From the NCBI GenBank assembly GCA_019351975.1, contig JABBOG010000011.1:1-64000 (forward strand): a stretch of 64,000 bases of DNA, written 5' to 3'. This document shows positions 1 through 64,000 of the stretch, in pieces (the stretch's first letter is position 1; each line of letters opens with the position of its first letter). The stretch comes from Acidobacteriota bacterium. Lineage in GTDB: Bacteria; Acidobacteriota; Terriglobia; Terriglobales; Acidobacteriaceae. Below the pieces are notes generated by a model. That model saw only the letters and a list, made by a program, of their open reading frames with translations, was not told where the DNA came from and made no database searches. The translations under genes were made by a program, and so were the position numbers.

Positions 1-69
1 GCCTACGGATTGGGAGCCCTGGCCGGGGAAGAGGAGAGCGAGGGTGGGGGCGGAGGCGGGGGTAGTCAT
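1..69 (-). CDS. fabD: Malonyl-CoA:ACP transacylase, N-terminal fragment (cut by window edge)
   Basis: The reverse strand from an ATG at 69 reads 23 codons without a stop to the window edge. The peptide is a short Ala/Pro/Thr-rich leader followed by LLFPGQGSQSVG, the N-terminal signature of FabD, which moves malonyl from CoA to acyl carrier protein in fatty acid synthesis. The active-site serine (GHSLG) lies outside the window. The gene diverges from the HAD-UbiA gene across about 206 bp. The family call rests on the FPGQGSQ motif alone; polyketide acyltransferase domains carry the same motif, but an N-terminus starting this close to it suits a free-standing FabD. Confidence 0.8.
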   Translation of the reverse strand, partial: MTTPASAPTLALLFPGQGSQSVG

Positions 70-275
70 CTGGGATAGTTTAGCGGAGCGAGGCTGAGGC
101 AAGGAGCTTGATCGACGCGGAGCGGTTACGCATCTAACCGGGTTTGTCGACGATGGAGTTGTGGTGAATGTGCGGGGAGGTGCTCGCACGGACGGAAGAG
201 TGACGTGATAATAGAGGCAACGACTCTGCGGGTGAGGATGATGAGGCAAATTGAGAGGGAGAGCCGTAGCCGACG

Positions 276-1808
276 ATGAATGGTGCTGAGCGAGTCGTAG
301 AGGCGAAGACGATTTCTGCCGGGGGAAGCGCCGCGGGGGCGGTATTGCCGGCGGGGGTGGCGCTGTGCGTGGATCTGGATGGGACGCTGGTGAAGAGCGA
401 CACGCTGCTGGATACGGTGCTTGTGGTGGCGCGGCAGAAGCCGATGGAACTGGTGCATGTGCCGGGATGGATTGCCGAGGGGCGGGCGGCGTTCAAGCAG
501 CATTTGACCAGGCTGGTGACGCTGGATGTGGAGCATCTGCCGTATAACCGGCCGCTGCTGGAGTATTTGCGGCAGCAGTATGGCGAGGGGCGGGCGATTT
601 ATTTAGCGACGGCGGCGGACCGCGAGTTGGCGGAGAGGATTGCGGCGCATCTCGGAATTTTTGCGGGGGTGCTGGCGTCGGATGGGGCGTTGAATCTGGC
701 GGGGGGAAATAAGCTGGCGGCGTTTCGCGAGAAGTTTGGGGAGAATTTCTGTTACATCGGGAATGCGAAGCCGGATGTGGAGTTGCTGGCGGCGTGCGTG
801 TCGCCGATGGTGGCGAATCCGGATAAGGCGCTGCGAGCGGGGATGAAGCGGCAGGGCACGGTGGCGGCGATGAGGTTTGAGGATCGCGGGCCGAAGCTGC
901 GGAGCTGGCTGAAGGCGGTGCGGCTGCACCAGTGGGCGAAGAATGCGCTGCTGTTTGTGCCGCTGCTGCTGGCGCACCAGTGGCATCTGCGGACGTTTGC
1001 GGGAGCGGTGACGGCGTTTTTTAGTTTTGGGATGTGCGCTTCGGCTACGTACATCATTAATGATTTGCTGGATTTGGAGGCGGACCGAAAGCATCCGCGA
1101 AAGCGAAATCGGCCATTTGCGGCGGGGGATTTGTCGGCGATTGCGGGTGTGGAGATGGTGTGCCTGCTGATGGTTTGTGCTGTCGCACTGGCCCTGGCGC
1201 TGCCGGTGTTCTTCAATGCGATGCCGGGGAGTTCGGTGCTGGCGCGGCCCTACGCGTTCCTGGCGTGGCTGGCGTTTTACACGGCGGTGACGCTGTCGTA
1301 CTCGCTTTATTTGAAGCGGAAGTTGTTGCTGGATGTGTTTGTGCTGAGCGGGCTGTACACGGTGCGGATCATGGCAGGAAGCGCAGCTACGGGGATTCCG
1401 ATGTCGCCGTGGCTGGCGGGGTTTGCGGTGTTCTTTTTCCTGAGCCTGGCGTTTGTGAAGCGGTTCAGCGAGTTGGAGAGTTTGCGGGAGCGCGGCGGGT
1501 CGGTGAGCAATGGGCGCGGATATTTTGTAAGCGATTTGGAGCAACTGCGGGCGTTGGGCACGGGCGCGATGTATGCGGCGGTGGTGGTGTTGTCGATTTA
1601 TATCAATAACCCGGAGACGAATTTTTTGTATGCGCACCCGGTGCGGTTGTGGATGGTGGTGCCGGTGCTGCTGCTGTGGCTGAGCCAGGTGTGGATGCTG
1701 GCGAGCCGCGGGGAGATGCATGATGATCCGGTGGTGTTCGCGATTACGGACAAGCGGAGTCTGCTGCTGGGGGTGTTGATGGCGGCGGTGATTTTGTGGG
1801 CGCTGTAG
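276..1808 (+). CDS. HAD hydrolase-UbiA prenyltransferase fusion protein
   Basis: 510 aa in two parts. Residues about 28-205 form a HAD phosphatase domain with the nucleophile motif DLDGT at 33-37. Residues about 210-510 form a polytopic UbiA-type domain with the Asp-rich prenyl-diphosphate motif N262-D263-x2-D266-x3-D270. UbiA enzymes join a prenyl chain to an acceptor in the membrane; this two-domain form resembles the decaprenyl-phosphate phosphoribosyltransferase-like branch used for cell-surface glycolipids. The acceptor cannot be read from the sequence. In-frame GTG codons downstream are alternative starts, but the chosen ATG keeps the HAD motif at a usual distance. There is no partner gene next to it. 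The sense strand is extremely G-rich, like the rest of the first 30 kb. Confidence 0.8.
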   Translation: MNGAERVVEAKTISAGGSAAGAVLPAGVALCVDLDGTLVKSDTLLDTVLVVARQKPMELVHVPGWIAEGRAAFKQHLTRLVTLDVEHLPYNRPLLEYLRQQYGEGRAIYLATAADRELAERIAAHLGIFAGVLASDGALNLAGGNKLAAFREKFGENFCYIGNAKPDVELLAACVSPMVANPDKALRAGMKRQGTVAAMRFEDRGPKLRSWLKAVRLHQWAKNALLFVPLLLAHQWHLRTFAGAVTAFFSFGMCASATYIINDLLDLEADRKHPRKRNRPFAAGDLSAIAGVEMVCLLMVCAVALALALPVFFNAMPGSSVLARPYAFLAWLAFYTAVTLSYSLYLKRKLLLDVFVLSGLYTVRIMAGSAATGIPMSPWLAGFAVFFFLSLAFVKRFSELESLRERGGSVSNGRGYFVSDLEQLRALGTGAMYAAVVVLSIYINNPETNFLYAHPVRLWMVVPVLLLWLSQVWMLASRGEMHDDPVVFAITDKRSLLLGVLMAAVILWAL

Positions 1809-2135
1809 GGGGCGGAAGTGGTGAGGGACAGTTTGCGAATTTGATAAGCTGGAAGCGCAGCGGCGGTGTGGATGGACACACTGAGGAAGCCCGAGAATGG
1901 TGTATGAGCACCACGGGCATTGCGTATGTGAAAGTCATGCGCGGAAATGGATACAGGGAGCACGCCGGACCTTCCGGTCTAACTCAACCTCGCCACTCGG
2001 CTGGATAGAAGGGATTGCCGAGCATAGCGACTCATTAGCGGTGCGGGGTACGCTCTCATAGCCGGTATCAAGTCCGGCCCGCTGCACGATTTCTAACTAC
2101 CAGCAGCTTGTTGGGCTGCTCAGAAAGATGCGCTC
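1809..2135 (+). other. Gene-free leader of pheS with a series of hairpins
   Basis: No convincing ORF lies in these 327 bp. The stretch can fold into successive stem-loops on the + strand: GTGTG/CACAC (1866-1881), GCCCG-AGAA-TGGTG/CACCA-CGGGC (1889-1918), GCGTATG/CATGCGC with one G-U pair (1922-1942), GACC/GGTC (1968-1979) and GCCGG/CCGGC (2061-2078). Base use is balanced, unlike the G-rich genes either side of the stretch. It could be a cis-acting pheS leader, a small RNA, or a remnant of a structured element such as a group II intron end. No T-box core (AGGGTGGNACC) is visible. No function is assigned. Confidence 0.4.
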
Positions 2136-3233
2136 TTGATCATCCCGAAACTTACAGACTTCTCAGAGGCATCGCTTGATCAATACTTCGGGGCTCTCCA
2201 TGAAGAGGCGCGCCAATCGATCGAGGATCAGGGTTTTGATAAAGAGTCTTTCCGCTTGGATTGGCTCGGTCGTAAGCAAGGTAAGCTCAAGCAGATCAGC
2301 GATGCGCTTTTGAAGAGTGCTCCGCCTGAAGCGAAACGACTGATCGGTCAGCGATTCAATGCGCTCAAGGAGCAGATCGAGATATGGCTTGCTGTGGAAC
2401 ATTTGCTTGACGGAGATTCTGCGAAACACCTGGATGTGACGCTGCCGGGGGCGGGGCGGAGGGTGGGGGCGGAGCATCCGCTGGTGAAGACGATGGCGGA
2501 GATTGTCGGCGTGTTTCAGCGGATGGGGTATTCGGTGGGGTTGGGGCCGGAGGTGGAGACGGATTTTTATAACTTTGAGGCGTTGAACTTTCCGCCGAAC
2601 CATCCGGCGCGGGATACGCAGGACACGCTGGTGGTCGCCGGGCAGGAGGGCAGGCCGCTGCGGGAGCGGCTGCTGATGCGGACGCATACGTCGCCGGTGC
2701 AGATACGGTCGATGCTGGAGCAGGCGCCGCCGCTGCGGCTGGTGATTCCGGGCAAGGTGCACAGGAACGATGCGGCGGATGCGACGCACTCGCCGGTGTT
2801 TCACCAGGTGGAGGGGCTGTGTGTGGATACGAATATCACGTTCAGCGACCTGAAGGGGACGCTGGATCATGCGATGAAGGCGTTCTTCGGGTCGGCGGTG
2901 AAGACGAGGTTTTTCCCTAGCTTTTTCCCTTTCACGGAGCCGAGCGCGGATGTGCAGATCTCGTGTATTTTTTGCGGCGGGAAGGGATGCAGGAAGTGCA
3001 AGCAGTCGGGGTGGATTGAGCTGCTGGGGTGCGGGATGGTGGACCCGGCGGTGTTTGAGGCGGTGAATCAGCGGCGGTTGGAGATGGGACGGGAGCCGGT
3101 GTATGACACGCGCCGCATCAGCGGGTTTGCATTTGGGATGGGCGTGGACCGGATTGCGATGATGAAGTATGGGATCAGTGATATTGGGCTGCTGTACTCG
3201 GGGGATATGCGGTTTCTGGAGCAGTTCGCGTAG
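2136..3233 (+). CDS. pheS: Phenylalanine--tRNA ligase alpha subunit
   Basis: 365 aa, normal for bacterial PheS. It forms the catalytic half of the (alpha-beta)2 enzyme that charges tRNA-Phe. Residues 1-100 form the helical tRNA-binding arm; the class II catalytic core follows, with PGKVHRNDAADATHSPVFHQ (motif 2 area), FFPSFFPFTEPS, GCGMVDP and the motif 3 sequence GFAFGMGVDRIAMMKYGI. An insert with CxxC-type cysteines (near 282-291) is usual in many bacteria. The start is a TTG: an in-frame stop at 2094-2096 leaves no upstream ATG. pheT is not adjacent but lies 3.3 kb downstream, after two unrelated genes. Codon use changes sharply near 2430: balanced before, strongly G-rich after. Confidence 0.95.
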   Translation: MIIPKLTDFSEASLDQYFGALHEEARQSIEDQGFDKESFRLDWLGRKQGKLKQISDALLKSAPPEAKRLIGQRFNALKEQIEIWLAVEHLLDGDSAKHLDVTLPGAGRRVGAEHPLVKTMAEIVGVFQRMGYSVGLGPEVETDFYNFEALNFPPNHPARDTQDTLVVAGQEGRPLRERLLMRTHTSPVQIRSMLEQAPPLRLVIPGKVHRNDAADATHSPVFHQVEGLCVDTNITFSDLKGTLDHAMKAFFGSAVKTRFFPSFFPFTEPSADVQISCIFCGGKGCRKCKQSGWIELLGCGMVDPAVFEAVNQRRLEMGREPVYDTRRISGFAFGMGVDRIAMMKYGISDIGLLYSGDMRFLEQFA

Positions 3234-3296
3234 GGGCGCTGAAGAGTCCCTCCGTGGCTGAAGCCACTGGGTTTTGGGGGAGTTGATGGACGGGCT

Positions 3297-3367
3297 GAAG
3301 CCCGTCCCCTTCAAAGTGGGGTGGGCTTCAGCCCGTGAAGCCCGTCCCCTTCAAAGTGGGGTGGGCT
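3297..3367. repeat. 31-bp tandem-spaced direct repeat in a 361-bp gap
   Basis: The gap 3234-3594 holds no gene. Two identical 31-bp units lie at 3297-3327 and 3337-3367. Each begins GAAGCCCGTCCCCTTCAAAG and ends GTGGGGTGGGCT. GGGCT and AGCCC words around them give a partly palindromic, REP-like look: GGGCTTCAGCCC lies between the units and CGGGCTGAAGCCCG overlaps the first. Short intergenic repeats of this kind are common in Acidobacteriota. They are probably not genic; they may act as processing or termination structures between pheS and the peptidase gene. The rest of the gap (3368-3594) shows nothing else I can name. Confidence 0.65.
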
Positions 3368-3594
3368 GTTGGTGGAGACAAAGCGGCGCGGGCTGTTGGG
3401 GCGCGGCGGTGGGTTCTTTGGGGGGATTGCTGCTGGGGTAGAGAAGGCAAACGCAGATTCCCTGCGGGAATGACCAACAGGGGCGAAACCGGGTGCTCAA
3501 GGCCGGGCACGACACTGACTCCTGCTGCGCTTGAGGTGGGGAAGTGAGTTTTTGAGGGGCGAAAGAGGCGGCGGGTTGATATGCTCGTTGCACT

Positions 3595-5199
3595 ATGAGA
3601 ATTTTTGCGTCGGTGGTGGTGTTTTTTCTTGCGGCGGGATTGGCGGGGGCACAGCAGGTGCATCCGCGTGATGGCGAGATTCATGATGCGGACACGCTGG
3701 CGTGGTGGCATACGACGGAGCTGCTTTCGAGCGATGCGATGCAGGGGCGGGATACGGGGACGGCGGCGTATCAGCGGGCGGCGGAGTATGTTGCGGCGCG
3801 GTACAAGGCTGCGGGGCTGAAGCCGGCGGGGGATGGCGGGACGTACTTCCAGACGGTGCCGATGCATGAGGTGCGGGTTGAGCCGGAGGGGACGAGCTTT
3901 GTGGTGGAGCGGCCGGGTGGTGGCGCAGGCGGGGAGCTGAAGCTGGCGTTTTTGCAGGAGATGATGGTGGGTGCGTCGGAGAGTGCGCTGCGCGAGGGGA
4001 CGGGTGCGCTGGTGTTTCGGGGGTACTGCGGGAAGGACGCGATGGAGGGGGTGAAGGGCAGGGTTGTGGTGTGCTTTGGGACGCAGCGGGCGGGGCTGCC
4101 GAGTGGGTTGGAGCGGATGTCGAATGCGAGGGCGGCGGGTGCGCTGGGCGTGGTGAGTGTGGACGACCCGTACTTTTCGATTGAGCCGCCGCGGTGGCCG
4201 TATGCGTATGCGCGGAGTGTGACGCTGAAGACGGACAAGGAGGACGCGAAGGGGGCGGCGATGTTGCCGCCGATGCGGCTGAGTGCGGAGGCGTTCAGGA
4301 AGCTGGTGGCGGGGTCGGGGCAGGATGCGGATGCGGTGTTGAAGGCGGGTGGGGCGAAGCAGCCGCTGCCGAACTTTGAGATTCCGGGGAAGCTGCGGGT
4401 GAAGCTGGAGCTTAAGAGCAGGGATATCAGCTCGCCGAATGTGCTGGCGGTGCTGCCGGGGTCTGACCCGGCGCTGGCGGCGCAGTATGTGGCGGTTGGA
4501 GCGCACCTGGATGGCTATGGGTTTGGGACGCCGGTGGCAGGCGACAACCTGTATAACGGGGCGCTGGACGATGCGGCGTATGTGGCGTTGCTGATCCAGA
4601 TGGCGGATGATCTGCGAGCGGGGGGCACGGTGGATGTGGCGGCGAAGGGCGTGCGGCTGGGCTTGCCGAAGCGGTCGATTTTGTTCTGCGCGTTTACTGG
4701 CGAGGAGAAGGGGCTGCTGGGGTCGCGGTGGTTTGTGGCGCATCCAACGGTGCCGGTGGGGGAGCTGGCGGCGGACATCAATCTGGACCAGTTGAGGCCG
4801 CTGTTTCCGCTGAAGATTTTGACTGCGGAGGCGCTGGGCGACACGACGCTGGGAGCGACGGCGACGGAGGTTGGCAAGGGGATGGGGATTGAGATTCGGG
4901 CGGACCGTGAGCCGGAGCGGAGCTTGCTGCGGAGGGCGGACCAGTATCCGTTTCTGCAGATTCATGTGCCGGCGATCAGCTTTATCTTTGGGTATGACGC
5001 TGGGACGGATGCGGAGCGGCGGTATCGGCAGTGGTATGCGGTGCGGTATCACCGGCCGCAGGATGATGTGACGCAGCCGATGGACTTTGACGCGGCGACG
5101 AAGTTCGATGTGTTTTTCTACCGGCTGGTGGAGGCAGTGGCGGATGCTCCGGTGCGGCCGGCGTTTTTGCCGGGGAGCCAGTTTGTGGGGCGGAAGTGA
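3595..5199 (+). CDS. Exported M28-family metallopeptidase (PA-domain aminopeptidase type)
   Basis: 534 aa with a signal peptide (residues 1-20, ending AGAQ). Residues about 130-260 resemble the protease-associated insert of this family. The M28 zinc-peptidase domain follows, with the expected ligands in order: H304 (GAHLDG), bridging D325 (NGALDD), catalytic E370 and ligand E371 (TGEEKG), D398 (INLDQ) and H486 (YHRP). These enzymes remove N-terminal residues from peptides outside the cytoplasm using two zinc ions. The gene lies between pheS and the AAA ATPase, breaking the usual pheST pair, with no functional link to translation. A second M28 peptidase lies at 28014-29489. The substrate is unknown. 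Confidence 0.88.
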   Translation: MRIFASVVVFFLAAGLAGAQQVHPRDGEIHDADTLAWWHTTELLSSDAMQGRDTGTAAYQRAAEYVAARYKAAGLKPAGDGGTYFQTVPMHEVRVEPEGTSFVVERPGGGAGGELKLAFLQEMMVGASESALREGTGALVFRGYCGKDAMEGVKGRVVVCFGTQRAGLPSGLERMSNARAAGALGVVSVDDPYFSIEPPRWPYAYARSVTLKTDKEDAKGAAMLPPMRLSAEAFRKLVAGSGQDADAVLKAGGAKQPLPNFEIPGKLRVKLELKSRDISSPNVLAVLPGSDPALAAQYVAVGAHLDGYGFGTPVAGDNLYNGALDDAAYVALLIQMADDLRAGGTVDVAAKGVRLGLPKRSILFCAFTGEEKGLLGSRWFVAHPTVPVGELAADINLDQLRPLFPLKILTAEALGDTTLGATATEVGKGMGIEIRADREPERSLLRRADQYPFLQIHVPAISFIFGYDAGTDAERRYRQWYAVRYHRPQDDVTQPMDFDAATKFDVFFYRLVEAVADAPVRPAFLPGSQFVGRK

Positions 5200-5258
5200 G
5201 ATGGGGAGAGGATTTGCGATTCTGTAGCAGCAGCCCGAATCTGGCAAATTGGCATGAA

Positions 5259-5285
5259 TTGACAAAGTTATCTTATAAAGATAAT
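5259..5285 (+). promoter_or_regulatory. Candidate promoter with overlapping palindromic operator
   Basis: In an AT-rich pocket before the AAA ATPase gene, TTGACA (5259-5264) is followed 15 bp later by GATAAT (5280-5285). Between and over them lies the perfect inverted repeat TTATCTT-ATA-AAGATAA (5268-5284). A palindrome over the -10 region is the usual arrangement for a repressor site. No regulator gene is adjacent, so the binding protein is unknown. The 15-bp spacer is short for a sigma-70 promoter. Confidence 0.5.
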
Positions 5286-5313
5286 TCGACTAATTTTGTT
5301 ATAAACTCGGACG

Positions 5314-6507
5314 ATGGACGCGGTTGACAACCCATACTCCCCTGGCGCTGGAGCGCCACCTCCCGAACTCATCGGTCGGCATCAAGTACGCGAGCAAATG
5401 GCGGTGGCGATTGCACGGATTCGACAGGGGCGATCGGCGAAGAGCTTTCTGATGGTGGGGTTGCGAGGGGTCGGCAAGACGGTTCTTCTGGAACGCATCC
5501 GGCAAGACGCAGAGCAGGCGGGCGTTCTCACGGTAAGGGCTGAGACGCCTGAGAACAGGTCGCTTCCAGCACTGTTGGCACCCCAGCTAAGAGTGGCTCT
5601 GCTTGCCCTGTCAAGGGTTGGAGCCGCACGGGAGTTTGCGGCGAAGGGACTTCGGGCGCTGGCAGGGTTCGCCCGCGGATTGAAGCTGAAGTATTCGGAC
5701 ATCGAGATTGGTTTTGATGCCGAACCCGAAGCTGGTGTTGCGGATAATGGGGACCTGGAGGTCGACCTCAGTACGCTGCTGGACCGCGTGGGGACAGCAG
5801 CAAAGAAGGCAAATACGGCCGTCGTACTTTTCATCGATGAGCTACAGTATCTGCCGGAAGACCAGTTTGCCGCTCTTATCGCGGCGTTGCACCGATGCGC
5901 CCAGACCCAGCTTCCGGTGGCACTGGTGGGTGCAGGGCTTCCGCAGTTGCGTGCGCTGGCTGGACATGCGAAGTCATACGCCGAAAGGCTCTTCGACTTT
6001 CCGGCAATCGGGCCGTTGTCGGAAGATGAAGCTACGCTCGCGATCCTGAGGCCGGCCGCACGTATGGGCGTGGCGTTTACGGATCAGGCGCTTGCGGAGG
6101 TGCTCAAGAAAACGGAAGGCTATCCGTATTTCCTGCAGGAATGGGGAAAGCACTCCTGGGATGTGGCTCCGCAAAGTCCTATTACGGATGGGGATGTACA
6201 TGCAGCCTCAGCAGAGGTGATTGCGGCGCTGGACCAGAGCTTTTTCCTTGTTCGGTTCGACCGGTTGACGCCGGCCGAGAAGCGTTACTTGCGTGCGATG
6301 GCCGAACTGGGACCTGGACCACACCGTTCGGGAGACATCGCTACAGCGTTAGGGAAGCGGGTGAGCGCAATTGGGCCGCTCAGAGAACGGATCATCATGA
6401 AGGGCATGATCTGGAGCCCGAGTCATGGGGACACGGCGTTTACGGTGCCGCTGTTCGACGAATTTATGAAGAGAATTATGCCAGGAACGGACTGGAAGAA
6501 GGATTGA
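5314..6507 (+). CDS. AAA/ORC-Cdc6-like P-loop ATPase of unknown role
   Basis: 397 aa, cytoplasmic. It has Walker A GLRGVGKT at 49-56 and Walker B VVLFIDELQYL with D175-E176. It then runs through a sensor-1-like stretch (VALVGAGLP), an arginine-rich lid region and a C-terminal winged-helix-like segment (about 285-390). This is the layout of the solitary ORC/Cdc6-like or STAND-type ATPases found scattered in bacteria. The biological role is not known; mobile-element or stress functions have been suggested for relatives. Codon use is mixed, in contrast to the G-rich neighbours, and the promoter is AT-rich with a palindrome, so horizontal acquisition is likely. It lies only 10 bp upstream of pheT and may be cotranscribed with it. 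Confidence 0.75.
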   Translation: MDAVDNPYSPGAGAPPPELIGRHQVREQMAVAIARIRQGRSAKSFLMVGLRGVGKTVLLERIRQDAEQAGVLTVRAETPENRSLPALLAPQLRVALLALSRVGAAREFAAKGLRALAGFARGLKLKYSDIEIGFDAEPEAGVADNGDLEVDLSTLLDRVGTAAKKANTAVVLFIDELQYLPEDQFAALIAALHRCAQTQLPVALVGAGLPQLRALAGHAKSYAERLFDFPAIGPLSEDEATLAILRPAARMGVAFTDQALAEVLKKTEGYPYFLQEWGKHSWDVAPQSPITDGDVHAASAEVIAALDQSFFLVRFDRLTPAEKRYLRAMAELGPGPHRSGDIATALGKRVSAIGPLRERIIMKGMIWSPSHGDTAFTVPLFDEFMKRIMPGTDWKKD

Positions 6508-6517
6508 CGAGAGCACG

Positions 6518-8596
6518 ATGGATATTTTGACGAAGTGGTTGCGGAGTTACCTGCCGGGGTTGGATGTGGATGATCGGCAGATGGCAGAAGATTTGACGCT
6601 GCGCGGGATTGCGGTGGAAGGCGAGTTTGAGGCGGCGTGTGGCGGGGCGCGGTTCGAGATGGATATTACGACCAATCGCGTGGATGCGATGAACCACTAT
6701 GGTGTGGCGCGGGAGGCTGCGGCGATCTACGATCTGGCGCTGGAACCTTTGACGCAGGGGGCGGGAGCGCCGGTGATGGAGACGAAGGCGGGGGATGGGT
6801 TTCCGGTGCGGATTGAGGCGGAGGATCTGTGCGGACGGTTTACGGCGCGGGTGATTCGGGGCACGACGGTGGGGCCGGGCACGGGGGTGATCGCGGAGTA
6901 CTTTGGGGCGTTGGGACAGAAGCCGATCTCGGCACCGGTGGATGTGACGAACTTTGGGTGGATGGCGATGGGGCAGCCGACGCATGTGTTCGATCTGGAC
7001 CAGATTGAGGGCGGGATTGTGGTGCGGCGGGCGCGTGCGGGGGAGAGGCTGCGGCTGCTGGATGGGTCGGAGAAGACGCTGGTGGCTGAGGACCTGGTGG
7101 TGGCCGATGAGGTGAAGGCGCTGGGGATGGCGGGCGTGATGGGCGGGTGGGAGTCGCGGGTGACGGAGGCGACGAAGAACATTCTGGTGGAGGCAGCGTG
7201 GTTTGATCCGGCGGCGATCCGCGCGAGCTCGCGGCGGCATGGGCTGCATACGGATGCGAGCCACAGGTTTGAGCGGGGGGCGGATTTTAATGCGGCACCG
7301 GTGGCGAATCACCTTGTTACGCGTTTGGTTGTGGAGCAGTGCGGCGGTGAGGTGGTGGGGCCGCTGGTGGATGTGGTGGTTGCGGCGCTGGCGGCGAAGA
7401 CGGCGGATCGGGCGGCAATACCGCTCTCGGTGAGCGAGGTGCAGCGGCACCTGGGAACGACGGCGGACGGTAAAGGGATCAGCGAGGCGCTGGTGGTGCG
7501 GTACCTGGAGGCGCTGGGGTGCGGGCTGACGCGGACGGGCGAGGGTGCGTATGCGGTGAAGCTACCGAGCTGGCGGCTGGATCTGGAGCGGGAGATCGAC
7601 CTGATTGAAGAGGTGGCGCGGGTGTATGGGTACAACCGGTTTGCGGACACGCTGCCGAGTTTTGCGGGAGCCGTGCGGGAGCTGCCACATGCACGGCAGG
7701 AGGCGGTGATCCGCGAGACGCTGCGCGGCGTGGGCTTTACGGAGGCGGTGTCGAGTACGTTTGTATCCGAGCAGGAGGCGGCGACGTTTGGCGGCGGCGG
7801 TGTGGCGCTGGGCAATCCGCTGAGCGCGGAGGCGGGGATGCTGCGGCCGTCGCTGGCGCCGGGAATGGCGACGATGCTGGCGCATAATCTGCACCGGGAT
7901 GTGAGCACGGTGCGGCTGTTTGAGCTGGGAACAGTGTTTACGGGATCCACGGCGAAGGTGGACGAACGGGTCGGGCTGTCGCTGGGGGTGACGGGCGGGG
8001 CGGTGAAGACGGCGCTGCACCGTGAGGAGGATGCGCTGTTTTATGAGGCGAAGGGAGCCGTGGAGGCACTGCTGGAGCGGTTTGAGGGGGAGGTGAGCTT
8101 CGACGCGGCGGAGCTGCCGGAGTGGGTGGCGGCGGGGCGCGGGGCGCGGGTGTTGCTGGATGGCGCGGCGGTTGGGGTGTTCGGGGAGTTGAGCGGGGCG
8201 GAGCTGCAGGCGCGGAAGCTGCGGCAGAGCTGTGTGATTGCAGCGATCGATGCGCAGCGACTGCTGCGGACGGCGCTGCGGCAGCCGGTGTCACGGGAGC
8301 TCTCGCGGTTTCAGGCAGTGGAGAGGGACTTCTCGTTTGTGTTTCCGGATGCGGTGGCCTGGGGGGCGATTGAGGGCGTGCTGCGGGGATGGAAGCTGGA
8401 GGAGCTGCGGCGCGTGACGCCGGTGGAGATCTTCCGGGATGCGAAGGGGAAGGCTGTGGCTGCGGGGTTCTATTCGCTGCTGCTGCGGGTGGTGTTTCAG
8501 TCCAGGGAGCGGACGTTGACGGAGGAGGAGATTGCGGGGTGGTCGGAGTGGATTGTGGGGCAGCTGTCGGCGTTGGGTGGAGTGCAGCGGGCGTAG
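6518..8596 (+). CDS. pheT: Phenylalanine--tRNA ligase beta subunit lacking the N-terminal tRNA-binding domain
   Basis: 692 aa against about 790 in most bacteria. The N-terminus (MDILTKWLRSYLPG) passes straight from the B1 start to the FEMDITTNRVDAMNHYGVAREAA segment. The OB-fold EMAPII-like tRNA-binding insert, normally near residues 40-150, is therefore absent. The B3/4 editing domain (about 190-370), B5, the catalytic-like core and the C-terminal anticodon-binding (FDX-ACB) domain (near 600-692) are present. Domain loss of this kind is known in some lineages. The partner pheS is 3.3 kb upstream. Only 10 bp separate this ATG from the AAA ATPase stop, so expression may depend on that gene's promoter. 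Confidence 0.93.
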   Translation: MDILTKWLRSYLPGLDVDDRQMAEDLTLRGIAVEGEFEAACGGARFEMDITTNRVDAMNHYGVAREAAAIYDLALEPLTQGAGAPVMETKAGDGFPVRIEAEDLCGRFTARVIRGTTVGPGTGVIAEYFGALGQKPISAPVDVTNFGWMAMGQPTHVFDLDQIEGGIVVRRARAGERLRLLDGSEKTLVAEDLVVADEVKALGMAGVMGGWESRVTEATKNILVEAAWFDPAAIRASSRRHGLHTDASHRFERGADFNAAPVANHLVTRLVVEQCGGEVVGPLVDVVVAALAAKTADRAAIPLSVSEVQRHLGTTADGKGISEALVVRYLEALGCGLTRTGEGAYAVKLPSWRLDLEREIDLIEEVARVYGYNRFADTLPSFAGAVRELPHARQEAVIRETLRGVGFTEAVSSTFVSEQEAATFGGGGVALGNPLSAEAGMLRPSLAPGMATMLAHNLHRDVSTVRLFELGTVFTGSTAKVDERVGLSLGVTGGAVKTALHREEDALFYEAKGAVEALLERFEGEVSFDAAELPEWVAAGRGARVLLDGAAVGVFGELSGAELQARKLRQSCVIAAIDAQRLLRTALRQPVSRELSRFQAVERDFSFVFPDAVAWGAIEGVLRGWKLEELRRVTPVEIFRDAKGKAVAAGFYSLLLRVVFQSRERTLTEEEIAGWSEWIVGQLSALGGVQRA

Positions 8597-8598
8597 GG

Positions 8599-9276
8599 CT
8601 AGGGTTTGAGTTCGCGGACGCCGTCGTCGTCGGCGATGAGCGCTGTGGAGGCCATGTGGAGGAAGAGGCCGTGCTCGACGACGCCGACGATGGAGCGGAT
8701 GTGGGCGGCGGTGCGTTCGGGGTCGGGGATGGAGCGGCAGGCGCAGGTGAGGATGTAGTTGTGCTCGTCGGTGAGGTAGGGGCTGCCGTCGGGCTGCCGA
8801 CGGAGTGAGGGGTTGAGGTCGAGGTCGGCGAGCTGGCGCTGGACGAGCGGGAGGGCCATCCTGATGACCTCGACGGGGAGTGGAAAGCGGCCGAGGGTGG
8901 GGACGAGCTTGGTGGAGTCGACGACGACGACGAAGCGGCGGGAGGCGCTGGCGACGATTTTTTCACGGAGGAGAGCGCCGCCGCCGCCTTTGATGAGGGC
9001 GAGCTGCGGGCCGACCTCGTCGGCACCGTCGATGTAGAGGTCGAGTTGGGGGAGCTCGGGGAGGGTGAGGATGTTGATGCCGAGGCTGGCGGCGAGGTTG
9101 TGGCTGGCGTCGGATGAGGCCACGCAGCGGATCTTGAGCCCGGCTTTGACGCGCGCGCCGAGGGCGTGGATGAACATGGTGGAGGTGGTGCCGGTGCCGA
9201 GGCCGACGTCCATGCCGTCTTCGACGAGGGCTGCGGCGCGCTGGGCTACGAGTTGTTTGGCTTCGTCCTGTGTCAT
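8599..9276 (-). CDS. rpiA: Ribose-5-phosphate isomerase A
   Basis: 225 aa from the ATG at 9276. A longer frame runs to 9393 but adds 39 residues that do not fit the family and overlap the upstream gene. RpiA interconverts ribose 5-phosphate and ribulose 5-phosphate in the pentose phosphate pathway. Motifs: GLGTGTTST at 25-33 (phosphate loop), DGADE at 83-87 and KGGGGALLREK at 96-106 (catalytic acid and lysine). It is tail-to-tail with pheT, with 2 bp between the stops. Transketolase, 0.9 kb away on the same strand, and rpe (54.0 kb) act in the same pathway. Confidence 0.95.
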   Translation of the reverse strand: MTQDEAKQLVAQRAAALVEDGMDVGLGTGTTSTMFIHALGARVKAGLKIRCVASSDASHNLAASLGINILTLPELPQLDLYIDGADEVGPQLALIKGGGGALLREKIVASASRRFVVVVDSTKLVPTLGRFPLPVEVIRMALPLVQRQLADLDLNPSLRRQPDGSPYLTDEHNYILTCACRSIPDPERTAAHIRSIVGVVEHGLFLHMASTALIADDDGVRELKP

Positions 9277-9286
9277 GGGGTTTGTC

Positions 9287-9970
9287 CTATCGGTGGTACA
9301 GTCCGTGCACCACTCCGCCTTCGCTATCGAACGAGTTTCGAATGACATCGTAATAGGTGGAGTCGTTGAATTCGTGGTGGCGAAAGAGCGCATAGGCGAC
9401 GAGATCCGCCAGTTGGATGAGGCGAGATGCTTCAGAATCGATAAATACGGGAACTTCAGCGAGGTTTCTCAGTCGGCCAAAGGTGTGACCTGTGCTCTTG
9501 AAGTCCCGAGCCATGGTCTGAATTCGTCGCTCGACGGCACACTTATCAAATAAAATTAGCCCGCGCTGTGTGTCATCTTGCCTGTGGAGACGACCAAGGT
9601 ACTGATCGAACCGGCTGCTGACCTGCTCGAACGCCACTTGCGTTACATCCTGACCACTGTGGTTTGACTTCTCCAGAACAGCGCCGAAGAGCCTACAGCG
9701 CTTCGTCACTGCAACGTCAAGAGCGTCTTTGATGGCTCGTTCGCGGGCAGACAGTGGCACGTTCCTCCAGAATTTAGCACCTGTTCGCATTGGGCTGCCA
9801 TGTAACTCTACAGACCTTGGATCATCCCGATTGAAACGCGCAGCGATCGAGTCAAGTTCCGCCTCAATCCAGTGCGGCGATCGCTCGAACACTGAAAGCC
9901 CTGCCAACACGAAGTGACGCCTCTTGCTGTCCGCGGCTAGACCCGACTCATCGAGATACAGAAGGTGCAC
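9287..9970 (-). CDS. DUF3800 domain protein
   Basis: 227 aa. The N-terminus MHLLYLDESG and the C-terminal motif ASRLIQLADLVAYALFRH (181-198) are the hallmarks of DUF3800. This family has a predicted RNase H-like fold; acidic residues such as D7, E8, D178 and D189 would form the metal site. The function is not established; members often travel with mobile or defence genes. Here it stands alone, 10 bp upstream of rpiA on the same strand, and its base use is less G-skewed than its neighbours, which suggests transfer. No partner toxin, antitoxin or nuclease gene is adjacent. Confidence 0.82.
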   Translation of the reverse strand: MHLLYLDESGLAADSKRRHFVLAGLSVFERSPHWIEAELDSIAARFNRDDPRSVELHGSPMRTGAKFWRNVPLSARERAIKDALDVAVTKRCRLFGAVLEKSNHSGQDVTQVAFEQVSSRFDQYLGRLHRQDDTQRGLILFDKCAVERRIQTMARDFKSTGHTFGRLRNLAEVPVFIDSEASRLIQLADLVAYALFRHHEFNDSTYYDVIRNSFDSEGGVVHGLYHR

Positions 9971-9981
9971 TTGAAAAGTAT

Positions 9982-10005
9982 AAAGGCTCCCTTGCGGGAG
10001 CCTTT
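9982..10005 (-). terminator. Rho-independent terminator after tkt
   Basis: A perfect 10-bp stem AAAGGCTCCC/GGGAGCCTTT surrounds a 4-nt loop. On the minus strand it is followed by ATACTTTT. It lies 122 bp beyond the tkt stop and 12 bp before the DUF3800 start, so it probably ends transketolase transcription and insulates the DUF3800 gene. Confidence 0.7.
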
Positions 10006-10126
10006 ATAGAAGGAAGAGGGGCGGTTGGGACAAACGCCCAGCGCAACGCAAAATGGCGATGCTACCGACCCTGTCTACTACTTTACACAACTTTACACAT
10101 TTACGAAGAAATGTCGCATCACCGGA

Positions 10127-12124
10127 CTACTTTTTCACAAGTTTCTTTGCGTGTTCCACAACATGTGCAACGGATACTCCCAGCTTTTCCAGAGCGATGG
10201 GCCCTGGGGCTGAGGCGCCGAAGCGGTCGATGCCGATGGCGACGCCTTCGCGACCGATGTACTTCCACCAGCCCATGGTGGCACCGGCTTCGACGGAGAT
10301 CTTGGGAACGCCGTGGGGGAAGATGGAGGCTTTGTAGGCGTCATCCTGCTCTTCGAAGATCTTGAAGCTGGGCATGGAGACGACGGTTGCGTTGATGCCA
10401 GCGTCTTTGAGCTCGAGGGCGGCTTTCATGATGAGTTCGACTTCAGAGCCGGTGGCGACGAGGACGATGTCCTTGCCGAAGGATTCGAGGATGTAGGCAC
10501 CCTTGCGTGTGCCTTCCATGACTTTGTATTTGGTGGCGTCGAGGACGGGGAGGTCCTGACGGCTGAGGGCCATGAAGCAGGCTGAGGGCCGCTCGAGGGC
10601 GAGCTGCCAGCAGGCGGCGGTTTCGTTGGCGTCGGCGGGGCGGAAGTCGGTGAGCTGCGGGATGGCGCGGAGGCTCATCAGGTGCTCAACGGGCTGGTGG
10701 GTGGGGCCGTCTTCACCGAGGCCGACGGAGTCGTGGGTGAAGATGTAGAGGGAGTGGGTGCTCATGAGCGCGCCCATGCGGAGTGCGGAGCGGCAGTAGT
10801 CGGAGAAGGTGAAGAAGGTGGAGCCGAAGGGGATGAGGCCACCGTGGGCGGCGATGCCGTTGACGGCGGCCATCATGCCGAACTCGCGGACGCCGAAGAA
10901 GACGTTGCGTCCGACGGGATCGACGTGGAAGCTGGGGGAATCCTTGAAGATGGTTTTCGTGGAGGCGGTGAGGTCGGCTGCGCCGCCGAAGAGCTCGGGG
11001 ACGACCTTGGCGATGGCGTTCATGACGACCTGACCGGCGTTCCGCGTCGCGACGGGCTTTTCGGTGGGGAAGGACGGGATGGACTTCTGCCAGCCGTCGG
11101 CGAGCTTGTGGGAGGAGGTGCGCTCGTACTGCTCGCCCAGCTCGGGGTAGGCTTTTTTGAAGGCGTCGAACTTCTGCTGCCATTCGTCCTGAGCCTTTTT
11201 ACCCTTTTCGACGGCCTGCAGCCAGTTTTTGGCGGCTTCTTCGGGGACGTAGAAGCTCTTGTCCTCGGGGAAGCCGAGGTTGCGCTTGGTGGCCTTGGTG
11301 GCTTCTGCGCCGAGAGCTTCGCCGTGGGCCTTGTTGGTGCCGGCTTTGGGGCTGCCGTAGCCGATGATGGTGCGGACGCGAATGAGGGTGGGCTTGGAGG
11401 TCTCGGCTTTGGCCTCTTCGATGGCCTTCTCGATGGCGACGAGGTCGTTGCCGTCGTGGACCATGACAACCTGCCAGTGATAGGCCTCAAACCGCATGGT
11501 GACGTCTTCGGTGTAGCTGAGGTCGGTGGGTCCGTCGAGCGAGATCAGGTTGTCGTCGTAGAAGACGATGAGCTTGCCGAGGGCGAGGGTACCGGCGAGG
11601 GAGGCGGCTTCGTGGGAGATGCCTTCCATGAGATCGCCGTCGCCGCAGAGGACGTAGGTGTGGTGATCGACGGGGGTGTGGTTCTCGTGGTTGTAGATGG
11701 CGGCGAGGTGCTTTTCAGCCATTGCCTGGCCGACGGCCATGGCGAAGCCCTGACCGAGGGGGCCGGTGGTGACTTCTACGCCCGGGGTCTCGCCGTACTC
11801 CGGATGGCCGGGGGTGTGAGAGCCCCACTGGCGGAACTGCTGCAGCTGGGTGATGGGAAGGTCGTAGCCGGTGAGGTGAAGGACGCCGTATAGCAGAGCG
11901 GAGGCGTGGCCGTTGCTGAGGATGAAGCGATCGCGGTCGGACCAGAGCGGATCCTTGGGGTTGAACTTCATGTGCTTGTGATAGAGGAGGTAGGCGATGG
12001 GAGCGCAGCCGAGGGGCGCTCCTGGGTGGCCGCTGTTGGCCTTTTCGACTTGATCGACGGCTAGAAACCGGAGGGTGTTGATGGAGAGTTGATCCAGTGC
12101 GTCTTGTTGCTGCGTATCGGTCAT
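10127..12124 (-). CDS. tkt: Transketolase
   Basis: 665 aa, typical length. It moves two-carbon units between sugar phosphates in the pentose phosphate pathway, using thiamine diphosphate. Seen: the N-terminal [12 protein letters not shown] loop; the ThDP-magnesium motif [13 protein letters not shown] followed by [11 protein letters not shown]; the central pyrimidine-domain segment [16 protein letters not shown]; and a C-terminal transketolase domain ending [13 protein letters not shown]. It is a single gene with its own terminator downstream. rpiA lies on the same strand just beyond the DUF3800 gene. The plus strand opposite it carries a long spurious ORF caused by base composition. Confidence 0.97.
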
Positions 12125-12293
12125 TCCTGTCCTCGAAAGAGAGTTTGCGCTTCACACGTACATCGGATGCGCGGGCGTAATCACACGTACCTACTGCAAG
12201 TGTACGCGCGTGGACGGGAATGCGCAGGTGGGTGCTGGGGGTGCCGATGGATTCTGCTTGGCGAGGGATGCCGGAGAGGATTAGGATTCGCGG

Positions 12294-12806
12294 ATGGCGG
12301 AGATTCGGGCGGCTACGGTGAAGGATGCGGCTCAGATCGCGCATGTGCACGTCGCGAGCTGGCGGAGTACGTATCGCGGGATTGTGCCGGACGCTTCTCT
12401 GGATGGGCTGGATGAGGCTGCGAGGACAGAGGATTGGAGGGGATGGTTGGGGTCCGCGGCGATTGTCTTTGTGGCTGTGGAGGATGGTCGGGTGGTGGGG
12501 TTTGTGGCTGGAGGGTCGAATCGCGAGGCGGAGGAAGCGTACGACGCGGAGCTGTACACGATCTATCTGTTACAGGAGTATCAGCGGCGAGGAATTGGTG
12601 CAGCTCTACTGAGGACGCTGGCGGCGCGGATGCAGCGGGAGGGGTTTCGGGGCATGGTGGTCTGGGTGCTTGAAACCGAGGCTTCGGTGGGATTTTATCT
12701 GGGGTCGGGTGCTGTGAGGCTTCGTGAAAAGGAGATTGAGATTGGCGGGCGGGTGCTGAAGATTACGGGTTTTGGGTGGAGGGAGCTTCGAGCGATCGGC
12801 GGGTGA
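12294..12806 (+). CDS. GNAT-family N-acetyltransferase
   Basis: 170 aa. The first half holds the IRAATVKDAAQIAHVH start and the TYRGI segment usual in GNAT enzymes. The acetyl-CoA pyrophosphate loop is QRRGIGAALL (near 101-110), after the beta-4 strand ELYTIYLLQEY. The C-terminal half gives the expected VVWVLETEASVGFYLGSGAV. It transfers an acetyl group from acetyl-CoA to an amine; the substrate (antibiotic, polyamine or protein) cannot be predicted. It diverges from tkt across 169 bp. A 103-bp palindromic repeat follows between it and the next gene. Confidence 0.88.
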   Translation: MAEIRAATVKDAAQIAHVHVASWRSTYRGIVPDASLDGLDEAARTEDWRGWLGSAAIVFVAVEDGRVVGFVAGGSNREAEEAYDAELYTIYLLQEYQRRGIGAALLRTLAARMQREGFRGMVVWVLETEASVGFYLGSGAVRLREKEIEIGGRVLKITGFGWRELRAIGG

Positions 12807-12811
12807 CTCCG

Positions 12812-12843
12812 CATGGACGACCGGCCTTCGCCAGCCGTCCATG
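12812..12843. repeat. Inverted repeat after the acetyltransferase gene
   Basis: CATGGACG (12812-12819) is mirrored by CGTCCATG (12836-12843), with a GGC/GCC pair inside the loop. The hairpin starts 6 bp after the acetyltransferase stop. There is no T-run, so it is more REP-like than a classical terminator, though it may protect the 3' end of the mRNA. Confidence 0.5.
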
Positions 12844-12867
12844 GGGTCTTGATCGCGATGATTCGAG

Positions 12868-12970
12868 CAGTATCGCTATCACTGGGCCCGAAGAAGAGCC
12901 CGAGAGTGCCGTTTTCTTGGGAAAAACGGCGTATACGACTGAAGCCCTGGGTACACCTATAGCGATACTG
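12868..12970. repeat. 103-bp palindromic MITE/REP-like element
   Basis: Perfect 12-bp terminal inverted repeats CAGTATCGCTAT (12868-12879) and ATAGCGATACTG (12959-12970) bound the element. Inside lies a second perfect stem GCCGTTTT/AAAACGGC (12908-12930) and a GGGC/GCCC pair. It fills the gap between convergent genes and ends 3 bp from the stop of the YXWGXW gene. The shape fits a non-autonomous palindromic repeat, though it may also end transcription from both sides. No transposase is nearby and I see no clear target duplication. Confidence 0.6.
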
Positions 12971-12972
12971 TT

Positions 12973-14253
12973 CTAGCCGCGGAATCTATCGTTGTGTTTC
13001 TGGCGGTAGACCTGGCGGCTGTTGTGGTTCTGCTCCTTGTTGACCTGCCGGCGCTGTTGCGCGTTCAGGGCGCCGCCGTTGGCGGTGCGGTCGTTGCGGA
13101 CCTGCTGATCGACGCTGGCCTGATTGGCGTTGGTGCGGGCGGCTTCGGCGGAGGTCGTCTGGCCAGAGCGAAGGCCCTGGGCGGTGCGCGCCTGCTGGTT
13201 GGCTGCACGGTTATCGACGGCGTTGGGAGCGACGGTGTTGCCGTTGTGGTTTTCGTTGTAGATCTGGCGGCTGGCGGCGTTCTGCTCGCCGTTGATCTGC
13301 TGGCGCTCCTGGCCGGTGAGCGTGCCACCGTTGGCGGCGCGGTCGGCGGCGACCTGGTGGTCGATGTTGGATTGGGTGGCGGTGGCGCGTGCGGCTTCAC
13401 CGGAGGTCATCTGGCCGGAGCGCAGGCCGTTGGCGATGCGCTGGCTTTGATTGGCTTCGCGGCTGTTGGGTGTGTAGGCGCGGCCTGCCTGACGATCGGC
13501 GGAGGAGATGGGCTGCGCGGCTGCGTGCTGCTGGGCCGCCTGGCGGTAGGCGGCGTTGTTGGACACGGCGGTGACGGCGGGGCGTCCGTGGTTGATGCTG
13601 GCGAGCTGGGAGCGGTCCTGCGCGGCCATGGTCTGGTGCTGGAGTTGGTTGGCGGTGGGTGCGATGTGTTGCTGGCTGGCGTACTGCTGCTGCTCGGCTG
13701 TGGGATGGGCCTGGATGCCAGCGCCGCCGTTAAAGGCCATGTGGTTGGCGTTGTAGATGGTGTTCTGCTGGACGATGGTGCGGTTGACGTAGACGTTGGT
13801 GACGTGGACGCCGCCGAAGTTGTTGACGGCGCCGTTGTAGGCGAAGACGCCGCCGCGCCACTCACCGCCGCAGAAGCCGATGCCGCCGTAGCCGAAGCCG
13901 TAGTTGACGCCGCCGTAGAAGCCGATGTGCGGACCCCAGTAGCCTGCGTGCCAGCCGTAGAGGCCGCCTGCGAAGCCCCAGTAGCCGGGCGTCCAGAGGA
14001 GGCCGACGGAGGGTGGCTGCACCCAGACTCCGGGAACCCAGAAGTAGCCGGCGTCGCCGTAGGCCCAGTAGCCGGGCGTCCAGAGATAGCCGGGGGCGGG
14101 CAGCGGTGGTTGCACGTAGACGGGGAGTGCGGGCGGAGCAATGGCGACGGAGACGAAGATGCCAGCGTGGGCCTTGGGCGTAGACAGCGCGAGCATGGGA
14201 ATTGCAACTGCTGTGGCGAGTGCGATGCTACGAAATCCTCGAGATAGAAACAT
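12973..14253 (-). CDS. Secreted YXWGXW-repeat protein
   Basis: 426 aa from the ATG at 14253, chosen because AAGGAGA sits 7 nt upstream and the protein then opens with a signal peptide (FRSIALATAVAIPMLALS, cleavage near AHA). Residues about 50-150 carry YxWxPGYW-type repeats (YLWTPGYWAYGDAGYFW, LLWTPGYWGFAGG), the BcpO/YXWGXW family signature, then a Gly/Tyr-rich stretch. The C-terminal half is Gln/Asn/Ala-rich and holds two copies of a roughly 70-residue unit centred on GLRSGQxTSxEAAR and ending in an ASRQIYNENHN-type sequence. It is presumably a surface or periplasmic structural protein; no catalytic residues are apparent. Function unknown. Confidence 0.8.
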   Translation of the reverse strand: MFLSRGFRSIALATAVAIPMLALSTPKAHAGIFVSVAIAPPALPVYVQPPLPAPGYLWTPGYWAYGDAGYFWVPGVWVQPPSVGLLWTPGYWGFAGGLYGWHAGYWGPHIGFYGGVNYGFGYGGIGFCGGEWRGGVFAYNGAVNNFGGVHVTNVYVNRTIVQQNTIYNANHMAFNGGAGIQAHPTAEQQQYASQQHIAPTANQLQHQTMAAQDRSQLASINHGRPAVTAVSNNAAYRQAAQQHAAAQPISSADRQAGRAYTPNSREANQSQRIANGLRSGQMTSGEAARATATQSNIDHQVAADRAANGGTLTGQERQQINGEQNAASRQIYNENHNGNTVAPNAVDNRAANQQARTAQGLRSGQTTSAEAARTNANQASVDQQVRNDRTANGGALNAQQRRQVNKEQNHNSRQVYRQKHNDRFRG

Positions 14254-14425
14254 AGCTGCTTCTCCTTGCGCCGGGCCGTAGATTCGGGCACCGGGCTCCC
14301 TTTCCATCGGGTTCGTTTGGGATAGACACGGTGGTTGGGCGGATGTTGCGGTGGTGCGGTGCATTCTATGAATTTGTGTGTTTTGTGGAGCTTACGTCGG
14401 AAAGCGATGCGATTGGGGTGTGGGT

Positions 14426-15151
14426 TTAGGGTTTCCGTGCGACGATGATGCGGAGCGGAGGAAAGGTGGTGAGCATGTTCGGGAATTTGCCCTGCACCTG
14501 AAGGCCGGCGGAGCGGAGCGTCTTTTCGTATTCGGCGGTGAGTTTGTAGTCGGAGAGTATGGCAATGCCGCCGGGTTTGAGGACGCGGGCGATCTCGTTG
14601 CAGGCCTGGATGCGGGTGGGTTTGTCGTAGATGTTGTGGAGACAGAGGTTGGAGAGGATGACGTCGAATGTGTTGCTGCGGAAGCTCATGGACTGCGCTG
14701 GTTCGCTACGCAGCGTGCATTTTGCGGTGACGCCCTCGAGGGCGAGGTTCTGCTGGGTGCGATCGAGGGCGTTGCCGCTGAGGTCTTCCTTGTTCCAGAC
14801 GTCAATGCCGGTGGCGTGGCCGGAGGTGAGCTTGCGGGCGGCACCGACGAGCAGCAGGCCGCGACCGGTTCCGACGTCGAGGACGTTTTCAGTGCCTGTC
14901 CATGCATGGAGGTTGAGCATGCGGTCGCGGTGACGGAATTTGCCGAACTTTGCGTACAGGAGCATGAAGCCGGCGCTGAGGGTGCAGTAGATGGCGATGC
15001 TCCAGGCCATGGGGTGCAGGCCGATTTCGAGCGAGCCGATGCGGAGGATGGGCGGACCGAAGAGTGCGATGGGCGTGGCGCATGCGGAGGCGATGAGAAG
15101 GTTGCGGATGACGTTGGGAGCGTCGATGCCGTAGTTGGGCTGGGTCTGCAT
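14426..15151 (-). CDS. Membrane-anchored class I SAM-dependent methyltransferase
   Basis: 241 aa from the ATG at 15151. Two hydrophobic segments (about 16-34 and 46-65) precede a Rossmann methyltransferase domain with the SAM motif VLDVGTGRGLLLVG, acidic loop GIDVW, motif IV FDVILSNLCLHNI and post-motif LKPGGIAILSD. It is therefore likely tethered to the inner membrane with its active site in the cytoplasm, modifying a lipid, quinone or small molecule; the substrate is unknown. It diverges from the YihY gene with almost no gap, so one of the two starts is probably further inside. The gap of 172 bp on its 3' side is the promoter region of the YXWGXW gene. Confidence 0.83.
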   Translation of the reverse strand: MQTQPNYGIDAPNVIRNLLIASACATPIALFGPPILRIGSLEIGLHPMAWSIAIYCTLSAGFMLLYAKFGKFRHRDRMLNLHAWTGTENVLDVGTGRGLLLVGAARKLTSGHATGIDVWNKEDLSGNALDRTQQNLALEGVTAKCTLRSEPAQSMSFRSNTFDVILSNLCLHNIYDKPTRIQACNEIARVLKPGGIAILSDYKLTAEYEKTLRSAGLQVQGKFPNMLTTFPPLRIIVARKP

Positions 15152-15156
15152 GGGGG

Positions 15157-16062
15157 ATGTCCTTTGGCGCAATGATAGACGCTGAAGCGGATAGACTGGC
15201 AAGGATGAAGAGGCGCGGGCACAGGTTGTGGACGCTGGGAGGCATGTCGCTCCGGCGGTTGATGGTGGAGACGGCGAAGGCGTCGTGGCGCGATGATGTG
15301 TTTGGGCAGGGCGGAAGGATGGCGTTCTACCAGTTTCTGGCGATCTTTCCGTCGCTGCTGGTGGTCTTTGCGATCAGCGAGCGGGTGCCGCATCTGGGTG
15401 GGCCGATGCAGCGGTCGCTGCGGGAGATGTCGGGGCAGGTGCTGCCGACGGAGGTGGCGGGGCTGATCGAGACGATGATGGGGCAGTTGACGAAGGGGAC
15501 GAAGTTCGGGCTGCAGCTTGTTTCAGTGTGCGCGGCGGCGGTGTGGGCGGCGCACAACGGAACGTGGGCGATGATCTATGGGCTGAACAAGGCGTACGAG
15601 GTGCAGGAGAATCGCGGATGGAAGCGGCTGACTGTGACGATTTTAGGGCTGACGGCGACGCTGGCGGTGACGGGGTTCATGGCGATGCTGCTGTTCTTTG
15701 GGAGCTCGTATGTGGCGGCGTACGTGCATGGGAGCGTGGCGGTGCTGGTGGCGGTGGAGTGGCTGGTGCTGGCGGTGTCGGCTGCGTTTTCGTTTGAGCT
15801 GCTGTATCGGTTTGGACCGAATGTGCCGAGGCATGCGTGGCGGTGGAGTACGCCGGGTGCGATGTGCGCGCTGGTGCTGTGGATCGCGTCCACGCTGGTG
15901 GCGCGGCTGTATTTTGGGCACGTGGACAACTACACGCGGGATTATGGGCAGTTGAACAGCGTGGCGATGCTGCTGCTGTGGCTGTACTTCAGCAATGGCG
16001 CGATGCTGATCGGCGGAGAGATGAACTCGGAGATCGAGAAGGCGGGGAAGGCGAAACCATAG
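15157..16062 (+). CDS. YihY/BrkB-family inner-membrane protein
   Basis: Up to 301 aa, with six or so membrane segments. Family marks are FGQGGRMAFYQFLAIFPSLL near residue 50, the AHNGTWAMIYGLNKAYEVQE segment near 130-150, and the closing LLLWLYFSNGAMLIGGEMNSEIEKA. The family is conserved in bacteria but its biochemical role is unsettled; older annotation as ribonuclease BN is not supported. Starts at 15157, 15172 or 15205 are possible. The last leaves 53 bp to the divergent methyltransferase start and keeps all membrane segments, so it is a real alternative. It converges with the AI-2E gene, 16 bp away. Confidence 0.87.
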   Translation: MSFGAMIDAEADRLARMKRRGHRLWTLGGMSLRRLMVETAKASWRDDVFGQGGRMAFYQFLAIFPSLLVVFAISERVPHLGGPMQRSLREMSGQVLPTEVAGLIETMMGQLTKGTKFGLQLVSVCAAAVWAAHNGTWAMIYGLNKAYEVQENRGWKRLTVTILGLTATLAVTGFMAMLLFFGSSYVAAYVHGSVAVLVAVEWLVLAVSAAFSFELLYRFGPNVPRHAWRWSTPGAMCALVLWIASTLVARLYFGHVDNYTRDYGQLNSVAMLLLWLYFSNGAMLIGGEMNSEIEKAGKAKP

Positions 16063-16078
16063 ATGCTTGAGGGCGGGT

Positions 16079-17161
16079 CTATGGTTTCGAGGGATCGATG
16101 GGGAGTGCGCGGATGGCAGGGACGTCGGAGCTCTGGTGGCTGGTGAGCCGCTTCCACAGGATACGGAGGATGGCGAGAGTGGGAACGGAGACGAGCGCGC
16201 CTACGACGCCTCCGATTTCGCCGCCGGCGAGGACGGCGAAGATCTGCGCGAGGGGAGAGATTTCGAGGGACTTGCCCATGATGCGGGGGGCGTTGACGTA
16301 GTCCTGAATGAGACGCCATGCGCCGAGAAACAGGAAGAGCAAGAGCAGATGTGGATAGCTGGTGAGAACGGCGATGATGAAGACGGCGACGGCGGCAATG
16401 GCGGGGCCGACCACGGGGACGAACTCGAAGATGCCGGCGAGCGGGCCGAGGATGAAGGCGTAGGGTACACGCATGAGGCTGAGAACGACGGTGTAGGAGA
16501 CCATGGTCAGGCAGGCAAGGATGATCTGAGCACGGATGTAGCTGCCGAGCATGAGGTCGACATCGCTGATGATGCCTGAGAGGGTCGCCTTCTCCTCTGG
16601 ATCGCGTCCGAGGGCTTTCATGTCTGAAGCGATGATCTCGCCATCTTTGAGGAGGAACAGGCTCAGGATGGGAATCAAAATCAGCCACCAGATGTGAGAG
16701 GCGGGTTCGGCGAGTTTTTCGCCGAGGAGCTTGGTGTCGTTGAGTAAGGCGTCGCGATGGGATACGAGGAAGTTCTGGATCTGGAGTTGGCGAGACTCGG
16801 TCCAGCCGTGCGTTGTGCCTAGTTGGGATACGAACTGACCGGAGTTCATGCGCGTGAGGAGGGAGGGCAAGGTCTGGGCGAGAGACCTGGCTTCATCGGC
16901 GATCTTTGGTCCGATGAGGAAACCAAAGCCCAAGAGAACAGCGATCAAGAGAACGTAGACGACGGCGATCGCTTTGATGCGGCCGCGCAGGGGCTTTTGC
17001 AGGAGAGCGACCAGCGGGGCGACGAAGTATGCAAAGAGGATGGCGAATAAAAAGAGAGTCAGTGTCTCGCGAGCGCCATAGAGGAACGCCAGAGTGGCGG
17101 CAAAAATCAGAGCTGTAAAAAGGATGCGGGCCGTCTTCGGATCCCAAAACTTGTTGAGCAT
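16079..17161 (-). CDS. AI-2E family transporter (UPF0118)
   Basis: 360 aa with seven to eight predicted membrane segments: three at the N-terminus, a soluble amphipathic stretch (about 90-155), then a C-terminal block. Family residues include GRDPEEKATLSGIISDVD, the FEFVPVVGPAIAAV loop, and the closing IFAVLAGGEIGGVVGALVSVP. Relatives export autoinducer-2 (TqsA) or act as sodium/proton antiporters; the substrate here cannot be chosen. It diverges from dnaG across 220 bp, which must hold both promoters. Confidence 0.9.
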   Translation of the reverse strand: MLNKFWDPKTARILFTALIFAATLAFLYGARETLTLFLFAILFAYFVAPLVALLQKPLRGRIKAIAVVYVLLIAVLLGFGFLIGPKIADEARSLAQTLPSLLTRMNSGQFVSQLGTTHGWTESRQLQIQNFLVSHRDALLNDTKLLGEKLAEPASHIWWLILIPILSLFLLKDGEIIASDMKALGRDPEEKATLSGIISDVDLMLGSYIRAQIILACLTMVSYTVVLSLMRVPYAFILGPLAGIFEFVPVVGPAIAAVAVFIIAVLTSYPHLLLLFLFLGAWRLIQDYVNAPRIMGKSLEISPLAQIFAVLAGGEIGGVVGALVSVPTLAILRILWKRLTSHQSSDVPAIRALPIDPSKP

Positions 17162-17381
17162 TCTTCACCTGTGTGGGTTGTGAGATGCAAGTCGGTGGAA
17201 GGAAAGATGCAGGCGTAGGTGAACATCGTGGATTGCACGCCGGTTGGGGAGCCGAAGATGGTGCTGGGGGACGATCTGCGGCGGTGGGAAGTTTGCGTTA
17301 CGGTGTGACGATAACCCAATGTTTGCTGCGCAGGGATGGGACGGCTGTGGGAGGGTTGGTTCGCTCTACACTAGAAGGACG

Positions 17382-19160
17382 ATGGCGGATAACTTTGCGG
17401 CGACGGTGAAGCAGCAGGCAGATATTGTCCGGATCGTGGGCGAGTATGTGAAGCTGCGCAAGAGTGGAGCGAACTGGAGCGCGCTGTGCCCGTTTCACCA
17501 GGAGAAGTCGGGGTCGTTTTATCTGTATCCGGGGTCGGCGAGCTACTACTGCTTTGGGTGCCATGAGCATGGGGATGTGTTCAGCTTCGTGATGAAGATG
17601 GAGACGCTGAGCTTTCCGGAGGCGGTGCGGGCAGTTGCGACGAAGATGGGAATACCGCTGCCGAAGCGGGAGTTCAACAGCCCGGAGGAGGCACGCGATG
17701 CTGGGCTGCGGCGGCAGTTGATGGATGCTCATGAGGCGGCGACGCAGTACTTTGAGCAGAGTTTGAAGTCTCCGGAGGCGGCGCGTGCGAGGGAGTATCT
17801 GACGCTGCGGGGGGTAACGGCGGAGACGATTGCGAAGTTTCGCATTGGATATGCGCCGGAGAGTTTCAATGACATGCGCGACCGGCTGGGAAAGTTTTTC
17901 CCGGAAGAGGTGCTGCGGGCGAGCGGGCTGTTCAGCTGGAAGGAACAGTCGGATGGGGGCTCGGATTCCGTAAAGGCAGGGCCGATGTATGCGCGGTTTC
18001 GGAAGCGGATCGCGTTTCCGATTGCGAATGAGCAGGGGAAGACGATTGCGTTTACGGCGCGAGCGCTGGATGGGGCGGACGTGGACCCGAAGGCTGGGCC
18101 GAAGTATATGAACTCACCGGAGACGGCGCTGTATACGAAGGGTCAGGTGCTGTTCAATCTGGACAAGGCGAAGGCGCAGATGCGGGAGCTGGATATTGCG
18201 CTGCTGGTGGAAGGACAGATGGATTGCATCAGCGTGTTCATGGGCGGGATTGCGAATGTGATCGCGACGAGTGGAACGGCGTTTACGGAGCATCAGGTGC
18301 GGCTGCTCAGCAGATTTACGAAGCGGGTGGTGCTGAACTTCGATCCGGATCAGGCGGGAGCGAATGCAGCGGAGAAGACGATTGCGCTGCTGGTGGAAGA
18401 GGGCTTCGAGGTGCGCGTGGTGACGCTGGAGGGTGGTCTGGACCCGGACCGGTACATCAAGGAGCGGGGGATGGCGGCGTATTCGGATGCGGTGCGCGGC
18501 GCGGCGCGGTATGCGGATTATCTGATTGAGCGCGCGCGGACGATGTTTCCGGCGCGGACGGCGGAGAGCAAGGTGAAGGCGTTGAATATGCTGCTGCCGC
18601 ATATTCGGAGGATACCGAATGCGATTGCGCGCAGTGATTTTGCGGAGAATGCGGCGCAGAAGCTGGGGATTGAGAGCTCGCTGATGCGGCAGGAGCTGAA
18701 GCAGGCGGCGTCGCAGCGGCTGGAGAGCGTGAGGGCGGCGCAACCGCGCGGGGTGACGGAGGTGGAGAGGATTTTGCTGTGCGCGCTGGTGCTTCCGGAG
18801 GCTGACTCGGCGCGTGCGTTGGCGGCGGAGCGGCTGGGTGCGAACCCGGAGTGGTTTGCGGAGCTGGCGAGCGCGGCGGTGATGGAGGCGCTGGTGCATG
18901 GGCCGGCACCGGAGAACCCGTTTGAGGCGGCACCGGATGAGGCGAGCCGCGCGCTGCTGGCGAGTGCGCTGCATGGTGCGGGAGAGAGCTCGGCTGCGGA
19001 GGTGCAGGGGGCGCTGGAGACGTTGCACGATAAGTATCTGGACCGGCGGCTGCGGGAACTGCGGGTGCAGATGGCGGAGGCGCAGCGGCGTGGGGACGAT
19101 GCGATGCTGCTGCGGTTGGCCCAGGAAAAGCTGCGGGTGGACCGCGAGCTGAAGAGATAG
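17382..19160 (+). CDS. dnaG: DNA primase
   Basis: 592 aa from the ATG at 17382, which has AAGGA just upstream; a frame extending to 17244 adds unrelated residues. DnaG makes RNA primers for lagging-strand replication. The N-terminal CHC2 zinc ribbon is seen as C36-P-F-H39 and C57-F-G-C60. The catalytic core follows, then a Toprim domain with VEGQMDCIS (catalytic Glu) and NFDPDQAG (metal-binding DxD). The C-terminal DnaB-interaction domain runs from about 450 to the end and is Ala-rich with low conservation. The rpsU-dnaG-rpoD arrangement of many bacteria is not present; the next gene is a polysaccharide flippase. Confidence 0.96.
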   Translation: MADNFAATVKQQADIVRIVGEYVKLRKSGANWSALCPFHQEKSGSFYLYPGSASYYCFGCHEHGDVFSFVMKMETLSFPEAVRAVATKMGIPLPKREFNSPEEARDAGLRRQLMDAHEAATQYFEQSLKSPEAARAREYLTLRGVTAETIAKFRIGYAPESFNDMRDRLGKFFPEEVLRASGLFSWKEQSDGGSDSVKAGPMYARFRKRIAFPIANEQGKTIAFTARALDGADVDPKAGPKYMNSPETALYTKGQVLFNLDKAKAQMRELDIALLVEGQMDCISVFMGGIANVIATSGTAFTEHQVRLLSRFTKRVVLNFDPDQAGANAAEKTIALLVEEGFEVRVVTLEGGLDPDRYIKERGMAAYSDAVRGAARYADYLIERARTMFPARTAESKVKALNMLLPHIRRIPNAIARSDFAENAAQKLGIESSLMRQELKQAASQRLESVRAAQPRGVTEVERILLCALVLPEADSARALAAERLGANPEWFAELASAAVMEALVHGPAPENPFEAAPDEASRALLASALHGAGESSAAEVQGALETLHDKYLDRRLRELRVQMAEAQRRGDDAMLLRLAQEKLRVDRELKR

Positions 19161-19178
19161 GGTCCTGCGCGGACGGCG
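19158..19178. repeat. 21-bp repeat at the dnaG stop, copy 1
   Basis: TAGGGTCCTGCGCGGACGGC plus one G begins with the dnaG stop codon. An identical 21-mer begins with the stop codon of the flippase gene (20884-20904). Identity across two unrelated gene ends suggests a dispersed intergenic element inserted exactly at stop codons. The GTCC...GGAC pair makes a short hairpin (GTCCTGCGCGGAC). Confidence 0.6.
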
Positions 19179-19213
19179 GAGGTTGGGGGGTGAGGGTTCG
19201 CGACACCCGGAGG

Positions 19214-19399
19214 TCGTTTGCTACCGCAAACGATGGCCCACCTTATCCGACGATGAAACCGTCGGCGAAGATGGGGCACCCGGAGATGGCGGGTAGAAGA
19301 TGGGTAGCCGAGTTGAGGCGGTAGGTGCTGCGCGAACGGCGAGGGGCTGGGGATGTGGGCGGGAACCTATGTCTCGAAAGCGAGACATGGGGCACCCGG
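19214..19399. repeat. Cluster of hairpin + ATGGSSCACC modules
   Basis: The 304-bp gap 19161-19464 contains no gene. It holds three similar modules. The first is the perfect hairpin TCGTTTGC-TACC-GCAAACGA (19214-19233) followed by TGGCCCACC. The second is CCGACG/CGTCGG followed by ATGGGGCACCCGG (19271-19283). The third is the perfect hairpin ATGTCTCG-AAAG-CGAGACAT (19369-19388), whose end overlaps a second ATGGGGCACCCGG (19387-19399). Different stems joined to the same tail suggest a REP-like family. It lies between dnaG and the flippase gene, both on the + strand. Confidence 0.55.
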
Positions 19400-19464
19400 T
19401 GTGGGGTGAAGGCCGGTTGCGTTGGTAGAATGGGGGATGCTTTGGATCTGGTGGTGTGTTCGCA

Positions 19465-20886
19465 ATGGATGACCGGACGAAGCGACGGCTGGTGGTGGGG
19501 TTTGCGACGACGCTGGTGAGCAAGGCCGCATCGACGGTGATCCAGTTGGTGCAGGTTCCGGTGCTGATGCACTTCTGGGGCAAGTCGATGTTTGGGGTGT
19601 GGGGGATCCTGACGGGGATACCGACGTATTTGAGTTTTTCGAATGTGGGGTTCGGTTCGGTTGCGGGCAATGAGATGACGATGCTGATGGCGCGCGATGA
19701 GCGGGAGGGTGCGCTGGGGGTGTTTCAGAGCTGCTGGTGGCTGATTGCGCTGATGATGGGAACGCTGCTGGTGGTGCTGTGCGCGGTGCTGTATTGGCTG
19801 CCGGTGGGACGGCTGCTGAATCTGACGGAGCTGAGCGAGCATGATGTGAAGTGGGCGCTGTTCTGGCTGGCGCTATCGGTGATGTTTGGGCAGCTGGAGC
19901 AGCTGCTGCAGTCGGCGTATCGGTGCGTGACGCGGTACTCGTATGGGAATTTCATGAAGAGCTGCATGTCGCTGCTGGCGTTTGCGGTGCAGCTGGTGCC
20001 CATTATGAAGGGGTATGGGCCGCGCACGACGGCGATGGTGTTCGCGTTGGCAAACATTACGGGGACGCTGTTTATGTGCGTGATGGTGAAGCGGGATATT
20101 CCGTGGATCAGCTATGGATGGAAGCATGCGTCGTTTCGTGAGATCAAGCGGCTGACGCGGCCATCGATTGCGTTTATGGGGTTTCCGCTGGGGAATGCGT
20201 TCAACATTCAGGGGTCGCAGATGGCGGTGAACTATGCGATGGGGCCGGACAAGGTGGCGGTGTTTATTACGGCGAGGACGGTGTCGCGGCTGGCGCTGCA
20301 GGTGGTGGAGATGGTGAAGAATACGGTGTGGCCGGAGTTGTCGATTGCGTTTGGGGCGGGGAATATGGAGCTGGTGCGGACGCTGCATCGCAGGGCGGTG
20401 CAGATTGCGCTGTTCGTGTCGCTGAGCGTAGTGGTGGTCGTGGCGGTGTTTGGGCCGACGTTCCTGCATAAGTGGACGCTGGGCAAGGTGCCGTCGAGCC
20501 CGGGGCTGGTGGGGCTATTGCTGGTAGTGGTGGTGTTTTATTCGCTGTGGTCGACGAGCTCGACGCTGGTGGCGGCGATCAATCTGCATGAGCGGCTGGC
20601 GACGATGTATGCGATTGCGACAGGTGTGACGGTGGTGGTGACGTACTTTGCGGCGCGCAGGTATGGGCTGTATGGAGCGGCGGCGTCGCTGCTGCTGAGC
20701 GAGGTGATTATGGACACGTATGTGCTGCCGGCGTCGCTGAAGATTGCACACGATTCGTGGGGTGGGTTCCTTCTGGCGATGGTGCACTATCCGCAGTCGC
20801 TGCGGCCGGGTGCGCTGCTGGCGAGAGCGCGGCGGCGGACGCAGGAGGTCGAGGTGAAGCTGGAGGATTCAGGCGCGGAGATGTAG
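19465..20886 (+). CDS. Polysaccharide/lipid-linked oligosaccharide flippase (MOP superfamily)
   Basis: 473 aa from the ATG at 19465 (a GTG three codons earlier is possible). About 12-14 membrane segments are spread across the length, with the N-terminal KAASTVIQLVQVPVLMHFWG and GIPTYLSFSNVGFG typical of Wzx-like exporters. It probably flips undecaprenyl-linked sugar units across the inner membrane for exopolysaccharide or O-antigen synthesis. No glycosyltransferase or polymerase cluster surrounds it, so the product is unknown. The C-terminal tail (about 440-473) is charged and cytoplasmic. The stop codon starts a 21-bp repeat shared with the dnaG end. Confidence 0.83.
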   Translation: MDDRTKRRLVVGFATTLVSKAASTVIQLVQVPVLMHFWGKSMFGVWGILTGIPTYLSFSNVGFGSVAGNEMTMLMARDEREGALGVFQSCWWLIALMMGTLLVVLCAVLYWLPVGRLLNLTELSEHDVKWALFWLALSVMFGQLEQLLQSAYRCVTRYSYGNFMKSCMSLLAFAVQLVPIMKGYGPRTTAMVFALANITGTLFMCVMVKRDIPWISYGWKHASFREIKRLTRPSIAFMGFPLGNAFNIQGSQMAVNYAMGPDKVAVFITARTVSRLALQVVEMVKNTVWPELSIAFGAGNMELVRTLHRRAVQIALFVSLSVVVVVAVFGPTFLHKWTLGKVPSSPGLVGLLLVVVVFYSLWSTSSTLVAAINLHERLATMYAIATGVTVVVTYFAARRYGLYGAAASLLLSEVIMDTYVLPASLKIAHDSWGGFLLAMVHYPQSLRPGALLARARRRTQEVEVKLEDSGAEM

Positions 20887-20938
20887 GGTCCTGCGCGGAC
20901 GGCGATCGTAGAAGCAAGGCAAAAGCGACGGCAACGGA
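20884..20938. repeat. 21-bp repeat copy 2 plus purine-rich tail
   Basis: The same 21-mer found after dnaG (19158-19178) starts here at the flippase stop and ends at 20904. It is followed by AAGGCAAAAGCGACGGCAAC, an A/G-rich tail of a kind seen in acidobacterial intergenic repeats. It fills the whole gap to the convergent acyl-CoA dehydrogenase gene. Confidence 0.55.
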
Positions 20939-22141
20939 TTAAAAAGCGGGGATGCCGGTGATGCTTTGGCCGATGATGAGGGTGTGGATGTCGTCGGTGC
21001 CTTCGTAGGTTTTGACGGACTCGAGGTTCATCATGTGGCGCATGATGGGGTAGTCGTCGGCGATGCCGTTGGCACCGAGGATGTCGCGTGCGGTGCGGGC
21101 GCATTCGAGGGCCATGGCGACGTTGTTTTTCTTGGCCATGGATATGTGCTGGAATGCGGCTTTGCCCTGGTCTTTGAGGCGTCCGACTTGAAGAGAGAGG
21201 AGCTGGGCTTTGGTGATCTCGGTGATCATCCAGGCGAGCTTCTGCTGTACGAGCTGGTGGCTGGCGATGGGCTGGCCGCGGAACTGCTTGCGCTGTTTGG
21301 CGTACTGTAGCGCGCAGTCGTAGCAGGCCATGGCGGCCCCGATGGCTCCCCAGCCGATGCCGTAGCGGGCCTGGCTGAGGCAGAGAAGTGGGGACTTGAG
21401 GCCGTCGGATTTGGGGAGGAGATTGGCGGCGGGAACGCGCACATTTTGCAGCGAGAGGCCGGAGGTGACGGAGGCGCGCAGCGACCACTTGCCGTGCACG
21501 TCTTTGGCGGAGAAGCCGGGACGGTCGGTTTCGACGAGGAAGCCGCGGATGCGTGGTTCTTTTGGGTTGTCGCCGGTGACTTCAGGATCTTCCACTTTGG
21601 CCCAGATGATGGCGACGTCGGCGATGCTGCCAGAGGTGATCCACATCTTTTCGCCGTTGAGGATGTAGTCGTCGCCGTCTTTGCGGGCGCGGGTGCGCAT
21701 GCCGCCGGGGTTGGAGCCGAAGTCGGGTTCGGTGAGGCCGAAGCAGCCTAGCTTTTCTCCTGTGGCGAGCTTCGGGAGCCAGAAGTCTTTTTGTTCGTCG
21801 GAGCCGAAGGCGTGGATGGGGAACATGACGAGCGCGGACTGGACGCTGACGAAGCTGCGAATGCCGGAGTCGCCGCGTTCGAGTTCCTGGGTGAGGAGGC
21901 CGTACTCGACGTTGTTCATGCCGGCGCAGCCGTAGCCGTCGATGGTGGCGCCGAAGAAACCGAGCTCGCCCATGGGGCGGATGAGTTCGCGGGGGAAGCG
22001 TGCGTCGCGGTTGCACTGCTCGATGATGGGGATGAGCTTGTCTTCGATGAAGGCGCGCGTGTTGGAGCGGACGAGGAGCTCGTCTTCGGAGAGGAGTGAA
22101 TCGAAGTCGATGAAATCAACGCCTTGAAACTTGAATGCCAT
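20939..22141 (-). CDS. Acyl-CoA dehydrogenase, glutaryl-CoA dehydrogenase-like
   Basis: 400 aa, a normal acyl-CoA dehydrogenase length. The helical N-domain is followed by the FAD-binding loop GCFGLTEPDFGSNPGGM and WITSGSIADVAIIWA. The end, TYEGTDDIHTLIIGQSITGI, matches the glutaryl-CoA dehydrogenase subgroup, with E380 as the likely catalytic base. Such enzymes oxidise and decarboxylate glutaryl-CoA to crotonyl-CoA in lysine and tryptophan breakdown. No other gene of that pathway is near, so the exact substrate is inferred from the C-terminal motif. It is monocistronic or follows YjbQ (97-bp gap with a CTGCCT/AGGCAG hairpin). Confidence 0.87.
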   Translation of the reverse strand: MAFKFQGVDFIDFDSLLSEDELLVRSNTRAFIEDKLIPIIEQCNRDARFPRELIRPMGELGFFGATIDGYGCAGMNNVEYGLLTQELERGDSGIRSFVSVQSALVMFPIHAFGSDEQKDFWLPKLATGEKLGCFGLTEPDFGSNPGGMRTRARKDGDDYILNGEKMWITSGSIADVAIIWAKVEDPEVTGDNPKEPRIRGFLVETDRPGFSAKDVHGKWSLRASVTSGLSLQNVRVPAANLLPKSDGLKSPLLCLSQARYGIGWGAIGAAMACYDCALQYAKQRKQFRGQPIASHQLVQQKLAWMITEITKAQLLSLQVGRLKDQGKAAFQHISMAKKNNVAMALECARTARDILGANGIADDYPIMRHMMNLESVKTYEGTDDIHTLIIGQSITGIPAF

Positions 22142-22238
22142 AGCTTTGCCATTCTAGAGCAGCGGAGGAGCGGCTGTCGCTGCCTGACGGTGAGGCAGTT
22201 TTGATGGGACAGCGCTAGGTCGCTGGATGGTGCACCCG

Positions 22239-22661
22239 CTAATCCTTTTCTTTGCCCATGACTTTGACGATGACGCGCTTGGAGCGCTGACCGTCGAACT
22301 CAGCGTAGAAGATGCGCTGCCAGGTGCCGAGGTCGAGCCGTCCGTGCGTGATGGGAAGGGTCGTTTCGTGGTGGAGGAGAAGCGCTTTGAGGTGGGCGTC
22401 GGCGTTGTCTTCACCGGTGCGGTGATGCTTGTATCCGGGCCAGCGGGGAGCGAGCTTTTCGAGCCACGTGCTGATGTCTTCGATGAGGCCGTCTTCGTTG
22501 TCGTTGACGTAGATGGCAGCGGTGATGTGCATGGGAGAGACGAAGCAGATGCCGTCATCGATGCCGCTGCGGCGAACGATGGCTTCTACCTGCGAGGTGA
22601 TGTGGACCATTTCGTACTGTTGGGAGGTGTTGAATGTGAGGTATTCGGTGTGAACCTTCAT
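22239..22661 (-). CDS. YjbQ/UPF0047 family protein
   Basis: 140 aa, the usual size. The conserved ICFVSPMHITAAIYVNDNEDGL block and the LDLGTWQRIFYAEFDG block with GR/R residues define the family. Conserved His and Asp/Glu residues sit around one trimer-interface pocket. Some members show weak thiamine-phosphate synthase activity, which is why databases use the term secondary thiamine-phosphate synthase; the physiological role is not settled. It lies between the acyl-CoA dehydrogenase and a large membrane protein, both on the same strand, with no thiamine genes nearby. Confidence 0.9.
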   Translation of the reverse strand: MKVHTEYLTFNTSQQYEMVHITSQVEAIVRRSGIDDGICFVSPMHITAAIYVNDNEDGLIEDISTWLEKLAPRWPGYKHHRTGEDNADAHLKALLLHHETTLPITHGRLDLGTWQRIFYAEFDGQRSKRVIVKVMGKEKD

Positions 22662-22722
22662 GGAGATAGTTTAGATTGTGGAAGTTGGCGAAGTCGATGT
22701 CGGCACGTCTGGTTGGGATGCG

Positions 22723-24330
22723 TCAGTGTGCCTGTTGTGCATTACAGACCCAGGCGTCATACACTCCGTCGGTTTGCTGGATGGAATAGTTGCGGAGGAA
22801 TGTGGTGCGCAGGTTTTCGGGTAGAACCCATACGTCGAAGGGCTTTTGGCCGTGGGGGATGAGCCAGACATCGTTCTTGCAGTGCTCCATGTGGCGTAGG
22901 ACGTTGGGCGGAAAAGGGAGCATCTTAGTTTCGAAGCGCCCGGTGTTGCCTTCGATCGTGTAGGGTTGACCGTCGTAGACGAGCACGTATCGAAGGAGGG
23001 AGCGGTAGTCGTTATCAACCGATCCGTAACCCATTTGGATGGGCGCGCGGCCCTGATAGAGGCGCAGGTAGTTCCTGATGGATTGTTGTGCGACGGCGAT
23101 GTTGGCGGGCATGATGGGGATCGTGACGTATGCGTATGCGCGCGGCAGGTTGAGGCAGGTGAAGACGAGACAGGCTATGGCGATGTAGTACGCAGGCAGT
23201 GCACGTTTCTCGTCGTGTAGTGCGGATATGTCTCTCGCGGTGAGAGCCATGTACAGAACGATGGCAGGCACGATGTGCCACAGATAGTGCAGGCCGGAGC
23301 CAGTCTTGGAAGTCAGGACAGCGATGATGAGGCAGAAGACGATGATCAGCAATATTGGAGTTCTACGTTGGAATGCCAAGCCGAATCGGCGCAGGTAGAG
23401 TTCCATGATCAGAGATGGACATAGCAGGAAGATGGCGAAGAGCAGATTGCTACAAGCGCTCGTGATGCTGAGGCCTTCGGTGCGCGTGAAGAGTATCCAC
23501 AGGATGTAATTGTGGAGCGAGACGTTCGGTAGAGCGAATGGGGCGAGCGTGGTCGCGATGAGTGCTAGTGAAGAATAGATGGGTGCACGGATGCCGAATT
23601 TGCGATAGAGCAGGAAGAGCGGCAACAGGATGGCGGGTGCTGCGGTGATCTTGAGTCCGACAAGGACACCGCCAAAGATGCCGGTCAGGATGACGGCAAG
23701 CAACTCGGTTTCAAGAAGGCTACATAGCAATGCGAGTGCGGACGCGAGGACGATCCAAATATCGGAACGGATCGAGAGCGAGATCTCGGTGTGCTGGATG
23801 AGAATGCTCAGTGGAAATGCGAGCAGGGTGATGGCGATTGTTGTGGAGATGAATTTGCGGAAGAGAGCAAAGAAGGTCGCGCAAACGGCGAGCGACGCAA
23901 GCACCACAGAGGCGCGCATGATCCAGAAGTGATTGACGCCGCCAGCAACTAACGCCAGGCGATAGATCAGAAATGTATACGGGCCATACATGAGCGCGTA
24001 GTCGAAGTCTGGCGAAACGGGTGGGTGGTACATCGGCAGGCCGCGCAGGCTGGCGGCGGCGATGCTGATGATGTTGGCTTCGTCGAGCTGGATCATGAAG
24101 CTGCGCAGGGAATCAAGGGTGACAACAAGATACGCACAGAGGACGCACAGCCCTGCAACGAACGCAGCTCGGCGCAGCCACAGGTAACGGCGAACTGCGG
24201 GGAGACTCTTTGTGAGGACGGCGCCGATGCCGGCAAATCCGATACCGATGGCAAACCACGCGAGTGGAACTTCTCTGATGTCACGGAAGAGAGATTTCGC
24301 GGTTCCATGCGGATCAGTCAGATACAACAA
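22723..24330 (-). CDS. Polytopic membrane protein, GT-C glycosyltransferase-like
   Basis: 535 aa. About ten to eleven hydrophobic segments occupy residues 20-390; the last 130 residues are soluble, presumably periplasmic. An acidic pair in the first large loop (QLDEANIIS) and a MYHPPVSPDFDYALMYGPYTF stretch after it recall GT-C (GT39/GT87-type) enzymes, which use polyprenyl-phosphate sugars and carry an acidic motif in the first periplasmic loop. The match is topological rather than sequence-based, so the call is cautious. The C-terminal domain has three Cys (H-C-K, V-C-N). There are no glycan genes alongside, and base use is slightly less G-skewed than its neighbours. Confidence 0.6.
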   Translation of the reverse strand: MLYLTDPHGTAKSLFRDIREVPLAWFAIGIGFAGIGAVLTKSLPAVRRYLWLRRAAFVAGLCVLCAYLVVTLDSLRSFMIQLDEANIISIAAASLRGLPMYHPPVSPDFDYALMYGPYTFLIYRLALVAGGVNHFWIMRASVVLASLAVCATFFALFRKFISTTIAITLLAFPLSILIQHTEISLSIRSDIWIVLASALALLCSLLETELLAVILTGIFGGVLVGLKITAAPAILLPLFLLYRKFGIRAPIYSSLALIATTLAPFALPNVSLHNYILWILFTRTEGLSITSACSNLLFAIFLLCPSLIMELYLRRFGLAFQRRTPILLIIVFCLIIAVLTSKTGSGLHYLWHIVPAIVLYMALTARDISALHDEKRALPAYYIAIACLVFTCLNLPRAYAYVTIPIMPANIAVAQQSIRNYLRLYQGRAPIQMGYGSVDNDYRSLLRYVLVYDGQPYTIEGNTGRFETKMLPFPPNVLRHMEHCKNDVWLIPHGQKPFDVWVLPENLRTTFLRNYSIQQTDGVYDAWVCNAQQAH

Positions 24331-24489
24331 AATGGTCTCCCTTGCGGCATGGATCAGATTCGGATGGGATGCCGGTATGATGGAAGGGGCGAGGCCCGCG
24401 ATCTCAGCAACCGATGAAAGTCTATCAATCTACTTTATCTCAGCCTGGGTTCTGGCAGAGCTATGTTGCGGGTGTCTGGATGCGGGCGG

Positions 24490-25812
24490 CTACATGTATT
24501 CGGTGCCGTACTGGACGGGGATCTGGGTGAAGGCGATGCGGGTGGGTGCGCTATCGCGAGCAGGGAGCATGCCGGCGAAGTGCAGCGTGGTGTGGCCGTA
24601 CTTGAGATTGAGCTTGTCCATGGTGGCGGAGAGCTGGTTGCGATTGCCCGGCTCTTCGAAGAGCATGGTCTGCATTTCGGCTTCGGGGATGAGGTTGCGC
24701 AGGGTTACACCGACGAAGAAGGGCTTGGCGTGCTCGGCGGCTGAGGGAGCTTGCCGCCAGCAGCCTTGCAGCGCTTCGAGCAGCGAGAGTGTGTCCTGGC
24801 AGGGGCGGAAGCGCGCCTCCATGCCCCAGCCAGTTTGCGTGATGCCGCTGAGGTGCTTCTTGGCCTTTGGGATGAGCGCAGTCTGTTCGCGGGAGAGAGC
24901 GTATTTGATCGTGACGGCGAGCGAAGCGGCGAAGAATTTTTCCATGCGCAGCCGCATTGCGGCTTTGTGCAGCAGCTTATGCGCAACGGACCATGCGCCT
25001 TCGGGAGAGCGGTGCTCGGGGGCGAGGACGTGGGAGTGGCCGAGTGACTTTTGCACGTCGGAGGGGACGGGTGCGCCGTCGTCTCCGGTGTCTTCGCCGC
25101 GCAGCCAGTGGTACATGCGGTCGCCCCAGACGGAGTCGAAGAGGTTGTGCATACCGGCGCGGTCGAGAGCGAGAAGTTCGGGCATGGTGCGGATGCCCTT
25201 GGCATTGAGGCGAGCTTCGGTGCGTGCGCCGATGCCGGGCAGGTCGCGGAGTTCGAGGTGGGCGATGGAGCGGGGAAGCTGTGAGGGCAGCAGGCCGATG
25301 AGACCGTCGGGCTTCTGCATGTCGCTGGCGATTTTGGCGAGATAGCGGTTGGGCGCCATGCCGATGGAACAACGCAGTGTTTCGCCGACATCGTCCTTGA
25401 TGGCCTGCTTGATGGCGAGCGAGATGCGGCGTGCGTTGGGTGGCTGGCGCTCGCGGCCCATGAGCTGGCAGACCATCTCGTCGATGGACGGGGTGTGGGC
25501 GACGGGGCAGACGCGTTCGACGGCGGCGACGATCTTGTGCGAGTACTCGGCGTACTGAGAATGGCTGCCGTTGACGAGGATGATGCCGGGGCAGAGGCGC
25601 CTGGCGTCGAGGACGCGGGTTCCGGTTTTGATGCCGAGGGCTTTGGCTTCGTAGCTGGCTGCGATGAGACAGGTGGTGTCGGCGAGGGTGGGGACGACGC
25701 CGGTGGGTTGGCCGCGGTATTCAGGGTGGAGTTGCTGTTCTACGGACGCGAAGAAGCTGTTGAGGTCGATATGGAGGAAGCCGAAGAGGTCGGATTGGAA
25801 ATCAGCGTCCAC
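24490..25812 (-). CDS. Y-family DNA polymerase (DinB/Pol IV type)
   Basis: 440 aa. The palm motifs are intact: D16 in GFLHIDLNSFFASVE and D111-E112 in PSIDEM, so catalysis is likely. The RYLAKIASDMQKPDGL block and a helix-hairpin-helix (LPGIGARTEARL) follow, then the little-finger domain. These enzymes copy damaged DNA and belong to the SOS response in many bacteria. The first fingers loop is longer and the C-terminus (about 340-440) more divergent than in E. coli DinB. No clear beta-clamp motif of the QL[SD]LF type is seen at the end (it closes PVQYGTEYM). No LexA-like site was found in the short upstream gap. Confidence 0.85.
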   Translation of the reverse strand: MDADFQSDLFGFLHIDLNSFFASVEQQLHPEYRGQPTGVVPTLADTTCLIAASYEAKALGIKTGTRVLDARRLCPGIILVNGSHSQYAEYSHKIVAAVERVCPVAHTPSIDEMVCQLMGRERQPPNARRISLAIKQAIKDDVGETLRCSIGMAPNRYLAKIASDMQKPDGLIGLLPSQLPRSIAHLELRDLPGIGARTEARLNAKGIRTMPELLALDRAGMHNLFDSVWGDRMYHWLRGEDTGDDGAPVPSDVQKSLGHSHVLAPEHRSPEGAWSVAHKLLHKAAMRLRMEKFFAASLAVTIKYALSREQTALIPKAKKHLSGITQTGWGMEARFRPCQDTLSLLEALQGCWRQAPSAAEHAKPFFVGVTLRNLIPEAEMQTMLFEEPGNRNQLSATMDKLNLKYGHTTLHFAGMLPARDSAPTRIAFTQIPVQYGTEYM

Positions 25813-25878
25813 GGAGTTATTATATTCGCCACTCCTTCGCTTTTTGGACGAGCATAGAGAACAGGATATGGTGAACGG

Positions 25879-27177
25879 ATGAGTGATCTGAATCAGCCGA
25901 ATCAGAGGCTACCGGATGGGGTGTTTCTTTCGCCAAAGATTTGGGCGATGGGCGTGGGCGTAGGGATCGGAACGGGCATTGTGGGCGGCTTGCTGATGCG
26001 GCTGCTGCATTTGGCGCAGCATGTGGCGTTTGCGTATCACCGGGGGACGTTTTTGGGGGCGGTGGCGATGGTTTCGATGCACCGCAGGCTGGTGAGTTTG
26101 GCGCTGGCGGGGGTATTTGCGGCCGCCGTAGCGTGGCTGCGAACGGTGCGGCCGTTTGCTGGCAATGCGGGGCTGAACGAGGCGATCTTGAAGAACAAGG
26201 GAAAGCTGCCTTTTTTCCCGGCGATGTTGCAGGCCACGGAGTCGATGATTCTGGTCGGGATGGGCGTTTCGGTGGGACGTGAGGGTGCGGTGAAGCAGGC
26301 CGGCGCGGCGCTGGCGTCGCCGGTGGCAGGATTCTTCAAGCTGGGGGAAGCGGAGCGGCGGATGCTGGTGGCGGTGGCCGCGGGGGCGGGTATGGGCGTG
26401 GCGTATAACGTTCCGTTGGGCGGTGCGCTGCTGGCGGCGGAGGTGTTTCTTGGCACGCTGTCGCTGCCGGTAGTTGTGCTGGCGATTGTGGTGTCGAGTA
26501 TAGCGACGGGGACATCGTGGCTGCTGATTCCGATGGAGATTACGTATACGACGCCGCGCTTCAGCCTGCATGCGAGAGACGTGGTCTTCGCGCTGCTGGC
26601 GGGGCCTTTGATGGGGCTTCTGGCGCTGATGTGGGTGAAGGCGATTGGATGGGCGAAGGGGCAGAAGCCGACGGGGTGGAAGCGCTACGCGGCACCGATT
26701 GCTGTCTTCACGGCGTTGGGTGTGACGGCGATGCGGTTTCCGGACCTGCTGGGTAACGGCAAGGGACTGGTGCAGATGGGGCTGACGAGCTCGCCTGCGC
26801 TGCATCTGCTGGCGACACTGCTGGTGTTGAAGTTTATTGCGACGGCGATGTGCCTGGCGACGGGAACGCCGGGTGGATTGTTTACGCCGACGATGTCGTT
26901 GGGCGCATTGGCGGGGTGCCTGATGGGACGAATCTATGCGATGGGCGTGCCGGGTTCGGACATCGGGATCTATACGCTGATCGGATCTGCTGCGATGCTG
27001 GCGGCGAGCGCCCAGGGTCCGGTTTCGGCGATGGTGATGGTGATGGAGCTCACCGGGCACACGGTGCCGCTGATTACGCCTGCGTTACTTGCGATTGCGG
27101 GTGCGATGCTGACGGCGAACTGGTTTGCAAAGCAGTTTACAGAGACAGGAAAACTAAGCTCCATTTATTCGGAGTAA
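25879..27177 (+). CDS. ClC-family anion channel/transporter
   Basis: 432 aa, polytopic. The gating-glutamate motif is present (VSVGREGAVKQAG), as is GGLFTPTMSLGALAG, the GxFxP anion-binding loop. The first chloride motif, usually GSGIP, reads GNAGL here, so the serine that normally coordinates the anion is missing; ion preference is therefore uncertain. In known fluoride-selective ClCs this motif also departs from GSGIP. No fluoride riboswitch core was seen in the 66 bp upstream. No C-terminal CBS domains are present. It diverges from the Y-family polymerase gene. Confidence 0.87.
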   Translation: MSDLNQPNQRLPDGVFLSPKIWAMGVGVGIGTGIVGGLLMRLLHLAQHVAFAYHRGTFLGAVAMVSMHRRLVSLALAGVFAAAVAWLRTVRPFAGNAGLNEAILKNKGKLPFFPAMLQATESMILVGMGVSVGREGAVKQAGAALASPVAGFFKLGEAERRMLVAVAAGAGMGVAYNVPLGGALLAAEVFLGTLSLPVVVLAIVVSSIATGTSWLLIPMEITYTTPRFSLHARDVVFALLAGPLMGLLALMWVKAIGWAKGQKPTGWKRYAAPIAVFTALGVTAMRFPDLLGNGKGLVQMGLTSSPALHLLATLLVLKFIATAMCLATGTPGGLFTPTMSLGALAGCLMGRIYAMGVPGSDIGIYTLIGSAAMLAASAQGPVSAMVMVMELTGHTVPLITPALLAIAGAMLTANWFAKQFTETGKLSSIYSE

Positions 27178-27233
27178 AGTTGAAACGAGCAGGATGCGGG
27201 CGCGATTTCTTTGAAGGTGGATACGGCGACGGG

Positions 27234-27641
27234 CTATTCCATGGAGATGGACTTTGGAGCGTCCACCTTGAAGGTGAAGTAGAAGTTGTTCTGGCTATCG
27301 AAGGAGCTGATGCCGCGAGATTTGGAGCGAACGCCGTTGGACTCTGCCCATAGTTCGTAGTCGGTGTCCTGGGAGAGCTCACCGAAGCGAAACTGACCCT
27401 GATCGTCTGCGATATAAGTCTTTACGGAGTTGGTGCGGGCGTTTTTGAGATAGACCACAGCGCCACCGATGGGGGAACCGTCTTTGTTGACGACCTTGCC
27501 GGTGGCGATACGTTCGATGGGGACAGCCTTGCGAGAGTTCTGGATGTTGATTTGCGCAGAGGCTGTCGCCGGAGATGCCGCAAGAAGCCCTGCGAAGAGC
27601 AGCGCCGCGGGTAGAGCGCCAAAGAACGTGCGACTATTCAT
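27234..27641 (-). CDS. Small exported protein with carboxypeptidase-regulatory-like (Ig-type) domain
   Basis: 135 aa from the ATG at 27641; a longer frame exists but overlaps the LysW-like gene fully. Residues 1-30 are a signal peptide (FFGALPAALLFAGLLAASPATASAQ region). Residues about 43-130 match the beta-sandwich domain of the CarboxypepD_reg family: GKVVNKDGSPIGGAVVYLKN, then DQGQFRFGELSQDTDYELWA. The domain usually binds or scaffolds outside the cytoplasm. The start overlaps the end of the LysW-like gene by 8 bp, so the two are translationally coupled. No enzymatic residues are visible. Confidence 0.8.
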   Translation of the reverse strand: MNSRTFFGALPAALLFAGLLAASPATASAQINIQNSRKAVPIERIATGKVVNKDGSPIGGAVVYLKNARTNSVKTYIADDQGQFRFGELSQDTDYELWAESNGVRSKSRGISSFDSQNNFYFTFKVDAPKSISME

Positions 27642-27837
27642 CCTCTTCTTCGTCCACCAAAGGGGTTGCATCCTCATCATCGTATCCTTCTTCGTCGACG
27701 GGTGCCAATTCGAGCGGATCGAGCGAGATGATTTCGAGATCTGTTCCACATTCATCGCACTGAATGATCTCGCCTTCATCGACTTCATCGGCATCGACAC
27801 TCAGGGGGTTATCACATTCCGGGCACACGACTGACAT
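27634..27837 (-). CDS. LysW-like acidic zinc-ribbon protein
   Basis: 67 aa. An upstream ATG at 27843 is too close to the Shine-Dalgarno; the ATG at 27837 has GGAG six bases upstream. The N-terminal half is a zinc ribbon with C5-x2-C8 and C27-x2-C30 and a DxxEVxEGEIIQCDEC spacing like LysW, the amino-group carrier of lysine and arginine synthesis in Thermus and archaea. The tail is very acidic and ends in Glu, but the EDWGE signature of LysW is absent. No lysX, lysZ, lysY or lysJ gene is near. It is coupled to the small exported protein downstream. A carrier role is possible but unproven. Confidence 0.75.
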   Translation of the reverse strand: MSVVCPECDNPLSVDADEVDEGEIIQCDECGTDLEIISLDPLELAPVDEEGYDDEDATPLVDEEEDE

Positions 27838-28013
27838 ATACATCTCCTCTTGGCTGGCTCCGAGACCAGTGTTAAGTATTCTTCAGGGTTCACGAGTACG
27901 ATTGCTCTATTACCAAAAACACCTATTCTATGTTCTAGCGGGACATGGGCGGCTCGTCAACTGGGATGCAGTTCGAGCTAAATGCGATAGTAAATGTAAG
28001 GCGGAGGATGTTG

Positions 28014-29489
28014 ATGAAGCGGATGATGTGCATGGCCGGTTGGGTGCTTGGAACAGCGATCGCAGCGGCAGGGCAGACGCAGACGGGTGCGGCACCGTTG
28101 GCACCGCTTCCGGTGAATGCGGCGGTGAGCAAGGCGCTGCAGGGGATTTCGGCGGAGCAGGTGAAAGGCGATATCGCGAAGCTGGTGAGCTTTGGGACGC
28201 GGAACACGCTCTCCAGCATGGATACGACGCTGCCGCCGGGGCAGGGGATCAACGCGGCGGCGGACTGGATTACGAGCGAGTTTCAAGCGATTTCAGCGCA
28301 GTGTGGGGGGTGCCTGGAGGTCAAGCGCGATGAGTTCGTACAGCCAACGACGACGACGGGCTATGGACGGATTCCGAGTCCGACGAAGCTGGTGAATGTG
28401 TATGCGATTCTGCATGGCACGGGCGGCGATAAGGCACCGTGGGTGCTGGTGACGGGTCACTATGATTCACGTGCGACGGATGTGATGAACGATAAACTGA
28501 CCTCGCCGGGAGCGAACGATGATGCGAGCGGCGTTGCGGTATCGATTGAATCGGCGCGTGCGCTGAGCGGGTTGGGCAAGGCGGGCGTGACGTTGACGGG
28601 GACGATGGTGTTTGTGGCGGTTGCAGGCGAAGAGCAGGGGCTGTATGGATCGCGGCATCTGGCACAGCTGGCGAAATCTGAGGGATGGCCGCTGGAGGCG
28701 GTGCTGAACGACGATATTGTGGGGGGCGACACGACGCCGGGCGAGACGATGCAGAAGAAGGACGTTGTGCGGGTGTTCAGCGAGAGCATACCTGCGACAG
28801 CGACGCCGGAGCAGCAGCGCATGATGCTTGGGCTGGGCGCGGAGGGGGACTCGCCATCGCGGGAGCTGGCGCGGCAGATCGTTGAGCTCGCGCCTTCGTT
28901 CTTCAAGCCGATGGGGCAACATCCTCCAGTGGGACGGGCGGGCGAGCATAATGACGCGACGGTGCCGGCGTTTCATCCTGTGATGGTGCTGCGGCGCGAC
29001 CGGTATCTGCGCGGCGGCGACCATAGCAGCTTCAATGCAGAGGGATTTACGGCGGTGCGATTCACGGAGTGGAGGGAGAACTTCGATCATCAGCACCAGA
29101 CGCTGCGCACGGAGAACGGCGTGGAGTATGGCGACCTGTTGAAGTTTGTGGACTTCAACTATGTGGTGCGGGTGGCGCAGTTGAATGCGTTGACGATGGC
29201 GTCGCTGGCGGCTGCGCCGAGTGAGCCGCACAACGTCCGCATTCTGACGAAGGCGTTGGATAACAATAGCGAATTGACGTGGGAGGCGCCTGCGTTTGCA
29301 CCTGCGGGAACGACGTATGAAGTGGTCTGGCGCGATACCGATGAGCCGGAGTGGACGCACAGCCAGAGCGCGGGAGCGGAGACGCATTTGAAGCTGAATG
29401 TGAGCAAGGATGATGTGCTGTTTGGTGTGCGGGCGGTGAGTGCGGCGGGAGATGCGTCGCTGCCTGTGCCACCGCTGCCTGCGCGATAG
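28014..29489 (+). CDS. Exported M28-family metallopeptidase with C-terminal fibronectin-like domain
   Basis: 491 aa from the ATG at 28014, which has GGAGG at the proper 6-nt spacing; an upstream in-frame ATG at 27945 lacks this. The signal peptide covers about 1-20. Zinc ligands of M28 are in place: H149 (TGHYDS), D169-D170 (GANDDASG), E206-E207 (AGEEQG), D233 or D234 (NDDIVGGD) and a late His in GGDHSSF. A beta-rich segment from about residue 400 (EPHNVRILTK onward) looks like a fibronectin type III domain, perhaps for substrate or wall contact. It is a secreted aminopeptidase, paralogous to the enzyme at 3595-5199. It diverges from the LysW-like gene. Confidence 0.87.
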   Translation: MKRMMCMAGWVLGTAIAAAGQTQTGAAPLAPLPVNAAVSKALQGISAEQVKGDIAKLVSFGTRNTLSSMDTTLPPGQGINAAADWITSEFQAISAQCGGCLEVKRDEFVQPTTTTGYGRIPSPTKLVNVYAILHGTGGDKAPWVLVTGHYDSRATDVMNDKLTSPGANDDASGVAVSIESARALSGLGKAGVTLTGTMVFVAVAGEEQGLYGSRHLAQLAKSEGWPLEAVLNDDIVGGDTTPGETMQKKDVVRVFSESIPATATPEQQRMMLGLGAEGDSPSRELARQIVELAPSFFKPMGQHPPVGRAGEHNDATVPAFHPVMVLRRDRYLRGGDHSSFNAEGFTAVRFTEWRENFDHQHQTLRTENGVEYGDLLKFVDFNYVVRVAQLNALTMASLAAAPSEPHNVRILTKALDNNSELTWEAPAFAPAGTTYEVVWRDTDEPEWTHSQSAGAETHLKLNVSKDDVLFGVRAVSAAGDASLPVPPLPAR

Positions 29490-29518
29490 TTGCAACGAGT
29501 TGGGGGATAGAGCGTTCC

Positions 29519-30361
29519 ATGGCGTTTCGTTCGAATAATCCGATAGCACTGATGTTGCCGCCGTTTCGCGGAGTCACGCGCCGCATCATTTTGATTGCGT
29601 TGCTGACGTATTTTGGGACCGCGGCGATTGGTTTGTACTCAGCGGGACTGGAAGGGACGCTGGTGGTGCAATTTGTGCTGCGTCCGGACCAGGCGCTGCG
29701 CAAACTATTCTGGGAGCTGGTGACGTATCCGTTCTTCGGCGAAGGTCTTCTGAGCGTGGCATTTGCGCTGTTGTCATTCTGGTTCTTTGGGGCGGCGTTG
29801 GAGGATGAGCGGGGGGCGCACTGGCTGACGGAGTATTTCCTGGTGAGTACGATTGGCGGCGCGGTGGTGGCGTCGGCTGTGAGCATGGCGTTGCAGGGGC
29901 GCGTGCCGGGCATGGGAACGGGGACAGCGGCAGAGGGGCTTTGGCCGTTTGTACTGGCGGTGCTGGTCGGGTATGCGTACTTTCATGCAGAAGAACAGCT
30001 GAATTTCAACTTTATCTTCAAGATCAAGGCGAAGTATATTGCAGCGATCTATGTGCTGTTCTATGTGGGAATGGCGCTCGTGGGAGGAGACCGCTTTGGG
30101 GCGCTGGTGGCGCTGTGTAACGCGGGGATGGGCTACCTGTTTCTACGGCTGGCACCGCGTAAAGGGTTGCGAGTGGGGATGTCGGAGCGGTGGTTCAAGA
30201 TGCGCAATGAGTATTACCGTGCAAAGCGCAGGCGCGCGGCGAAGAAGTTTACGGTGTACATGCGTAAGCAGGGCAAAGAGGTGAGTCTGGACAGCGAGGG
30301 TCGATATGTTGATCCGGATGGAAAGCCGAGAGACCCGAACGACCGGAATTGGATGAACTGA
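29519..30361 (+). CDS. Rhomboid-like membrane protein, probably not a protease
   Basis: 280 aa: six or so membrane segments (about 20-210), then a basic soluble tail (KAKRRRAAKKFTVYMRKQ) of about 70 residues. The general topology is that of the rhomboid family. The GxSx active-site serine is not seen: the corresponding stretch reads GTAAEGLWPF, and no catalytic His is apparent in the later segment (ALVALCNAGMGYLF). It may therefore be a pseudoprotease that binds membrane proteins. It follows the M28 peptidase gene by 29 bp and may share its transcript. Confidence 0.7.
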   Translation: MAFRSNNPIALMLPPFRGVTRRIILIALLTYFGTAAIGLYSAGLEGTLVVQFVLRPDQALRKLFWELVTYPFFGEGLLSVAFALLSFWFFGAALEDERGAHWLTEYFLVSTIGGAVVASAVSMALQGRVPGMGTGTAAEGLWPFVLAVLVGYAYFHAEEQLNFNFIFKIKAKYIAAIYVLFYVGMALVGGDRFGALVALCNAGMGYLFLRLAPRKGLRVGMSERWFKMRNEYYRAKRRRAAKKFTVYMRKQGKEVSLDSEGRYVDPDGKPRDPNDRNWMN

Positions 30362-30461
30362 GCCTGCACGGAAGACTGCGATGTGCGCGATGGGAAGTTG
30401 CGTTTTGAATCCAAGGTGCATCTGAAGCTGCAAGCTCGATCAACGAGCGCAGGAGAGAACC

Positions 30462-31358
30462 ATGGGCCAGAGTTTATACACGCTGCAAGATCCTACCAAG
30501 CAGTATCCGCAGCCTGAGTTTCAACACCAGCCACAAGCTGTTCCGGGAAGCCAGGCGCAGATGACGCCGAAGCCGGACTGTGGCGAGAGCAGCTACAAGG
30601 GCAGCGGACGCCTGCCAAATCGCAAGGCTTTGATCACTGGCGGCGACTCCGGCATTGGAAGAGCCGTCGCTATAGCCTTTGCGCGCGAGGGTGCGGACGT
30701 CGTGATCAACTATCTGCCGGCCGAAGAGCAGGACGCCAAAGAGGTGATTGCGCTGATTGAGGCGGAGGGGCGAAAGGCGTTCGCAATGCCCGGTGACATC
30801 AGCGACGAGGCGTTTGCGCGCAAGCTTGTGCGAGATGCTCACCGTAAGCTGGGCGGGCTGGATGTAATGGCGTGCATGGCGGGCAAACAACATTGGGTGG
30901 AGAAGATTGCCGATCTCACGAGCGAGCAGGTTCAGGAGACCTATCGGGTGAACGTGTTTGCGTTGTTCTGGATGTGTCAGGAGGCGCTGAAGCTGATGCC
31001 CGCTGGTGGAACGATTGTGACGACGGCGTCCATTCAGGCGACGCATCCCAGTGCGGCGCTATTGGACTATGCGCCAACGAAGGCGGCGATTCTCGCGTTT
31101 ACACGTGCATTGGCGCGTCAGGTGGCGGGCGATGGCATCCGCGTGAATTGCGTGGCGCCTGGACCTGTATGGACACCGCTGCAGACCAGCGGGGGGCAGC
31201 CGGACAAGAAGATTCCGCAGTTTGGCGCGGAGACGCCGATGAAGCGCCCGGGCCAACCGGTGGAGATGGCTCCGCTCTACGTTCTACTGGCCAGCCAGGA
31301 GTCCAGCTATGTCACAGGGGAGGTCTACGGGGCTACCGGCGGGCTGGAGGTCGGTTAG
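30462..31358 (+). CDS. SDR-family oxidoreductase (YghA-like)
   Basis: 298 aa. A Pro/Gln-rich N-terminal extension of about 50 residues, usual for the YghA/YhdF subgroup, is followed by a Rossmann domain with TGGDSGIG (59-66). The catalytic set is S190 (TTASIQ), Y203 and K207 (YAPTK). The substrate loop ends in a [13 protein letters not shown] closing motif. It is an NAD(P)-dependent alcohol or aldehyde dehydrogenase; relatives respond to general stress. AGGAGAG lies shortly upstream of the ATG. Neighbours give no clue to the substrate. Confidence 0.9.
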
Positions 31359-31389
31359 GTTTGCGCGAAGCTGATGCGAGAATGAGTGC

Positions 31390-31776
31390 ATGGATAGTGT
31401 GCGAATGGATAAGTGGCTGTGGGCGGCGCGGTTCTTCAAGACGCGCGCGCTCGCAGCCGACAGCTGCGATATGGGCAGGATATCGTCGAATGAGCATGCG
31501 GCGAAGGCGGCGCGCGATGTTCGTGTGGGTGACGTGCTCCGCGTGAAGAACGAAGCAGGCGAGTTTGTGGTGGAGGTACTCGGTTTGAGCAGTGTGCGGG
31601 GACCGGCGGCGGCGGCGCAGATGCTGTATCGCGAGACAGAGGCCAGCAAAGCTGCGCGTGCGAAGGCGGAGGCAGAACGTAAGGCAATGGCGGCCTATGC
31701 TATACCAGCAGGACGGCCGAACAAGCAGGATCGGCGCAAGATCAACAAGCTGCGCGGGCGGATTATCGGATTTTGA
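31390..31776 (+). CDS. hslR: S4-domain RNA-binding protein, Hsp15-like
   Basis: 128 aa. The S4 domain runs from MDKWLWAARFFKTR through DVRVGDVLRV, as in Hsp15, which binds free 50S subunits that carry a stalled nascent chain after heat shock. The lysine/arginine-rich tail (AKAEAERKAMAAY, then PNKQDRRKINKLRGRIIGF) agrees. The ATG at 31390 gives five extra residues; the ATG at 31405 fits the family start better. Homologous genes are often near heat-shock genes; here the neighbours are an SDR gene and the KaiC island. Confidence 0.85.
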   Translation: MDSVRMDKWLWAARFFKTRALAADSCDMGRISSNEHAAKAARDVRVGDVLRVKNEAGEFVVEVLGLSSVRGPAAAAQMLYRETEASKAARAKAEAERKAMAAYAIPAGRPNKQDRRKINKLRGRIIGF

Positions 31777-31909
31777 GGGGCGCATGACGACGGGAACGAC
31801 GGCAGGCTACCATGCAGCCCATTGCCATGCTGGAGTGACAAACGAAGGCAGGCCGGTGTCCAGGTCAATGTCATTTGCTCGTTGCGGATGCGCGAACGCA
31901 GCGCTGAGG

Positions 31910-32596
31910 CTAGTTCGAATACTCGTTCAACGACGGGTGGAGAACGCTATCGCGTGATCCGCCAGCCTTACTTCGGATGATGGTGAAAACATCCAGACTT
32001 GACGCAATACGGCGGATATTTCCCGCAACACTCATAAGCTCTTCGACGCCATCATGCGTGTCCGCCAAGATCTCAAGGCGTTCGCTTACATGCCTTAGCT
32101 GATTGGCTTCGGTCAAGATGTTCTCGAATGGGCCAAGATAATTGGTTCCGGCCGCGACGATGCGCGGCGGTGTCGTGTCGAGCTCTGCGGTTGCTTCATT
32201 TTCGGGAGACAGTTCTGCTATCAAGCTTGCAGTCGCCGACTCGCCCAATAAGGTAAGGAGCAGTCTGAGGAATTCTGTAATGAGGATGATCCCAGCATCT
32301 CCATCGTCATCTCGATCCATATCCGTTCGTGGTTGAACTTCGGTAAGACCGCTCAAGCCTCCGTCGGGCAGAATCTGCACCTCACGCAGCCTTGGGGTTT
32401 GGGACTTGGCGAGAGAAAGCGCACGAGACGCGAGGGCTTGAAACCCTTCGACCCCCACAGGCGCGCAAAGCTGTCGCCGCAGCTTTTCATAGACGCAAAG
32501 AGTTGCGGTTTCACTCTGCGCACAAGTCGGATCAGGTGTACTCTCGGAGGCAATAAGCTTACGAGCCCAGTCGCGAACCATTGTTTGAGTATTCAT
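31910..32596 (-). CDS. Uncharacterised protein, paralogue of the kaiC-coupled small protein
   Basis: 228 aa, no recognised domain. Residues 1-130 align with the protein encoded at 33013-33432: both have an ARKLI/AQRLI helix, a DP step, a KLR core, VGxxGFxxLxxRALxLAK, PDGxLxGL, and a hydrophobic helix ending in GES. The C-terminal extension (130-228) is predicted helical (LRHVSERLEILADTHDGVEE, then NIRRIASSLDVFTIIRSKA) and is unique to this copy. It is read away from the kaiC operon across a 416-bp shared control region. The base composition matches the island, not hslR. Regulator, adaptor or scaffold roles are open; function unknown. Confidence 0.65.
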   Translation of the reverse strand: MNTQTMVRDWARKLIASESTPDPTCAQSETATLCVYEKLRRQLCAPVGVEGFQALASRALSLAKSQTPRLREVQILPDGGLSGLTEVQPRTDMDRDDDGDAGIILITEFLRLLLTLLGESATASLIAELSPENEATAELDTTPPRIVAAGTNYLGPFENILTEANQLRHVSERLEILADTHDGVEELMSVAGNIRRIASSLDVFTIIRSKAGGSRDSVLHPSLNEYSN

Positions 32597-33012
32597 CGGA
32601 CCTCACTTAAAACTGCTCGCCTTCGTGCCCAGAAGCATCGGCATGGTGTTACGTATCGATCCTTCGGGAACCAAATACGGGCTTTGACCGCGCACTTTGG
32701 GATTCTTACACCCCTTTAAATTACTTGGAAGATCTACTTCAAGACGAGCAAGATTGACCAGAGTCATTGGAGATCAGGGCAATCGGTTTGATGCGCGCAG
32801 TAGCCAGACCAAAGTGCCTATGGATGTGCAGTGAACCATGTTGTGCGGAGACGACTTCTTGAGACACCACCCGTCCCCGCACACTTCGTGCGCCGTAAGG
32901 GAGCTATGTTACTCATTTCATAGCAAGGAGAGTGTTCCGTTTTGATCTATCAGCGGATTTGTTATGGAGTAGGCTTATAGTTTCTGCTACCGGTTACGAA
33001 TGTCAACGAACG
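32597..33012. promoter_or_regulatory. Divergent control region of the KaiC island
   Basis: These 416 bp separate the two paralogous small-protein genes and hold no other convincing gene. They must contain promoters for both directions. Notable bits: an imperfect dyad around AGATCT (CTTGGAAGATCTACTTCAAG, near 32727-32746) and a Shine-Dalgarno-like AAGGAG at 32925-32930. The latter sits 1 nt before a GTG that would add 27 residues to the downstream gene; that spacing is too short, so the GTG start is not favoured. The composition is AT-richer than the surrounding DNA. Confidence 0.45.
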
Positions 33013-33432
33013 ATGATGCGAAGTGCAGATGAACCTACAACACGCGAGCTCGCCCAACGACTTATAACGTATGAGGGAAGCCAAATAGATCCTGCCGACG
33101 GAAACATCTATGCGGTGGGCCGCGTCTGCGATAAGCTGCGAGGTCCCTTAGCGACATTGGTTGGACCAGCGGGATTTTGTTCGCTCCTGATGCGCGCATT
33201 GACTCTGGCAAAGCGTGATGCCCCAGTGCTCAGCGCATGGGAGGTCAGGCCGGACGGGTCACTGGAGGGTTTGAGTGACGAGACAACTCAAATGGGTGCT
33301 GTGCTCATTGCTCAGCTTATCGGGCTGATGATCACATTTATCGGCGAGTCTTTGACACTCCGTCTCCTGCGTGATGTGTGGGTAGATCTGCCGGACTCCG
33401 CAGCGATGGTTGAAAGGAATGAATCAGAATGA
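33013..33432 (+). CDS. Small helical protein translationally coupled to the KaiC-like ATPase
   Basis: 139 aa from the ATG at 33013 (ATGATG). A GTG at 32932 would give 166 aa but has poor spacing and adds residues not shared with the paralogue. It is homologous along its length to the first 130 residues of the protein at 31910-32596. Its last codons overlap the KaiC start (ATGA, 33429-33432), so the two proteins are made together and likely interact. A hydrophobic helix (GAVLIAQLIGLMITFIGESL) is long enough for a membrane segment but may be a buried helix. No known KaiA or KaiB similarity was seen. Function unknown. Confidence 0.68.
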   Translation: MMRSADEPTTRELAQRLITYEGSQIDPADGNIYAVGRVCDKLRGPLATLVGPAGFCSLLMRALTLAKRDAPVLSAWEVRPDGSLEGLSDETTQMGAVLIAQLIGLMITFIGESLTLRLLRDVWVDLPDSAAMVERNESE

Positions 33433-34916
33433 AGGAACAAAACAAGGTCAAGATCAATCAATTGCCAACCGGAGTGCCTGGGCTCGATGAGATACTTGGC
33501 GGCGGACTGCCTGAGTTTTCGTTCAATATTATTGCCGGAGCGCCTGGATGCGGAAAGACAACCCTGGCGCATCAGTTCATTTTCGCCAATGCCACGGTGG
33601 AGCGCCCAGCCCTTTACTTCACGGTGATGGGAGAACCTGCACTGAAGATGCTGCGCTACCAGCAGCAGTTCACCTTCTTCGATGCTGCGAAGCTGAACAG
33701 CGCAGTGCGATTTATCAACCTGAGCCAGGATCTTATCGAGCGCGGACTCCAGGGAGTATTGGAAGAGATTGCCAAGCAGGTAGAAGCCGCCAACCCGAGC
33801 ATTGTGGTGGTGGATTCCTTCCGCACCGTGCTGCGCAGCGAGATGCACGAAGGTAAGGAGATGGTAGTCCAGACTTTCGTGCAGCAATTGGCGCTGCTGC
33901 TGACGAGCTGGGAGGCGACTACCTTTCTGATCGGCGAGTATTCCGAGACGGAGGTGCGGGAGAATCCCGTATTCACTGTTGCCGACGGGTTGTTCTGGCT
34001 GTTTCAGCAAGTGGACCGTAACTCCGTGGTGCGCAAGATGCAGATTATGAAGCTGCGGGGACAGGCTTCGGTGCCGGGGCTGCACACCTTCCGCATCACC
34101 GAAGACGGTTTGCAGGCCTTCTCACGCACTCTTGGGCTGGTGGGACAGAGGAAGACATTCAACCGCGTGAAGTACCTCTCCATGGGGATTCCTGCGTTGG
34201 ACGAGATGATGGGTGGAGGTGTACCGGAGGGAGACAGCCTGCTGATCGCCGGGTCGTCTGGAACTGGCAAGTCCTTGATGGCGACGCAATTCCTTGCAGC
34301 GGGCATACGCGCAGGTGAGCCCGGCATCGCGGCAGTCTTTGAAGAGCGACCGAACGAATACACGGCACGAGCATCTGAGTTCGGACTCGATCTCCAGACG
34401 CCGCTGGCCAACGGAACGCTTGAGGTGATCTACCTGCGGCCACTCGACTTGTCCGTGGACGAGATGATGCAGGAGATTCTTGACGCTGTAAAGAGGACGG
34501 GCGCGAAGCGTTTGGTGATCGACTCTCTGGCAGGATTTGAGATGGCCCTGGCACCGTCCTTTCGTGCCGACTTCCGCGAGTCGCTCTACCGTATGATCTT
34601 TGCCCTCACCGCGGTCGGTATCACCATCCTGAGCACGCTCGAGATGCCGGAGACATTCACTGAACTGTCGTTCAGCAGCTACTCCATCTCGTTTCTCACG
34701 GACGACATCATCCGGATGCGTTATGTCGAGATCGATGGTCAACTGCGCCAGATCCTGATGGTAGTGAAGATGCGTCGGGGTGTGCACAGCCGAGATATCC
34801 GGCAGTACGAGATCACGGCTGACGGAATCATTATTGGCGAGCGCTTGAAGAGCTTCGTTGACCTTGTCACCGGCATTCCAAAGCCGCGTTCAGGAGTGTT
34901 GCGCTTCGACGAATAG
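33429..34916 (+). CDS. KaiC-like double RecA-domain ATPase
   Basis: 495 aa with two tandem KaiC domains. CI has Walker A GAPGCGKTT (37-45) and Walker B SIVVVDS (124-130). CII has GSSGTGKS (275-282) and RLVIDSL (361-367). The catalytic glutamate pair is kept in CII (E305-E306, VFEERP), but the aligned CI sites read M67-G68. In the CII phosphosite segment (SISFLTDDII), S421 aligns with S431 of cyanobacterial KaiC, but the Thr that follows is replaced by F422. The C-terminal KMRRGVHSRDIRQYEIT block is typical. The family gives ATP-driven hexamers used in clocks and signalling. It is coupled to the small protein before it; a histidine kinase gene follows after 30 bp. Confidence 0.92.
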   Translation: MKEQNKVKINQLPTGVPGLDEILGGGLPEFSFNIIAGAPGCGKTTLAHQFIFANATVERPALYFTVMGEPALKMLRYQQQFTFFDAAKLNSAVRFINLSQDLIERGLQGVLEEIAKQVEAANPSIVVVDSFRTVLRSEMHEGKEMVVQTFVQQLALLLTSWEATTFLIGEYSETEVRENPVFTVADGLFWLFQQVDRNSVVRKMQIMKLRGQASVPGLHTFRITEDGLQAFSRTLGLVGQRKTFNRVKYLSMGIPALDEMMGGGVPEGDSLLIAGSSGTGKSLMATQFLAAGIRAGEPGIAAVFEERPNEYTARASEFGLDLQTPLANGTLEVIYLRPLDLSVDEMMQEILDAVKRTGAKRLVIDSLAGFEMALAPSFRADFRESLYRMIFALTAVGITILSTLEMPETFTELSFSSYSISFLTDDIIRMRYVEIDGQLRQILMVVKMRRGVHSRDIRQYEITADGIIIGERLKSFVDLVTGIPKPRSGVLRFDE

Positions 34917-34946
34917 ATCTTCAACGAAGCCCTAGCAAGAGGCAAA

Positions 34947-36167
34947 ATGGAAACCGAATTTTTCGACAACGTCACGCAGGAGATTGATCTACCAATGCTA
35001 TGCCGAAGTGTTGGCGACTCTTCGCCGATGCCGATGGCAGGATTGGGCGGTTCTCTACACACCGTGCGCTATGTCAACCTTGCCTTTTGCCTGCTTACCG
35101 GAAAATCGAAGGACGAACTGATAGGAACGGTCTTCTGCGGCGTTGCTCCAGGCATGAACGAATGCGTGTTATTGCTTGACCGTGTCGTCAAGACGGGCCT
35201 GGCGGATAGCCATATCGGGCAAGGGAAGACCGCCGCACATCCTCTTTACTGGTCGTACGCGATGTGGCCTTTGCTCGCGGCGGACCACAGCCATCTTGGA
35301 ATCATGGTTCAGGTTATTGAATCGGGAAAGTTTCACGATGACGCGATTGCGATGAATCAGGCGTTGTTATTAGGGGCGCTGCGCCAGCATGAGTTGAGGG
35401 ACGCCGCCGATCAGTTGAATGCTCAACTGCAGGCAGCGATCGTACTGGCAAAAAAAGCAGAGGAGGCGCTGATCGGCAGCGAGAAGCTGGCGTCTGCCGG
35501 ACGGATGGCTGCCGTGCTGGCGCATGAGATTAACAACCCTCTTGCCGCCATGATGAACCTCCTGTTTCTGGCGCAGACAAATGCAGACACGCCAGCACCC
35601 GTGCATCAGTATCTGAAGATGGCCGATGATGAACTGAAACGCATTGCCCACATTACGCGCCAGACTCTCGGTTTTTATCGCGAATCCTCTGTGCCAACGA
35701 CTTTTCTTGTCGCTACCTTGCTGAACTCCGTGATCGACCTGCTGCAGGCGAAGATGGTGTCAACGCATGTCGTTGTGAAAAGGGAGTGTGATGATCTCCT
35801 GGAAGTTACCGCGATCTTCGGTGAACTGAGACAGGTGGTTTCGAACTTGATGCTCAACAGCCTCGATGCAATCAGTGAGGGTGGCGTCGTTGCGTTGCGA
35901 ACTTCCATATCGCGGAGCCCACTGGACGGAAGCAAGCGGATCCGTATAACGATTGCGGATAATGGCCCAGGCATCCCCGCGATGGCTGGACCGAGGATTT
36001 TTGAGCCCTTCTTCACGACCAAAGGTTCAACAGGAAATGGCCTGGGCCTGTGGGTGTGCAAGCAGATTATTGAGAAGCATCACGGCTCCATCAGTGTCCG
36101 TTCTCGCACACGTGAGCCGAGAGGAACAACGTTCTCGGTCGTTATACCCCAAAAGCCCATTCTTTAG
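34947..36167 (+). CDS. PAS-domain sensor histidine kinase
   Basis: 406 aa, no membrane segments, so cytosolic. Residues about 25-125 resemble a PAS sensor; a coiled coil follows (about 135-180). The dimerisation helix has the phosphoacceptor H193 (LAHEINNPLA). The HATPase_c domain has N300/N304 (VSNLMLNSLDA), DNGPGIP (338-344), FEPFFTTK and GNGLGLW. It autophosphorylates on His and passes phosphate to a receiver. None is encoded beside it; the nearest is at 40231-40839. The 30-bp gap to kaiC suggests cotranscription, parallel to the KaiC-SasA partnership, but the N-domain is PAS-like, not the thioredoxin-like KaiB-type fold of SasA. Confidence 0.9.
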   Translation: METEFFDNVTQEIDLPMLCRSVGDSSPMPMAGLGGSLHTVRYVNLAFCLLTGKSKDELIGTVFCGVAPGMNECVLLLDRVVKTGLADSHIGQGKTAAHPLYWSYAMWPLLAADHSHLGIMVQVIESGKFHDDAIAMNQALLLGALRQHELRDAADQLNAQLQAAIVLAKKAEEALIGSEKLASAGRMAAVLAHEINNPLAAMMNLLFLAQTNADTPAPVHQYLKMADDELKRIAHITRQTLGFYRESSVPTTFLVATLLNSVIDLLQAKMVSTHVVVKRECDDLLEVTAIFGELRQVVSNLMLNSLDAISEGGVVALRTSISRSPLDGSKRIRITIADNGPGIPAMAGPRIFEPFFTTKGSTGNGLGLWVCKQIIEKHHGSISVRSRTREPRGTTFSVVIPQKPIL

Positions 36168-36315
36168 TTTTGCTCGATCTAAGCAGGATGTACTCCGCAC
36201 CGCAGAAATGTGAAGAGAATAAGCTACTAGCAGCTCGCAGTTCCGGTCAATTGATGGATGTGTAGTCACTGTCATAACCATCGCGACGAACGACGAACAC
36301 TTTTGGAGAGCAACC

Positions 36316-37932
36316 ATGCCCGCAAGTACGCCGGATCTATTCAAGCAGCTGCATGTTCAGCCTATAGTCGGTCTGAACAATACATTTCCGCCTTTAGGCA
36401 GGAACATCAAGGTCTTGCTCGTCTGGCCACGTTTTCCAAGTTCCTTCTGGGGTTTTGAGGGAGTTCTGGAGATGACTCCGGAGCGGTCCGTGATGCCACC
36501 TTTAGGATTAATCACAGTAGCTGCACTTTGTCCGGCATCCTGGGAACTTCGCCTGCTCGATCTCTCTTTCGACCAGTTGCGCGATGAAGATCTGCTGTGG
36601 GCCGATTTGGTTATGGTAAGCGCCATGCAGGCACAGCATGACAGCACGTTGTCTGTGTTAGCCAAAGCTCACGCACATGGGCGAAGGACCTTTATCGGTG
36701 GTCCATGGGCGAGCAGCGAGCCCGAATTCCTGCTCACAAAAGCGGACCATGTTCTGGCAGGAGAAGCCGAAGAGGTCTTTGCCGATATTGCATCCGCTCT
36801 GGAAGACGGCCATGCCCGGGCCCTATACCGCGTCATTGAGAAGCCGGACATGTCTACAAGTCCAATGCCGCGTTTCGATCTGCTGCAGTTAAAGGAATAC
36901 ACATCGATGTCTGTGCAATTCTCGCGAGGATGCCCTTTCCAATGTGAGTTTTGCGACATCATTACTATCTATGGCCGCAGACCGCGAGCGAAGTCGCCAA
37001 CCCAGGTGATTGCGGAGCTGGACGCACTGCGCGGCATGGGCTGGCACAATGAAGTTTTCATCGTCGACGACAACTTCATCGGGAACCACAAACTTGCTTT
37101 GCAACTCACGCACGAGCTCTCCAAGTGGCAGGATCGCAACGGCCGTGCAATCTCGTTCTACACCGAAGCGTCGGTTGATCTTGCGGATAAACCCGAACTG
37201 CTCGCGTCGATGGTGGATGCGAACTTCATGTACGTCTTTCTTGGCATTGAGACGCCCTCTGCCGAGGCATTGAAAGGGTCTTCCAAGTTCCAGAATCTGC
37301 GTGGCGATCTTGTCACTCAGGTACAGAAGATCCGTCAAAGCGGTCTGTGGGTCATTGCTGGCTTTATCGTGGGCTTCGATTCAGACGACGAAACGATCTT
37401 TGAACGGCAGCTGCAATTCATCGACAAGACTGCAATAACATGGGCGATGGCCGGCGTTTTGCAGGCACCTCCAACCACGGCGCTCTTCGACCGGATGAAG
37501 CGTGAAGGTCGGCTGATTGAGAACAGCCCCGCTACGTCAAACTTCAGCCCTCCCAACTTCCGAACGGTGCTTCCGCTCCCGGTGCTGCTGCGTGGATTGA
37601 GTCGATTGCTCACTGGTCTGTACACGCCAGAGTCGTACTTTCGCCGTGCTTTCAGCTCCATCGAGTCGTGGAATCCTGGCCCAAGGCAACGTCCTCCTGA
37701 ACTATCCCTTGGCTACAATCTGCGCGTGCTGTTTTCGTCCATGTGGCTGCAGGGAGTTTGCTCAAATTACCGGGTGGCCTACTGGCGTTTTCTGCTGCTA
37801 GCAATCCGCAAATGGGCACGCAAGCCCGCCAAGATGTGGCTAGGATTTATGGTGCTGATGTCTGCAAACCATTTTCTGAAGTACGCAGCCCTGGTGGCTG
37901 AGGATCTGGAGGAGTACTGTCGCGAGATGTAA
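36316..37932 (+). CDS. B12-binding radical SAM protein, HpnP-like (DUF4070)
   Basis: 538 aa. The N-terminal cobalamin-binding-like domain (about 30-170) precedes the radical SAM core, whose iron-sulfur cluster ligands are C206, C210 and C213 (CPFQCEFC). FIVDDNFIGN and the YGRRPRAKSPTQVI stretch match the DUF4070 group that includes HpnP, the hopanoid C-2 methylase. Methylation of an unactivated carbon is the expected chemistry, with cobalamin as methyl carrier. Whether the substrate is a hopanoid is not shown: no squalene-hopene cyclase is in the window and the family has paralogues. It follows the histidine kinase gene by 148 bp on the same strand. Confidence 0.82.
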   Translation: MPASTPDLFKQLHVQPIVGLNNTFPPLGRNIKVLLVWPRFPSSFWGFEGVLEMTPERSVMPPLGLITVAALCPASWELRLLDLSFDQLRDEDLLWADLVMVSAMQAQHDSTLSVLAKAHAHGRRTFIGGPWASSEPEFLLTKADHVLAGEAEEVFADIASALEDGHARALYRVIEKPDMSTSPMPRFDLLQLKEYTSMSVQFSRGCPFQCEFCDIITIYGRRPRAKSPTQVIAELDALRGMGWHNEVFIVDDNFIGNHKLALQLTHELSKWQDRNGRAISFYTEASVDLADKPELLASMVDANFMYVFLGIETPSAEALKGSSKFQNLRGDLVTQVQKIRQSGLWVIAGFIVGFDSDDETIFERQLQFIDKTAITWAMAGVLQAPPTTALFDRMKREGRLIENSPATSNFSPPNFRTVLPLPVLLRGLSRLLTGLYTPESYFRRAFSSIESWNPGPRQRPPELSLGYNLRVLFSSMWLQGVCSNYRVAYWRFLLLAIRKWARKPAKMWLGFMVLMSANHFLKYAALVAEDLEEYCREM

Positions 37933-38019
37933 ATGAGACAGAAAATGGCTCGGCCGTGATCGTGCTCTAACGGCTCGTGTCAAAACTATATCCGACCGCA
38001 ATCGCATGCGTGCCGGAGT

Positions 38020-38724
38020 TTATTCGTGATCGGCCACAACTGGTCCGCGTGCCGTTTGGTCCGGCAATCGGTCGTGGAGGACCACATTCAGAAGAGCCTT
38101 GTGAACATGGATTCGACCGTTGTAGCTGACGTAGCCGAGCTTACGGAATTTATTCATAAATTTGCTGACGCGAGACCGTGTGGTGCCGATCATGTCGGCG
38201 AGCTCCTCCTGCGTGACTGGAGGGATCATGCTCTCCGGTTCACCTGGCTTGCCGAACTCCGCCATGATGAGTAAGGTGCGTGCGAGGCGTTTTTCGCTGT
38301 TGTTGAATAACTGGTCGATCAAGTCTTCACGTGTCCTGACCCCGCGGAGCAGAACGAATCTCAGGAAGATATCGGAGAATTCGTGTTGCTCGTGCAGCAG
38401 CAGAAGCATATCCTTGCGGCTCAGTTTCAGAGCTTTGCAGGGCGTGATGGCTGTTGCAGTGGCATCGTGAAGCTCGGTGCCACCAGCGAGCATCTCTTCA
38501 CCTATAAAGTCGCCGGCACCGAGCATTGTAACGGTTGCTTCTTTCCCCTTTTTCGAGACGACGGTGAGCTTTGCTCTGCCTGAATCGAGAAAGAATATGG
38601 AGTCCGCCATGCCGCCTTGTGCGAAGAAGATATGCCCAGCCTTGAGCTGAACCATCTTATGCGTTACGCCGGCTGCCTCCAGAAAACGCGCAGGATCGAA
38701 GAGAGTTCGCTTGGTACCCGGCAT
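38020..38724 (-). CDS. Crp/Fnr-family transcription regulator
   Basis: 234 aa. The cyclic-nucleotide-like beta-barrel domain (about 20-140) carries GDFIGEEMLAGG in the phosphate-binding-cassette position. It lacks the Arg-Ser of true cAMP binders, so the ligand is uncertain. A dimerisation helix follows, then a winged helix (TQEELADMIGTTRSRVSKFMNKFRKLGYV, about 172-200). There is no N-terminal Fnr-type cysteine cluster. It converges with the radical SAM gene and may regulate the KaiC island. A palindrome GTGAGC-N6-GCTCAC lies 94 bp upstream of its start. Confidence 0.88.
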   Translation of the reverse strand: MPGTKRTLFDPARFLEAAGVTHKMVQLKAGHIFFAQGGMADSIFFLDSGRAKLTVVSKKGKEATVTMLGAGDFIGEEMLAGGTELHDATATAITPCKALKLSRKDMLLLLHEQHEFSDIFLRFVLLRGVRTREDLIDQLFNNSEKRLARTLLIMAEFGKPGEPESMIPPVTQEELADMIGTTRSRVSKFMNKFRKLGYVSYNGRIHVHKALLNVVLHDRLPDQTARGPVVADHE

Positions 38725-38817
38725 TTGGATTACCTCGAGTCGTGCATTCCTGAGATCCTCAATTGACCTACAACGCAGACCACATGACGATTTGTATCAC
38801 TTTGGGACCAGGAAGAT

Positions 38818-38835
38818 GTGAGCACTATAGCTCAC
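38818..38835. promoter_or_regulatory. Candidate Crp-type operator
   Basis: GTGAGC (38818-38823), six bases ACTATA, then GCTCAC (38830-38835): a perfect 6-bp dyad with spacing close to TGTGA-N6-TCACA. It lies upstream of the Crp-like gene and downstream of lipA, so autoregulation is a natural reading. It has no T-run, so a terminator is less likely. Confidence 0.45.
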
Positions 38836-38856
38836 GTCGACGCACCCAGAAGGTGG

Positions 38857-39801
38857 CTACTGCTTGTCCACGATGAGACCGGTGGATTGCGCCTGCTCGT
38901 GGGCATGATAGCTGGAACGGACGAGCGGTCCGGACTCGACGTGACGGAAGCCCATGGCAAGGGCTTCGTGCTTTAGGAACGCGAACTCGTCGGGCGTGTA
39001 GAAGCGCGACATCGGCAGGTGGTCGCGCGATGGACGCAGGTACTGGCCGATGGTGAGGATGTCGACGCGGCGGTCGGCGAGGTCGCGGAAGACGCCGAGG
39101 AGTTCGTGCATCTCTTCACCCATACCGACGATGATGCCTGTCTTGGTGACGATGGGGCCGAGCGCGTGGGCTGTCGACTCTCGTTTAGCTTCGGCGAGGA
39201 ATTGAAGGCTACGCTCGTAGCGCCCGCCGGATTTGGCGACGCGATAGAGGCGTGGGACGGTCTCGATGTTGTGATTGAGGATCTCTGGGCGCGCGTTAAC
39301 GACCATCTCGCGGGCTTTAGCGACACCCTGAAAGTCGGGCGTGAGGACTTCGATCTGCGTGCCGGGCGACTGAGTGCGGATCTCGGTGATGACGTTGACG
39401 AAAGCCTGGGCTGCGCCGAGGTTATCGTCGTCGCGGTTGACGCTGGTGATGACGGCGTGGGCGAGGCCGAGTTGGGCGACGGCGTAGGCGACGCGTGCGG
39501 GCTCGCCGTGGTCGATGGGCTCGGGCTTGCCTTTCGGGACGGCGCAGAAGCCGCAGCGGCGGGTGCAGAGGTTGCCGAGCATCATGAAGGTGGCGGTCTT
39601 GTGGTTCCAGCACTCGCCGATGTTGGGGCAGTGGGCGCTTTCGCAGACCGTGTGGAGATTGAGGTCGCGGGCAAGCTTCTTTAGGGCGTGGAAGGTTTCT
39701 CCCATCGGTGCACGAGCTTTGAGCCATGCTGGTTTCGCAGCGGGCTTCTGCGGCGTGAGGTCGATCTGAATCAGCGCGTCGGATTGGACCAGAGGGGCCA
39801 T
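38857..39801 (-). CDS. lipA: Lipoyl synthase
   Basis: 314 aa. This radical SAM enzyme inserts two sulfur atoms into octanoyl groups on the E2 subunits of pyruvate dehydrogenase and related complexes. The auxiliary cluster motif CxxxxCPNIGECW (CESAHCPNIGECW) and the SAM cluster CTRRCGFC are both complete, and the conserved C-terminal RSSYHA supplies the Ser ligand. The N-terminal PAWLKARAPMG and a GHHPTTER-type tail variant are normal. It stands alone: lipB is not adjacent. Confidence 0.97.
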   Translation of the reverse strand: MAPLVQSDALIQIDLTPQKPAAKPAWLKARAPMGETFHALKKLARDLNLHTVCESAHCPNIGECWNHKTATFMMLGNLCTRRCGFCAVPKGKPEPIDHGEPARVAYAVAQLGLAHAVITSVNRDDDNLGAAQAFVNVITEIRTQSPGTQIEVLTPDFQGVAKAREMVVNARPEILNHNIETVPRLYRVAKSGGRYERSLQFLAEAKRESTAHALGPIVTKTGIIVGMGEEMHELLGVFRDLADRRVDILTIGQYLRPSRDHLPMSRFYTPDEFAFLKHEALAMGFRHVESGPLVRSSYHAHEQAQSTGLIVDKQ

Positions 39802-39854
39802 GGCTATCTTCGATTGTAGACGGTCTTGCAGCGTCTGTTGGCGATATCCGGTTA

Positions 39855-40076
39855 CTACGCTACGCCGTCATAGATCTGAGCGCAGTCCATGCGCAGCGTT
39901 CCGTTGTCGTCAAAGACCAGCCCGTTGAAGCGAAACACACTCCCAACTGCCACCGCGCTGCTGTTCAGCATCTGCGTATTGCTGTCCGCGTAGACCACAA
40001 TCGTGCCCGGTGTGGTGATCAGCGACGTCTGCCCCGGCTGCACCGCCAGGTTCGCAAACAGGTCATGCGACCCCAG
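39855..40076 (-). pseudogene. Remnant of a surface-protein gene (C-terminal piece)
   Basis: A 73-codon in-frame stretch (LGSHDLFANLAVQPGQTSL, then VVYADSN, then GSVFRFNGLVFDDNGTLRMD and QIYDGVA) ends in a stop and resembles the C-terminal end of a family of acidobacterial exported proteins. The open frame continues upstream, but there it runs through DNA opposite the receiver gene and gives no family-like sequence, no signal peptide and no start. I read it as a truncated leftover. Homology is from memory, so confidence is moderate. Confidence 0.4.
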
Positions 40077-40230
40077 GTGCACAAGATGGATGCACGAGCG
40101 CTGCCGGCAGACGCGGAAGATTGCATGCGGGCATTCTTTAGTGTTGTGCAACAAACGTTGAAATGATCGCGAAACGCAGTGTAGACCTTCGAGCGCGATA
40201 TAATCAAGCGACCCCAGATAGGACTTACAT

Positions 40231-40839
40231 TTGTCCGCAAGCCCCTTCCCGTACAGAATCTTGATTGTTGAGGACGAGGAGAGTCTGCGTGATGTCGGCA
40301 AGATGCTGCTCATAGCGCAGGGGTACGAGGTTCGCACAGCGGAGGACGGGTTTGAGGGGCTGTCCGCGCTGAAGCAGTCGCTGCCGGACATCATTATCTC
40401 GGACCTGCAGATGCCGAATATGAATGGGTTTGAGTTCTTGTCGGTTGTGCGGCGGCGGTTTCCGACGATCCCGGTGATTGTGATTTCGGGTGAGTTTTCC
40501 GGGTTGTCGGTGCCGGAGAGCGTGCTTGCAGATGCGTTCTTTCCGAAGGGCGGTTACAATCCGAGCCAGCTGTTCGAGAAGATCATCGATCTCCTGCACG
40601 AACTTCCGACGCGGCCCAAGACCGGCAGACCGAATCAAGCGGCGGTATGGGTGAAGAACGACCGCGGAACGATTGCGGTGAGCTGTTCGGAGTGTTTGCG
40701 GACCTTCCCGGTGTCAAACGTAGAATCGGGCGTCAATGAAGCGGAGTGCGACTTCTGCGGATGCGTGGTGCACTTCGAGATCATCGGGACATCCAAACCT
40801 TCAAGAACCCTCTCCAGCAGGATGCTGTCGCAGATCTGA
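40231..40839 (+). CDS. Response regulator with C-terminal zinc ribbon
   Basis: 202 aa from a TTG start at 40231 (AGGAC upstream). The receiver domain (about 8-125) has D15 in the acidic pocket, phosphoacceptor D58 (ISDLQMP), S86 and K106 (FFPKGG). A short linker leads to a ribbon with C152-x2-C155 and C173-x2-C176 (plus C178) that replaces a DNA-binding output domain. It may act by protein contact. It lies 3 kb from the orphan histidine kinase at 34947-36167 and is the only receiver in the window, so the two could be partners. It converges with the next small gene (5 bp apart). Confidence 0.82.
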   Translation: MSASPFPYRILIVEDEESLRDVGKMLLIAQGYEVRTAEDGFEGLSALKQSLPDIIISDLQMPNMNGFEFLSVVRRRFPTIPVIVISGEFSGLSVPESVLADAFFPKGGYNPSQLFEKIIDLLHELPTRPKTGRPNQAAVWVKNDRGTIAVSCSECLRTFPVSNVESGVNEAECDFCGCVVHFEIIGTSKPSRTLSSRMLSQI

Positions 40840-40844
40840 CGCAC

Positions 40845-41123
40845 TTACATGATGCGGAAGCGCTCGCGCATGAGACGCTGAAAACGGGGACGCCAGATGA
40901 GATCGTAGGCGAGCTCTTTGCCTGGAAACATGGCGAGCGCGGCAGAGCGTGCGTCGGCGATCATCTGCGAGGCTTCGTCGATCGAGAGCGAGCCATCCTG
41001 GGCGATGGTCTGCATGACGAGGTTCATCATCATCTGCAGGCGGCGGAGGAGGCGCGCTTCTTCCTGGGTTTCGGTGGTGGGTGCGGTGGCGGTGGCGCTG
41101 GCGGCGTGGGTTGGATCGGGCAA
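40845..41123 (-). CDS. Small conserved helical protein of unknown function
   Basis: 92 aa. The start is a TTG at 41123, picked because AAGGAG lies exactly 6 nt upstream; a GTG at 41222 in the same frame has no such site. The N-terminus is Ala/Thr-rich and flexible; the rest (RLLRRLQMMMNLVMQTIAQ, ASQMIADARSAALAMFPGKE, YDLIWRPRFQRLMRERF) is helical. It ends 5 bp from the receiver gene, on the opposite strand. It lies downstream of comEC on the same strand with a 161-bp gap. I recognise no named domain. Confidence 0.6.
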   Translation of the reverse strand: MPDPTHAASATATAPTTETQEEARLLRRLQMMMNLVMQTIAQDGSLSIDEASQMIADARSAALAMFPGKELAYDLIWRPRFQRLMRERFRIM

Positions 41124-41284
41124 TGGCGGCTCCTTGGGTTTTAGTGCAGTGGAGAAGTAGCTTCCTCCGCCGCGCTGCGGAAGGACAACCAGAAAGGCAA
41201 GAACAGAATTGACTGCAACCACAGATTCGTTCGCGAAGGACGCACCATTGAAAGCAGTGACAAAGGCGAAGCCTTTGCGGAGAA

Positions 41285-43999
41285 CTAATGATTAGACGCG
41301 GCGGAGATGGCGGAGATTCGGCCGTCGGAGGTGAGTAGAAAAGTTTCGGGGCCTCGGCGGTCGGTGCGGAAGGTGAGGATGTGATCAGCTTCAAGGCGAG
41401 CGAGAACCTCGCTGCGGGGATGGCCGAAGGTGTTATGCGCGCCGACGCTGATGACGGCATCCTGCGGATTGACGGCGGCCAGGAAGTCAGGCGTGCTGGA
41501 AGTGCTGCTGCCGTGATGACCTACCTTGAGCAGCGTCGCGGGTTGGACGCGATGATGCGCGAGCATTGCCGCCTCTGTGGGGGCTTCGGCGTCGCCTTCG
41601 AGGAGGACGCTGGAGCGATCAAAGGCGAGACGCATGACCAGGGAGTCATCGTTCAAGGGTGTGCCTGGATTGAAGTAGGTGGATTCAGGAGCGAGGACAG
41701 AGGCGCGTAGGTCGGACCACACGAAATCCTCGCCAGCGTGGAAGTGGCGCACGAGGATGTGCTGCGCTGTGGCCTGCACCAGCAGCGCCCGGAAGAGCGG
41801 CGAATCGCCGGGCTCGACGCTGATCCAAAGCTCGCGGGGACGAAAGTCGCGGAGGATGGCGGGCATGCCGCCCATGTGGTCGGAGTGGGCGTGGGTGAGC
41901 ATGACGACATCGAGGCGGCGGATGCGGCGGGACCAGAGGTAGGGGGCGACGACCTCCTCGCCGACGTCCCAGGCGCTGGCGGCGGCGTTGCCGGAGCGAC
42001 CGGTGGGGCCTCCGGCGTCGACGAGCATGGTGCAGCCGAGTGGGCTGACGACAAGGATGGAGTCGCCCTGGCCGACGTCGATGGCGGTGACTTCAAGCCT
42101 GCCGCGATGCAGCAGCGGCGGTGTGGGGTAGAGGACAAAGAGCGGTATGAGGAGCGCAGCGAGGATTCCGGCGGTGAAAGTGAGAGGACGGCGCGCGCGC
42201 AGCAGGATGATGGTTGCGGCGATGCAAACAGCGGCGAGGATGATCGCGATCGGAGCAGGGACCGGCGTGCGGAGATCGGCGAGTGCAGTGTGCTGGACGC
42301 GGTCTACCGTGAAGCGCATGGTATGCAGAAGGATGCTGGTGAAGGCCGCGGGAATGGCAGCGGCCCATGTGCTGAGCAGCGATGCCAGGAACATCGCAAT
42401 CGCGACGCAGAGAAGTACCGAGAGCAAAGGAATGTCGATGAGATTAAGGGGCAGCGCGAGCAGTGTGGCGCGGTGGAAGTAGATGGCCATGGGCAGAACC
42501 ATGCAAAGCTCGGCGGCGATGGAGAAGAGGAGGGTGTCGGCGAGCAGGAAAAGAGCGTGGAGGATCCAGACAGGCAGATTGCGGAGGCGGTAGCCAAGGA
42601 TGCTGGCGGAGAGTTCTGTGGCCATGCGTATGTGGACGCGGAACTGGGCGAGTGTGGGGTGGAGGTGGGCGTCGATCCGGCGGAGTGTAAGCTGATCCAG
42701 CGCGCGGAGCCGAGGGTGAATGAGGCGCTGGCTGAGCGGGATCGCAAGGCCGGCGATGGCGAGGATGACGAGGAAGGTCATCTGAAAGCTGGCCTCGAAC
42801 AGGGCGCGAGGGTCGAAGGCGAGGACGGCGAGCGCGGCGGCGCCGAGAGCGTTGAGCGCGGTGATCTCGCGGTCGAGCCAGCGGGCGATGAGGTAGATGG
42901 CCGTCATGGAGAGGGCGCGCTGCGCTGGGATGCCGAAGCCGGTGAGTTCCGCGTAGGCAAAGGCGACCAGAATGGTCACGAAGACGGCTGGGCCTTCGCG
43001 CATGCGGAGACGTTTGAGGAGCCAAAACAGACCTGCGGCAAGGAGCGCGACATGCAGGCCTGAGACGACGAAGAGGTGGAAGGTGCCGGTGCGCTCAAAG
43101 GCGCTGCGAAGGCTGCGCGTGAGTTGAGAGCGGTCGCCGAAGAGCATGGCGTTGAGCATGGACGCGTCTTCGGGCTGGAGGCGAAGGTGCTTTGGCAGTG
43201 TGTGGTTGGCACGCGAATTGACGAAGGTTTGCAGGCGGTTGGAGGCCCACGTCTGAGCAGCAAAGATGCGGCATTGCAGCGTGGGAGATGCGGCGCTGAT
43301 GATGTGGACGTGGGAAGATGGCGCGGAGGCGTTGACACCGATGCCTTCGCTGAGGAGGTAGTTGGCGTACGACCAGGCGCCGGGATCGCGGTAGATGTCT
43401 GGAGTTCGCAGGCGGAGGGGAAGCTCGATGGTGTCTCCGCAGCGGAGGTGCAGCGGTTGCCCGGTGAGGGTGATGCGGACGCCACCGGCGGTGGGCTGCA
43501 TGGTGGAAGTATCGGGTGTGATGGTTTCAACGGATTGCACAGCGACGTCGATGGACTGCGTGCCTGGGAGAGCGTCGGCGGTGGACTCCCACTGTCCGGG
43601 TTCGAACTCTGGAGGTGAGGTGGTTGGCGTGTTGGGAAGATTGCGGATGCGTGTGACGGAGCCGCGAACGTTGCGGCTGAGGCCGTCGGCGAAATGCTGA
43701 AGCGCGTTCTGCTGCGGGATGGGCGGCTGGATCTGCGCACACCAGCAGCCGACGGCCAGCCAGAGAGCATATGTCGCGAAGATGGCGATGCGCGGTGCTT
43801 TGCGTATCGCCAAGATGGAGAGCGCCAGGAGCAGGGCTGCGGCGGATACGAGCAGGAGGGTCGGCTGCCAGCGCAGGGCTGCAATGTCGCCAACAGCGAA
43901 GGCGACGACGGCGGCCAGCAGCGGAACCCTGCGAAGGCGCATGGGTTCGACCACGGGAGGGTCGTTCATCCAGAATGTGGCAGCACCGACTGACGGCAT
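41285..43999 (-). CDS. comEC: ComEC/Rec2 family DNA-uptake membrane protein
   Basis: 904 aa in the canonical order: DUF4131 beta domain with its membrane helices (about 20-250), Competence domain with about eight membrane segments (about 280-590; FHLFVVSGLHVALLAAG near its start), and a metallo-beta-lactamase domain with LTHAHSDHMGG near residue 700. The MBL domain probably degrades the non-transported DNA strand. It brings single-stranded DNA across the inner membrane during natural transformation. Starts at 43999, 43969 (MNDPPV) or 43942 are possible. It follows the rlmD-type gene by 57 bp, probably in one operon. No other competence gene is in the window. Confidence 0.93.
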   Translation of the reverse strand: MPSVGAATFWMNDPPVVEPMRLRRVPLLAAVVAFAVGDIAALRWQPTLLLVSAAALLLALSILAIRKAPRIAIFATYALWLAVGCWCAQIQPPIPQQNALQHFADGLSRNVRGSVTRIRNLPNTPTTSPPEFEPGQWESTADALPGTQSIDVAVQSVETITPDTSTMQPTAGGVRITLTGQPLHLRCGDTIELPLRLRTPDIYRDPGAWSYANYLLSEGIGVNASAPSSHVHIISAASPTLQCRIFAAQTWASNRLQTFVNSRANHTLPKHLRLQPEDASMLNAMLFGDRSQLTRSLRSAFERTGTFHLFVVSGLHVALLAAGLFWLLKRLRMREGPAVFVTILVAFAYAELTGFGIPAQRALSMTAIYLIARWLDREITALNALGAAALAVLAFDPRALFEASFQMTFLVILAIAGLAIPLSQRLIHPRLRALDQLTLRRIDAHLHPTLAQFRVHIRMATELSASILGYRLRNLPVWILHALFLLADTLLFSIAAELCMVLPMAIYFHRATLLALPLNLIDIPLLSVLLCVAIAMFLASLLSTWAAAIPAAFTSILLHTMRFTVDRVQHTALADLRTPVPAPIAIILAAVCIAATIILLRARRPLTFTAGILAALLIPLFVLYPTPPLLHRGRLEVTAIDVGQGDSILVVSPLGCTMLVDAGGPTGRSGNAAASAWDVGEEVVAPYLWSRRIRRLDVVMLTHAHSDHMGGMPAILRDFRPRELWISVEPGDSPLFRALLVQATAQHILVRHFHAGEDFVWSDLRASVLAPESTYFNPGTPLNDDSLVMRLAFDRSSVLLEGDAEAPTEAAMLAHHRVQPATLLKVGHHGSSTSSTPDFLAAVNPQDAVISVGAHNTFGHPRSEVLARLEADHILTFRTDRRGPETFLLTSDGRISAISAASNH

Positions 44000-44056
44000 G
44001 GGAAGCGCTACCTAGAAGTGTAATGCGTTGAGAGTACGGATTCGTGAGGGCTGTGT

Positions 44057-45244
44057 CTAGTTGCAGCGGAGGATCGTGATGGTCTCGAGGTGAGCGGTTT
44101 GCGGGAACAGATCGATGAGGTGGATGGTTGTGAGCTTGTAGGCGTGTTGCAGCGTGGAGAGATCGCGGGCGAGCGTGGCTGGATCGCACGAGACGTAGAC
44201 GAGGATAGGAGCGGCGATGCGGTTGAGGAGTTCGCACGCTTCTGGACCGGCTCCAGCGCGGGGCGGGTCGAGGACGATGAGATCAGGGCGGTCGCGGTCG
44301 AGAGCGGCGCGGCGAAGAAAGTCGAGTGTGGTGGATTGAACGGCGACGGAATCGGGGCTGAGTTTGGCGAGTGTGGAACGAAGGTCAGTAGCTGCGGTGG
44401 GGTTGGCCTCGACGGCGGTAATGCGTTTGAAGCTACGGGCGAGGACGCGGCTGAACAGGCCGACACCGGCGTAGAGATCCCATGCGAGAGCGCCGATGAG
44501 GGGTTGCTCGCTGGCGTCGTTGCAGACGAGGCGGACGAGGGTTTCGACGAGGAAGCGGTTCACCTGAAAGAAGGCTCCACGTGTAATCCAGTACGTTTCG
44601 GCGGGTTGATTGGGGACGGCGACCGTGTAGTTGAGGCCGGGCGAGCCGGCTTCGGCAAGCGTGCGGCCGGTAGGTCCGGTGCGAGGGTCGAATGCAGCAG
44701 CAGCGGCGCCGATCATCTGTGGTGCGCCGGACTGAAGAGCGGCGAAGGCGCTGCCGAAGTGACCGGGCTGGCCTGGCGGCGGAGCTTTGGTGCGTGGTGT
44801 GCAGAAGAGCGTGAGTTGGACGCGGCTTGAGTCTTGATTGGTGAAGATTTCGATCTCGGCTGTGGCGCTGAGCCAGTAGGCTGCGTCGCGGTTAACTGAG
44901 GCGGTGGTGAGGAGCGATTCCGCGGTCTCCCAGAGCAGCGGTGCGGCGATGGGACAGGTGGTAATGGGGAGAAACTCCGTGGTGGCGCGGATGTTATAGC
45001 CGAGGCGAAGTTTACCCGCGACGGTTTCGAGACGGAGACGGATTCGGTTGCGATACTGATAGGGCTCTGCAGCGTGGAGCGCAATATGCGGCGGTGCCGC
45101 GATGCCGGATTGTTGCAGCAGATCTTCGAGGCGGCTGCGCTTGAGGCGCAGCTGCTCGTCATAGGCGAGATCCTGATATTGACAGCCGCCGCAGGTGCCA
45201 AAGTGGGGACAGCGTGGCGTCGCGGCGGCGAGAGGTGTGGTCAT
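44057..45244 (-). CDS. 23S rRNA (uracil-5)-methyltransferase, RlmD/TrmA family
   Basis: 395 aa. The iron-sulfur ligands appear as C12, C18, C21 (CPHFGTCGGC) and C97 (TTCPIA). The usual TRAM domain is absent, as in short family members. The Rossmann part has LDLYAGVGLFS-like DLYAGVGLFS, DPPRAGAG, the catalytic nucleophile C353 (VSCDPATLARD) and general base E387 (LETITIL). It methylates C5 of a uracil in 23S rRNA or tRNA; which position (1939, 747 or tRNA 54) cannot be told. The ATG overlaps the end of the upstream gene (ATGA-type, 4 bp). Confidence 0.88.
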   Translation of the reverse strand: MTTPLAAATPRCPHFGTCGGCQYQDLAYDEQLRLKRSRLEDLLQQSGIAAPPHIALHAAEPYQYRNRIRLRLETVAGKLRLGYNIRATTEFLPITTCPIAAPLLWETAESLLTTASVNRDAAYWLSATAEIEIFTNQDSSRVQLTLFCTPRTKAPPPGQPGHFGSAFAALQSGAPQMIGAAAAAFDPRTGPTGRTLAEAGSPGLNYTVAVPNQPAETYWITRGAFFQVNRFLVETLVRLVCNDASEQPLIGALAWDLYAGVGLFSRVLARSFKRITAVEANPTAATDLRSTLAKLSPDSVAVQSTTLDFLRRAALDRDRPDLIVLDPPRAGAGPEACELLNRIAAPILVYVSCDPATLARDLSTLQHAYKLTTIHLIDLFPQTAHLETITILRCN

Positions 45245-45978
45245 TCGGTGTGCCCCATGTAAAACAGGCTGAGGCGCGGAAGTGCGCGGAGCTCAAGCAG
45301 GCGTTTGTGCAGGAACTGTTGCTGAATTTGCTTGAGTTGGACGGCCGACATCTTTGCGCGGTAGGGCGCGAGCTCGCGGTCGGCTTGCGTCTTCAAGGCG
45401 ACGAGTTCGTCTTCAGTTGCGCTGGACTGAAGTGCCGCAAAGAGCTTTTCTTCAAGCACGGTGAGGGTGCGGTCGAGGTCATCGAGGGGCAGAGGGATGT
45501 CGCTGCGCATGATGGCAGCGAGTTCGCGAAGGCGTGCGGCGGTGGCGAGCGTTGTGGGAATCCACGACGCAGCATCGAGATGTGGGACGCCCGGATTGAT
45601 TGCGGCTTCCAGAGCGTCAGAGCTGCGGTCCAGGTAGGCGGCGACGCGGTGCGATTCGAAGCCGGATTCGCGTGGCTCATGTGCCGTGGTGGTAGCGATG
45701 CCGGTAGACGCTTCGACAAGCTCCTCAGCGGACTTCATCACAGCTTGTGCGCACCAAGCAAGGCCGTTGATCTTGCGGAGGCGGCCGTTGGCTTTGTGTG
45801 AGCGGGCTTCGTACTTGTCGAAGGCGTCGTCGATACCGCGGAGCACGGCCTGGAGCGGAATGCCGGCCTCACGCCATGTCTCTATCAACGCCCAGTCCAG
45901 TGTATTGAGCAGAAGGATGGAGCCGCGGCGGCTGCTGAAGCGCTCTTCGATCTCCGAGAAGTATTCAAAGTAGTTCAC
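45241..45978 (-). CDS. Conserved hypothetical protein in the coaX-rlmD operon
   Basis: 245 aa, mostly helical, cytosolic. It opens MNYFEYFSEIEERFSSRRGS and has a conserved-looking NGLAWCAQAVM helix and a C-terminal coiled-coil-like run (LKTQADRELAPYRAKMSAVQLKQIQQQFL region). No known domain is recognised. It starts 11 bp after coaX ends and overlaps the RNA methyltransferase start, so it is surely expressed with both. A role near ribosome or RNA modification is possible but unsupported. Confidence 0.75.
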   Translation of the reverse strand: MNYFEYFSEIEERFSSRRGSILLLNTLDWALIETWREAGIPLQAVLRGIDDAFDKYEARSHKANGRLRKINGLAWCAQAVMKSAEELVEASTGIATTTAHEPRESGFESHRVAAYLDRSSDALEAAINPGVPHLDAASWIPTTLATAARLRELAAIMRSDIPLPLDDLDRTLTVLEEKLFAALQSSATEDELVALKTQADRELAPYRAKMSAVQLKQIQQQFLHKRLLELRALPRLSLFYMGHTE

Positions 45979-45989
45979 TAGCCGCTGTT

Positions 45990-46802
45990 TTACTTTCTGC
46001 GATGGCGGTCGTGTGGGCGATCCTGGTTGCGCTCGTAGATGAGGCGGAGGCCGTTGAGGGTAAGGTTCTCTTCGGTGTGCTGGATGTATCTGGAATCGCT
46101 GGCGATGAGCTTTGCGAGACCGCCGGTGGCGACGGTCCTGGTACCGGGGCCGAGCTCCGCCATCATGCGTGCGAGGATGCCGTCGATCTGCCCTATGGCA
46201 CCGTAGTATAGGCCGATCTGGATGTTATCGGTGGTGTTGGTGCCGATGATTTTGGCGGGTTTTTTGATCTCGACGCGGGTAAGGCGCGCGGCGCGGGCGA
46301 AGAGCGCGTCCGCGGAGATGCCGATGCCGGGAGCGATCGCACCGCCGAGGAATTCGCCTCTGGCGGAGACGACATCGAAGGTGGTGGCGGTGCCCATGTC
46401 GACGACGATGGTGGGTCCACCAAAGAGGTCGAACGCGGCGGCGCAGTTGACGATGCGGTCGGCACCGACTTCGCTGGGGTTGTCGGTGAGGACGGGAATG
46501 CCGGTCTTGACGCCGGGTTCGATGAAGAGCGGTTTGATTCGGAAGTAGGTCTCACAGATGCGACGAATCGCGGTGTCGAGCGGAGGAACAACGGACGAGA
46601 CGGCGATGCCGGTAACGATCTCCGGGCTGAGACCACGCATGCTGAAGAGGGTCTGGAAGAGGACGCCGAGTTCGTCGGCGGTCTGCTTGTAGGGGGTTGT
46701 GATGCGCCAGTCGGCGGTGATGTGCGCGGGTTCGGACGCGGTGGCGGGAGCGAAGAGGCCAAGGACGGTGTTGGAGTTGCCGATATCGATTGCGAGGAGC
46801 AT
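45990..46802 (-). CDS. coaX: Type III pantothenate kinase
   Basis: 270 aa from the ATG at 46802. The frame is open further upstream to 47567, but that part lies opposite and across birA. CoaX phosphorylates pantothenate, the first step to coenzyme A, and is not feedback-inhibited by CoA. Motifs: MLLAIDIGNSNTVLGLF (ATP-binding, D6), GADRIVNCAAAF and VDMGTATTFDVV (second phosphate motif). It is of the ASKHA fold and works as a dimer. It follows birA by 46 bp, a common pairing. Confidence 0.95.
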   Translation of the reverse strand: MLLAIDIGNSNTVLGLFAPATASEPAHITADWRITTPYKQTADELGVLFQTLFSMRGLSPEIVTGIAVSSVVPPLDTAIRRICETYFRIKPLFIEPGVKTGIPVLTDNPSEVGADRIVNCAAAFDLFGGPTIVVDMGTATTFDVVSARGEFLGGAIAPGIGISADALFARAARLTRVEIKKPAKIIGTNTTDNIQIGLYYGAIGQIDGILARMMAELGPGTRTVATGGLAKLIASDSRYIQHTEENLTLNGLRLIYERNQDRPHDRHRRK

Positions 46803-46848
46803 GGGGTGATGGATTACTACGCTTGTCGTCCAGTGTACAAGGATGGGC

Positions 46849-47664
46849 TCAGGAGGGCTCGCGGACGCCGCCGGAGAGGACGGTGCGGCGGGTGTTGTCG
46901 TCTGCGTCCACGAGTAGGTAGCCATGGGTGTCGAGGCCGGCCGAGATGCCGCTGTAGCCGCCATTTTCCGGTACGGTGACGCGCTTGCCACTGACCCATG
47001 TGGAGGCCGCGGTGAGCCGGGCGAGGAGTGACGGTATGTTGTTGCCGTCTTCAAGCAACGTGAGTTCCAGATCGAGCGCGCGCAGAAGTGCGATGACGAG
47101 CTGATTGCGTGAGAGGGAGCGTGTGGGCGACTCGACGCGGAGCGAAGTGGCGAGCGGCTGGATCTCTGGAGGAAACGCACTGTGGTGGACATTGATACCG
47201 ATGCCGATGACGGCGTATCGAAGCAGCGGGTCGGGACCGGGTTCAACGGCAGTTTCGACGAGGATGCCCCCAACTTTGCGGCTGCCGAGCATGAGATCGT
47301 TGGGCCAGCGGATGTCGAGCGCGAGCCCGGAGACGTGAAGGACAGCGTGTCGCGCGGCGAGTCCGGTGCCGAGCGAGAGCAGAAGTGCGTCACGCAGATG
47401 CAACGATGGACGGACGAGCACGCTGAGATAGAGGCCGTCGCCAGCCGCCGAGTGCCACGCGTGGCCGCCGCGACCGCGGCCAGCGGTCTGCTCATCGGCG
47501 AGATAGACGGTGCCTTCGGTCGCGCCTTTGGTCGCTGCGGCGAGCAAGGCTGTATTCGTGGAGCCAATGGTTGCGAAGTGGTGGATGTGCGCAGCGAAAC
47601 GGGTGCCGATAAGCGCGGATCGGATGTCGGCGACGATGAGGTGGTCGTGCATGGCTAAGGACAT
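46849..47664 (-). CDS. birA: Biotin--[acetyl-CoA-carboxylase] ligase
   Basis: 271 aa from the ATG at 47664; an ATG at 47652 is equally plausible. It attaches biotin to the carboxyl carrier protein of acetyl-CoA carboxylase. Motifs: FATIGSTNTALL, the biotinyl-AMP loop GRGRGGHAWHS, IRWPNDLML and KVGGILVE with the catalytic lysine, then GIGINVH. No N-terminal helix-turn-helix is present, so it is a group I enzyme without repressor activity. It heads a run birA-coaX-hypothetical-rRNA methyltransferase. Confidence 0.93.
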   Translation of the reverse strand: MSLAMHDHLIVADIRSALIGTRFAAHIHHFATIGSTNTALLAAATKGATEGTVYLADEQTAGRGRGGHAWHSAAGDGLYLSVLVRPSLHLRDALLLSLGTGLAARHAVLHVSGLALDIRWPNDLMLGSRKVGGILVETAVEPGPDPLLRYAVIGIGINVHHSAFPPEIQPLATSLRVESPTRSLSRNQLVIALLRALDLELTLLEDGNNIPSLLARLTAASTWVSGKRVTVPENGGYSGISAGLDTHGYLLVDADDNTRRTVLSGGVREPS

Positions 47665-47728
47665 GCTATCGCGGTTCGCATTGGGATGAGATGAAAGCGT
47701 TTCGTCCCGTCCAAGCATCCAAGGATGC

Positions 47729-48139
47729 ATGCCTGTGTCCTTGAATCTTCCGTTGCTACATCAGTTCGGAGTGTTGCTGCTGCTGGCGCTGCCGGTGGCG
47801 TGTGCGTCGTGGACCGTGACGCACGAAGAAGTCTTCCGCGAGCCGCGCGAGTTCTGCAAGCGCATGAGCCAGAGCTGTAAATCACTGCCTCAGCGGAAAT
47901 TCTTTTATCTTTTCACTTGCGAGTACTGCTTCTCACACTACGTGACGGCGCTGGCGCTGTTCCTGTTTCGATTTCAACTGCTATATGCCGGGTGGCGTGG
48001 GTATGTGATTGCCTGGTTTGCGCTGGTGTGGATGGCGAATGTGTATATGAGTGCCTTCAATATGCTGCGACTGGACATCAAGCACGAGAACGTGACGATT
48101 GCGGTGGAGCAGGCAGAGTTGCCAGAGGTGAAGAAGTAG
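47729..48139 (+). CDS. Small membrane protein with Cys motif
   Basis: 136 aa with a signal-like first segment (about 10-28) and two further membrane segments (about 68-83 and 88-108). A TCEYCFSHY stretch gives a CxxC pair next to the membrane. The tail is acidic. It is reminiscent of DUF1360-like proteins, which carry a TCPxC motif, but the match is weak. It diverges from birA; AAGG lies 5 nt upstream of the ATG. Function unknown. Confidence 0.68.
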   Translation: MPVSLNLPLLHQFGVLLLLALPVACASWTVTHEEVFREPREFCKRMSQSCKSLPQRKFFYLFTCEYCFSHYVTALALFLFRFQLLYAGWRGYVIAWFALVWMANVYMSAFNMLRLDIKHENVTIAVEQAELPEVKK

Positions 48140-48195
48140 GCTGCTATTGGACTGGCGTCACAGAGAGTGGCGTGGGAATCGCTCATGGACCCACA

Positions 48196-48405
48196 TTAGC
48201 TGTCACGGCGGTAGAGGAGGTTGCGCATGGCGTCGCGGCGGGCGGCGTTGGCTGCAGGATCGGTGGTGGCGGTGGGATGCAATGCGATCAGTTCCGCGGC
48301 TTCGGGCGTAGAGCACTCAGGGCAGCGGTTGGCGTAGCCGGGTTTGTCGGGCCTGAGCTCGAACTCTTCTTCGCAGATGATGCAGGTCTTGATGGGGAAG
48401 GGCAT
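48196..48405 (-). CDS. Small zinc-ribbon protein
   Basis: 69 aa with CIICEEEFELRPDKPGYANRCPEC in outline: two CxxC knuckles (C8-C11 and C28-C31) that should bind one zinc. The second half is helical (AANAARRDAMRNLLYRR). Proteins of this shape are common near translation genes; here it is 55 bp upstream of the valS stop, both on the minus strand, so it is downstream of valS in the transcript. No function is known. Confidence 0.7.
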   Translation of the reverse strand: MPFPIKTCIICEEEFELRPDKPGYANRCPECSTPEAAELIALHPTATTDPAANAARRDAMRNLLYRRDS

Positions 48406-48460
48406 GGTGGCGCTCCAATGTCTGTCGTTACGTATGACGCGCGGGGTGCGATAAGGGAAG

Positions 48461-51241
48461 CTACTCCTTAGGCAGCGCTGCTAAGGCGGCTTCAGCTTTC
48501 TGTTTCAGAGCCACGGTATCGGCGTACTGCTTGCGCAGACCTTCGACGATGGCTGCGGGCGCGCGGGCGATGAAGCCTTCGTTGTTGAGCTGCTTCTCGG
48601 CGGCTTCAACACCTTTGGCGAACTTAGCAAGGTCTTTGGTGAGGCGTTCGCGCTCGGCAGGGATGTCGATCTGACGCTCGTAGAGGACGGCAACATCGTA
48701 CAGAGTTGTGCGTGTGACGCTCTGTTCAGAAGCGAAATGGCTTACATAGTTGACTGAAACCACTCGCGCCATACGGAGGAGAAGTTCCTCGTGTTTTTGG
48801 ACGATATCGCGGGCTTCGGTGATGGGTTTGAGCTCGATGGAGATAGTTTCTTTTTCCGGAACACCCGTTTGCTTTCGGGAGCTTCGCACCGAGACGATCA
48901 GGTCCTGCATGACTCCCATTTCGGCCACGCTGGCGGGATCAAAGGAGAAGTCGCCTTGTTGCGGGTAGCGCGTGAGAGCGATGGATTTAGCGGGCGAGGG
49001 TTGGTTGATACTGGCGTAGAGAGCGTGCCAGAGCTCTTCGGTGAGGAAGGGCATGAAGGGTGAGAGCAGCCGCAGTGCGGCTTCAAAGACGGTGACGAGT
49101 GCGTTGAGGGTGACAGCGGTCACGTCGGAATATGGCTTGAATGCGCCACTTTCGTCGGGGAAGAAATCCAGGCGGAGCTTGACGAGCTCGAGATACCAAT
49201 CGCAGAACTCGCCCCAGAAGAACTTGTAGACGGCGTTAGCGGCTTCGTCGAAGCGGTAGGCGGACAAGGAGTTTGCGATCTCGGAGCATACCGCGCTGAG
49301 GCGCGAGACGATCCAGCGGGTTTCGAGGGGCGCATCAGCGCCAACGGCCGTATTGAGGTTGACGGTGTAGCCTGCCTCGCGGGCGCGATCGATGTTCATC
49401 TGGATGAAGCGGGCGGCGTTCCAGATCTTATTGGCGAAGGCTCGGTAGCCTTCGGTGCGTGCCTCGTTGAAGGCGATATCGGTACCGGGCGAGGCCTGCG
49501 ATGCGAGCGTGAACCTCACCGCATCCGTTCCGTACTTCGTGACGATCCCGATCGGGTCGATGACATTGCCCTTGGTCTTCGACATCTTCTGGCGGTCGGC
49601 ATCACGGACGAGCGCGTGAATGTAGACTTCGCGGAAGGGAACACACTCTTCGGGTGTGCGTTGGCGCAGTTGCTGCGTTGCAGCGTCGAGCATAGGCACG
49701 CCCTGCATCAGGTGGCAGCCGAGCATGATCATGCGCGCGACCCAGAAGAAGAGAATGTCGAAGCCTGTGACGAGAAGCTGTGTGGGATAGAACGCAGAGA
49801 GGTCTGGCGTGAGGACGTCGTTGCCGTCCCATCCGAAGATGGTGAAGGGAAGCAGCCCGGAGCTGAACCAGGTGTCGAGCACATCGGGATCCTGCACAAG
49901 CGTATTGTTGTGGCAGTTCTCGCAGGCTGACGGCGCAGTCCGCGCAACCATGATGTGCTTGCACCCGCTACAGTGCCATGCGGGGATGCGGTGGCCCCAC
50001 CAGAGTTGACGCGAGAGGCACCAGTCATGGATGTTGTTCATCCACTCCATGTACGTCTTGGTGTACATCTCCGGTGTGAATTTGATGTGGCCGTCGCGCA
50101 CGGCTGCGACGGCCTTGTCGGCGAGCGGCTGTATCTTGAGGAACCACTGCTCGGAGAGGCGCGGTTCGATCACGGCCCGGGTGCGCTGAGAGACAGGGAC
50201 GGTCATCGGGTGGTCTTTGATCTCGACCAGGAGTTCCACCAGACGCAGCTGCTCTACGATCTTCTCGCGCGCATCGTAGCGGTCGAGGCCGTGGAAGGGT
50301 GAACCTGGCAGATCGACGCGTGCGGTCTTGTCGAAGATCGAGATGCTGCCGATCTCGGGGTGGCGCTGGCCGATGGCAAAGTCGTTGGGGTCGTGCGCGG
50401 GCGTGACCTTGACGGCACCGGTGCCGAACTCCGGGTTGGCCCAATCGTCGGCGATGATGGGAATCTGGCGACCACCTGCGAGCGGTAATGTCAACATTTG
50501 TCCGAGGAGGTGCTTGTAGCGTTCGTCGTTGGGATTCACGGCGACTGCGGTGTCGCCGAGCATCGTCTCGGGTCGGGTGGTGGCAATGACGATGGAGCCG
50601 CTACCGTCGGCGAGCGGGTAGCGAATGTGATATAGCTTGCCGACGCGCTCTTCGGACTCGACTTCGAGGTCGGAGACGGCCGTCTGGAGGACCGGGTCCC
50701 AGTTGACGATGTAAGCGCCACGATAGATGAGGTCCTGCTCGTGGAGGCGCACGAAGGCTTCCTTGACGGCAACGGAGAGCACGTCGTCCATGGTGAAGTA
50801 CTCACGCGACCAGTCGACGGATGCACCGAGACGGCGCATCTGGTCGGTGATCGCAGAGCCGTACTGGTGCTTCCAAGCCCAGACTTTTTCGGTGAAGGCT
50901 TCACGTGAGAAATCGGTGCGGGACTTGCCTTCTGCGGCGAGCTGGCGCTCGACCATCATCTGCGTGGCGATACCGGCGTGGTCGGTGCCGGGAATCCAGA
51001 GAGCGGTGTCGCCGAGCATGCGGTGCCAGCGCGTCAGGATATCCATCTCCGTCTGGTTGAGCATGTGGCCCATGTGCAGGCGTCCGGTGACGTTGGGTGG
51101 AGGCAGTAGCTGGACGAAGGGCTTGGCGGCGTCTCTCGGGCCGGGCGTGGGGACGTCGAAGATGGCTTCATTCGCCCAGAATGCAGACCATTTTTCTTCG
51201 ATCAGCGCAGGATCGTATGCCTTGGCAAGTTCAGTGCTCAT
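48461..51241 (-). CDS. valS: Valine--tRNA ligase
   Basis: 926 aa from the ATG at 51241 (the frame extends 31 codons further, without similarity). It charges tRNA-Val and edits mischarged Thr. The class I signature HMGH is at 56-59, GTDHAGIATQ follows, the editing domain lies at about 190-390, and the KMSKS equivalent KMSKT is near residue 550. The C-terminal coiled-coil arm (about 860-926) is present. Zinc-type cysteines (CSGCKHIM and CENC) sit in the middle, as in many bacterial ValRS. It is separated from the BamD-like gene by a terminator. Confidence 0.97.
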   Translation of the reverse strand: MSTELAKAYDPALIEEKWSAFWANEAIFDVPTPGPRDAAKPFVQLLPPPNVTGRLHMGHMLNQTEMDILTRWHRMLGDTALWIPGTDHAGIATQMMVERQLAAEGKSRTDFSREAFTEKVWAWKHQYGSAITDQMRRLGASVDWSREYFTMDDVLSVAVKEAFVRLHEQDLIYRGAYIVNWDPVLQTAVSDLEVESEERVGKLYHIRYPLADGSGSIVIATTRPETMLGDTAVAVNPNDERYKHLLGQMLTLPLAGGRQIPIIADDWANPEFGTGAVKVTPAHDPNDFAIGQRHPEIGSISIFDKTARVDLPGSPFHGLDRYDAREKIVEQLRLVELLVEIKDHPMTVPVSQRTRAVIEPRLSEQWFLKIQPLADKAVAAVRDGHIKFTPEMYTKTYMEWMNNIHDWCLSRQLWWGHRIPAWHCSGCKHIMVARTAPSACENCHNNTLVQDPDVLDTWFSSGLLPFTIFGWDGNDVLTPDLSAFYPTQLLVTGFDILFFWVARMIMLGCHLMQGVPMLDAATQQLRQRTPEECVPFREVYIHALVRDADRQKMSKTKGNVIDPIGIVTKYGTDAVRFTLASQASPGTDIAFNEARTEGYRAFANKIWNAARFIQMNIDRAREAGYTVNLNTAVGADAPLETRWIVSRLSAVCSEIANSLSAYRFDEAANAVYKFFWGEFCDWYLELVKLRLDFFPDESGAFKPYSDVTAVTLNALVTVFEAALRLLSPFMPFLTEELWHALYASINQPSPAKSIALTRYPQQGDFSFDPASVAEMGVMQDLIVSVRSSRKQTGVPEKETISIELKPITEARDIVQKHEELLLRMARVVSVNYVSHFASEQSVTRTTLYDVAVLYERQIDIPAERERLTKDLAKFAKGVEAAEKQLNNEGFIARAPAAIVEGLRKQYADTVALKQKAEAALAALPKE

Positions 51242-51292
51242 AGGACTTAAGGGTAGCAGGAAGCGTGAACGCAGGGAGCGTACCAACGAAAA

Positions 51293-51318
51293 ACGGGAGC
51301 AGCCGAAGCCGCTCCCGT
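51293..51318 (-). terminator. Rho-independent terminator of the BamD-like gene
   Basis: ACGGGAGC (51293-51300) pairs perfectly with GCTCCCGT (51311-51318); on the minus strand a run of five Ts follows. It lies 29 bp after the stop of the BamD-like gene and before valS. On the + strand the stem is followed by CGTTTT, so it may also act weakly there. Confidence 0.8.
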
Positions 51319-51346
51319 CGTTTTGCAATTGCATTCGGCCTGTAGT

Positions 51347-53269
51347 TTAGAAGGGATTGAACTTGTCCAGACCCTTCTTCGGCTTGTTCTTGCTGGAGCT
51401 TTCGTCGGATTTATCCTGCTTGGGCGCTTTGAGTTTCCTCAGCTTCTTCGCGCTCAGGCCTTCCGGCGCTGTTTGGGCTGCTGGCTCAGCTTTGCCTTCC
51501 GCGTCGTTGATCTGGTCGGGTGCGGGGGCGGGCTTCTCCACGGGAGGAAGAGGGCTGACCTTCGGATTGGGTGTGGCAAGACCATAGTTCGGATCAGGAG
51601 CACCGGTAGCGGCTGGGAGGCTGCTGGCGGGAGTTCCGTTTGGCGTGATGGTGCTGCCAGCGTGGGGTTCTCGCGCTGGAGCCGGGCTGCTGGTTGGGGT
51701 GAGCACCTCGACACCCATCCCTGTCGTGGCTCCGCTGTCGCCGCCACCATTGCCGGGTTCTTCCACCGTCACCGTCTTGGTGGAGCTGTCGGCTGCGGCT
51801 GCGCCTTCAGTAGGAACGTCGGATAGAGTAGGCGGAGCGTCAGATGCCGGAGGTGCAGGCGTCGCCGCAGCACCTGCGTCGGACGAAGCTGCAGTGCTTG
51901 CGGCCGGTGCGCCAGAGGCCGGAGCTGGAGTGGCTGCGGGGTTGTACGCTTCCTTGTAGTCGGCTACGAGGCTGCGGACGACGCTAGGGGCCAGCGTAGG
52001 TGGCGGATCGTCGAGCGTCGGCGTACCTACTTGCGCAGTCGTTACGGTATCGGGCATGTGCATGAAGAAGAGCTGAATGCGCTTCTGCAGGTTGTACTGT
52101 GCACGACTGCTCTCAAGGGCTTCGCTGCTCGCGACTTCCTCGGGCGTTGGCGTGGGGATGGGAAGACCCATTCCGGTCAATCGCTCCTTGGCGTCCTCAA
52201 CGTGCGGTGCGGCAGAGTGGTACAGCACTACCTTATCGTAGTCTGCCGCAGCTTTGCCGTCATACTCCTGCAAAAGCTTTGACTTGACGCCTTCGGGCAG
52301 GCAACGCACACCGGGTGTTGGCTTGGAGGTGCAGACGGGTTGGCCGCGAACGATGTTCGCTTCCGCCTCATAGGCGTCGCCAATGCCGATCAGCACATCA
52401 TCCATGTGGCTGTAGAGCGGATAGGTATCCGCCACTGTCTGATAGCGCGCGATGGCGGCAGCCCAGTTCGCATGAGTGGCATAGAAGGAACCCAGTTCTG
52501 CTTCGCGCTCCGCCATAACTTCCTGAACTTCACGAAGCTTTTGTTGCGCTTCGGCGATGAGTTTTGGTGGTGCGTCAGGGTACTGCTTCAGCATTGTTCG
52601 ATATTCTTCTTCCGCGTGCACCCCTTTGGAGTAGTCCCGGTCCGGTACATCCATCTGCTTGAAGTAGATATCGCCGACCCGAAGCTGGGCTTCGGCGGCT
52701 TCTGGAACATTGGGGAAGAAGGTGATGAAGTCCTTGTACTCCTGCTCGGCTTCGGTCAGAGCGGCGCTTCCGCCCTCCTTGTACCAGGCATCGGCGACGG
52801 CGAGCTTGGCGCGCATCATGTACTGCGAGTCAGGATACGTGTCGAGCAAGGTCTGCAGATCGAGCCGTCCGATGTCGTAGTGGCCGCTGTTGATCTGCTT
52901 CATCGCCTTGTCGTAGAGCTGCTTGTCCGGAAGTTGCTGATCCTTGCCGACGAGGGGGTTGTACTTGGCTTCCTTCTTCAACTCCGCCTTGGTGTCCTTG
53001 GTTTCCTGAACGCGGTCTGCCTTGTCGACCTTCGGCTTCTTATGCTTCTTTCTGGATGTGTTGGTGGAAAGCGTAGCCGAGGCCTGCGCCGGAGCGGCAC
53101 TCTGGTCTGCTGCTGGTGTCTGTTCGCCAGAGGTCTGGGTTGCGGTGGCGGCCTGCGATTGCGTGGCGTCCTGCGCGTAGAGCGCTGTCGTCCCAGAAAG
53201 CAGGGCGGCTACAGCCAGACCAGCAAGAAACCCTGTGCGATTGCTGGGAAAGAAACTCCGAATCTTCAT
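51347..53269 (-). CDS. BamD-like tetratricopeptide protein of outer-membrane assembly
   Basis: 640 aa from the ATG at 53269 (53275 is possible). After a signal peptide (FLAGLAVAALLSGTTALYAQ) and an Ala/Gln- and Lys-rich linker, residues about 110-300 form TPR-like repeats (QLYDKAMKQINSGHYDIGRL, AQLRVGDIYFKQ) as in BamD/YfiO. Unlike E. coli BamD there is no lipobox cysteine, so it would be a soluble or differently anchored periplasmic protein. The last 250 residues are Pro/Ala/Thr-rich and disordered with a Lys-rich end. It is larger than usual BamD (about 245 aa). It lies after rpe, 121 bp away. Confidence 0.75.
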   Translation of the reverse strand: MKIRSFFPSNRTGFLAGLAVAALLSGTTALYAQDATQSQAATATQTSGEQTPAADQSAAPAQASATLSTNTSRKKHKKPKVDKADRVQETKDTKAELKKEAKYNPLVGKDQQLPDKQLYDKAMKQINSGHYDIGRLDLQTLLDTYPDSQYMMRAKLAVADAWYKEGGSAALTEAEQEYKDFITFFPNVPEAAEAQLRVGDIYFKQMDVPDRDYSKGVHAEEEYRTMLKQYPDAPPKLIAEAQQKLREVQEVMAEREAELGSFYATHANWAAAIARYQTVADTYPLYSHMDDVLIGIGDAYEAEANIVRGQPVCTSKPTPGVRCLPEGVKSKLLQEYDGKAAADYDKVVLYHSAAPHVEDAKERLTGMGLPIPTPTPEEVASSEALESSRAQYNLQKRIQLFFMHMPDTVTTAQVGTPTLDDPPPTLAPSVVRSLVADYKEAYNPAATPAPASGAPAASTAASSDAGAAATPAPPASDAPPTLSDVPTEGAAAADSSTKTVTVEEPGNGGGDSGATTGMGVEVLTPTSSPAPAREPHAGSTITPNGTPASSLPAATGAPDPNYGLATPNPKVSPLPPVEKPAPAPDQINDAEGKAEPAAQTAPEGLSAKKLRKLKAPKQDKSDESSSKNKPKKGLDKFNPF

Positions 53270-53390
53270 GCGCATCCAAAAACTCCATCCGCCCACCACG
53301 GCGACGCCGCAAGCAAGCAACTTCTATTCTATCTGGCAGAGCCCGAAAGATGGTGGGCAGACCTTCCAATTGGACAATCCAGCGCGCTTC

Positions 53391-54065
53391 TTAGCTAGCG
53401 GCGCGTGCGACACGGAGGAAGTCACGCGCATTCTCTTCGGTCGTACCGGATTGCTCCGGCGGAGCGAAGATGGCCGATCCGGCGACAAGCATATCCGCTC
53501 CTGCTTCGACGACGCTGGCAACCGTATCGTGAGCAATCCCGCCATCGACCTCGATGCGGAAGTTCAGGCCGAGTTCCTCGCGCAGCCGGCTGAGATGCCG
53601 TATGCGGCTCACGGACTGCGGCAGGAACTTCTGTCCACCGAATCCCGGATTCACGCTCATTACGAGTACATGATGCACCATCGGAAGGACTTCCGAGAGC
53701 ATCTCCACCGGTGTGGCCGGGTTGATCACCACGCCGGGGAGCATACCGTGGTCGATGATGAGCTGCAACGTACGGTTGAGGTGGCGGCAGGCTTCGAGCT
53801 GCACGCCGATCATATCCGCACCGGCCTCTGCGAACGCGGGAATGTACTCGTCGGCGTTCTCAATCATGAGATGACAGTCTAACGGCAGCTTGGTAATCGG
53901 GCGGATGGCCTTGACGACGGGCGGCCCGAAGGTGATGTTGGGGACGAAGTGGCCGTCCATGACGTCCACGTGGACGATTGTGCCGCCGCCGCGTTCGGCG
54001 CGGTGAATCTCGTCGGCGAGATGGGCGAAGTCGGCGGCGAGAATCGAAAATGCCAGTTCAATCAC
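53391..54065 (-). CDS. rpe: Ribulose-phosphate 3-epimerase
   Basis: 224 aa TIM barrel. It interconverts ribulose 5-phosphate and xylulose 5-phosphate. Motifs in order: the N-terminal SILAADFAHL, HVDVMDGHFVPNITFG (catalytic Asp and metal His), DCHLMI, MSVNPGFGGQKF and the second catalytic Asp in VDGGI. It works with transketolase and rpiA near 9-12 kb. It lies between the uvrC-like and BamD-like genes on the same strand, about 50 bp after the former. Confidence 0.97.
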   Translation of the reverse strand: MIELAFSILAADFAHLADEIHRAERGGGTIVHVDVMDGHFVPNITFGPPVVKAIRPITKLPLDCHLMIENADEYIPAFAEAGADMIGVQLEACRHLNRTLQLIIDHGMLPGVVINPATPVEMLSEVLPMVHHVLVMSVNPGFGGQKFLPQSVSRIRHLSRLREELGLNFRIEVDGGIAHDTVASVVEAGADMLVAGSAIFAPPEQSGTTEENARDFLRVARAAS

Positions 54066-54115
54066 AGTGATTCCTCAGAAAAGCGGACTGCAACGAGTTT
54101 AGCAGCGGGGAGGTG

Positions 54116-55663
54116 CTACTCGGCCAGATCAGCGGGTGTGACGTGCTTGCGGGCGCGACTGCGTTTGGGAAGTACGGGAACTTCGCGCTCCACTCCCTCG
54201 CGTCCGGCATGGATGATTTTGGTTTTGAAGTTTGCTTTCAGCGCCTTGGCGGCCTCACGGTCCACTGCGTCGACGGGTAATGGCGGCCCGAGTACAACAC
54301 GCGCCGCTCCATTCAGGACGCGTCGTATAGGCCAGGAGCCATCTGGACCGGGGAGAAAAACTTCGCCCGCGCGCTGCTTCTCGGGGCGATAGTACCAGCG
54401 GCGAAAGAGCGACAGTGCGTCGCAGCGGTCGGCGATCTCAACCGTAGAGGAAATGCGCGTGTTCAGGACATCGATCGCTACGCGGGCACGTTCCTCGGGG
54501 GTGAGTTGAGAGGGGGCCTGCTGGGGCGGTTCGGGGTCTTGCGGCTTGCTGGAGAGACCTTCGGGCTCATTGGCTGCTGTGGATGCTGTAGCGGGATCGT
54601 TGAGTGGAACAGGGGCGAGCATCAGCGGCTGCGCAAAGAGGCTGCTGCCCACTGCGGTCTGCTCACGCACGGCACGCACGCCGAGCGTGGAAAGCCGTTC
54701 CGGACCAACAAGCTGTCCCTGTTCCAGCAGGAAAGCAGCCGCGTCTTCGGTCGCGGCGTCCGCCTCGCCGACAGGCGCGGCCTCCTGCAGGATGAGCGCG
54801 CGCAGATCGTTGAGCGGACGAACGAGTTCGTCGGCGAGTAGGGACGCGGCGCGGACTTTTTCCCAGTGTTTGTGAAGCGTGGCGGCGGCTTCGAAGTCCA
54901 TTGCCTCGCTGGCCGCCTCGCGCTGCGCTGCGACCTCGTCGAGCATAGACTGTCCGCGCGTGGTGAAGAATGCGAAGACGCGTTCGGCCTCGTGCGCATA
55001 CTGCTCGGGCGTGCAGGCTTGCGGATTTCCTTGCTTGCAAGGCTGCATACACTTGTTCATCTCGCCGTAAACGCAACCGGGATGGTCCGGGTACGGTGCA
55101 AGATCTTCATAGCAGCGGCGCAGATGGAAGAGGTCAAGCACGGCGTCGCAGTAGCGGTCAGCAGCGGCGCGCGAAGGGAAAGGGCCGAAGGACTCTGCCA
55201 GCGATTTTTTGCTGAGGCGATTGGTGGAGTAGACGCGTGGATGCTCGTGCGACATCGTGACGCGCAGAACGTAAGGAGCATGCAACCGGAGGCGGCGGCG
55301 CGCCTCGTCTGGACCAAATGCCGCGCGCGAGGCACAGTAGAGAACGAGGTTCGACTCGAAATCTGAGCCGGTCCGCGTGTAATCAATGAAGCGTACGCGG
55401 TCGCGGAGATTGAGGCGCTTGGAGAGGACAGGCAGGCCGTGCTCGTCGACCGCCTCAGGTGGCGCAAGCAGGCGGCGCAAGCGACGGCGCAGATCAGCAG
55501 TCCGGCTGAGATAGGGCTGTGCCGCAGCGTCAGCGCCACGCAGCGCGAAGACGCCTGGACCTGCGGGGATCGTGCGCAGAAGGTCGTCAGAGCTGCCCGG
55601 AAGGAACTCGATGGAATGGTCGAAGGAGAAAGGCGCGGCCACAGGGAGAATTGTAGTCTGCAA
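54116..55663 (-). CDS. UvrC-like protein with degenerate GIY-YIG domain
   Basis: 515 aa against about 610 in full UvrC. The N-terminal nuclease-like part is degenerate: the GIY and YIG motifs are replaced by GVFAL and YLSRT. The UvrC-like middle segment follows with SFGPFPSRAAADRY and a Cys-rich CMQPCKQ stretch (near 205-211). The UvrB-binding UVR motif (EAASEAMDFEAAATLHKHWE, about 249-268) is clear. No endonuclease V-like catalytic domain or HhH pair is seen at the C-terminus. It may bind UvrB or DNA without cutting, or act in another nucleic-acid role. It is 13 bp downstream of tldE, so cotranscribed. Confidence 0.7.
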   Translation of the reverse strand: MQTTILPVAAPFSFDHSIEFLPGSSDDLLRTIPAGPGVFALRGADAAAQPYLSRTADLRRRLRRLLAPPEAVDEHGLPVLSKRLNLRDRVRFIDYTRTGSDFESNLVLYCASRAAFGPDEARRRLRLHAPYVLRVTMSHEHPRVYSTNRLSKKSLAESFGPFPSRAAADRYCDAVLDLFHLRRCYEDLAPYPDHPGCVYGEMNKCMQPCKQGNPQACTPEQYAHEAERVFAFFTTRGQSMLDEVAAQREAASEAMDFEAAATLHKHWEKVRAASLLADELVRPLNDLRALILQEAAPVGEADAATEDAAAFLLEQGQLVGPERLSTLGVRAVREQTAVGSSLFAQPLMLAPVPLNDPATASTAANEPEGLSSKPQDPEPPQQAPSQLTPEERARVAIDVLNTRISSTVEIADRCDALSLFRRWYYRPEKQRAGEVFLPGPDGSWPIRRVLNGAARVVLGPPLPVDAVDREAAKALKANFKTKIIHAGREGVEREVPVLPKRSRARKHVTPADLAE

Positions 55664-55676
55664 AGAGACCTTCGGG

Positions 55677-57104
55677 TTAGCTGCCGGCGATGGTCATGCC
55701 TTCTACGCGAACGGTGGGAACAGCACCGGAGCCGCGGAACTCAAGGTCATTGCCGATAGCAACAACGTTGCGGAAGATGTCCTTGAGATTGCCGGCGATC
55801 GTGATCTGCTCGACCGGATAGGCAAGCTCTCCGTTCTCGATCCAGAGACCGCTGGCACCGACAGAGTAGTCGCCCGTCACGAGGTTCACGCCGTGGCCCA
55901 TGGTTTGCAGCACGTATAGACCATTCGGGATGTCGGCAATGATCTGCTCCGGCGTTGCCGCGCCGGGTTCAAGAAAGTAGTTGCCGCCACCGATGCCGGG
56001 AGCTCCAGCGAGACCGCGTGAGGCCTTGCCCGTGGATTGCATCGAGAGCTTGCGCGCCGTGTAGGTGTTCAGCATGAGCGACTTCAACACCCCGCGTTCA
56101 ATCACAACCGTGCGGCGAGTTGGAAGCCCGTCGCCGTCGAACGGCGCTGTTCCAAAACCTCCAACGCGGATGCTGGTCCCATCCGCCAATGCATGGTCGA
56201 AGACCATGGTTCCGTCGTCGATCATTGTGATGTTATCGCCCGCCACCTGCTCGCCAAGCTTGCCGGAGAACATGGAGGCGTTGCGGTAGATGGAGTCGCC
56301 GTCTGCGGCTGCGAGTAGATTGCCCATCAGGCCGCGGGCAGTCTCCGCAGGAAAGACCACGGGACAGCGCTGCGTGGCAACGCGGCGCGCGCCTAGGCGG
56401 CGAAGAGTCCGTTCGGCTGCGATACGTCCGACAACCTCTGGGCTATCGAGCAGCTTCGCAGTGCGCGCAGAGGAGTACCAGAAGTCGCGCTGCATCGCGC
56501 CGCTGGCGTCCTGCGCGATGGGCGTTACGGAAAAGCCGCAGTAGCTGCGGCGGTACTCGCCCGAGAAGCCGCGCGAGTTGACCATGATGCGGCGCGAAGA
56601 ACTCGCGTCGAAGTCTGCACCTGACGAGTTCTGGATGCGCGTGTCGAAGCTGAGCGCAGCGGCCTCGCAGCGGCGCGCCATCTCGATGCGTTCGGCTGCG
56701 GGGATAGCATCCACATCGTTGAAGTAGAGATGTTGCGCAAAGGGGTCGTTGGAGCCGAACGACTCTCGCTCCGGCAGGCCGGCGAAGGGATCCGGGCCGG
56801 TAACACGGGCGAGCGCCACAGCCGACTCGATGATGTGCGTGAGACCCTGCTGCGAGAGATCGCTCGTGGATGTGCTCGCGGTGCGGCTACCCGCGTCATC
56901 GGCGAAGAAAACGCGCAGCCCGATGGCGCGAGAACCAGACTCGGTGAGCTGCTCGACCTGCCCGAGGCGAACGTTGACGCCGAACTCTTCGCTCTCAATA
57001 GCGACCGCCTCAGCGTCTGTTGCGCCGAGGCTGAGCGCGCGCTCAACCGCTTCTTCCGCGAGCAGCAGCAAGTCCGCGCTGTGCGCTTCGGTCGTTATGG
57101 CCAA
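55677..57104 (-). CDS. tldE: TldE/PmbA metalloprotease subunit
   Basis: 475 aa. It is the partner of TldD; the pair forms a heterodimeric zinc protease that trims unfolded peptides, such as the microcin B17 leader and CcdA. TldE itself lacks HExxxH, as here. Family blocks seen: ALSLGATDAEA, GLRVFFADDAGSRTAS, FPAETARGLMGNLL, the DDGTMV loop, GKASRGLAGAPG, and the end DIFRNVVAIGNDLEF. It is in the same run as tldD and a small zinc protein gene. Confidence 0.92.
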   Translation of the reverse strand: MAITTEAHSADLLLLAEEAVERALSLGATDAEAVAIESEEFGVNVRLGQVEQLTESGSRAIGLRVFFADDAGSRTASTSTSDLSQQGLTHIIESAVALARVTGPDPFAGLPERESFGSNDPFAQHLYFNDVDAIPAAERIEMARRCEAAALSFDTRIQNSSGADFDASSSRRIMVNSRGFSGEYRRSYCGFSVTPIAQDASGAMQRDFWYSSARTAKLLDSPEVVGRIAAERTLRRLGARRVATQRCPVVFPAETARGLMGNLLAAADGDSIYRNASMFSGKLGEQVAGDNITMIDDGTMVFDHALADGTSIRVGGFGTAPFDGDGLPTRRTVVIERGVLKSLMLNTYTARKLSMQSTGKASRGLAGAPGIGGGNYFLEPGAATPEQIIADIPNGLYVLQTMGHGVNLVTGDYSVGASGLWIENGELAYPVEQITIAGNLKDIFRNVVAIGNDLEFRGSGAVPTVRVEGMTIAGS

Positions 57105-57120
57105 AATCTGCTCCTTCTCG

Positions 57121-57438
57121 CTAGGCTACCGGAGTGGCAGAGATGCGTGTCTCGCGGCCGTCCGTGGCTGCATGAAATCGGGCACCGGAGACGCAATGCT
57201 CGGCGTCGGACTTCAGCTTATGCTCAACGTGCGAGACTGCGCCCGGCGTGTGGCGCTTGTGCAGCTTCAGTGGACCATGGCACTCCTTGCAGCGAAACTC
57301 GGTGTCGCCATCGAGAATTGCATCCGCGACGCTCTTAAGCTTCCAGAACGGCTCGTAACCACCGGCGGCGCGCACGCGGCGGCGCTTGACTTCGCATTCG
57401 AAAAGCTTCTCTGGGACAGATGTAGTTTTAGGTGCCAT
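57121..57438 (-). CDS. Small zinc-binding protein inside the tldD-tldE operon
   Basis: 105 aa. Residues about 48-82 form FRCKECHGPLKLHK followed by HVEHKL and HC, i.e. a CxxC plus two to four His/Cys, a likely zinc site. The first half is basic (CEVKRRRVRAAGGYEP). It sits 63 bp after tldD and 16 bp before tldE, so is surely cotranscribed. I know of no assigned function; the position suggests it may work with the protease, for example as an adaptor or substrate. Confidence 0.65.
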   Translation of the reverse strand: MAPKTTSVPEKLFECEVKRRRVRAAGGYEPFWKLKSVADAILDGDTEFRCKECHGPLKLHKRHTPGAVSHVEHKLKSDAEHCVSGARFHAATDGRETRISATPVA

Positions 57439-57501
57439 GATCTTCTTTCTTCGTGCAGTTGAGCGTGCGTGTGCGGTTCTACTCCGTATCGAAGATGTAA
57501 C

Positions 57502-58965
57502 TCAGTGGCCGGTGCCACCGACGGTCATGCGGTCAAGCTTGGTGGTCGGCATTCCAACGCCTACCGGCACGCTCTGGCCTGCTTTGCCGCAGGTGCCAAT
57601 GCCCTCGTCGAGCGCAAGATCGTTGCCTACCATCGAGACGTACTTCAGTGCTTCGGGCCCGTTGCCGATCAGCGTTGCGCCCTTTACTGGTGCTGTAACC
57701 ACGCCATCTTCAATGAGGTAGGCTTCGCTCGCCGTGAAAACAAACTTACCGCTGGTGATATCGACCTGACCGCCGCCGAAGTTCACTGCGTAGAGGCCAC
57801 GCTTGACGCTCTTAATGATGTCAGACGGCAGATCTTCACCATTGAGCATGTAGGTATTGGTCATGCGTGGCATGGGGATCGCCTGATAGCTTTCGCGGCG
57901 TCCGCTGCCAGTGTTCGGCATGTTCATCAACCTTGAGCTCAGCTTGTCCGACAGGTAGCCACGAAGAATGCCCTTTTCGATCAGCACGGTCTCCTGCGTC
58001 GCATTGCCTTCGTCATCCACATTGAGCGAGCCACGGCGACCGGGCATCGTTCCGTTGTCTACGACAGTAACCTTGCTGGAGGCCACCTGCTGGCCAATAA
58101 GTCCAGCGAAGGCGGAGGTCTTCTTCCGGTTGAAGTCGGCTTCAAGACCGTGCCCAACCGCTTCGTGCAGAAGAACGCCGGGCCAGCCTGGGCCGAGCAC
58201 AACCTCCATCTCGCCCGCCGGTGCAGCGATGGCGCCAAGTTGCAGGATGGCGGTGCGAGCTGCCTCGCGCGCAAAGTGTTCCGGAGATTTTTCGCCGGTA
58301 AAGAAGTCCAGGGTAACGCGGCCCCCGCCGCCACTTGTACCGCGGGCGGTATTGACGGCGTCCTTGGCAATGACGGATACGTTGAGCCGCGCGAGCGGCT
58401 GTGTGTCGGACGCAAAGGTGCCGTCGGATGCTGCGATGAGAATGCGACGCAGCTCGTCGTTGATGGAGGCACGCACCTGAGTGATGCGCGGATCGAAGTC
58501 GCGTGCTGCCTTGTTGGCGCGCTCGATCAACTTCAGCTTGGCTCCTACCTCTGCGTCCGCCGCAGCGCCGGCGACAGGGTAAAGCGAGGGCGTCTTCGTT
58601 TCAGTAAAACCCTGAACACGCTGCGTCTGCGGACCGTTGGCGATGAGCGCGGCGGTACGCGCGGCCTTGAGCAGTCGCTCGGGACTCAGGTCATCGGTAT
58701 ACGCGAAACCGGTGCGCTCACCCGACAACACGCGAATCCCACAGCCCACGCTGATGCCCTGTGCTGCGGTCTTGACGATGCCTTCGTCCATGCCAAGCGA
58801 CATGGATGTGACAGCCTCAAAGTAGAGATCGGCGAATTCGCCGCCAGCGGAGAGTGCCTCTCCAAGACAGCGCTCAAGCAGACGGTCTGTCAACCCAAGG
58901 TGGGTGAAGAAGTAACGTTTATGGTCCAGTGTCTCGGAATGAAGAAGGTTTGGGGCGGCAGCCAT
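57502..58965 (-). CDS. tldD: TldD metalloprotease subunit
   Basis: 487 aa. It carries the catalytic motif HEAVGHGLE with zinc ligands H267 and H272 and catalytic E268, followed by the third ligand region near NTGSGRRES. The N-terminus opens with the YFEAVTSMSLGMDEGIVKTA segment and the C-terminus with GTCGKAGQSVPVGVGMP. The active enzyme is the TldD-TldE dimer; both partners are here, split only by a small zinc-protein gene. It diverges from the acyltransferase gene across 56 bp. Confidence 0.95.
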   Translation of the reverse strand: MAAAPNLLHSETLDHKRYFFTHLGLTDRLLERCLGEALSAGGEFADLYFEAVTSMSLGMDEGIVKTAAQGISVGCGIRVLSGERTGFAYTDDLSPERLLKAARTAALIANGPQTQRVQGFTETKTPSLYPVAGAAADAEVGAKLKLIERANKAARDFDPRITQVRASINDELRRILIAASDGTFASDTQPLARLNVSVIAKDAVNTARGTSGGGGRVTLDFFTGEKSPEHFAREAARTAILQLGAIAAPAGEMEVVLGPGWPGVLLHEAVGHGLEADFNRKKTSAFAGLIGQQVASSKVTVVDNGTMPGRRGSLNVDDEGNATQETVLIEKGILRGYLSDKLSSRLMNMPNTGSGRRESYQAIPMPRMTNTYMLNGEDLPSDIIKSVKRGLYAVNFGGGQVDITSGKFVFTASEAYLIEDGVVTAPVKGATLIGNGPEALKYVSMVGNDLALDEGIGTCGKAGQSVPVGVGMPTTKLDRMTVGGTGH

Positions 58966-59021
58966 TCATTCAATTGTAGTCTTATATGATCGCAAGTCAC
59001 AGATTTCGTCGGATGTAGCCC

Positions 59022-60179
59022 TTGATACAGCGAAAAATAAAGTCGCGGGAGCGGGTTGCCGGACTCGATACACTTCGTGCGCTGGCAATTTTGCTGGTGA
59101 TGACGTTTCATCTGCGCTGGCTCCTGCCTGACGGTTTCGCGCCTGTTGGGCGCATCGGATGGATGGGCGTCGATCTCTTCTTCGTGCTTAGCGGATACCT
59201 TATTGGAGCGCAGTTCTTCAAGCCGATGCGAGAGGGCAGCAACACGTCCCCGCTCAGCTTCTATCGCAGCCGCGCCTATAGAATTCTTCCTGTATACCTT
59301 GCCGTTCTAGCGCTTTACGTTGTGTGGCCAGCGTGGCGTGAAGAGCCTGGCATCTCTCCGCTGTGGCAGTTCCTCACGTTTACGGAAAGCCTGTTTGTGG
59401 ACTATTCAAAGAACCAGGCGTTCTCGCATGTGTGGTCGCTGTGCGTAGAGGAACATTTTTATCTTCTTCTTCCACTCATTGCGCTAGGCTTGGCGATTCG
59501 CCCGTCGATACGCAAGACCATCATGGTACTGGGTTTGCTGGTTGCGTTGGGAGTAGCAGCTCGAAGCTACGAGTACTTTCACGTGCTCCTTCCGATTCAG
59601 CGCAGCGGCGGGCCGTTCAGCACACGTTACATCGAGGGCATCTATTACCCTACCTACATGCGTCTCGACAGCCTGCTGGCAGGCGTGTCGCTGGCGCTGA
59701 TCAAGGTCTTTAGACCTTCGTGGTGGGCTATCGTGCTGCGACACGCGAACGCTATATTCCTTGGAGGCACGGCGGTTCTGGCGTGCACGATCTGGATCTT
59801 CGCGGATCGCTTCGGCGCTGCCGGAACGGTGATTGGCTTTCCTATGCTGGCGCTCGGATTCGCAATGCTCGTCGCTTCCGCGTCGGACGCACGGTGCTGG
59901 TTCGGACGCCTGCGTATCCCAGGGGCGGCGACGATTGCTATCCTCGCCTACACACTCTACCTGACGCACAAAGAGGCAGCGCATCTCGATGGGCTCTACT
60001 TCCCACGCATCATGGACGCGCGCGATTGGCACACGGTTGTGCTGATCGGCGTCAGCTGCCTCGTCATCGCAGCCTTGCTCCATGCTGCAATAGAGCGCCC
60101 ATTCCTTGCGCTGCGCGATCGTCGAAAGCGAAGCAGAGAGATTCTGAATAGCATCGAAGCTACAGAGCCTGCGATCTAG
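59022..60179 (+). CDS. Acyltransferase-3 family membrane protein
   Basis: 385 aa with about ten membrane segments. It opens with the family signature RVAGLDTLRALAILLVMTFHL and FFVLSGYLIG, followed by FYRSRAYRILPVY and SHVWSLCVEEHFYLLLPLI. It acylates a sugar of a surface polysaccharide, lipid A or peptidoglycan on the periplasmic side; the substrate is not evident. The start is a TTG at 59022, as no ATG precedes the conserved block in frame. It converges with the DUF1906 lipoprotein gene (5 bp apart). Confidence 0.9.
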   Translation: MIQRKIKSRERVAGLDTLRALAILLVMTFHLRWLLPDGFAPVGRIGWMGVDLFFVLSGYLIGAQFFKPMREGSNTSPLSFYRSRAYRILPVYLAVLALYVVWPAWREEPGISPLWQFLTFTESLFVDYSKNQAFSHVWSLCVEEHFYLLLPLIALGLAIRPSIRKTIMVLGLLVALGVAARSYEYFHVLLPIQRSGGPFSTRYIEGIYYPTYMRLDSLLAGVSLALIKVFRPSWWAIVLRHANAIFLGGTAVLACTIWIFADRFGAAGTVIGFPMLALGFAMLVASASDARCWFGRLRIPGAATIAILAYTLYLTHKEAAHLDGLYFPRIMDARDWHTVVLIGVSCLVIAALLHAAIERPFLALRDRRKRSREILNSIEATEPAI

Positions 60180-60184
60180 AACCC

Positions 60185-61102
60185 TCAACGTCCATGCGAA
60201 GGATCAGGGCTGCTGGCGAGGTCCATATCGAGAAAAGTCGTTGGGAAGCCCGGCGCGTAGCAGTTTCCATCTGCGGCGTAGGTTGCAGCGCACGACTTCG
60301 TGATCTCGGGCCGACGCGGCGACTGTGAGTACTGCCATGCTGTTAGGTCAAGCTCTCCGCTGCTGGCGAGCGGCTTGGCGCGCAGCGTGCATCCCGGTGC
60401 GGGCGGGCATGTGTCCTGCGCGGCAAACATCGCGATCTCGTGCAGATGTCCCGCCTTCACACGCTCGCGAATATCCTTGATCGTCGTAATCGTCTGGCCG
60501 GGGCCGTTGGGCACGGGCTGCCCGCTCGCATAGACACCGGCGCGGTAGTCGCTGCTCGCCACTGCCTCCGTCCATGCAAGCAGGTATGCAGCCTGTTCGT
60601 CGAGCAGAAGGCCGCCTTCCTCCTGATCGAGAAAGAGGATCGTATGCGGAGGAAAGCCTTCGCTGCGCGCTGCCGCAACGGCCGCGGCTGCGTCTTTACG
60701 GGCAAGCTCCGCAGGTTTCACGCCGTGCTTCTGCGCCTTCAGAATCTCCGCATCCAGCCGCCCGTTCGCGAGAACGAGAAACCCCCAGCCCTGTTGCAGC
60801 AACAGCGCGCGCTTTCCGGTCCAGCTGTTTGTGTTCTCGCCCGGCGGGCTGGTGATCCAGAATCCAGTAAAAGCAAAGTCGGTATGCAGCCCTGCCATCG
60901 TGCTGTCTCCCGGATAATCGTTGCGGTCAAAGCCGCGATAACCGTCAGCCACGGCTCCTATGGACGCAGTGGTGTTAGCTGGAGCGGCAGCCGCGCGACG
61001 GCTGGCTGCCGATGGCGTGGCTGGGTTCGCGCTCTGCCCAATCCGCGAGCAGCCAGAGCATGAAAGTACCGCCAGCCATGTAGCAAGTTGCAACAAGCGC
61101 AT
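60185..61102 (-). CDS. Lipoprotein with DUF1906 (glycoside-hydrolase-like) domain
   Basis: 305 aa from the second of two ATGs (61102), which lies 5 nt after AAGGAG; a frame to 61147 exists. The N-terminus MRLLQLATWLAVLSCSGCS is a type II signal with a lipobox near C18. After an Ala-rich linker, residues about 53-300 match DUF1906: GYRGFDRNDYPG, LLLQQGWGFL, LFLDQEEGGLLL, AGVYASGQ and LTAWQYSQ. The family has a TIM-barrel fold related to glycoside hydrolases that may cleave or bind cell-wall glycan. E in QEEGG is a candidate catalytic acid. It diverges from the YfiT-like gene. Confidence 0.8.
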   Translation of the reverse strand: MRLLQLATWLAVLSCSGCSRIGQSANPATPSAASRRAAAAPANTTASIGAVADGYRGFDRNDYPGDSTMAGLHTDFAFTGFWITSPPGENTNSWTGKRALLLQQGWGFLVLANGRLDAEILKAQKHGVKPAELARKDAAAAVAAARSEGFPPHTILFLDQEEGGLLLDEQAAYLLAWTEAVASSDYRAGVYASGQPVPNGPGQTITTIKDIRERVKAGHLHEIAMFAAQDTCPPAPGCTLRAKPLASSGELDLTAWQYSQSPRRPEITKSCAATYAADGNCYAPGFPTTFLDMDLASSPDPSHGR

Positions 61103-61230
61103 CATCTCTCCTTGGATGTCGGCCTGCATCCCAGCGGGTTGTTTCAAAGATCGGCCTTCGTTCTACAATCGCATAGTCAAGCAGCGCCAGCCACAGCGTC
61201 GCATCCCTATGTCACCTCAGGAGAAGATTC

Positions 61231-61761
61231 ATGTCGAACGAGATCGATCCACGCTACCCCATTGGCAAATTCCGGCCAGCGACGAGCATCTCGTCCGCAG
61301 ACCGCAGTGCCGCCGTCAAGGTTATTGCAGACCTGCCCGAGCAACTCCGCAACGCGCTCAAAGGCCTCGATGAAGCGCAAAAGAACACACCCTACCGCGA
61401 CGGTGGATGGACGGTTCGGCAAGTGGTGCATCATCTGGCCGACTCGCACATGACCGCGTTCCAGCGCATTCGCCGGGCCTTGACAGAGGAGATGCCGATT
61501 GTCCCTGGCTACAGCGAAAAGGCCTTTGCAGCGCTCGCTGACTCAACGGCGCCGACGGATTGGTCGGTGGATATCATCAGCGGTCTCCACGCGCGTTGGT
61601 CGATGCTTCTTGGCAGTCTTACCGACGACCAGTGGATGCGCAGCTATCAGCACATGGAGCGAGGCCCGAGCACTATCGAAGCCGCAACGCTGTTATATGC
61701 GTGGCACTGCAAGCACCACGTAGCACACATCACAGAGCTTCGCAGCAGGATGGGATGGTGA
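61231..61761 (+). CDS. DinB/YfiT-like metal-dependent thiol transferase family protein
   Basis: 176 aa four-helix bundle. It matches the YfiT type with RYPIGKF at the N-terminus, GGWTVRQVVHHLADSHM and AWHCKHHVAHI at the end. The three metal-binding His are in HHLADSH and HVAHI. Family members include bacillithiol S-transferases; other thiols are possible in this phylum. Its stop overlaps the next gene start by 7 bp (61755-61761), so the GNAT protein is probably translationally coupled. Confidence 0.88.
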   Translation: MSNEIDPRYPIGKFRPATSISSADRSAAVKVIADLPEQLRNALKGLDEAQKNTPYRDGGWTVRQVVHHLADSHMTAFQRIRRALTEEMPIVPGYSEKAFAALADSTAPTDWSVDIISGLHARWSMLLGSLTDDQWMRSYQHMERGPSTIEAATLLYAWHCKHHVAHITELRSRMGW

Positions 61762-62225
61762 TCGGGATGCCTGCGCATGCTTTCGGCGATGATCCCACCG
61801 ATATAAAACTGGCAGACTCGGACGCTGCCATCGAGCGCTGTTATGACGTGATGCACGAGCTTCGTCCAAAACTCAAGGATACTGCGGAGTTTCTCACGCT
61901 TGTGCGTCGGCAGCAGGCGGAAGGATTCACGCTGGCGTTTCTGGAGTCGCATGGCACCGTCGTCACTGTTGCAGGATACCGCTTGCAGCACATGCTCGCT
62001 ACGGGCTTGACGATGTATGTTGACGACCTCGTGACCGGGTCGGCGTACCGCTCGCAGGGACATGGAAAGCGAATGCTGGACCGGCTGATTGCGCAGGCGC
62101 GGACCCTTGGCTGCAATACGTTCTCGCTCGATTCAGGAACGCACCGGATGGACGCACATGCGTTCTACTTCCGCGAGCGAATGCGAATCTCCAGCTTCCA
62201 CTTCATGCTCCCTCTCGGCGAGTAA
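61755..62225 (+). CDS. GNAT-family N-acetyltransferase
   Basis: 156 aa from the ATG at 61755; a second ATG at 61767 would give 152 aa. The acetyl-CoA motif SQGHGKRMLDRLIAQA, preceded by MYVDDLVTGSAYR, and the C-terminal LDSGTHRMDAHAFYFRERM are classic GNAT features. It overlaps the YfiT-like gene, so the two are made together. The substrate is not known; coupling to a thiol transferase hints at a detoxification pathway but this is inference. Confidence 0.85.
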   Translation: MVIGMPAHAFGDDPTDIKLADSDAAIERCYDVMHELRPKLKDTAEFLTLVRRQQAEGFTLAFLESHGTVVTVAGYRLQHMLATGLTMYVDDLVTGSAYRSQGHGKRMLDRLIAQARTLGCNTFSLDSGTHRMDAHAFYFRERMRISSFHFMLPLGE

Positions 62226-62275
62226 TCGCATGAGGCAATGGCGGTGCAGTGCCTCTCAATGCTACTCTTCGATTT

Positions 62276-64000
62276 ATGCCGCCGCCCAGAGCCTCCTCCG
62301 CGGACAGTCCTGACGCAACCTCTCCCGCCGCAGCGCAATCTGCTGCAACCATCGCAACGTGCATTGAGCAATTTCTCGCCGATCATCCAGAGGCTGCCGT
62401 GCTCGAAGACGGTAAAGTTGTCTTCGACCTTCGCACAGCAAGGATGTCCATCAATACGGAGCACGAGCGCTGCACCGTTCATTTGTGGAGCGAAGAACGA
62501 AATCTTGTGCGGCAGGTCACCGCAACGACGTCGCGTGCCGGTTCGCTTCGCCTTACAACGCAGCGTTTTGGCCAGTCCCAGGGAAAGCTGCTGGAACTGG
62601 TTGCATCCCGCGAACGACGAACGCCGACAACCCGCGACACCGCACGTCAGCGTTACGTACAGCTTCTAGAACGCGTGCTGCCCAGGTCCTTCCCTGAGTG
62701 GGCCTGTGAAGGTTTTCGCGCGTCAATGGATCTCGAACGCAGCTTTGGGCCGGGGTACGCGCGTGGGTCACTCGTTCGCGGCAACAGCGCGTGGGCAGTC
62801 ATCGGTGTGAACGAGCAGGAGAGTGCGCCAACCATCGACGGCATTCTTACGCTGGGAATCCTCTGGCTGCACCACTGCCGCGAAGCCGGGGGCGGACGGA
62901 GGCTATACCAGGGTTTGAAGATCGTTCTACCGCGCGGTACAGCGATGCTGACGCTTTCGCGCATGGCATGGCTCAATCAGGACGCAGCCAAGTGGGATCT
63001 ATGGGAGCTGGACCAAAGCACCGAAGAGATGACCCAACACGATGCTGCCGATCAGGGCAACATGCGCACCCGGCTCGTACATCTTCCGGACCCCGATGCT
63101 GCGAAAGAGCGATTTGCATCGTCGACAGAGCAGGTCATGCAGCTTATTCCTGCGGAAGAACACCAGCGCGTCGAGCAGCGGTTACGCAGTTCTTCTGAGC
63201 TCGCATTTTTGTTGCACGGCATGGAGTTCGCACGCATACGTGCAGGGTTCGCGCCGAACAGCTTCACCCAGATCATGGAGATCACCGCAGGCGTCGGACC
63301 AGCGGAGATGCCGTTGACAGACAGCACACGCGGCGAGCTGCAGGAGAAGATTGCGGAGCTGTTTGCGCGGCGGCGCGCGCTTGATCCTGCTGACGTGTTC
63401 GCGCGCGCCGGCACTGGATCGGCACGCAGAATTGGTGCTTCCACCTCGCCTGCCCACGCAAGAATGCAGCTGAAGTCACGTCCCGTCAACGGTGCCGCTG
63501 CACGCGATCCTCTCTATCGCGCCTCTCCCGAACGATGGCTCGAATCGATGCTGCGGCGGGACCTCACGCCGCTTACGCGTAACCTCGCGCCCGCCGACAT
63601 TGACTCGCAGCATCCCCGTCGTCCAAGGTTAGCCAGCGAGCTTGACCCTGACTCAATCGGCAATCGCGCTGATGCCGTCCAATCGGTCGAACGCGACTTC
63701 GATGGCAATGCGTTACGCAGCGAGCACCGGAGCCTCCGTGCCCACGAAGAGATTCAGCAAAGCCGTGTGATTCCAAGACTCGATCCCAGGCACGTATATG
63801 CGCAGGTACCGGCGATCGCGGGTGCAAGCGATCGTGGCCTGCTCGATCTGCTTGGCGTCACAGCAGACGGCAGACTCGCTGTGATCGAGCTGAAGGTAGA
63901 GGATGATATCCACTTTGCATTGCAGGGGTTGGACTACTGGATCCGCGTTCGTCATCATCACCTGCAGGCATACGATGGAAACGCGCCTCGCGAGTTCCAG
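62276..64000 (+). CDS. Large uncharacterised protein with C-terminal NucS/DUF91-like nuclease motif (cut by window edge)
   Basis: 575 codons are open from the ATG at 62276 to the last base; the 3' end is outside. A GTG at 62249 is an alternative start. Residues 1-460 have no domain I recognise. They are soluble and contain a DGILTLGILWLHHCRE stretch and a LLHGMEFARIRAGFAP stretch. Near the end, residues about 515-545 read GASDRGLLDLLGV, then GRLAVIELKVEDD. This gives the D-x(n)-ExK core of the PD-(D/E)XK fold in the DUF91/NucS style, and a following ALQGLDYWIRVRHHH helix fits. Possibly a restriction- or repair-type nuclease. It follows the GNAT gene by 50 bp. Confidence 0.65.
   Translation, partial: MPPPRASSADSPDATSPAAAQSAATIATCIEQFLADHPEAAVLEDGKVVFDLRTARMSINTEHERCTVHLWSEERNLVRQVTATTSRAGSLRLTTQRFGQSQGKLLELVASRERRTPTTRDTARQRYVQLLERVLPRSFPEWACEGFRASMDLERSFGPGYARGSLVRGNSAWAVIGVNEQESAPTIDGILTLGILWLHHCREAGGGRRLYQGLKIVLPRGTAMLTLSRMAWLNQDAAKWDLWELDQSTEEMTQHDAADQGNMRTRLVHLPDPDAAKERFASSTEQVMQLIPAEEHQRVEQRLRSSSELAFLLHGMEFARIRAGFAPNSFTQIMEITAGVGPAEMPLTDSTRGELQEKIAELFARRRALDPADVFARAGTGSARRIGASTSPAHARMQLKSRPVNGAAARDPLYRASPERWLESMLRRDLTPLTRNLAPADIDSQHPRRPRLASELDPDSIGNRADAVQSVERDFDGNALRSEHRSLRAHEEIQQSRVIPRLDPRHVYAQVPAIAGASDRGLLDLLGVTADGRLAVIELKVEDDIHFALQGLDYWIRVRHHHLQAYDGNAPREFQ

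Follow-up and report, generated by a model that had tools for sequence, protein, structure and literature searches.

Outside cyanobacteria, relatives of KaiC occur widely and many of them have no KaiB, which raises the question of their partners. The question takes a concrete form at positions 31910-38724 of the window (the whole 64,000-nucleotide stretch of a soil bacterium that was analyzed), where a sequence-only reading had seen a probable acquired KaiC-centred island and had inferred a clock-like or redox/light-responsive switch. Which of its six genes belong together, how did they arrive and what would this KaiC do? All six open reading frames exist at that place. On the plus strand, B (33013..33432) codes for a small helical protein of 139 aa from an unnamed family and lies directly 5' of kaiC (33429..34916), which codes for a double-domain KaiC-type ATPase of 495 aa. 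The stop of B and the start of kaiC overlap in an ATGA, and an alternative, earlier GTG start for B at 32932 is possible. The gene for a PAS-type sensor histidine kinase, the probable output, starts 30 bases past kaiC (34947..36167, plus strand). Divergently from B runs A (31910..32596, minus strand), a 228-aa paralogue with an added C-terminal helical region; the intergenic stretch separating both (32597..33012) could be partly aligned with two relatives. The other two genes code for a B12-binding radical SAM protein (36316..37932, plus strand) and a Crp-type regulator (38020..38724, minus strand). The locus is bordered on the left by the gene of a 128-aa protein conserved in relatives (31390..31776, plus strand) and on the right by lipA (38857..39801, minus strand), for which the lipoyl synthase model scored above its cut-off.

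The protein identities proposed from the sequence were borne out. PF06745 was found in two stretches of KaiC, corresponding to two KaiC/RecA domains, and the kinase carries HisKA and HATPase_c together with a PAS match that stays below cut-off. The B12-binding radical SAM protein has DUF4070, and the minus-strand protein is indeed of the Crp type. The two small proteins are paralogous (33% identity over 134 positions, E=1e-15) and of unknown kind, neither A nor B having a match in Pfam, NCBIfam, PHROGs or PADLOC. In comparisons with relatives, dN/dS came to 0.19 and 0.22 in A and to 0.20 and 0.29 in B, with KaiC at 0.05 (two relatives) and the kinase at 0.14 (one relative); these ratios are rough because dS is high. 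A range of 0.05-0.29 suggests for all four (A, B, KaiC and kinase) real genes maintained by selection. The scan for promoters and terminators gave nothing above chance, and the intergenic alignment, which took in five loci, was of little use because two of the pieces were poorly chosen. Neither RNA families nor tRNA were found within the 64-kb window. An inverted repeat of 19 bases (89% complementary) joins 31591-31609, inside the left flank gene, and 32867-32885, upstream of B.

The B family has no match in Pfam for any of its 77 members, and in NCBIfam just two stray single-member matches appeared (E about 0.001). B is predicted, at fair confidence (pLDDT 82, pTM 0.77), to fold into six helices plus a small hairpin, whereas the model of A is of low confidence (pLDDT 69.5). 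Foldseek gave no match for B at E<=0.001, the best VIA-align Z was 5.5, within the range that its notes term common, and the B profile found nothing under E 0.59 among the sequences of solved structures; B may nonetheless have a known fold. With residues counted from base 33010, G52, L106 and G112 are invariant in the family and R44, R62, D82, G83 and W124 nearly so. A second A/B gene was present in 27 of 80 loci (the best 80 of 517 relatives). A is an additional A/B protein, seen in Acidobacteriaceae and kin, and in Acidobacteriaceae it often accompanies B-kaiC.

The linkage of B and kaiC was examined in related loci. One scan of a species-genome collection gave 517 relatives, the best 80 of which were kept as loci, and in 78 of these 80 B lay directly upstream of this type of KaiC. 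The two exceptions (L108 and L131) are contigs that end within 185 bases of kaiC. Since the loci are the best 80 of 517, the figure applies to the nearer members of the clade. Among 101 genomes of relatives, KaiC orthologues of at least 66% identity were found in eight, own genome included, and the A/B profile also hit eight, namely seven of the KaiC carriers and, with a weak match (E=5.6e-4), G061; in the eighth carrier, G069, the contig stops 43 bases upstream of kaiC. Of a wider set of 396 Acidobacteriota genomes, with three KaiC candidates scored per genome, 16 carry B and 15 a KaiC of this clade (E<=1e-80); the 15 all belong to the 16, and in every one of them B adjoins KaiC. In the sixteenth genome, G408 (L148:1056-1929), a B-like gene leads nearly straight to the terminal part of a histidine kinase gene and there is no KaiC in the stretch examined, an arrangement that may be a deletion or an assembly fault. 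As for Comamonadaceae, B was detected in 14 of 200 genomes and a KaiC of 50-68% identity stood beside it in 13 of the 14, a count that runs in one direction only, from B matches to KaiC. The remaining match, in G535 (L168:1273-2757), has no KaiC in reach, and the gene downstream of it codes for a GGDEF protein (diguanylate cyclase).

Plasmids reproduce the arrangement. Five plasmid records had a KaiC at E<=1e-60, and B was located just upstream of the four with 51-61% identity; it was not found upstream of the fifth, with 31% identity. A plain search recovered the plasmid B in Paracoccus only, and three Caballeronia B genes were detected by profile (E 2e-11 to 3e-13). The Paracoccus plasmid has the order B, KaiC, HWE kinase and receiver with transposase genes on both sides. 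Two Caballeronia plasmids (L254, L255) carry a diguanylate cyclase after B-KaiC in place of the kinase, and in the third B is present with no intact KaiC gene listed. In G345 no stop separates B from KaiC and the two share a single open frame, with a possible internal start at the KaiC methionine, and in L123 (Verrucomicrobiia) a receiver domain is found at the start of the B frame. The distances of B and KaiC were correlated as expected of co-inheritance (Mantel r 0.77), with B changing faster (median distance 0.57 vs 0.27 for KaiC). The B-kaiC linkage is near-obligate across phyla, the phylum labels being those of the MAG titles, with two phyla coming from one MAG each and L069 probably mislabelled. 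The small proteins do accompany kaiC in other genomes, contrary to one of the two outcomes that would have refuted the sequence-only reading. The suggestion that the coupled small protein is the partner of KaiC also gains from these counts (78 of 80 loci, 15 of 15 Acidobacteriota genomes, one in-frame joining).

The conserved core of the locus is B plus KaiC, often followed by a PAS kinase. The proposed tie between kinase and KaiC was recovered beyond the window, with a homologue of the window's kinase (E<=1e-8) in 48 of the 80 loci. The program that picked downstream genes returned one in 73 loci, 72 of them above the length limit, and we analyzed 61 proteins, i.e., 60 of these 72 (12 short ones were left out) plus the kinase of the window. 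PAS_4 was found in 43, HATPase_c in 40, HisKA in 38 and a receiver in 17, and the count of 40 kinases in 61 is rough, wrong or cut genes having been chosen in some loci (e.g., L100 and L131). A linker motif, composed after viewing the consensus, was present in 38 of the 61, mostly near residue 140, and in none of eight outgroup loci. Against a kinase output as a general rule, 21 of the 61 proteins lacked HATPase_c, and kaiC stands without an adjoining kinase in several loci of Acidobacteriaceae. Past lipA, at window positions 40231-40839, there is a receiver-domain protein on which the kinase might act.

Our main reading, to which we assign a probability of roughly 60%, is that of a portable signalling module, in which a KaiC ATPase switch free of KaiA and KaiB is set by the small partner B and has a kinase as output. 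The linkage, the gene joinings and the lack of the usual Kai proteins (described below) point to B as acting on KaiC. B, made from the overlapping gene just upstream, would most likely bind the KaiC ring and set its ATPase or conformational state; as B has no recognised fold, this binding is something that we infer. The state of KaiC would then be read by the signalling protein encoded downstream, here the PAS histidine kinase, which would in turn act on a response regulator encoded elsewhere. A probably competes with B or tunes it. A broader and more tentative proposal, which we hold to be slightly less probable than its opposite, is a third class of KaiC system, in genomes labelled as six phyla. 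The helical A/B family would take here the role of KaiB, KaiA or the SasA-type N-domain, binding the KaiC ring and gating a kinase or diguanylate cyclase output without a two-site phosphorylation cycle. The B genes of G408, without KaiC, and of G535, beside a GGDEF protein, count against the main reading, as do the varying downstream genes and the possible internal start in G345.

Instead of a switch, A and B could be helpers in the expression or folding of KaiC, either chaperone-like or translationally coupled stabilisers, with no role in signalling. The tight upstream position with overlapping genes would suit such helpers, as would the faster change of B relative to KaiC. However, the receiver domain fused to B in L123, the B genes without KaiC next to signalling genes and the second A/B gene under selection are all better suited to signalling, and we consider the helper function unlikely.

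The type of KaiC bears on whether such a module could keep time. We built a quick tree of 114 rows, made up of 106 clade rows (some of them one genome fetched twice) and eight outgroup KaiCs, six of these from the genus of the window. The clade rows were separated from the outgroup by a long branch with full support. Both halves of the window KaiC have Walker motifs, and both Walker A motifs are intact. At the positions of the cyanobacterial phosphosites it has Ser421-Phe422, and over the 106 rows the pair was SF in 88 and AF in 18, so that the second site is Phe throughout. The ATP sites of this KaiC are kept while the second phosphosite is lost. The outgroup KaiCs have SY in all eight cases, and in three outgroup loci (L015, L017 and L022) KaiC has beside it a kinase whose N-terminus, judged by eye, is receiver-like. 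B was found in none of the 22 loci L015-L036. The partner thus appears to follow the type of KaiC, with B in the SF/AF clade and a kinase with receiver-like start, without B, in the SY loci.

We also searched for the other Kai proteins, using Synechococcus elongatus as control. KaiA (PF07688) was absent from all 24 carriers and detected in the control. KaiB (PF07689), for which the control scored above cut-off, was not found in the own genome (95% complete) nor in 21 of the 24 carriers; in one of the three that have it, G033, KaiB adjoins a different KaiC-like gene. The statement that no kaiA or kaiB is present thus extends to the whole assembly. Besides, the window KaiC fell below the cut-offs of the circadian equivalogs (246 vs 408 bits for NF006799 and 153 vs 546 bits for TIGR02655). 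With KaiA absent, KaiB mostly absent and Phe at the second phosphosite in 106 of 106 rows, a phosphorylation clock like KaiABC is unlikely, and the label of clock-like was not supported in its cyanobacterial sense. A timer of clock or hourglass type might nonetheless be imagined, in which B replaces KaiB and KaiC phosphorylation still measures time. In its favor, the KaiC is double with both ATP sites, the first phosphosite is Ser in 88 of the 106 rows and a kinase lies downstream, as in the kaiC contexts for which De Luca et al. (2011, PMC3164672) suggested an hourglass. Yet the first site is Ala in the other 18 rows and the second is Phe in all of them, KaiA and KaiB are missing in 24 and 21 of 24 carriers, respectively, and that same paper argues that a KaiC which cannot phosphorylate two residues is unlikely to keep a cycle going, all of which makes a timer improbable. 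The switch set by B is the reading that we keep.

The last question is how much of the six-gene stretch belongs to the module and how it came here. The lipA gene was found in 27 of 28 genus genomes and its surroundings were read in 12. In G001 and G016, lipA directly adjoins the SDR gene known from the window's left flank; in G017 its immediate neighbour is the 128-aa gene, at most 6 bases away, and in G024 the 128-aa gene lies about 450 bases off. G002 and G022 have other genes between the left-flank genes and lipA, and in the other six of the 12 regions left-flank genes were not found near lipA. A close KaiC was present in only 3 of the 28 genus genomes, which does not fit vertical inheritance through the whole genus. 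The KaiC tree places Granulicella sequences at three positions and groups one family member (G159) with Verrucomicrobiota, although many forks are weak. Acquisition is supported by this patchy distribution and by the relatives whose flanking genes abut, not by composition. The stretch would be an insertion in the own lineage, probably by transfer, judging from gene order and distribution. No integrase was found among the proteins scanned in the stretch, nor telling direct repeats at its flanks. In two Granulicella relatives (L209:4199-9490 and L212:10679-14595) other cargo, including a 914-aa TonB-type protein, lies between the 128-aa gene and lipA, so this interval may be a variable site. A phage origin found no backing, a search of the phage collection having given nothing for KaiC at E<=1e-20. 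A defence system was discarded too, since the PADLOC hits of KaiC appear to be of the generic ATPase kind and neither A nor B has any.

The claim that base usage differs from the flanks held locally, with a GC of 0.54-0.57 vs about 0.60-0.64 around it and a GC skew near 0 vs about 0.2-0.3 along the greater part of the left side and past 41 kb, but is weak against the genome, in which the mean GC is 0.591 (sd 0.032) vs 0.544 for the locus and 4 of 33 equal-size pieces are as low. The tetranucleotide distance was ordinary, with 16 of the 33 pieces as far or further, and a foreign composition was not borne out. We therefore rejected composition as proof of transfer. Over the window, a strong excess of G over C on the plus strand covers most of the first 50 kb and falls to about zero at 31-38 kb and beyond about 56 kb.

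Membership in the module was judged gene by gene. The radical SAM gene was in none of the 80 related loci even at E 1e-3, its orthologues (78-79%) are found in G002 and G022, both without B, and more distant ones appear in G005, G007 and G015. It was rejected as a member of the module and is an independent neighbour. Crp homologues are widespread in the genus (12 of 28 genomes, with four in the own genome), and the closest copies to the window Crp (69%) are those of G027 and G016, both without B. Crp homologues are also found a short way upstream of A in 12 of the 27 loci that have A (43-60% identity). We downgraded Crp to a loose associate of the module at most. The six genes hence do not stand as one unit. 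That the whole stretch is a single acquired island with a common function would agree with the placement of all six between genes that abut in relatives, with the lower GC common to them and with the Crp homologues near A, but the radical SAM gene is found elsewhere in relatives and never in the 80 loci, the nearest Crp copies belong to genomes that lack B, neither radical SAM nor Crp nor flank genes appear on the 13.6-kb kaiC contig of G013, a member of the same genus, tetranucleotides are ordinary and there are no flanking repeats of note, so that we give this possibility very little weight.

What is left is B and KaiC with a frequent kinase. The recurrence of the B-kaiC pairing in several phyla suggests that a KaiC signalling switch with a partner of its own is widespread, and we found no account in the open PMC literature of a small protein encoded upstream as partner of this KaiC. 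A small unnamed protein tied to one KaiC clade in several phyla is a concrete and testable partner. If the reading is true, KaiC ATPases would serve as signalling switches with exchangeable partners.

With the KaiABC oscillator of S. elongatus the locus shares a KaiC ATPase of two domains and two Walker A/B sets, as well as a small partner gene near kaiC. It differs in that the own genome has neither KaiA nor KaiB, the second phosphosite, Thr there (S431/T432 or like), is Phe here, and the partner gene is the unrelated-looking B. In De Luca et al. (2011, PMC3164672), a 'second context' is described in which kaiC goes with a specific histidine kinase, without kaiB, the N-terminus of the kinase resembling receiver, SasA or KaiB domains. 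The histidine kinase after kaiC and the lack of kaiB in most carriers are common to both, whereas the present clade has B, SF/AF sites and PAS kinases, a separation made from the published description of that context. The N-terminus of the window kinase gave just a weak PAS match. In the SY-type KaiC loci of the same genus, the kinase begins much as described there, with a receiver-like stretch (three loci, resemblance judged by eye), and B is lacking. The 'third context' of the same paper is one of heterogeneous kaiC neighbours with varied signalling, and the section devoted to it does not mention a conserved small upstream gene such as B. Its phosphosites are poorly kept, with SF and AF listed among them, and its signalling neighbours are varied, as they are here; the present KaiC clade may be part of the 'third context' group.
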